Source of the DNA: a virus
Direction: 5' to 3' (one strand)
Length of the DNA: 23,376 nucleotides
IMG/VR virus record: IMGVR_UViG_3300009414_000079
Coordinates: 1 to 23,376 of that record
Under the pieces are notes generated by a model. It was not told the DNA's origin and ran no database searches. It saw only the letters and a list, made by a program, of their open reading frames with translations. Both the position numbers and the translations under genes were made by a program. This document shows positions 1 to 23,376 of this stretch, piece after piece (position 1 is the first letter of the stretch; every line of letters begins with the position of its first letter).

Positions 1-1
1 C

Positions 2-220
2 CTTGATATGAGGAATGCTGGCTTATCATATCGATCCATTGCAAATGATCTTAATGAAAGGGGCATTGTCGGAAAGCGGGGAGGGAAGTACTTCGCCAGC
101 ACGATCCGCAATGTCTGTGAGAATACTCTAGACAAAAATGCAGCGCAGTCTGGGTATGACGATAGACCTGTGGATCTGGTCATCCAGCAAAAATATCAAG
201 GCCAGTACCTTTTCAGATAA
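2..220 (+). CDS. Recombinase-like helix-turn-helix protein, C-terminal part (cut by window edge)
   Basis: The reading frame is open to the left edge, so the true start may lie outside; the first ATG inside is at base 8. The stretch GLSYRSIANDLNERGI followed by a glycine-rich turn and STIRNVCEN matches the helix-turn-helix signature of the 'Recombinase' domain of serine recombinases, where it follows the catalytic domain. Here only about 35 residues follow, with no zinc-ribbon or coiled coil, so this is either the end of a small DNA-binding protein or a remnant of a longer recombinase. It is on the plus strand with the next two genes and points toward the integrase, consistent with the end of an early operon. 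The family call is inference from a short motif. Confidence 0.5.
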   Translation, partial: LDMRNAGLSYRSIANDLNERGIVGKRGGKYFASTIRNVCENTLDKNAAQSGYDDRPVDLVIQQKYQGQYLFR

Positions 221-257
221 TTTCTGGCGTTATGTCTCTATGTCTGGTTAATCCGGC

Positions 258-713
258 ATGAACATAAAAAATACAGAAATAGGTGTAGCTGGTGAGTTCC
301 TGGTGCTGTCGGATTTGTGGCAGCGTGGATTGCCAGCGTCTAAAGCAACAGAAAGTTTACACTATGATATCCTGATTACACCCAGAGGTGGCAGTCCTAT
401 TGCTGTCCAGGTAAAATCTACCAGCGGCTTGAGAGTTTTCCCAATTAAGAGCCACGGAAAAATTTATACATATGAGAAATACAGATTCTCCGGCACACGA
501 AAAAAAATGGGAAGCCATGTACCGCTAAATTATGATGCTGAAATAAAGCTCCTGGCATTTGTCGCTATGGATATTCTGAAAGTTCTTTATCGCCCCAATT
601 TGAGTGACAAACGATTTTTCATTTTCGACAAAGAGGAATTTGAAAACACCGAACACAGTCTTACAGACAGTCTGAACGAATTGGACAAACTAACAAATGG
701 CAAAAAAGAGTAA
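258..713 (+). CDS. PD-(D/E)XK-type nuclease-like protein
   Basis: This 151-residue protein has the layout of a small PD-(D/E)XK nuclease. An N-terminal helix carries GVAGEF with Glu13, a strand carries Asp37 (HYDILI), and a second strand gives IAVQVKST with Gln51 and Lys53. The usual E-x-K is Q-x-K, a variant known in Mrr- and RecB-like members. The rest is basic and aromatic with an acidic C terminus. Phage and host proteins of this fold cut or process DNA (Holliday-junction, restriction or homing roles); which applies cannot be told here. The start ATG at 258 has only a weak ribosome-binding site. The gene overlaps the following small basic gene by 17 bases, so they are probably coupled. 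Confidence 0.55.
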   Translation: MNIKNTEIGVAGEFLVLSDLWQRGLPASKATESLHYDILITPRGGSPIAVQVKSTSGLRVFPIKSHGKIYTYEKYRFSGTRKKMGSHVPLNYDAEIKLLAFVAMDILKVLYRPNLSDKRFFIFDKEEFENTEHSLTDSLNELDKLTNGKKE

Positions 714-831
714 GCCGTTTAAACAGGCCAAAAGAAGAAGAAACACAATTGCTGCTGATCTGCACACCAAGAAATACCAGCAGCGAATTGTTAAATCCAA
801 AAAAGTATATGACCGAAAAAGCAAGGAATAA
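697..831 (+). CDS. 44-residue highly basic protein
   Basis: A short frame starts with ATG at 697 inside the end of the nuclease-like gene, in another frame, and stops at TAA 829-831. The 44-residue product begins MAKKSKPFKQAKRRR and ends VYDRKSKE. Nearly half of it is Lys, Arg, Gln or His. There is no membrane segment and no cysteine. Such tiny basic proteins are common in phages and probably bind nucleic acid or the ribosome, but I recognise no named family with certainty. The overlap with the upstream gene and the dense lysine codons support a real gene. One copy of the over-represented GTTTAAAC octamer falls in its codons 7 to 10. Confidence 0.5.
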   Translation: MAKKSKPFKQAKRRRNTIAADLHTKKYQQRIVKSKKVYDRKSKE

Positions 832-848
832 GGGGGTTACTTACCCCC
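832..848. terminator. G-rich hairpin between convergent transcripts
   Basis: GGGGGT (832-837) pairs with ACCCCC (843-848) around a five-base loop, directly after the last plus-strand stop codon and before the end of the integrase gene, which reads toward it. No clean T-run follows on either strand, so this would be a weak or factor-dependent bidirectional terminator. Confidence 0.3.
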
Positions 849-906
849 CAGAGCCTATCGAGAAGACTACTCCTGAACGATCCTCGAAGGCCGTTTTTGT
901 TAACTT

Positions 907-2031
907 TTACTGAATGAGTCTGGTGTGCTGTGCAATGCTGACTGTTTCGACATTGCTGGCTAACTCTGCATCGAGGTAAACTTTCTCCCCCACATTGCCG
1001 CCTTGTTCATGCCCCATTCGGTAATCGATAACTTCCTTGCTTACACCCAGGGCTGTGAGAGATGACCGATAGAAATGTCGAAGCTGGTGAGGGCCGAACC
1101 GCTCCACACCGGCCTGATCGCAAGTCTCATAAAACCAGCGTTCACGAATATTGTCAGAATTTAACATTTTGCCGTTTCGATTTTGAAACAGTAATTTTGA
1201 TTTAGGTGGCAGTGATATAATGTGTTCCTTCAGACGGCGAAACAGAATGTCTCCAAGAGGAATCTTCCTGTTTCCGGCTTGCGTCTTGGTGCGAAAGATT
1301 ACACCCTTTGGCGCAGCGCGACGAACATGTAACATTGGAGCATCACGTAAAACATCGTCTGGCCTGAGAGCTACTAATTCAGATATACGCATACCTGTTT
1401 CGTAAAGCGTTAAAAAGACCAGCAGTCTGCAATCATTATGCTTTGATAAATAACCCATCACTTTTGAAATGTCTTCTTTTGCCGGTGGCTTAACGATCTT
1501 GGTGTTACGCTTGCCAGTGCCGGTGATACGAATATCTTTTGCGTAGTTTCGTTCCAATCCCCATTTGTCTTTCAGGTTTATGAAACCAACCAACTGATCG
1601 AACGTGCGATACAGATTTCTGACAGTTTTTATGGTGATGTCTTTTTCCATGAGTGCTTCTCTGACTGCGTCACAATAGCCGGTGGTAATCTGGAGAACCG
1701 GCTTGTCTTCCATTCTGATACCATCAACCATGAGCGGCATTAGATGATTCAGAATATGCCCTTCCAGAGTTACATAACTGTTGGGCCGCAACTCCTTTTC
1801 TTTTTTTTGTAAGAAACTTTCAACGGTATCGCCAATCGGAATTTTGTTTCCAATGTTTACACCCTTTTCAAAAGCGGTTTTCAGATCGTTAAAAAACGAG
1901 GCGGCGGTTTCTTCAGTGAATTTTACCCCCGTAGCCGGATGTCGGCTGGGAGCGCGAACACGTCCATTCGTATCATAAAACTCGACGATAAACGTGTCTT
2001 CAAAACGTTGGTAAAATGTTTTCGGTTTCAT
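907..2031 (-). CDS. int: Tyrosine site-specific integrase
   Basis: This 374-residue protein catalyses integration and excision of the phage at a tRNA gene. The N-terminal part (about 65-165) resembles the core-binding SAM-like domain. The catalytic domain (about 180-365) carries the expected residues: Arg215 in TGMRISEL, Lys249 in the beta hairpin, His315 and Arg318 in GPHQLRH, His341 in RMGHE and the nucleophile Tyr352 in KVYLD. All five are present, so the enzyme looks intact. Residues 1-60 probably form the arm-binding domain. The ATG at 2031 is preceded by a weak GAGA site. The gene reads away from the attachment site 270 bases upstream, which holds paired repeats likely to be its arm sites. 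It converges with plus-strand early genes. Confidence 0.95.
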   Translation of the reverse strand: MKPKTFYQRFEDTFIVEFYDTNGRVRAPSRHPATGVKFTEETAASFFNDLKTAFEKGVNIGNKIPIGDTVESFLQKKEKELRPNSYVTLEGHILNHLMPLMVDGIRMEDKPVLQITTGYCDAVREALMEKDITIKTVRNLYRTFDQLVGFINLKDKWGLERNYAKDIRITGTGKRNTKIVKPPAKEDISKVMGYLSKHNDCRLLVFLTLYETGMRISELVALRPDDVLRDAPMLHVRRAAPKGVIFRTKTQAGNRKIPLGDILFRRLKEHIISLPPKSKLLFQNRNGKMLNSDNIRERWFYETCDQAGVERFGPHQLRHFYRSSLTALGVSKEVIDYRMGHEQGGNVGEKVYLDAELASNVETVSIAQHTRLIQ

Positions 2032-2115
2032 CTTACAACATCTCTATTATTAGTTTTATTATCTGGACTATAAATTCCATCATCTATCCTTGTGCTAGTT
2101 GCAATATCCTTTTAG

Positions 2116-2132
2116 CACATTATTAATATGTG
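2116..2132. promoter_or_regulatory. Operator-like palindrome upstream of int
   Basis: CACAT (2116-2120) and ATGTG (2128-2132) form an inverted repeat around an AT-only centre, about 90 bases upstream of the integrase start. On the minus strand TTGCAC (2137-2132) followed 17 bases later by TAAAAG could be a -35/-10 pair spanning the palindrome, so a repressor bound here could block int. This is read by eye; no transcription start is known. Confidence 0.3.
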
Positions 2133-2159
2133 TGCAAGTAATAAATAACCTGACAGTCA

Positions 2160-2183
2160 TTTGTTGGTAATTGTGTTGGTAAA
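2160..2183 (+). repeat. Bipartite 24-base repeat, copy A (putative integrase arm site)
   Basis: The site starts TTTGTTGGT and ends TGTTGGTAAA, giving two GTTGGTA units exactly 12 bases apart (2163 and 2175). It lies on the integrase side of the tRNA core. Copy B lies on the other side and copy C between the terminase genes. The pairing and the position flanking the core fit arm-type binding sites of a tyrosine integrase. Confidence 0.6.
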
Positions 2184-2217
2184 CAACCACTGAACAATCG
2201 ATGTACAACGCACAAAC

Positions 2218-2247
2218 AAAAAAAGATGCCCCACCAAAGGCAGGGCA
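2218..2247 (-). terminator. Rho-independent terminator of the late operon
   Basis: On the minus strand TGCCCTGCC (2247-2239) pairs with GGTGGGGCA (2235-2227) across a three-base loop, a nine-pair stem with two G-T wobbles. Two bases later comes a run of seven T (2224-2218). It lies downstream of the lysis genes, past the attachment core, and would stop late transcripts before they enter int. Confidence 0.75.
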
Positions 2248-2297
2248 AACTACTGATTTTATTGGGATATTTATGGTGCGTTGGTTTTGATCGGTAG

Positions 2298-2343
2298 ACT
2301 CATAACCTGAAGGTCGTAGGTTCGAATCCTACCCCCGCAACCA
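2298..2343 (+). other. attP core: 3' half of an initiator tRNA-Met gene
   Basis: The stretch begins at the anticodon loop (CTCATAA, 2299-2305, anticodon CAT 2301-2303) and runs through the 3' anticodon strand CCTGA, a perfect T arm (GTAGG/CCTAC around TTCGAAT), the acceptor strand CCCCGCA, discriminator A and encoded CCA. A at position 72 before the discriminator is the hallmark of bacterial initiator tRNA, which pairs it with C1. The 5' half is missing: the bases before the loop do not pair with CCTGA. A phage-borne 3' tRNA end next to int is the classic core that rebuilds the host tRNA on integration. Phage genes on both sides indicate attP rather than attL or attR. Confidence 0.85.
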
Positions 2344-2365
2344 CTTACAGGCATGTTATATAATT

Positions 2366-2389
2366 TTTGTTGGTAGTTTTGTTGGTAAA
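2366..2389 (+). repeat. Bipartite 24-base repeat, copy B (putative integrase arm site)
   Basis: The same two-part motif as copy A, in the same orientation, with GTTGGTA at 2369 and 2381, again 12 bases apart. It begins 22 bases after the tRNA 3' end. Together with copy A it brackets the core, as P and P' arms do. Confidence 0.6.
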
Positions 2390-2531
2390 AATTCATCGCA
2401 AATTCCGAATTTAAAAATCTGTTGGCTGGGTTGCTACTCCTCACCACCCAGATATTTAGGCGGTGGATTTCCATTTAGTTTTTTGTTTATCCAAATGCAA
2501 AATCTCCATTGCAATTTGTAAAGCCACTTAA

Positions 2532-2936
2532 TCATTGCTTCATATTATTTCTTTGTACGCCTTTCCATTTCTCAGCCGTTCTCATTGAACCAAGACCTAG
2601 TAAGGCAAGAGTTAAACTCATCAGCCCTTCAGTTTGAATAATAGGTAAAGCCATATCAGAATTACTGATAGCTAAAACCCACACCGCCACAGGCTGGAAT
2701 ACAAATTGCCACCCAAGACCAAAGGCGCAAATCCACATGATACTTGGCCTTGCACCGCTTACAAAAATTGAGGGATGCTTGGCTTGCTCTATATTTGCCT
2801 GTGCCTGTGCCAGATCCAGGGAGACGATTTGCGTCTTTAATTCGTGAGACAGTTTTGTCTTGAGATCCTTGTCTTCTACAAACTTATCCAGAACCTTACC
2901 GGCTACACCAATTACTGATTCAGCAATACCCAACAT
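2532..2936 (-). CDS. Holin, GTA_holin_3TM-like
   Basis: This 134-residue protein starts with an amphipathic region and a charged helix (about 15-50), then has SGARPSIMWICAFGLGWQFV and the following hydrophobic stretch (about 64-88) and another (about 95-118), ending with RTAEKWKGV. The order 'SG-RP ... W ... ends RTxEKxKGV' is typical of the three-TM holins first described for gene transfer agent release. Such proteins open the inner membrane at the end of infection so that the muralytic enzyme can act. It is the last gene of the late operon, 43 bases after the lysozyme gene, which fits a lysis role. The start ATG at 2936 has no strong ribosome-binding site. Confidence 0.75.
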   Translation of the reverse strand: MLGIAESVIGVAGKVLDKFVEDKDLKTKLSHELKTQIVSLDLAQAQANIEQAKHPSIFVSGARPSIMWICAFGLGWQFVFQPVAVWVLAISNSDMALPIIQTEGLMSLTLALLGLGSMRTAEKWKGVQRNNMKQ

Positions 2937-2979
2937 GGTTACAAAAGCAGTAGAAGTAAAAGACTTATACCGATACTCA

Positions 2980-4029
2980 TTATATAAAATCTCCTGTTTT
3001 ATCTATGAAGTCATCAACCGTGCCAGCGCCTAATGGTGTGTTATAATGTTTCTTCCAATATTTTGCATAACCTTCTAAATCGCCATGCTCTGGCAGAGGC
3101 GTTGGCGCTCTGAAATAAATTATTCTTGCAATCGCTGTGGCGTATGAAAGATTGGTAATCAACTGATCGTCTGGGTGTTCACTGGTTAAAAGGCGGTGGA
3201 TATCAACGTCAAGTTTATCCCTATATTCTAAGAAGTTTGCATGGCAATCAGCGCGAGTGGCTGGCTCAATCTGGTAAATCCCACGGGCTGGGCCGTTGTT
3301 GTGTTGGCGCAAATATACCAACCCGCTCTCCATGATAGCCGTGGCAAGTAACAGGTCTTCTGCTGCTGGAGAATATAAGCCTATAGATTTGAGAGTTGGC
3401 TTGATTACATTTTCGCGAAGTTGGTCTGGCTCAATCATAACGGTTCGTGTTGCATTAGTTTGCTTGTAACCACTCCCAGGTTGTACATATGGAGCTCCAG
3501 TTCTGTCCCACTTTTCGGACGGTTTGAAAACCACACCTCGAAGGGCGCTCCTGTCTGTGGGTGGTAACTCACACTGACTACAAAAGGGCCGACTTTCTGT
3601 GATACTGTTAACCGCCGATTTGGAATTTTTGGGAGCGTTGGTAGGGGCAACGGGTACTTCTCCTTTCTTCATTTGGTCAAAGTGAGATTTCGTTAAAAAA
3701 AAGTAATGAGTCATGCAGTTTGACGTAGCTGCATACAGTACCCCACCCTTTGAAACTGGTGAGTAAAAATAGTGTACTTGTTCCGCTTTAACGTCTGTGG
3801 GCGGTTCAGCCTTGTTAAATGTAGAAAGGAAAATATCCAGACCATCGCCAGATGGGATTGTGTGTTCTTGCAGAACAGGATTTCGAGACAGAACAAGAGT
3901 ACGTACAAATCTGATATCTCTGTCTGCAATCGGGCAAGGCGTAGGCTTCAGGGAAGTTTTAATCGGTGGGTCTGTTGATGAAACGCAACCCACTAGAAAT
4001 AGTGGTGCAATCCAGATGGGAAATTTCAT
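2980..4029 (-). CDS. Lipoprotein fused to a phage lysozyme-like (transglycosylase-like) domain
   Basis: Residues 1-15 are a lipoprotein signal ending in the lipobox LVGC (Cys15). Residues 16-195 are an unrecognised region with cysteines at 32, 105, 150 and 153. Residues 198-349 match a common phage lysozyme-like family that is usually a separate protein of about 150 residues. It begins MIEPDQLRENVIKP and has ATAIMESG with likely catalytic Glu234, then NNGPARGIYQIEPAT. The ATG at 4029 overlaps the stop of the previous gene (ATGA), supporting the long form. An internal ATG at 3438 would give the domain alone but has no ribosome-binding site. The family cleaves peptidoglycan during lysis or entry. 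Lipid anchoring would tether it to a membrane, which is inference. Confidence 0.7.
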   Translation of the reverse strand: MKFPIWIAPLFLVGCVSSTDPPIKTSLKPTPCPIADRDIRFVRTLVLSRNPVLQEHTIPSGDGLDIFLSTFNKAEPPTDVKAEQVHYFYSPVSKGGVLYAATSNCMTHYFFLTKSHFDQMKKGEVPVAPTNAPKNSKSAVNSITESRPFCSQCELPPTDRSALRGVVFKPSEKWDRTGAPYVQPGSGYKQTNATRTVMIEPDQLRENVIKPTLKSIGLYSPAAEDLLLATAIMESGLVYLRQHNNGPARGIYQIEPATRADCHANFLEYRDKLDVDIHRLLTSEHPDDQLITNLSYATAIARIIYFRAPTPLPEHGDLEGYAKYWKKHYNTPLGAGTVDDFIDKTGDFI

Positions 4030-4190
4030 ATATCACGTTTAAACAGTTTACGAACCGTCTTGGTTTCCCAGATTCTGATTGCAAACCAGATCAGTGTAAG
4101 GAAGGCCGTGGCTGTGGGCAGAAGATCCATTATTGTGCCAGCTACAGCAGCAACGCCCAAGACATCGATTGTAGCTTTTGTTTGCTCCAT
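4026..4190 (-). CDS. 54-residue single-TM protein, holin-like
   Basis: The frame runs from ATG 4190 to TGA 4026. It begins MEQTKATIDVLGVAAVAG, has a hydrophobic segment around FLTLIWFAIRIW (residues 30-41), and a basic tail KTVRKLFKRDI. Small phage membrane proteins with this 'VAAVAG ... IWFAIRIWET' layout sit beside lysozymes in marine podoviruses and are usually called holins or lysis accessory proteins. The stop overlaps the lysozyme start in ATGA, and only three bases separate its start from the preceding stop, so it is embedded in the lysis cassette. With a second holin candidate at 2532-2936, the two may be holin and antiholin or holin and pinholin. That split is a guess. Confidence 0.65.
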   Translation of the reverse strand: MEQTKATIDVLGVAAVAGTIMDLLPTATAFLTLIWFAIRIWETKTVRKLFKRDI

Positions 4191-4193
4191 TTT

Positions 4194-4328
4194 TCAACTT
4201 CTAGCCTCTCTAGGGTGCGTACCATTGTGGAGTTTATATTGTTGCTTCGCCGCTTTAGCCAGCGCCAGAACGCGCTCTTCCAGCTTTGCTATTTTGATGG
4301 CGTGTTTCTCTAAATTGTTTGGATTCAT
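4194..4328 (-). CDS. 44-residue helical protein of the lysis cassette
   Basis: The ATG at 4328 overlaps the previous stop (ATGA) and the TGA ends at 4194, three bases before the next ATG. The product begins MNPNNLEKHAIKIAKLEERV and continues with an alanine- and lysine-rich helix, ending NGTHPREARS. The heptad spacing of Ile and Leu suggests a short coiled coil. There is no signal peptide or membrane segment. I recognise no family. Tight coupling on both sides is the main evidence that it is real. It may partner the coiled-coil protein encoded just upstream. Confidence 0.5.
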   Translation of the reverse strand: MNPNNLEKHAIKIAKLEERVLALAKAAKQQYKLHNGTHPREARS

Positions 4329-4579
4329 TTTGAATGTCCGTTAAACCGATCTCTGAGCTTATTTGTAAAATCCCAGAGGGCGCTGATCTGACTCTGATAA
4401 TGGCTTTCCATTTGATCGATTTGAGCGCGGAGCTTCACCGTTTCTACGTAGGTATCGCGCTTTTCGATAACGTCTAAATCTTTCTGGATTTCCTTAACTT
4501 GAGCGGAGAGTTTTACGGCCACGACAATCAGGCCGATTATGAAAACAATTTGATGCCAGTGTGAAGTGATTAGCTCCAT
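4325..4579 (-). CDS. Single-TM coiled-coil protein (possible i-spanin)
   Basis: The 84-residue product has a membrane segment at about residues 9-25 (HQIVFIIGLIVVAVKL). It continues as a charged coiled coil (26-75) with regular Leu, Ile and Val spacing, and ends polar. An N-in membrane anchor with a periplasmic coiled coil is the plan of inner-membrane spanins, which span the periplasm with an outer-membrane lipoprotein partner. The lipoprotein encoded three genes later could be that partner, but no direct evidence links them. The ATG at 4579 lies six bases after the stop of the cysteine-rich gene; the end overlaps the next gene by four bases. Confidence 0.6.
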   Translation of the reverse strand: MELITSHWHQIVFIIGLIVVAVKLSAQVKEIQKDLDVIEKRDTYVETVKLRAQIDQMESHYQSQISALWDFTNKLRDRFNGHSK

Positions 4580-4585
4580 GCATTA

Positions 4586-4687
4586 TTAGTCCTCTTGGCG
4601 GCAGTTGCATTCATCACATGAGCAAGTGGGGCATTTTACAGAGCAATGACAGGCACAGTTATCAGTACAATGTATGCACTTTTCCAC
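4586..4687 (-). CDS. 33-residue cysteine-rich microprotein, metallothionein-like
   Basis: A GTG at 4687 shares its first base with the stop codon of the preceding gene (TAGTG). The frame runs to TAA at 4586, six bases before the next ATG. Ten of 33 residues are cysteine: 4, 7, 11, 13, 15, 19, 22, 24, 27 and 29, in C-x-C and C-x-x-C spacing, with two histidines (6 and 14). The product begins MEKCIHCTDN and ends CNCRQED. Such density without a signal peptide points to a cytoplasmic metal-binding knot, as in metallothioneins or double zinc knuckles. A GGGA about ten bases upstream could serve the GTG start. The function in a phage late operon is unknown. Confidence 0.6.
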   Translation of the reverse strand: MEKCIHCTDNCACHCSVKCPTCSCDECNCRQED

Positions 4688-4989
4688 TAGAGTTTCCCGC
4701 GCTCAACTGCGATTAGTTTTTCCTGGGAATCCAGCCAAGCGCGGCCATCGTCTGTCAGCACACTGTCGCGGATACGGCGTGGGGTTATTGCAGTTTCCAG
4801 CACCATTATTTTATCTAAGGCGCTTGGAACTGGCTCAACGTATTTAACCACTGCGCCGTCTACCCATCTATCCTTATCAACGACAGTGTCGTCAGAAACA
4901 GATACCCATTGCAGATCATTGTGGACAGGAAAGGTTTTATCGTCGGGAACAGTTTGACAAATACGAGTTCCTTGAATAAGTGCTTTCAT
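4687..4989 (-). CDS. Tail-fibre-associated small protein
   Basis: The ATG at 4989 forms TAATG with the stop of the tail fibre gene, and GGGAG lies eight bases upstream, so I prefer it over an upstream start at 5004. The 100-residue product begins MKALIQGTRICQTV, has a Trp/Asp-rich middle (LQWVSV, DRWVDGAVVKYVEP) and a basic helical C terminus with ITPRRIRDS and DDGRAWLDS. Short proteins of this type follow fibre genes in many marine phages, and some act as fibre assembly chaperones or fibre-tip parts. I see no motif that proves such a role; the position is the main argument. Confidence 0.55.
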   Translation of the reverse strand: MKALIQGTRICQTVPDDKTFPVHNDLQWVSVSDDTVVDKDRWVDGAVVKYVEPVPSALDKIMVLETAITPRRIRDSVLTDDGRAWLDSQEKLIAVERGKL

Positions 4990-6311
4990 TATGCATACTC
5001 CCAAACAACAACAATTCCAGGTGCGCCAGCACCCCCAATATAACTTTGTATACCACTACCGCCACCGCCTCCGTAGTTACCGCCGACCTCCCCGTTTGCG
5101 GATTCGTTGTAGGCTATACCACGGCCACCGCCTCCCATATGTGAACTGCCGCCAGCCATACCACCATGATAGGTACTAGCATCAACTTTACCGCCACCAC
5201 CTTGGCCTGTGGAATTAATAGTGCCTCCACTGCCAGTACCCCCACTGCCACCTTCACCTGTACCACTAGTAGCGTAGTTGTAATCACCGCCTGCACCACC
5301 TGTAGCAGAAAGCAGAGAACCGAACGAAGTTGTCCCTCCAGTGGAAGCAGTTGCCTGTCCAGAACCAGCACCGCCAGCACCAATAGTCACTGTCTCAGAA
5401 GAGAGAGACGCTGCGGCGAGAAGCTCTTTTGAGTAACCGCCACCACCTCCTGCTGCACCGATATAATTATTAGCAATTCCACCCGCGCCTCCGCCACCGC
5501 CGCCAACTAGTTCTACAACAATCGTTCCTATCCCAGCGGGTTTAGTCCAAGTCCCAGACGCTGTGAATGTTTGAACGGATGTTAAACCACCGCCAGAAGA
5601 AGCAGCCTCTGTTTCTACCGACATCACTACAACCGTGTTAGCCGCAGTTGCGTAACACATCAATCTATCGCCCGTGGCCGTCGTCAGGTTGGCAGCGCCA
5701 GGAAGTTCAATACCCGAACCATGCGTAATGGTTAAAGCGCCATCAAATTGCAACATAAAAAAGTTGCCAGCTTCTACCGTCATCGCGGCGAAACTTGTCG
5801 TACCTGTCACATCGAAGTAATTGCCGTCTGTGTCGATCACCAGTGGAGAGGCGCTAGCTATGTCACCGCCCTTGGTTATATTCAGAGTGTTAGCGGCAAT
5901 TTGACTTAACATCTGGAAGTTGTTTGCCGTAGCCTCGTATGCAACCAGAACTATTTGCCCAGCTTCAATATCGCCTGGTGCAAGAGCAACATCATGTCTT
6001 TTGACCACTGCCCTAGCGCCAATACTGTCTATATTCAAAGTTGCTGCGCCCGTATTTGCCCCACCGGCTTCAAAAGCTATCATCATACCCTGTGCATATG
6101 CAGAAAGTGATAGCCCGCTTGTGAGAGCAATTGTGTCCGTCCCAGAACTAATTTTAGCACCGCCAAGAATATCACGCCACTTGGCAACATCCGCCATAGT
6201 GTCACGCGCAGAATTATTTATGGTGGATGGGGCTTGTCCTTCAGCCCAGTTTATTGAGCCAACTGTAGCGTTACTCGCCGCCGTTGCAGACCAGTCATAA
6301 ATGCTTGCCAT
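4989..6311 (-). CDS. Tail fibre with glycine-rich C-terminal domain
   Basis: A 440-residue structural protein likely to bind the host surface. The N terminus (MASIYDWSATAASNATVGSI, then GQAPSTINNSARDTMA) is the virion-proximal part of many podovirus fibres. The middle (about 50-245) is a beta-rich Ala/Thr/Gly region. From about 246 comes VQTFTASGTWTKPAGI, which leads into polyglycine stretches (GGGGGAGG, AAGGGGGYS, GGGGGSG) and ends PGIVVVWEYA. Glycine-rich adhesin modules of this sort can form polyglycine-II sandwiches, as in phage S16 gp38. The fibre ends the structural block and is followed by its small partner at a TAATG junction. The variable glycine loops are where host-range differences would be expected. 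Confidence 0.8.
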   Translation of the reverse strand: MASIYDWSATAASNATVGSINWAEGQAPSTINNSARDTMADVAKWRDILGGAKISSGTDTIALTSGLSLSAYAQGMMIAFEAGGANTGAATLNIDSIGARAVVKRHDVALAPGDIEAGQIVLVAYEATANNFQMLSQIAANTLNITKGGDIASASPLVIDTDGNYFDVTGTTSFAAMTVEAGNFFMLQFDGALTITHGSGIELPGAANLTTATGDRLMCYATAANTVVVMSVETEAASSGGGLTSVQTFTASGTWTKPAGIGTIVVELVGGGGGGAGGIANNYIGAAGGGGGYSKELLAAASLSSETVTIGAGGAGSGQATASTGGTTSFGSLLSATGGAGGDYNYATSGTGEGGSGGTGSGGTINSTGQGGGGKVDASTYHGGMAGGSSHMGGGGRGIAYNESANGEVGGNYGGGGGSGIQSYIGGAGAPGIVVVWEYA

Positions 6312-6323
6312 ATTGTTTTCCTT

Positions 6324-8486
6324 CTATTCTCCAGTTGGTTCTAGTTCCGCCGCTTCGCGTGACGCTGTGATGACTTCCCATGCAGCCGTTTGAATAGCCG
6401 CCGTGCGTGGTTTTTTCTTTGCCAAATCAATTAATTTGTCTACAGAATTTGGATGGGTGAACACATCTGCAAGTTTATTGAACGCCCTTTTCCTGTACAT
6501 ATCAGATAACCACTCGCTAACCTTTCCCAAAGGTTTGGTTATGGCTAAATCCGTAATTGCTGTGAGCCTACCCTTACCGGCTTGTCTGGCAAATTCTTGC
6601 CGTGGTTGAGTCGGGCTTCCAAAACCTGGAATACGGCCTGTTCGTTCAAACACTCTCATTAGTTTTTCAAAACCCATTTTTAGTTGTTTAGGGTCTTTCC
6701 CTTGCGCCCTAGCTACACCATCAAGAACAGCGAGTGTACGTGTTCGCGTTAGCGGTGTACCCATCATCGCCTGAAAGATATCAGCGCCAGCCGCTAAATC
6801 AGGCCCACCCTTGTTGACCCTCAGTTTTACGTCGAAGACATTCTCCATCCAAAGCCTTGCGATTTTGGGGAAAGTTTTTGGGTTAACTTTGTTTAACAGG
6901 GTTGCTAGTTGAGTGATACTTTCCTTTCTGGCTGATGTCGGAGATGAAATGATCTTTGTTACAGAATCGACACTGCTACCGGCTCTACTTAATGCGCCTA
7001 TATCACCAGCGTCCAATACATCGATTACTTTTTCAGTAATAAGTTTATGTCTGGCACGTCCTTTTGCATAGGTCGGGTTTGTCAGCAGCACTTCATCCAG
7101 TTGCCTTACAAGTTGCCCGACTTTGTTCTGAGCTTGTGCGTCCATTGCATTGACAGGATCAGTCTTCCTTATTTTGTCACGGAACTCTTTATAGGCGCTG
7201 TCCAGTTTGGCTATGTTTGTTTCCGAAATACGTTTGGGGGCTTTTTTAGATGGGGCGCGAGGTTCTATTTTTGCTGGCCCATATCTCCGGCCTAAATCTG
7301 GGAAACGCTTTGGTGAAGGTTTTGTTTTGACTGCCTTGGAAATTCTTTTCAGCATTTCCTGTAATGGCTGAATTGTCGGACTACCCTCCGGCAAAGTCTT
7401 TAATATTGCCTCACCGTTTTTCCTCACATTATCGATCAACTCAGAAGAGACAGACTGCAAGTCAGCAGCCTTATAACCGGCTTTCTGCGCCGACACGGTT
7501 CTGGCTTCTCTCGCTCTTTTTAAAACTTCAGCGGCGGTGTCGCTCGCCTCTTTTGCTACAAGTTTCGGATGGGCAACAGGCCCACCAGCAGCCGCCAATG
7601 ATGTATCAACCGCTTCTTGTGTTTGCTTGGGTCTGCCAGATAGAAATCTGCCCATTGTTGGGCCAGAAAATCTGTTGGCGGCTACGTCTCCAGCTATACG
7701 TGCGAGGTTTCCGCTATCGATTGATTCAGCAGCAGACAAAGGCAATCCAACTTGCTTTGCCTCTTTTTCCAGTATTCTTGCAGCGTCGATCTTATCAGTA
7801 GGAATATCCTTGAGTGCTTCTTTTGCAATTTTACCTGCTTGACTTTTCCCTCTTGTTGCGTATGCCAGAGGGATAGCGGATAACAAACTCGTCCATGTCC
7901 CAGCAGTTTGCGCGGAGTCATCGAAACCCATTCCTCTTGCAACGTCTTTCGCGCTTTCACCAAGCAAACCGGCACTTGTTCCGACAGCCGCTGATGGGGC
8001 TAATGATTTTGCAATGCGTTGCAAACCCATCATAGGTGCTTTATAAAGTGTAGTGCCTGGAATTGGTAAAAGTGCCGCACTACCAAATTCTGTGCCGGTT
8101 TTTGTATATCTGCCTAAATCTGTTTTTGGATCGTAGTCTCCCCACTCTTTCACTGCATCAGGTAATTTAGCTACAATGTCCTGAGTGGTGGGCAAAGATG
8201 TTTCGGTAGTATCAATATCAAAATCTGCACCGAATTCTTTGTTTGCCCAAGTAGCAAACATTTCAAACAGTTTTTCAATATCACCGCCAACGCCAGGTAT
8301 GGACGGTATCCCTCTTGCAGCACCAGCCCTTGCACTTTTGGCTACGTCTTCCAACAGGCTAGGGTCTTCAGGGTCATCGTCAAAAACTGTCTGATGATCT
8401 ATCTGAGATTTTGCAGCCGACCCTGTTGGGTTTATAATACCGCTTACTAAATCCTCTATTGGTACTTTAGATTGTGTTTGTGCCAT
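6324..8486 (-). CDS. Large internal virion / DNA ejection protein candidate
   Basis: The ATG at 8486 makes TAATG with the previous stop; a GTG six bases upstream is an alternative. The 720-residue product begins MAQTQSKVPIEDLVSGIINP. It has an acidic segment (DDDPEDPSLLED), a membrane-compatible Gly/Ala/Pro-rich region (about 135-215, including SLLSAIPLAYATRG), then a long basic helical part (about 215-720). It has no enzyme motif that I can see. In podoviruses, large helical proteins encoded between the tail proteins and the fibre are usually carried inside the capsid and ejected with the DNA (T7 gp15/gp16, P22 gp16/gp20). The role here is inferred from position, size and composition. It is the longest gene in the window. 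Confidence 0.6.
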   Translation of the reverse strand: MAQTQSKVPIEDLVSGIINPTGSAAKSQIDHQTVFDDDPEDPSLLEDVAKSARAGAARGIPSIPGVGGDIEKLFEMFATWANKEFGADFDIDTTETSLPTTQDIVAKLPDAVKEWGDYDPKTDLGRYTKTGTEFGSAALLPIPGTTLYKAPMMGLQRIAKSLAPSAAVGTSAGLLGESAKDVARGMGFDDSAQTAGTWTSLLSAIPLAYATRGKSQAGKIAKEALKDIPTDKIDAARILEKEAKQVGLPLSAAESIDSGNLARIAGDVAANRFSGPTMGRFLSGRPKQTQEAVDTSLAAAGGPVAHPKLVAKEASDTAAEVLKRAREARTVSAQKAGYKAADLQSVSSELIDNVRKNGEAILKTLPEGSPTIQPLQEMLKRISKAVKTKPSPKRFPDLGRRYGPAKIEPRAPSKKAPKRISETNIAKLDSAYKEFRDKIRKTDPVNAMDAQAQNKVGQLVRQLDEVLLTNPTYAKGRARHKLITEKVIDVLDAGDIGALSRAGSSVDSVTKIISSPTSARKESITQLATLLNKVNPKTFPKIARLWMENVFDVKLRVNKGGPDLAAGADIFQAMMGTPLTRTRTLAVLDGVARAQGKDPKQLKMGFEKLMRVFERTGRIPGFGSPTQPRQEFARQAGKGRLTAITDLAITKPLGKVSEWLSDMYRKRAFNKLADVFTHPNSVDKLIDLAKKKPRTAAIQTAAWEVITASREAAELEPTGE

Positions 8487-9925
8487 TACCACCCAAACTC
8501 CGTTTTCAAATCTGCTTTTACTTTTTGCGAGACAACTTCATCAGAATGGCCAGCGGCTCTGTATTGTGTGGCAAGTTGTACGCCACGGCGCGTAATTGTA
8601 CCCATCATATCATCGAGGTCTATCTCCGCGTCGGCTACCTTGCCATCTGTATCACGGGTAAATTCCAAACCTTCTCTTCTCATGTGCATAGCCCTAGCGC
8701 GATACAGTTTTAAATCTCTGATAACTCCGTTTAACTTGGATTTAAACACCGTAGGGCCATCACCATCAAATAATCCTGTGCCTGGGTTTGGCATATCCAG
8801 CTTTAACCGTTCAGCTTCAGGTAATGACATTTGTGCGCCTGTGATATCTTTTATGTATTTGTTTAAGTTTGATGAAGCCAATCGCTTAAATTCTGCAAAC
8901 TTTGTGACTTCTGCTTTTTCAGACTCAGATAACTTTCTATTAAAATACTTTTCAAGAAAACTCTTAAACAGTATTCCGCCTCGCGGTAAAAACTGCTGAA
9001 ATTTGTCCTCAAATTCTTCTCCAAGGCGCATAACCTTGGCTATAGTTCCTGTTGAGGTTATAACATCTTTTTCCAAAGCCTTCTGAGTTGCTGGGACACT
9101 CTCCAAATCTTTAGGTGTGACGGCAATTGAGCCAACTGCGTAGAATTGTAGATCCTTCGTATTGTCTGCGCCGTAATATTTACCCCCTGGTTTCAACTCT
9201 TTAGCATTATTAGGAAAAGTGCCTAACGTGTCGTTGGTTTTTCTATCAATGATTTGAATAAATTTGGTTGGTGCTTTCCAATCTGCCCCAGCACCAGCCT
9301 TGATCAGACTCCACTCCGAATTTTCAGGATTAAAAGAATAGAATCCGTCCTTTTTATTGCCAACAACTTTTAAATTTTTCTTCCTAAAAGCGGCTTCCGC
9401 TGCTTTTTCTGGGTAAGCCAACGCGAACAGTTTCTTCCGTTTTATGCCATAGTCTGGGTCTGTTGGGTTTAATATTCCTAATTGTTTAAGTGCTTCAGCT
9501 TTACGTTGTGCGAGCGCGGCTTGAGACGTAAGCTGTCCCAGTTTCATGCCTGTCAAAGCCTGATTGACATCATTCATTAAACTTTTCTGATATGTCTGGG
9601 CAGCGGGTGCTGCTGCACCTCCGACTATTTGACCGAAACTTCTGGGCGTATATGACGGCCCAGCACCTTTCATAATATCCCCAGCAAATTGTAACCCTGC
9701 CATACTAAGCGCGTTGCTCCGTGCATTAGGAGACAAAAATGGCTGTAACAGAGGATTCACCCCGAAATTACCAAGCAATCCTGAAGGATTGGCCTGTGGT
9801 GTTGGCATAACATTAGCCTGTGGTGTTGGCATAACATTAGCCTGTGGTGTTGGCATAACATTAGCCTGTGGTACTGTCGGGTAAAACCACTCAAAAAGAG
9901 GGTTTTTTGTTGCTAAAATCCCCAT
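8486..9925 (-). CDS. Internal virion protein candidate with PQANVMPT repeats
   Basis: This 479-residue protein starts MGILATKNPLFEWFYP and then repeats PQANVMPT three times with a fourth partial unit (about residues 19-47), encoded by a perfect 24-base tandem repeat. A Gly/Ala/Pro region follows, then a mixed domain with aromatic strands (about 190-280), and a helical C-terminal half rich in Lys and Glu. It is joined to both neighbours by TAATG. It lies between two other candidate ejection proteins, suggesting a three-protein internal set like P22 gp7/gp20/gp16 or T7 gp14/15/16. No sequence motif confirms that role. Confidence 0.6.
   Translation of the reverse strand: MGILATKNPLFEWFYPTVPQANVMPTPQANVMPTPQANVMPTPQANPSGLLGNFGVNPLLQPFLSPNARSNALSMAGLQFAGDIMKGAGPSYTPRSFGQIVGGAAAPAAQTYQKSLMNDVNQALTGMKLGQLTSQAALAQRKAEALKQLGILNPTDPDYGIKRKKLFALAYPEKAAEAAFRKKNLKVVGNKKDGFYSFNPENSEWSLIKAGAGADWKAPTKFIQIIDRKTNDTLGTFPNNAKELKPGGKYYGADNTKDLQFYAVGSIAVTPKDLESVPATQKALEKDVITSTGTIAKVMRLGEEFEDKFQQFLPRGGILFKSFLEKYFNRKLSESEKAEVTKFAEFKRLASSNLNKYIKDITGAQMSLPEAERLKLDMPNPGTGLFDGDGPTVFKSKLNGVIRDLKLYRARAMHMRREGLEFTRDTDGKVADAEIDLDDMMGTITRRGVQLATQYRAAGHSDEVVSQKVKADLKTEFGW
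9792..9872 (-). repeat. In-frame 24-base tandem repeat, 3.4 copies
   Basis: Three identical 24-base units (9792-9815, 9816-9839, 9840-9863) are followed by nine bases of a fourth (9864-9872). Each encodes PQANVMPT near the N terminus of the 479-residue protein. Perfect identity implies recent expansion; copy number changes would keep the frame. Confidence 0.9.
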
Positions 9926-10716
9926 TATACGAGTCCCAGCAAGCCGCCGCCGAGAGCGCCTAATCCTGGCATACCAAACATATTACCAATCATTCCCCCT
10001 CCTAATGTCGAGCCAAGGAAATTTGCCGCCGGATTACTAAAGATAGGTTTGCTTTCCGTTGATGTGCCGCCAAATTGTCCTCCACCAACAAGTGCCTGAT
10101 ATCGAGCCAGTTTATCTGCTTGGACATTCTGGAGGAAATTGTGTCTGTTGACTGCTGCTTGAAGAGCTTCGCCTGCCTTTGCTTCACGCGCTGCACCAAC
10201 ACCAGCCAATCTACGGAACGGATCATAAGCAGCGTCTTGCAATGTCGGAACCATCCCTAGCGCCTGTTGCTGTCTCGCTCTTTCAGCGTTGTAATTCTGA
10301 AACGCAATCTGATTTGTTGCATTTGCCAAAGCCTCTGCATTTGCACCGCTTCCCAATCGACCACTACCAGCAAATGTGCTTTGAACAATATCACGCGCTG
10401 GCTTCAGGGCTGCTTCCAGATATGGGTTAGATCCAGATAGAAAATTACCGGCGATGGTGTTTTGGGCAGTATTAATTGCCGCATCTGCCAAAGGACTACC
10501 AGCCGCTGCCCGTTCTTCTATGCCTCTAAGTGCCACATCAGTCTGAGGTGAAAATTCGACTACCGTGGATTGAGGAAAGTATTCTGGCAAGTTGCTTTCA
10601 TACAGTCTCCGCGCCTCGTCTGCGCCAAATTCCATAAAAGGCTTAATGAATGCCGCTGGCTCGTTAGTCCGTTCAGACGTTACATATTCTGTTTTTGTGC
10701 CGCCGCCCTTACTCAT
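9925..10716 (-). CDS. Small internal virion / injection protein candidate
   Basis: A 263-residue protein beginning MSKGGGTKTEYVTSER. The middle is helical and alanine-rich, with GSGRLGSGANAEALANATNQ and a heptad-like NAERARQQQALGMV. The C terminus (about 220-263) is a Gly/Leu/Met-rich hydrophobic tail (GGGMIGNMFGMPGLGALGGG) that could insert in a membrane. Proteins with this 'GR.GSGANAEALA' segment are frequent virion proteins of marine podoviruses and resemble the smallest ejection proteins. The ATG at 10716 follows the preceding stop by one base, and the stop forms TAATG with the next gene. The function is inferred. Confidence 0.6.
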   Translation of the reverse strand: MSKGGGTKTEYVTSERTNEPAAFIKPFMEFGADEARRLYESNLPEYFPQSTVVEFSPQTDVALRGIEERAAAGSPLADAAINTAQNTIAGNFLSGSNPYLEAALKPARDIVQSTFAGSGRLGSGANAEALANATNQIAFQNYNAERARQQQALGMVPTLQDAAYDPFRRLAGVGAAREAKAGEALQAAVNRHNFLQNVQADKLARYQALVGGGQFGGTSTESKPIFSNPAANFLGSTLGGGMIGNMFGMPGLGALGGGLLGLV

Positions 10717-10717
10717 C

Positions 10718-11080
10718 TCAAATTTCCTTATGTAATAATACAGAGGTTTTCTTGTAGTCTTTCAAAACTTTTTCCCAACCAGGTCTGCCCATGATTTCAC
10801 AAACTGTGCAGTTAACTCCCCTAGCCCATTCGACAACCTGTTTTTCCATTTTAAGAAGTTCGCTCATCCTACCTCCAGCCAACCAGAACCTGACTGACTT
10901 GAAAGCTGGGTACGTTATTATTTCCGTGATAATTACCGAATTTTTACCAGGCCAGAACTGCGCCTTGCCGGAAAGAATTTCAGAATACACGTCTCCAAGG
11001 TTGTGGCTGTTTCCAGCGTACTTCAAAGCCTCTTCAATGTGAGTGCTGAGTCTCTGGAAATCATCACCCAATCGCGACAT
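10718..11080 (-). CDS. Small phage protein with possible GNAT-like fold
   Basis: The 120-residue product reads as alternating helices and strands: a helix near EEALKYAG, FWPGKNSVIITEIITYP, FKSVRFWLAGG, a long helix around MEKQVVEWARG, then VCEIMGRPGWEKVLKDYKK. The 'WPG..SVI.TE...YP ... GG ... GR.GWE..L' pattern recurs in many tailed-phage late regions, and such proteins often give remote matches to acetyltransferase folds. A clear acetyl-CoA loop (Q/RxxGxG/A) is not visible, so activity is doubtful. The gene overlaps the preceding one by 17 bases. Confidence 0.5.
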   Translation of the reverse strand: MSRLGDDFQRLSTHIEEALKYAGNSHNLGDVYSEILSGKAQFWPGKNSVIITEIITYPAFKSVRFWLAGGRMSELLKMEKQVVEWARGVNCTVCEIMGRPGWEKVLKDYKKTSVLLHKEI

Positions 11081-11381
11081 ATTTAAAAATCTTGTCGGTC
11101 TGGCCGTTTGAAGCGTGGGTTAAAGTAAATGTCTGTTTCCCGCGACTGCTTACAAATGTTGTCGCCCAAGCCGCCGCCGCGTTGGAAGTAGAAGGCATAA
11201 GTAGTATCACTGTGTCTTCGCCAACACGTAAATCTGATACATCCGTAGTCGTTGTACTCGCCGTTAGTGTGACACTTCCCTTTGCATTTGTCTTTCCATC
11301 AACCAGATTATTGACAACCTCAGATATTTCTCTTGGGCTACCACCGGCAAGAGGTAGTTTACGAAAGTTGAAATCGGTCAT
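11064..11381 (-). CDS. Small beta-rich virion protein
   Basis: A 105-residue protein beginning MTDFNFRKLPLAGGSPREIS. Residues 1-35 look like an anchor. The rest is Ser/Thr-rich beta structure: GSVTLTASTTTTDVSDLRVG, VILLMPSTSNAAAAWAT, then TFTLTHASNGQTDKIFKY. The second half matches a recurring small structural protein of marine podoviruses ('TFTLTH.N...D..FRY'), with no assigned function. The ATG overlaps the end of the gp10-like gene (ATGA). Its location beside tail genes suggests a minor head or tail decoration. Confidence 0.55.
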   Translation of the reverse strand: MTDFNFRKLPLAGGSPREISEVVNNLVDGKTNAKGSVTLTASTTTTDVSDLRVGEDTVILLMPSTSNAAAAWATTFVSSRGKQTFTLTHASNGQTDKIFKYVAIG

Positions 11382-12844
11382 CTGGAGCCAGCGGCAGACG
11401 CTTCAACTTCTACGGATTGTGCCTGTGTCCAAGCACCGCTTAGATTTAATCTTACCTTGTGAAAACGTGAGTTGTTCCTCACTGGGCAAAACCCAGCAGC
11501 GTTTAAACTCTGTGCTGAATCAAAACTGGCAGCATCCTGTTGTCTACTTCTTCCTGAAATTTGTGCAGTCACCGTTCCGCCTTCAGTATTCGGCTGCACC
11601 TGTGTTACCAAACTAAACTTGCCCTTGTTAGCGGCAAACTCTCCTGTTTCAATAGTTGCTGCCATTGCCGCCCCATTGAATGTGCTGACCTTGTTGGACG
11701 CACTGCCACCAAAAAAGTATGTGCCGCCCTTGAGACTGTCGCTGTCAAAAGAAATTGTATGAGCATCTATTGAGGCGTTGATCGTATCCATGCCTTCTAA
11801 AGTGTACCCAGCATCAAAAAATGGGGCAATCATATCGCAGTCAACTTCTGCCCTCGACCAACGGTTGATCGCGTAGTTATAAATCAACAGCTTGTCTGGT
11901 GTGCTTCCACTCGCGTCATTACTCACATACGACCAAACTGCAATCTGGTTCAACGGGTCAATAGCACTGGTCATCTTACTATCGTAAGAACGATCAATAT
12001 CCGCGAGCATTGTCCTGTTAATCTTCTCTGCACCTATGGGTTGGGATTCACCAGAAGTATTTGAATAGGCATAAAAACCGTCGTCTGAAAAATAAAAACT
12101 CAGCGCACCAATGTTGCAGATTGATCCTGGGATTGCACACCCGCGCCCAGTTTCAGTCATATCAAACTGGAATATCAACGGACTGCCCACGTAGGACATT
12201 CTCGCTATACCACGTTCTAGAAATATAGTGCCGTTTTCACCGCCAACTATACCCTGAATATGACCCGCATCAGGTATGTTCTGAAAGTCGGATTGGTTGG
12301 TTCCAACCGTCCATCCTGTTTCATCGTCGATTGCAGACCAACGGACTCTTGTCGCATGGGCCGTGCTGCTTTCGTAAATATTCCCCATGACCACAAAATC
12401 ACGCACAACGCCTATATATTTTGACCGTGGTGCGCCAGCCAAATCAGAAAACAAACTGCTTGTACCCAAAGTAAAGTTTTGGGTGTTTACCGTATGCCCA
12501 GAAACAGCAATTTCTTTCGTTCCAAATTGGATAAATTGCCAACGGTCATTTGTAGCCAAACTGTAATTACCAGACTTTGATACATTATCTAAAGCATTTG
12601 TGGCAGTGTTGTGCTTGTATAGTTTTGTTGTATCTCCAGCAAATAGACTAACAACTCCACCCGCTGACTTCGCTGCCGTAATCTCCAATATCGTACCATC
12701 AGCAGCAAGGCTATAATCGGTCAATGTCTTCAGCGGCACATATCCCTTTGCTGCCGGAACACAGTTCTTGGCTTCAGTTGTCCCATTTTCAAGATCAGGT
12801 TGGTCTGGAATCCACTCACCCAACGGTACACTAAATAAAGTCAT
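11378..12844 (-). CDS. Tail / head-completion protein, P22 gp10-like
   Basis: The ATG at 12844 forms ATGA with the previous stop, so it is preferred over an upstream start at 12856. The 488-residue product begins MTLFSVPLGEWIPDQPDLEN. It reads as a repetitive beta structure in which motifs such as RWSAIDDETGW, NGTIFLERGIARM, FYFSDDGFYAYS and WSYVSND recur every 40-60 residues, as blades of a propeller would. The 'LGEW.PD.P.LEN G..EAKNC.P' opening and 'FLERGI.RMSYVGSP' are typical of the podovirus tail stabilisation family related to P22 gp10. Those proteins form a ring under the portal and adaptor that seals DNA in the head. Its position after adaptor and small tail genes agrees. Confidence 0.65.
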   Translation of the reverse strand: MTLFSVPLGEWIPDQPDLENGTTEAKNCVPAAKGYVPLKTLTDYSLAADGTILEITAAKSAGGVVSLFAGDTTKLYKHNTATNALDNVSKSGNYSLATNDRWQFIQFGTKEIAVSGHTVNTQNFTLGTSSLFSDLAGAPRSKYIGVVRDFVVMGNIYESSTAHATRVRWSAIDDETGWTVGTNQSDFQNIPDAGHIQGIVGGENGTIFLERGIARMSYVGSPLIFQFDMTETGRGCAIPGSICNIGALSFYFSDDGFYAYSNTSGESQPIGAEKINRTMLADIDRSYDSKMTSAIDPLNQIAVWSYVSNDASGSTPDKLLIYNYAINRWSRAEVDCDMIAPFFDAGYTLEGMDTINASIDAHTISFDSDSLKGGTYFFGGSASNKVSTFNGAAMAATIETGEFAANKGKFSLVTQVQPNTEGGTVTAQISGRSRQQDAASFDSAQSLNAAGFCPVRNNSRFHKVRLNLSGAWTQAQSVEVEASAAGSR

Positions 12845-13512
12845 GCAGTATTCCAAACGTGTGCTGTGTCAGTTGTTTCTGTCCAAGTATGTGCATTATC
12901 TGTTGTCACCGTGTAACTTTGGGCCGTGTCAGAAACTACCGTCCATGCTTCGCCAAGTATTTCCCCGCCCACCGTTGCTGTTACAGCCGTTTGTAATGTA
13001 CTCGCTCCCAAAGCAACGATAACCGCGCTACCCGCCACTGTTACCACACCAGCCATACTGGCTGTACCAGCAGCTTCAAAGCCGCCCAACGCTGTAGCTG
13101 TGACAGCAACCGCTGCTGTACCTTCAGCCAGCATTATTCTGGTCGCCGCACCAGAAACAGTAACCGCCGTGTTTGCCGTAGAGGTTGCGAGTGCTATCCT
13201 TGTCGCCGCACCAGAAGTTGTAACTACTGTAGCGGCGGTAGCCTCACCTAAACGTTGCCGGATTGCAGCGCCGGTAGTTGTGGCAGATGTAGCTACACTA
13301 CCTACGCCAAATCTTACATACGCTGTTTCCCAAGACGAACTATCAAGAGAGAACGGAAGACTATCCAGACTTCCCCAGTTATCAAGTTGCTCAAGAAGAG
13401 GATTGTTATAATCCGCCGTATCCCAGAAAGAATTATCGAAAGATGTCGTTAAGGCATCAACACTGGTGTTGTATTGGTCAACTTGATCCAGACCGATTGG
13501 TACAATAGACAT
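12841..13512 (-). CDS. Repetitive Ala/Thr/Val-rich virion protein
   Basis: The 223-residue product has an acidic, aromatic N terminus (1-65; SFWDTADYNNP, WGSLDSLPFS). Next come about six degenerate repeats of 19-22 residues between 70 and 185, for example TTSGAATRIALA, TVSGAATRIMLA and TVAGSAVIVALG. The end is Trp/Thr-rich (TVTTDNAHTWTETTDTAHVW). Repeats of this kind often form a beta solenoid. The gene lies between the gp10-like tail gene and a small fibre-like gene, so a virion appendage is likely. The start is ATG 13512, since the ATG at 13516 that overlaps the previous stop is in another frame. Confidence 0.55.
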   Translation of the reverse strand: MSIVPIGLDQVDQYNTSVDALTTSFDNSFWDTADYNNPLLEQLDNWGSLDSLPFSLDSSSWETAYVRFGVGSVATSATTTGAAIRQRLGEATAATVVTTSGAATRIALATSTANTAVTVSGAATRIMLAEGTAAVAVTATALGGFEAAGTASMAGVVTVAGSAVIVALGASTLQTAVTATVGGEILGEAWTVVSDTAQSYTVTTDNAHTWTETTDTAHVWNTA

Positions 13513-13515
13513 TCA

Positions 13516-13908
13516 TTATGCAGCCGTTACAGTAATTCCACTGATAGCTATTTTGAACACATCTCCGCTTGAGATGGCCTTGGAAGCATCAAGGGCGCTA
13601 TGAACCAATAAATTTCCTGATGTGGAAGCATCGAAGATTCCGAAATGCGACACTGTACCCCATGAGCCAGTCGCTGCTGAAAACTCAACGGCGGCGGTAT
13701 TTGAAATAGACCCACTGGCAGCAGAAGTACCAAATGTAATTTCTACTCTTGCATATCCATTGCCACTTAATTCCGTGCCGCTTCCAGCATCCAAGAAAGA
13801 AGTAGTAGCTAAACCAAGAAAAACAGAGCCAGGATTTGTCCATGTAGCCCCACTTTTTACCATGTGGTCGAGTAATTTTAATTCTGCATAATCAGATAGT
13901 GCTGACAT
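13516..13908 (-). CDS. Small tail/head structural protein (MSxLSDYxE family)
   Basis: A 130-residue beta-rich protein opening MSALSDYAELKLLDHMVKSG, followed by VFLGLATTSFLDAGSGTEL, GYARVEITF and WGTVSHFGIFDASTSGNLLV. This order is a recurrent small phage structural family ('LSD Y.E..LLDH ... VYLGL.T ... G.GYAR ... HFG.FDA.T.GNLL'), annotated variously as tail fibre or putative head fibre. Its exact place in the virion is not established. It begins with TAATG at the adaptor stop. Confidence 0.65.
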   Translation of the reverse strand: MSALSDYAELKLLDHMVKSGATWTNPGSVFLGLATTSFLDAGSGTELSGNGYARVEITFGTSAASGSISNTAAVEFSAATGSWGTVSHFGIFDASTSGNLLVHSALDASKAISSGDVFKIAISGITVTAA

Positions 13909-14537
13909 TAATCTTCTCCAAAGTCACTTTTCATAAATAGACCACCACCACCAGTTTTGCTTCTCTCTTCGTCGGTGTTGATTTCCTCAAGAGAACGTTT
14001 AAACAACGCCTCAAAATTTGTAAGCCTAGCGTCATCACCAAAATAAATAGCCGCCGCACTTAAAGCGCCGTACAAATAAGCATCTGGGTGGCGTGTTAAA
14101 ACAGTGTTGGTTGTCGCTGAATCCGACAAGGCCGTAAGACCGTCAATATATGTGATCTCACTTGTATAGCCGGAATCAGGTGTTGGTTGATAACGGATTT
14201 CATCACCAATGACTGTGTAGGCCGTAGGCTTTGCATTAGCTGTAGAAGTAAACGCCGAACTAAGTGAATTGGGTGTGTGATACACCAATGTTGTTACTGG
14301 AGAAGTGTTTAACTTGACAGAACGGATTGTTCGCATATCAGTCGGCAACGAATAAAAATCCGTGCCAGCAACCAGTGTCGAGGTGGCACGTTTTTCCTGT
14401 GATCGAGACTCAAGCTCACGCGACATCCGCGCCTCACCCAGCGCAATAAATTCCTTTGTTCTATCCCCAGAAATATCAGTGCGTCCAAGAAAGTTTTGCA
14501 CTGCTGTCTGCAATTCAGCGTAAGTTCCAATAGCCAT
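13908..14537 (-). CDS. Head-tail adaptor, SU10-type
   Basis: The 209-residue protein starts MAIGTYAELQTAVQNFLGR, then FIALGEARMSRELESRSQEK, the beta segments SLPTDMRTIRSVKL and PTAYTVIGDEIRYQP, and a helical part LTRHPDAYLYGALSAAAIY with FEALFKRSLEEIN. That succession of helical clamp, beta module and closing helix is the adaptor family that sits under the portal in SU10-like and related short-tailed phages. In assembly it joins the filled head to the tail. The start overlaps the preceding TGA in TGATG, and the end makes TAATG. Location two genes after the capsid gene is as expected. Confidence 0.7.
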   Translation of the reverse strand: MAIGTYAELQTAVQNFLGRTDISGDRTKEFIALGEARMSRELESRSQEKRATSTLVAGTDFYSLPTDMRTIRSVKLNTSPVTTLVYHTPNSLSSAFTSTANAKPTAYTVIGDEIRYQPTPDSGYTSEITYIDGLTALSDSATTNTVLTRHPDAYLYGALSAAAIYFGDDARLTNFEALFKRSLEEINTDEERSKTGGGGLFMKSDFGED

Positions 14538-14860
14538 CAGATATGACCGCCTCCAGCGCGGAAGAACCTGTTGTCTGGGTCATTCAGCCACTTTTTCCAT
14601 GCTTTAAGATTATTCCTTGGTTCACCCAGTTTTTTTACCAGATCATAATAAAGGTTAGCCGGAATCTCAGCCACCTTCTGGTGGTGTTTCTGCGTATTGC
14701 CAATCATTTTTCCATATTGATATTCGTTATGGAAAACCTTGTTCTGTTCTGTTATGGGCGTGACATCCTGTACAGTATCAACGCGCATATCACCGTTTGT
14801 TTCTACTACAAAATCAGTGCGCTTTTTCTGTATCGGATCGTAACTCAGATTTCTTTTCAT
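14537..14860 (-). CDS. Conserved phage protein ending WLNDPDNRFFR
   Basis: A 107-residue protein beginning MKRNLSYDPIQKKRTDFVVE, with a basic middle around TQKHHQKVAEIPANLYYDLV and a C terminus KAWKKWLNDPDNRFFRAGGG. The closing motif recurs in small proteins encoded between capsid and adaptor genes of marine podoviruses; no function is established. It lies directly behind a hairpin after the capsid gene, and its TGA overlaps the adaptor ATG. The position suggests a role at the head-tail junction. Confidence 0.6.
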   Translation of the reverse strand: MKRNLSYDPIQKKRTDFVVETNGDMRVDTVQDVTPITEQNKVFHNEYQYGKMIGNTQKHHQKVAEIPANLYYDLVKKLGEPRNNLKAWKKWLNDPDNRFFRAGGGHI

Positions 14861-14866
14861 AAAACC

Positions 14867-14896
14867 TCAAAAGGGTGGGGCGGCATAAGCCGCCCC
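14867..14896 (-). terminator. Terminator or attenuator after the capsid gene
   Basis: On the minus strand GGGGCGGC pairs perfectly with GCCGCCCC around a four-base loop (14896-14877), then ACCC and four T, GAGG and four T. The stem is strong but the T-run is short and broken. It would therefore trim or reduce transcription after the capsid gene rather than stop it; the downstream genes have no visible promoter of their own. Confidence 0.65.
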
Positions 14897-14924
14897 TAGT
14901 TTAACGTAATATTGTCGAGGGTTA

Positions 14925-16139
14925 TTACGTTGTTGAAAGATCAACAACCGCTGCGTGAGCCTTGGGCGCTTTCACGATCAAAGTCCACTCAGAGATTATT
15001 GCAAACCGCTCTGCGTCACCAACAGGTGCAACATCACTGACTTTGAAAAGCCTTCCAGGGAGATGGCCGATAGAATAGTAATTCTTATCGAGCATAAGTA
15101 TCTCCGTGTTTGTCGCCTGGCGGTCAATAACCACGTTCAAAGTCCCAAAATCCGTGAGATACATTGAAACGCTACCGATTATGATCGCATCAGTAGGCGC
15201 ACTTGCAGTCATGTGAAGTTGGTTAGTTACAACGCTGCCAGAAGACAGATCGCTGAAAGCAACCTTGTTGGCAGGGTTAACCACTAACATGTCAGGTTGC
15301 CCACCGTCGTCGTATGCCGCTTTCATTGCGGCATCAACTTTAGCCAGAGTCAAAGCCGCATTTGTACCGGCCATATCAGACACATCAGCGCCTGTTCCGG
15401 CTGGGGTAGTAGATGCAGAAATCAATGACATGTTTGTAATCCATGACAAAAATTTCCCAGCTTTTCGAGGGTCAGAAGAAGACCGCGCTTCGTTTTTGAA
15501 GAGAGACTTATCTATGTCTCTACGCTGTTCACATTATCTTCAAGCGAGAACGCTACCTCTCGCCCCGTCCTTTCGGACCGCTGCACATTGCTTTCACCTG
15601 TGCAGTTGAGACTATATCTTCACCCTACTCTTTTGTAGGGGCTGGGCGCTTCGAGCCGCTTGGCTCTACTCCTTTCGGATAGTCGTTGAACGTTCCTCTT
15701 TCGAGGCTTCGCTGCTGATTATCTGTTGCCAGACTTTCCAGCAATTCACCCAGTTATTGCCCACTTATTACTAAGCGGCTGCCCTAAACTCATTAAGGCC
15801 TTTCAAAATCTTGACGTAAGCCGTCTCTTTCTGCCTTCCGGCTTTATCGACAACGTCTAAAGTATTTGATACTTGCGCTGCCTGTGCAGAGATCTGGTGA
15901 TAATTTCCAACTCTCGTTGTGGCAGTCGGATTAACATAAGAATAATCCGCTCCTTCATTGACATAATTTGTGTCAACAGCAGCGGTAAGTTCTTGGACTT
16001 GCCATTCGTGGAAAACGCCAGACGTTACCTCTTTCTTCGCATTGGAAAAAACAGGGGTTTCCGCCGGATCAATTTTCGTGATGATGCTACTTAGATCCTC
16101 ACGTTCACCGATAGCGGAGCTTGTGGTATGTGTAGCCAT
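14925..16139 (-). CDS. Major capsid protein, SU10-type, split by a group I intron
   Basis: Two exons: 16139-15796 (114 codons plus two bases) and 15531-14925. Joined, they give 951 bases and 316 residues with no internal stop. Exon 1 starts MATHTTSSAIGEREDLSSII and has DPAETPVFSNA, HEWQVQEL, TRVGNYHQIS and VDKAGRQKETAY, the order of the SU10-type (DUF5309) shell protein. The join reads KILKGL then EQRRDIDKSLF. Exon 2 continues RKAGKFLSWITN, LVVNPANKVAFSDL, YLTDFGTLNVVIDRQ and GDAERFAIISEWTL. AGGAG lies seven bases before the start, which overlaps the scaffold stop (TAATG). Unspliced, translation would stop at TAG 15771 after 122 residues. The protein forms the icosahedral shell. Splicing is inferred. 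Confidence 0.85.
15532..15795 (-). ncRNA. Group I self-splicing intron (IA2-like), no homing endonuclease
   Basis: The 264-base intron starts TAATGAG after an exon ending GGCCT and ends AAGATAATG. P1 is GCCTTAA with TTAGGGC; the U-G pair falls on the last exon base, as required. P2 is CCGCTT/AAGTGG. The P segment AATTGCTGG and Q segment AATCAGCAGC give P4; P5 is TCTG/CAGA; P6 is CCTC/GAGG. P7 pairs GACTA (15684-15680) with TAGTC (15614-15610) inside ACGACTATCC and AAGATATAGTC. P7.1 is TATCC/GGAGTA, P7.2 GAGCC/GGCTC, P8 CCCTAC/GTAGGG, P9 CTGCACA/TGTGCAG, and P9.1 and P9.2 follow. The P7.1/P7.2 insert and the ending resemble the T4 td intron. The last base is G. No reading frame for an endonuclease fits. 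Confidence 0.92.
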
Positions 16140-17146
16140 TAGCTACTCCTTTGTAAAAGATAGTCAACAGCATCGTCCATGCTGCCAGACTTGTTTAAAC
16201 GTTCAAAAGCCTTTTGCGTTTGCTTTTGCTGAGAGTTTTTACGTCCCTCTTTAGGAGTTGAGCTTCTGGTAAGTTTGGGTGCAGCTTTTGTTTTCTTTTT
16301 CACGTCCGGCTTTTTGTCCATTAACTCATCGTACAACATAGCTTTCCGTAAAGTAGAAACGGCCCGACTATCGTAGGTTGTATTTATTTCCTCTTCAGAA
16401 AAACCTACTCGTTGCGCGTACTTTATCACCGCTGACTTTTCTTTCGCGGCAAGTTCCGTATTTTTCCATTCTGGAATACGTTCCGTTAATTTGGCAGACT
16501 CCTGAACAAGATGCTGTTGCAACTGTTCATTAGCCACACGCGCTTTCTCTGTGTGTACCTGTTGCAGCCTTTCCTGGTTTTCTCTGTAGACTTCCTTTTG
16601 TCTAACATATTCCAGTGGGTCTTCTTCATAGAGATCATCCCAATTCGGCTGCGCTGCATTACCAATCTGCTGAAGATTTCCTTCAAGAGCTTGTAGTGCT
16701 TGAGCATATTGCTCACGCTGCTGGGTAAGCGCCGTCTTTTCTGCTTCTGTTACTTTACGCATTTCAGCAGCATCAGATAGACGTTTTCTAGCTGTTTGTT
16801 CCAGTTGGTAGTTTTTGGTAAGTTCGTCTTGGGTGACATACTTCTCTTCACCATCGACTACGACACGGTATGTATATTCCGTATCGTCTTCCGTTTCCTC
16901 TTCCTCTGAAACTTCTTCTTCCTCAACTTCCTCAGACTCGTCTTCAGATTGGGCTTCAACACCGTCTTCCGACTCTTCCGTTTCCGTTTCGGTTGCTTCA
17001 ACTTCTTCCGTAGTAGTCTCAGCTTCAGGCTCTTGGTTCGCTTTGTTATCCTCTTCAGGAGCTTCCGCTTGCAAGAGTGCATTTACCGCTTCTTGTTGCG
17101 ATAAATGAGAGCCACCAGGGATTTCAATCTTGCTGGTATCGGCCAT
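16139..17146 (-). CDS. Capsid scaffolding protein
   Basis: The 335-residue protein is very acidic at the N terminus: residues 28-90 are mostly Glu, Asp, Thr and Ser. A short strand-rich piece (YTYRVVVDGEEKYVTQDELT) is followed by long coiled-coil helices rich in Gln, Glu and Lys (about 115-230). The C terminus is basic (DKKPDVKKKTKAAPKLTRSS ...) and ends DDAVDYLLQRSS. An acidic, helical protein with a basic shell-binding C terminus directly upstream of the capsid gene is the usual scaffold arrangement. It would direct shell assembly and then leave. SD GAGG precedes ATG 17146; the stop overlaps the capsid start (TAATG). Confidence 0.8.
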   Translation of the reverse strand: MADTSKIEIPGGSHLSQQEAVNALLQAEAPEEDNKANQEPEAETTTEEVEATETETEESEDGVEAQSEDESEEVEEEEVSEEEETEDDTEYTYRVVVDGEEKYVTQDELTKNYQLEQTARKRLSDAAEMRKVTEAEKTALTQQREQYAQALQALEGNLQQIGNAAQPNWDDLYEEDPLEYVRQKEVYRENQERLQQVHTEKARVANEQLQQHLVQESAKLTERIPEWKNTELAAKEKSAVIKYAQRVGFSEEEINTTYDSRAVSTLRKAMLYDELMDKKPDVKKKTKAAPKLTRSSTPKEGRKNSQQKQTQKAFERLNKSGSMDDAVDYLLQRSS

Positions 17147-17170
17147 AGTTACCTCTTTTAAATGTTACAA

Positions 17171-17428
17171 TTATCTGATTGCCGTCTCGATGGTTTCAAC
17201 CGCCATACGGCCTGTCAGAGCTACATTTTCAATATGCGACTTCACCTCGTTTAAGGTGTGCTGCAACCGAAAAATTCTTTCACGTTCTTCAGTCTGGTCT
17301 TGATCAGTGTTCTTCCAAGCATCAATGTAAGCCTGTTCCAACACCTCGAATGTTTCTATGAAAATATCATTTCTAAGTACAGCTTCCGCTTTTGCACCGC
17401 GCTGTGACTCTTCATCAATTTTCGCCAT
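17171..17428 (-). CDS. Small helical protein between portal and scaffold
   Basis: I prefer ATG 17428 over a TTG at 17449, since the latter would overlap the preceding gene by 19 bases. The 85-residue product, MAKIDEESQRGAKAEAVLRN onward, is all helix, with IETFEVLEQAYIDAWKNT, RERIFRLQHTLNEVKSH and VALTGRMAVETIE. Short helical proteins of this kind, with 'L...Y..AW..T..... RE.L......L..V...L', occur next to the portal genes of many tailed phages and have no established function. The spacing to the scaffold gene is 24 bases. Confidence 0.6.
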   Translation of the reverse strand: MAKIDEESQRGAKAEAVLRNDIFIETFEVLEQAYIDAWKNTDQDQTEERERIFRLQHTLNEVKSHIENVALTGRMAVETIETAIR

Positions 17429-17430
17429 TC

Positions 17431-18864
17431 TTAATAAAAATCTGCCCAATCAAATTCTTCACCAGTAACGGTAGTGCCTGTAGTATCTCCGACGATTCCG
17501 GCTTCAGGATCATAAGGGGCAAAAGCACCTTCAAAACCTTGTTGGGCAATATCGGACATCTGGGGCGTAATGTTATAACCTCTCTCGTCCTCAGAAATTG
17601 TTGTATCAAGGAGTCCTGAAGGTGAATGAACAGTAATTGGCGCACCGGCTGGACCTAAACGCCCCTGAACCCGACTATAACTACCCCCTCCAGGTATATC
17701 TGCACCGAGCCATCTCATGCCCCCACGGCCATGTTTTATATCTGTTACGGGTTTGCCGTAGTAGTCATATGGGGTTCGATCTTCACCGAATTGGGTCAGC
17801 AACCCGAAAGGCAGACTAAGGGGTGTTGGAAACGCAGCCGCTAAAAATGGCATTAATGCCCTCGCCCCACCAGCTATCGGGTTTATTCTTCCTATATCAG
17901 AAACCTCTCCCATGTATTTGTTAAGTGCCTGTAAGGGGTTGAAATTTTTGATTTTTCCTAACAAGCCGTCTGTTGTAGGATAGGAAAAAGGTGCTGGCAA
18001 AACCGATTCTTTTTCCTCTGATGATTCCTGCCCAGACTGATTTTGTTTGTCTTGAGCCACCAAAGCGTCTAAAGCCTGACTACGTGTCATGCCTGTATTT
18101 GCCACCATCATATCTATAACTTGAGCCGTATCAGGGTTATTAGGATCAACCATCACTTGGTCATCCGTATAAAACGCACCAATCACCCTATCTGCGCCTG
18201 GTGGAGTTTCTGATCTTTTGCGTGTGTAAAGACGATCAACCCAATCTGGATGTTGTCGATCAGGTCTTCCAGGCAACCCGCTACCAAAAAGGTTCTCTAG
18301 AATATAATCTGGCGTCTCCTCTGGGAAATAACCTTGTTTGTCTCTATTGGCTCGAACAAAACGATTTAGTGGTAAAGACGGATCTTTTACACCCGCCTCA
18401 ATCGCCCATACATCGGCTGGTCTTTCATCCCTCTGGCCGAAATCCACACCGCCAAATGGAGGAGTATCGTTAGCGTCTACCAGCAATCCATCTTGAGATT
18501 GGGGTTCATCCAATTTTGCATAGGCCGCTCTTGCTTTCTGACGATCCTCTTCACTGACTGGGCCTAGCCCAAAACTAAACCCTTCCCTTATTTGATCCGT
18601 TAGCGACGGCGGTGGCCGATTGTTATCTCTGTCATCGCCACCGTCTTCATAAACAGGCAAACGCCGTTTTCGACGTAAGGGCAGAAGAGCATTGTTATCG
18701 GCTGATGCCACCTGAATTACCGGCTCAATTGCATCACCTTCAGGTGTTAAATCAAACAACGATTGAGGGAAAGTGAAACTGGCACGAAACTTTGCTTCAG
18801 CTTCTGGGTCTAGTAATGAATAAATACCTGAGTAAGCCGGTGGGGTATAGCTGAACAGCGCCAT
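17431..18864 (-). CDS. Unknown 477-residue virion-region protein
   Basis: The start ATG at 18864 overlaps the stop of the 25-residue gene (TAATG). The product begins MALFSYTPPAYSGIYSLLDP and is rich in Pro, Gly and Asp, with low-complexity charged stretches (LLPLRRKRRLPVYEDGGDDR). It has a segment PADVWAIEAGVKDPSLPLNR, and a Gly/Pro-rich middle (GGARALMPFLAAAFPTPLSL) that could associate with a membrane. It ends DWADFY. I recognise no family. The length and position between portal and scaffold fit a minor head or internal protein, or an unrecognised protease; no Ser-His-Asp or other catalytic pattern stands out. Confidence 0.5.
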   Translation of the reverse strand: MALFSYTPPAYSGIYSLLDPEAEAKFRASFTFPQSLFDLTPEGDAIEPVIQVASADNNALLPLRRKRRLPVYEDGGDDRDNNRPPPSLTDQIREGFSFGLGPVSEEDRQKARAAYAKLDEPQSQDGLLVDANDTPPFGGVDFGQRDERPADVWAIEAGVKDPSLPLNRFVRANRDKQGYFPEETPDYILENLFGSGLPGRPDRQHPDWVDRLYTRKRSETPPGADRVIGAFYTDDQVMVDPNNPDTAQVIDMMVANTGMTRSQALDALVAQDKQNQSGQESSEEKESVLPAPFSYPTTDGLLGKIKNFNPLQALNKYMGEVSDIGRINPIAGGARALMPFLAAAFPTPLSLPFGLLTQFGEDRTPYDYYGKPVTDIKHGRGGMRWLGADIPGGGSYSRVQGRLGPAGAPITVHSPSGLLDTTISEDERGYNITPQMSDIAQQGFEGAFAPYDPEAGIVGDTTGTTVTGEEFDWADFY

Positions 18865-18941
18865 TACACTATCATCCAGATAATAAGAGCAAAAAACAAA
18901 ACCGCACTACCACCATAAAGAAGCTCTCTCCAATCAATCAT
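18864..18941 (-). CDS. 25-residue single-TM microprotein
   Basis: The ATG at 18941 shares a base with the portal stop (TAATG) and its TAA at 18864 shares a base with the next gene's ATG (TAATG again). The product begins MIDWRELLYGG, followed by a hydrophobic helix SAVLFFALIIWMIV to the end. The charged N terminus would stay in the cytoplasm. Perfect double overlap filling the exact gap between two genes makes chance unlikely. It has no signal for export and no known family. It could be a membrane-localised assembly factor or a lysis-timing peptide; neither can be shown here. Confidence 0.6.
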   Translation of the reverse strand: MIDWRELLYGGSAVLFFALIIWMIV

Positions 18942-20938
18942 TATACAATCCTTGGGATATTGGCATTGCCAGCCGGATCGCCCGCCGCCATTCTCGCCGC
19001 TTCAAGCTCCGTTTCTATCCCAAGTTCCTGTTGCTTTAGCTGCATCTCCATTGCCAGTTTTTCTCTTTCAAGAACCATCTTCTGGTCAATTTCGTATTTC
19101 TTCATTTCCATTTCTTGTTGTATTTTCTGCATCTCAACTTGCATTTCAGGATCAGCGCCCTGCTGTGGCTGTGGATCACCTTGCGGCATACTGAAAAAGC
19201 TGTCCACATCCTTGAAACCAGACATTTCAGCCATACGGCGAAGGGTGGATACATACTGGGCAAGGGTTACAACGCCGTTGTTTGCGCCAAGCGTTTGTAA
19301 AATCTGTTCCTGTTTGGAGGCAATCTGCGCCAGCATTCCCATCTTCTGGTCTTCATTTCCTGTTCCAAGACCAACCGAAACTTCCAGATCAAACTCCGTG
19401 TCCCATTCTCTTGGGTCAATCGCCACAAACTTGTTTCTCAGTCTAATAATACGCGGCTTGTTCTGGTACATTGTCACCAGACGCAGAACACAGTGCATCA
19501 AATGGCGCACACCCGTTTCGGCAAAAATCCGTGCCATCATTTCCAGCTTGGCCTGTGAAGCCGTCATCTGCGCGGAAATAGCTACAGCACTGGTTGACTG
19601 CAAAGCATCAGCATCCAGACCCATGCTGGCCTTGGACATGCCGGTTCTGTTTTCTTTCAACTCATCGAGATACTGTAAAGTACGCAAAGCATCATTGCCA
19701 ACTTGCGGTATCGCCAGAGGCTGCACCATACCTGGCTGTCTGACACGAATAATTCCACCAGGTCTGGAGTTCATAACGTCATCGAGATTTGTCTGTCCCT
19801 CGACAGCAACCACTCTGGCATTATTTGTGAGATACAGATTATCCAGAAGCTGTCTCAGAACCGTCGAGCGTATTAGCTGTAGATCAAGAACCAGATCAGC
19901 AAAACTTCTGCCAACAAGACGGTGAGGCATTAAAATTGGAGACAGCACTGAAAACGGAATGTAATCGTATGGCTCGTTTTCCAGAATTTCAGACGTGTCT
20001 CCAATGGTCAAAATTCTTCTTAATTCGGAAACATCATCACCGTCGTAATCCACCCGAATGTAACACTCGTTAACCATGACTTCGCGGCGTGTGGGATCAC
20101 CGCTGTCATCCGCCGAACCAGACTCAATATCCCTGAATCTATTCTGCACTTCGCTGGAATTATCCAGATCGTCTGTACCGGCGTGTTCTTCTACAAGATC
20201 ACGGTCATAACCCATTGCCACCAGATCACTGACAGTCATTGCGGAACGATGGCAGACAAAATCAGCATCATCTATAGACTTGGCACGATGACTGACCAAA
20301 AATTCTTCCGGCGGTATGTTTTCGATAACAACGCGCCCCTGTTCATCTGACCGCTTGACTTTTACATCGTAGACAATCGGGGCTGGAATAATCTGTCCGT
20401 CTGGGCCTTGTACCGGCTCTCCAGCCGGACGCGCATCCTGTTCGACAAGTTCCACTTCCTCAGACGACAGCATCAACGTCAATTCGTCTTCAGTCAGACC
20501 TTCATAGTTTTCCTCTGTTGTTTCAATACTTGAATTCCAGCCATGCTTCAGGATTCCCATCCTTAAAAGAAGAGAATCTTTGAACCAATTATGGGCAAGT
20601 TGGAACCAGTTGTTATCACTGTTCAGAATAAAATTTACATAATCCTGTGCCTGTTCAGCTTTTGGAACGTCTTCCGCTGTGCGGGGGAGGAACCGCACAA
20701 CGTCCTTGGTCGAGGTGAAGACGCGCATCAAAGAAGGCATAGCCATCTCGATGCAGTCGCTGACAACTGTATCTACAACCTGAGATCTACCTGTTTGCTC
20801 GTTACCAAACGGCTCGCCAAGATAACGTTCCATAGCAGTGATACGATCACCGCTAAACTCAGAGTCGTAGTAGTTTAAACTTTGTTCTATTTCAGACTGA
20901 ACAATTGCCTTTAGTTCAGTGTCATCCATTCTTGCCAT
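18941..20938 (-). CDS. Portal protein, SU10-type
   Basis: The 665-residue protein forms the dodecameric DNA channel of the head. It starts MARMDDTELKAIVQSEIEQS; a second ATG four codons on (20929) is an alternative start. Conserved pieces include RYLGEPFGNEQTGRSQVVD, a stem-like region, NIPPEEFLVSHRAKSIDDAD, LVGRSFADLVLDLQLIRSTV with LLDNLYLTNNARV, and KENRTGMSKASMGLDADALQ before a helical C-terminal barrel (about 585-650) rich in Gln, Glu and Met. This order and length match the large portal of SU10 and HMO-2011-type podoviruses. The gene begins inside the end of the zinc-ribbon gene and ends in TAATG. Confidence 0.85.
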   Translation of the reverse strand: MARMDDTELKAIVQSEIEQSLNYYDSEFSGDRITAMERYLGEPFGNEQTGRSQVVDTVVSDCIEMAMPSLMRVFTSTKDVVRFLPRTAEDVPKAEQAQDYVNFILNSDNNWFQLAHNWFKDSLLLRMGILKHGWNSSIETTEENYEGLTEDELTLMLSSEEVELVEQDARPAGEPVQGPDGQIIPAPIVYDVKVKRSDEQGRVVIENIPPEEFLVSHRAKSIDDADFVCHRSAMTVSDLVAMGYDRDLVEEHAGTDDLDNSSEVQNRFRDIESGSADDSGDPTRREVMVNECYIRVDYDGDDVSELRRILTIGDTSEILENEPYDYIPFSVLSPILMPHRLVGRSFADLVLDLQLIRSTVLRQLLDNLYLTNNARVVAVEGQTNLDDVMNSRPGGIIRVRQPGMVQPLAIPQVGNDALRTLQYLDELKENRTGMSKASMGLDADALQSTSAVAISAQMTASQAKLEMMARIFAETGVRHLMHCVLRLVTMYQNKPRIIRLRNKFVAIDPREWDTEFDLEVSVGLGTGNEDQKMGMLAQIASKQEQILQTLGANNGVVTLAQYVSTLRRMAEMSGFKDVDSFFSMPQGDPQPQQGADPEMQVEMQKIQQEMEMKKYEIDQKMVLEREKLAMEMQLKQQELGIETELEAARMAAGDPAGNANIPRIV

Positions 20939-21089
20939 TTTTTGCCTTTTTCTTCGATTTGGCCTTAATTTTAGGCTCTGACCGTGGCTTTACGGAAATA
21001 ACCGGCTGTGACAGATCATAAGAACAACCTCTGCATCTGCCTGTGCCACCCAAGGGGTTTGGATACTTGCATTTAGGACATTCAATCAT
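20922..21089 (-). CDS. 55-residue zinc-ribbon protein
   Basis: The ATG at 21089 overlaps the previous stop (ATGA), and the TGA at 20922 lies inside the portal start region (17-base overlap with ATG 20938). The product begins MIECPKCKYPNPLGGTGRCR. Cysteines at 4, 7, 19 and 22 form a C-x2-C-x11-C-x2-C zinc-ribbon, followed by a lysine-rich tail (residues 34-55). The fold binds one zinc ion, and the basic tail could bind nucleic acid. No enzyme domain is attached. Between terminase and portal it may act in packaging, but the function is unknown. Confidence 0.65.
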   Translation of the reverse strand: MIECPKCKYPNPLGGTGRCRGCSYDLSQPVISVKPRSEPKIKAKSKKKAKNGKNG

Positions 21090-21187
21090 TTCTTTTTACT
21101 CTTCCGCTTGTTTTTGGATTTTTGTTTTTTGTAAGCCGCCCACCCTTTCTTCGTGTATGCGTAACTTTTTTTTCCAATTTTAGGCAT
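21086..21187 (-). CDS. 33-residue lysine-rich protein (MPKIGKKSYAYT)
   Basis: The ATG at 21187 lies just inside the previous gene's end (eight-base overlap), and TGA 21086 overlaps the next ATG. It begins MPKIGKKSYAYTKKGWAAYK and ends in a run of Lys, Asn, Arg and Ser. The opening 'MPK.GKK.YAYT..G' recurs in tiny proteins encoded near terminase and portal genes of many phages, so the frame is probably real. It is basic and probably nucleic-acid binding; no function is known. Confidence 0.6.
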   Translation of the reverse strand: MPKIGKKSYAYTKKGWAAYKKQKSKNKRKSKKK

Positions 21188-21425
21188 GACCAAAATTTCC
21201 CTCAGTCAATTTAATTCCATGAATGTACTCGACATAATCTGCTGGAGACATACCAGCGCGGTACGCACAGATCGCAGCGCACAAAAACATAGTCGGAACA
21301 AGCTCCGCATATTCCACAGCGTCGGAATCAACCATTTTCCCACAAACGGACATAATTGCCCCTGTGGGTTGGCTTTCATCATCTTCATCGTTATAGAGAA
21401 CATGAAAAGCGTTTAAACTATCCAA
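21180..21425 (-). CDS. 81-residue conserved protein after the terminase gene
   Basis: The start is a TTG at 21425, with GGAG seven bases upstream and 13 bases of overlap with the terminase end. The product opens MDSLNAFHVLYNDEDDESQP, then AIMSVCGKMVDSDAVEYAEL, a hydrophobic helix MFLCAAICAYRAGMSPADYV and an acidic end. The pattern resembles small proteins near the terminases of marine phages, with no assigned function. The hydrophobic helix could be a buried or membrane segment. The strong ribosome-binding site is the reason to accept the TTG. Confidence 0.55.
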   Translation of the reverse strand: MDSLNAFHVLYNDEDDESQPTGAIMSVCGKMVDSDAVEYAELVPTMFLCAAICAYRAGMSPADYVEYIHGIKLTEGNFGHA

Positions 21426-22816
21426 GCAGAATCTCCGTATTCCATTTCCTTGTTATGCGTAAAGTATGCCCTTCCGTGATGGGCTGCTACAGCCTGACCG
21501 GCAAAGGTTAAACAAAAAGCGTCTGCAAGATCAGGTGAAGCGTTAGCGCCGAGTCTTTTCTTCATCTCGTCCTTGCTTTCAACTTTTAGTTTGCCTGTTG
21601 ACGTATAAGAAAAGCGTGGGACGCTAAGTTCTTTTATAAGCTGGGAATCGTCCGGCATACGGACATCAAGGCCGGTAAACCATTCCCTCGCCTTAAACCA
21701 TAATTCGTCACGCAAGCGTACATATTTAGCGCGTAAAGAAGGACTTTCAGACACAGCACAGGGAATGACCGGCAAATCAAGCTCAATGCCACGGTCAACC
21801 ACCGCGCTACCCATACCAATACTGTCAACAACTATTTCCTGTGGCCGGTCAAGAAACCTGCAATCCTCATACTGTGTGAGAAGGATTCCTGTCGTCTCCA
21901 TCAGATCCTTGCCAGACCAGTGAAGCACAGGTTCAAGCAAATGATTGCCACGCCGCTTTGCCAAGGCCGTTTTGTCATTCCCGAACCTGGCTACGTCTAA
22001 CCCCCAAACAATAGGCGCTGTTTCAGTGAGATCCACATCTCTTTTAACCGCATCCTCAATGAGGTGCAGAGGGATGAGAACATCATCATCCTCTTTCGCA
22101 AACTCGCCCAAAACCCTGATAGAAAAGATGTTACTTTCTTCGCCATACTTTTCCGACATGTCCCGAATGAAGTCAGGCGAGACAAGAGTGCTGTCATGAC
22201 AACTCACTTTCATCGTGTCCCATCGATGAGACATGCTGTGGAACGCATCATAAAAATATCCAGAATTTCTGGTGGGATTGCCGCACATCACAACCTTCGC
22301 ACCAGTTGTGGATAGCGCCCCTTCAGCAACCTGAAAAATAATATCCGGCACACCAGATGCTTCATCAACAAGAAACAACATATTCGGGCTGTGAAACCCC
22401 TGAAGAGCTTCCGGCCTGTCACGCGCTGCCGTTCTTGCGTATGCCGCACTATCTGGTGCGCCAGTTAATTCTATTTTGTCGCTTTTTATCTCCAGTAGTT
22501 GCAGAAACCCATCAGGCATTTTCCTTGCCCACTTAGACACTTCACCCCACAACACATCAGACAGTTGACTGCCTGTATTCGCTGTGCATGCAATCTTCGC
22601 GGGATAACGTGTCAGAAGAAACCACAGTATCAGCCAGCTTAAATAGGCAGACTTGCCAACACCATGACCGCTGCGAATTGAAATTTTATCATTTTTTACA
22701 ACAGCACGTAGCGCCTTTGCTTGCCAAGGCTGGGGGGTTGCACCCAATATTTCCTCGACGAAAAGGACAGGATCATTGTGCAGTTTTATCAGCGTATCGG
22801 TAAGAACTTTGCTCAT
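21413..22816 (-). CDS. terL: Terminase large subunit (packaging ATPase and nuclease)
   Basis: The 467-residue motor protein pumps DNA into the prohead and cuts it. The ATPase domain (about 1-250) has the Walker A SGHGVGKS (49-56), the Walker B MLFLVDEA (146-153) with Asp151 and Glu152, and the coupling motif MCGNPTR (177-183). The RNase H-like nuclease domain has Asp274 (WGLDVARFGNDKT), Asp331 (IVVDSIGMGSAVVD) and Asp429 (ASPDLADAF), so all catalytic acids are present. GAGG lies six bases upstream of the ATG at 22816. The small subunit gene lies 190 bases upstream, with an unusual spacer. Family features match headful-type enzymes, but the packaging strategy is not proven. Confidence 0.95.
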   Translation of the reverse strand: MSKVLTDTLIKLHNDPVLFVEEILGATPQPWQAKALRAVVKNDKISIRSGHGVGKSAYLSWLILWFLLTRYPAKIACTANTGSQLSDVLWGEVSKWARKMPDGFLQLLEIKSDKIELTGAPDSAAYARTAARDRPEALQGFHSPNMLFLVDEASGVPDIIFQVAEGALSTTGAKVVMCGNPTRNSGYFYDAFHSMSHRWDTMKVSCHDSTLVSPDFIRDMSEKYGEESNIFSIRVLGEFAKEDDDVLIPLHLIEDAVKRDVDLTETAPIVWGLDVARFGNDKTALAKRRGNHLLEPVLHWSGKDLMETTGILLTQYEDCRFLDRPQEIVVDSIGMGSAVVDRGIELDLPVIPCAVSESPSLRAKYVRLRDELWFKAREWFTGLDVRMPDDSQLIKELSVPRFSYTSTGKLKVESKDEMKKRLGANASPDLADAFCLTFAGQAVAAHHGRAYFTHNKEMEYGDSAWIV

Positions 22817-23008
22817 GCAGCCTCATTTTTTTAAAATATTGTAATCGGGTGTGCATGTACACGAACGCGGGCGCTTGCTGCTCGAGGTGGGGGGTTGATC
22901 GCGTCCAGCCACCGGAATCCGCAGAAAATGGCCAAAATCCGCCAGCTTTGCCAACAAAACCACCAACAAATAGAGTTAAACCATTGAAAACGCTAGCAAT
23001 TAGTTAGG
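22817..23008. other. GC-rich spacer between terminase genes, with repeat copy C and a near-palindrome
   Basis: A 192-base stretch without a convincing gene, clearly richer in G and C than its surroundings around 22860-22930. It holds the near-palindrome GTGTGCATGTACAC (22849-22862) and copy C of the bipartite repeat (22947-22970). Two minus-strand frames are open across most of it but lack an ATG or a ribosome-binding site. A packaging site or a protein-binding region is possible. Confidence 0.4.
22947..22970 (-). repeat. Bipartite 24-base repeat, copy C
   Basis: On the minus strand this copy starts TTTGTTGGT and ends TGTTGGCAAA. It matches copy B at 22 of 24 positions. The two GTTGG units are again 12 bases apart. 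Unlike copies A and B it is over 2 kb from the right window edge and 20 kb from the attachment core, between terS and terL. Confidence 0.6.
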
Positions 23009-23323
23009 CTAATTGACTGACAGTCTATCTCCAGGGACTGGCGAATGATCAATTGTCTTTGATTGGATTGATCGGCTAACATCTTCTAATACATTGATAT
23101 AATTGGTTGATTCAGCCTGAATATTGATATCTTTGGGCAATACGCGGCTTATAGCAAGCAGAGTCGCTGTTGGATTAGCCTCAAACGCATCGGCTAGTAG
23201 CATGGCCAGCGGTTTACCGCGCCGGTCCAGCGTATCTATAGCCTCAAATATACTTTGCCTGAGTCTATGAATGATCTGTGGTCCACGCCCTGAGCCTTTA
23301 GGCCGTCCCATTTTGTTAGTCAT
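23009..23323 (-). CDS. terS: Terminase small subunit candidate
   Basis: A 104-residue protein starting MTNKMGRPKGSGRGPQIIHR, with an AT-hook-like GRPKGSGRG. A helical core follows, SIFEAIDTLDRRGKPLAMLL and AFEANPTATLLAISRVLPKD, and a polar tail. The core resembles phage DNA-binding small terminase subunits in which 'L...G.PLA.LL...... NP...L....R.LPK' forms the recognition and oligomerisation region. That subunit binds the packaging site and loads the large subunit encoded next. It is shorter than most (about 150 residues) and the family match is moderate, so position carries much of the weight. The ATG at 23323 has only a weak ribosome-binding site. Confidence 0.6.
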   Translation of the reverse strand: MTNKMGRPKGSGRGPQIIHRLRQSIFEAIDTLDRRGKPLAMLLADAFEANPTATLLAISRVLPKDINIQAESTNYINVLEDVSRSIQSKTIDHSPVPGDRLSVN

Positions 23324-23376
23324 TTAAATAGTCCGTAAATATTTGAGGAGAAATAACTTTGCGCTGAATCGTTTCA
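23316..23376 (-). CDS. Possible C-terminal end of an upstream gene (cut by window edge)
   Basis: A minus-strand frame is open from the right edge to TAA 23316, overlapping the terS start by eight bases. The visible end reads ETIQRKVISPQIFTDYLND. Overlap of this kind is usual in this operon, but twenty codons are too few to prove coding or name a product. Confidence 0.25.
   Translation of the reverse strand, partial: ETIQRKVISPQIFTDYLND

Follow-up and report, generated by a model that had tools for sequence, protein, structure and literature searches.

The capsid gene and its insert

The window, by which we mean the whole stretch of 23,376 nucleotides of viral DNA analysed here (IMG/VR record IMGVR_UViG_3300009414_000079, positions 1 to 23,376), carries an SU10-type major capsid gene in two pieces on its minus strand, together with the following neighbours:

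14925..15531, minus strand: exon 2 of the major capsid gene, from the last base of codon 115 to the stop (TAA)
15532..15795, minus strand: group I intron of 264 nt, first base T, last base G, type IA2
15796..16139, minus strand: exon 1 of the major capsid gene, covering codons 1-114 plus two bases of codon 115
16139..17146, minus strand: head scaffolding protein gene, directly upstream of the capsid gene (phrog_3927, 1.6e-50)
18941..20938, minus strand: SU10-type portal protein gene (PF23899, 2.3e-218)
21413..22816, minus strand: large terminase gene (phrog_2, 1.3e-45)

The end of the late gene cluster is marked by a holin of the GTA_holin_3TM family at 2532-2936 (PF11351, 3.5e-12). Besides, just outside the integrase gene (907-2031) there is at 2290-2341 a likely attachment site, the 3' half of a sequence resembling tRNA-Met with anticodon CAT; ARAGORN found no complete tRNA.

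An open frame of 122 codons begins at 16139 and is closed by the stops at 15773-15765; a second open stretch runs down to 14925. The first-pass annotation had taken the two as minus-strand pieces of one SU10-type capsid protein, and the exon fragments indeed match Pfam PF17236 (SU10_MCP) consecutively, at profile positions 4-109 and then 115-291. Joining 15796 to 15531, as it had also proposed, restores the frame and gives a protein of 316 aa ending in TAA, which reads KILKG-L-EQRRDIDKSL across the join. The suggested comparison of the spliced translation with SU10/DUF5309 capsid proteins returned one continuous match of residues 6-313 to profile positions 4-291 of 292 (7.2e-67), and the spliced protein also matches phrog_1328 (9e-69) and the solved capsid chains 9ny2 and 7z45.

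The insert that splits the major capsid gene, at 15795-15532 of the minus strand, is a group I intron and is complete. The covariance model Intron_gpI (Rfam RF00028), which had been named as a check, matches 15817-15581 of the minus strand far above its cut-off (82.4 bits against 50, E 7.5e-20), spans model positions 1-253, i.e., the full model length, and is the sole match in an Rfam scan of the whole window. The alignment stops at 15581, and the last 49 nt (P9.1, P9.2 and the omega-G) were placed by the fold, the relatives and the reading frame. An alignment-free fold prediction recovered P1, P2, P3, P4, P5, P6, P7.1, P7.2, P8, P9, P9.1 and P9.2, with an energy 5.2 standard deviations below that of 200 shuffles (z -5.16). 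The elements on which the argument below depends are as follows, with a slash marking the splice site:

15781..15799, minus strand: P1, pairing 15799-15793 (GCCU/UAA) with the internal guide 15787-15781 (UUAGGGC), from the fold
15765..15773, minus strand: three in-frame stops in a row (TAG TAA TAA), in the P2 hairpin and ahead of the catalytic core
15680..15684, minus strand: P7 5' strand, GACTA, from the RF00028 alignment and covariation
15610..15614, minus strand: P7 3' strand, TAGTC, from the RF00028 alignment and covariation

The U-G pair at the 5' splice site is U15796-G15784, and the terminal base of the intron is G15532. Two hairpins (P7.1/P7.2) occupy alignment columns 140-169 between the P7 5' strand and the P3 3' strand, and two further hairpins past P9 correspond to P9.1/P9.2 in both the fold and the consensus fold; the IA2 subgroup is assigned by this architecture, without a subgroup-specific model. 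The intron contains no ORF, its longest open frame being 54 aa. Considering the covariance model, the fold and the frame together, the limits 15532-15795, the splice sites and the P7 strands read by the first-pass annotation proved exact to the base, and the group I architecture with its P1 U-G pair and terminal G is borne out by the model score, the fold and the covariation of exon and guide described below, as is the P7 core by its covariation in relatives. Over 5,603 nt the sequence recurs with 100% identity in a second IMG/VR record, L083, which may share the same sampling.

Empty sites and other introns in the capsid family

A search of IMG/VR with the spliced protein retained 80 loci that are 69-86% identical to it, in all of which the capsid gene is uninterrupted. 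Exon 1 aligns 1:1 with uninterrupted relatives, and in DNA alignments the window's exons 1 and 2 abut at the same base in many of them; a coding role of the segment in uninterrupted relatives, which had been named in advance as a finding that would speak against the intron, is contradicted by its absence there. This first search disfavoured interrupted genes, whose split matches score low. The bias shrank when exon 2 and codons 119-236, a stretch free of introns, were used as added queries, and a pattern of many sites emerged.

The best phage match in GenBank, Phage C72C1 (OQ984150.1, complete, 34,944 bp), has a split capsid gene too, with an intron (RF00028, 81.8 bits) 22 nt further upstream than the window site. 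Its region 3001-4202 (our locus L002) is annotated in GenBank as two 'major head protein' genes and small opposite-strand ORFs in the intron region; from its sequence, the region is a single gene interrupted by a group I intron. The gaps searched in further interrupted capsid genes likewise contain RF00028 matches. Splice sites were located by a P1 method and by a dynamic-programming alignment that needs only a U at the exon end and a G at the intron end. This gave 13 frame-preserving sites (codon.phase in the window protein): 23.2, 48.2, 55.0, 59.1, 77.0, 77.2, 80.1, 102.0, 108.1, 115.2 (the window), 119.0, 236.2 and 243.0, of which 108.1 (C72C1) comes from the P1 method and frame alone and 55.0 and 77.2 from the alignment method alone. 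A position of 125.2 returned for C72C1 by the dynamic-programming finder was misplaced by a protein indel, and the P1 rule and frame move it to 108.1.

Introns are present in 22 of 80 distinct capsid genes (12 with one, seven with two and three with three), a figure that describes this sample and is not a prevalence. They are 208-285 nt long and lack ORFs. In L320 and L334, two introns flank an internal exon of 41 nt, and in a distant relative, L199, four RF00028 matches alternate with the five exons of the capsid gene (reverse complement of 3049-5011), two of the four introns lying inside the first 51 codons. The codons at insertion sites are more conserved than random ones (0.89 vs 0.82, p 0.002), in agreement with reports of introns and inteins at conserved sites (PMC2814812). 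A stretch of 199 nt downstream of the capsid gene in L121 (2871-3069), absent from the otherwise 95-97% identical L082, was considered as an intron and rejected: it reads as coding and has no Rfam match.

When 22 records, 18 of them intron-bearing, were searched whole, all 27 matches lay by coordinates inside the capsid gene and none elsewhere; the set includes near-duplicates, and the independent phages are fewer. This restriction to the capsid gene holds in records as long as 39.6 kb and also in the complete genome of C72C1, and the four long intronless relatives searched whole gave no intron match. A scan of a genome collection yielded one relative only, L349 (PBOZ01000018.1), whose capsid intron is at 236.2. 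Its contig was binned to a Red Sea MAG of the Rickettsiales, which is the only hint of a host for this group of phages.

Structural constraint and lateral movement

Among 23 introns from nine sites, 98.1% of 1,238 pair cells hold standard pairs, compared with 34-45% (at most 44.5%) in control structures with partners slid by one to three columns. Changes on both sides were observed in 38 of 55 pairs, and in at most 16 pairs of the slid structures. P3, P4, P6 and P7 are 100% paired in the 23 introns and P8 98.6%, with compensatory changes in each. The P7 pairs are kept in 23/23, two of them with a compensatory change, including one that is U-A in 12 introns and C-G in 11. The pairing extends to the exons. 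At site 115.2 the window combines the exon CCU with the guide GGG and six relatives combine CAU with GUG; at site 243.0 an exon base g, a, c or t is met by a guide C, T, G or A or by a G-U pair. Exon and guide pair better with their own site than when swapped. Since the guide covaries with the exon at 115.2 and 243.0, selection in nature acts on the pairing of codon and intron, and this is the strongest sign of splicing at hand, RNA aside.

An in-frame stop lies at most 44 nt from the splice site, ahead of the core, in 34/34 distinct capsid introns, which are related and not independent cases; in shuffles, a stop within 60 nt was found in 23.8 on average and in 30 at maximum. We infer that these early stops keep ribosomes off the ribozyme.

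Identity between introns at the same site, measured over the longer copy, is 71-98%, with one close pair at 100%, whereas third positions of identical codons in the genes that carry them are mostly 37-60% identical. At site 80.1 the introns of L090 and L134 are 98% identical and the third positions 49%, and at site 236.2 those of L128 and L349 are 96% and 55%. Structural constraint alone should not hold intron loops at 98%. On a capsid tree, which has many weak branches, the seven 115.2 carriers need seven changes and the five 236.2 carriers five. Besides, L121 has two introns and L082 none, although their capsid proteins are the same, and L134, with three introns, is 98-99% identical around the gene to L088, with none. 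In both pairs mismatches crowd at the intron sites (16/90 near vs 26/858 far in one, 15/60 vs 38/885 in the other), and two other strain pairs showed no such excess. Circular shifts gave p 0.003-0.005 at 15 nt and a weaker 0.02-0.05 at 25-40 nt, and the site-wise difference between near and far is mostly positive. The mismatches are clustered as if donor exon had been carried along with the intron, and in T4 co-converted exon flanks are the hallmark of homing by an endonuclease (PMC2988022). On the other hand, a search of the window and 21 other records, most of them fragments, gave no HNH, HNH_3, GIY-YIG or LAGLIDADG_1 domain; ordinary recombination between phages would be compatible with this, as would a nuclease that another phage supplies in trans.

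Because identity at the same site far exceeds that of third positions, presence is discordant with the capsid tree and mismatches cluster in two pairs, the capsid introns move laterally and have repeatedly entered the same gene. A spliced intron whose sharing at a site reflects old vertical inheritance with many losses would be compatible with the intron tree, in which introns group by site, and losses are indistinguishable from gains on the capsid tree alone. We consider this improbable in view of introns 96-98% identical in genes with third positions about 50% identical, and of the L134/L088 mismatches, whose concentration at the sites is what one would expect if introns were gained together with donor exon. 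Within the intron tree, the site 59.1 intron falls among the 80.1 introns, and since the targets are also alike (AACU/A) this suggests a switch of site. Overall, we put forward tentatively, and with slightly less than even confidence, that tiny endonuclease-free introns confined to this capsid family, at at least 13 sites and up to three per gene (four in the distant relative), spread laterally by exon-converting recombination, with an agent encoded neither by the intron nor, as far as seen, by the phage.

Splicing, known systems and wider setting

A degenerate, non-splicing intron in the dead capsid gene of a defective phage or provirus would be in keeping with the integrase at 907-2031 beside the tRNA-Met-like 3' end, by which the record may be a provirus. 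Nevertheless, both exons are intact and fit the capsid profile from end to end, P1, P3, P4, P7 and P8 are all paired in the window copy, and the guide matches the codon variant of this very phage, which makes decay very unlikely. Still less credible is another route past the insert, be it an intein, ribosomal hopping of the kind known from T4 gene 60, or two proteins with an internal restart of exon 2. The two-protein route finds some support in the GenBank listing of the C72C1 homologue as two genes and in an internal TTG at 15449 that could start exon 2, but residues 116-142, conserved in the family, precede that start. The bypass of T4 gene 60 is short, and 264 nt with a complete ribozyme core are unlike it; stops in all frames of the insert speak against both intein and bypass. 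Only from group I introns would one expect many sites that each combine a U end and a G end with a guide that fits. An assembly error is rejected by the identical second record and the empty sites at the exact base, and a group II intron by the lack of any such Rfam match in the window.

The insert is very probably a working self-splicing group I intron (IA2) of the major capsid gene with mobile relatives. What the sequences show directly is the structure, its covariation, the exact empty sites, the lateral spread and, in two strain pairs, the exon co-transfer. We propose a scheme in which the guide pairs with the end of exon 1 (P1, U-G) and the P3-P7-P8 core binds guanosine. Two transesterifications would then remove the 264 nt, the terminal G acting as omega-G, and exon ligation would join codon 115 (CU/U) to give the 316-residue SU10-type capsid protein. 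Ribosomes entering an unspliced intron would meet the in-frame stops of P2 and stay off the core. The intron population would move between related phages by DNA recombination with short tracts of flanking exon, probably with help from phage recombination or from an endonuclease provided in trans, with occasional jumps to new sites of similar sequence, probably via reverse splicing.

Group I introns in capsid genes are already known from LittleE, Tuc2009 and crAss-like phages. The first-pass annotation, which called such an intron unusual and claimed no first, was right in its caution, as it is not a first (PMC3706429, PMC7886860), and the preference of phage group I introns for genes of nucleotide and DNA metabolism, at which it hinted, is described in the literature, where the reason 'has remained mysterious' (PMC12350094). 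The intron in the major capsid gene of the Cluster J mycobacteriophage LittleE, most likely of group I, was proven to splice by RT-PCR and protein N-terminal sequencing; like the window intron it has a U exon end, a G intron end and an intronless homologue in sister phages, but it measures about 820 bp, encodes a LAGLIDADG-type endonuclease and occupies one site in a different type of phage (PMC3706429), compared with 264 nt, no ORF and an SU10-type capsid here. The group I intron in the capsid gene of lactococcal phage Tuc2009 is a single case (cited in PMC3706429). Capsid-gene group I introns also occur in crAss-like phages of the Delta and Zeta groups, and since one such gene is in five fragments, several introns per capsid gene were already known. 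Those phages, however, are large, with introns and inteins in many genes that were identified through endonuclease domains (PMC7886860), whereas the phages of the window's family are small, with introns only in the capsid gene and without ORFs.

The IA2 introns of T4 td and Staphylococcus phage Twort share P7.1/P7.2, the P1 U-G pair and the terminal G with the window intron, but lie in other host genes. Introns of the td type often carry endonuclease ORFs. One Twort gene is reported to hold three introns (Landthaler and Shub 1999, cited in PMC11878797). The Bastillevirinae and Jug phages also have many group I introns per phage group, those of Jug being similar in size (about 206 nt on average), but in polymerase, terminase, nrd and other genes and alongside many genomic endonucleases (PMC11878797, PMC12363816). 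In the open-access literature we found no SU10-like capsid introns, no C72C1 and no small-phage capsid family described as the sole, repeated target of short non-coding mobile introns; earlier reports may exist.

A scan of IMG/VR with the core motif ACGACTATCC..GGAGTA returned at least 120 stretches. Counts of the flanking frames are rough, because the frames were chosen with a simple rule and some families may overlap: among the matches listed, phrog_1328, the family of the window's capsid protein, is the commonest named non-endonuclease family in 92 upstream frames (8 members), and in 96 downstream frames DNA polymerases come first (8), with major head families phrog_267 (5), phrog_283 (4) and phrog_1357 (4). 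The phrog_1357, 267 and 283 head families (L149-L268) flank the same intron type, and capsid genes of other phage groups may host introns. Two copies of the core motif within 10 kb were seen in the contigs L158, L161, L167, L175, L204 and L227, which may carry further multi-intron genes.

Annotation breaks capsid genes of this family into fragments, as in C72C1, and a search for marker genes can overlook them. With strain pairs like L134/L088 it becomes testable how endonuclease-free introns spread, and at what cost. In the IMG/VR pattern sample, among the matches listed, major head proteins rank with DNA polymerase among the genes that most often host an intron. In these small environmental phages the repeated intron target is a late structural gene, each virion needing hundreds of copies of its product.
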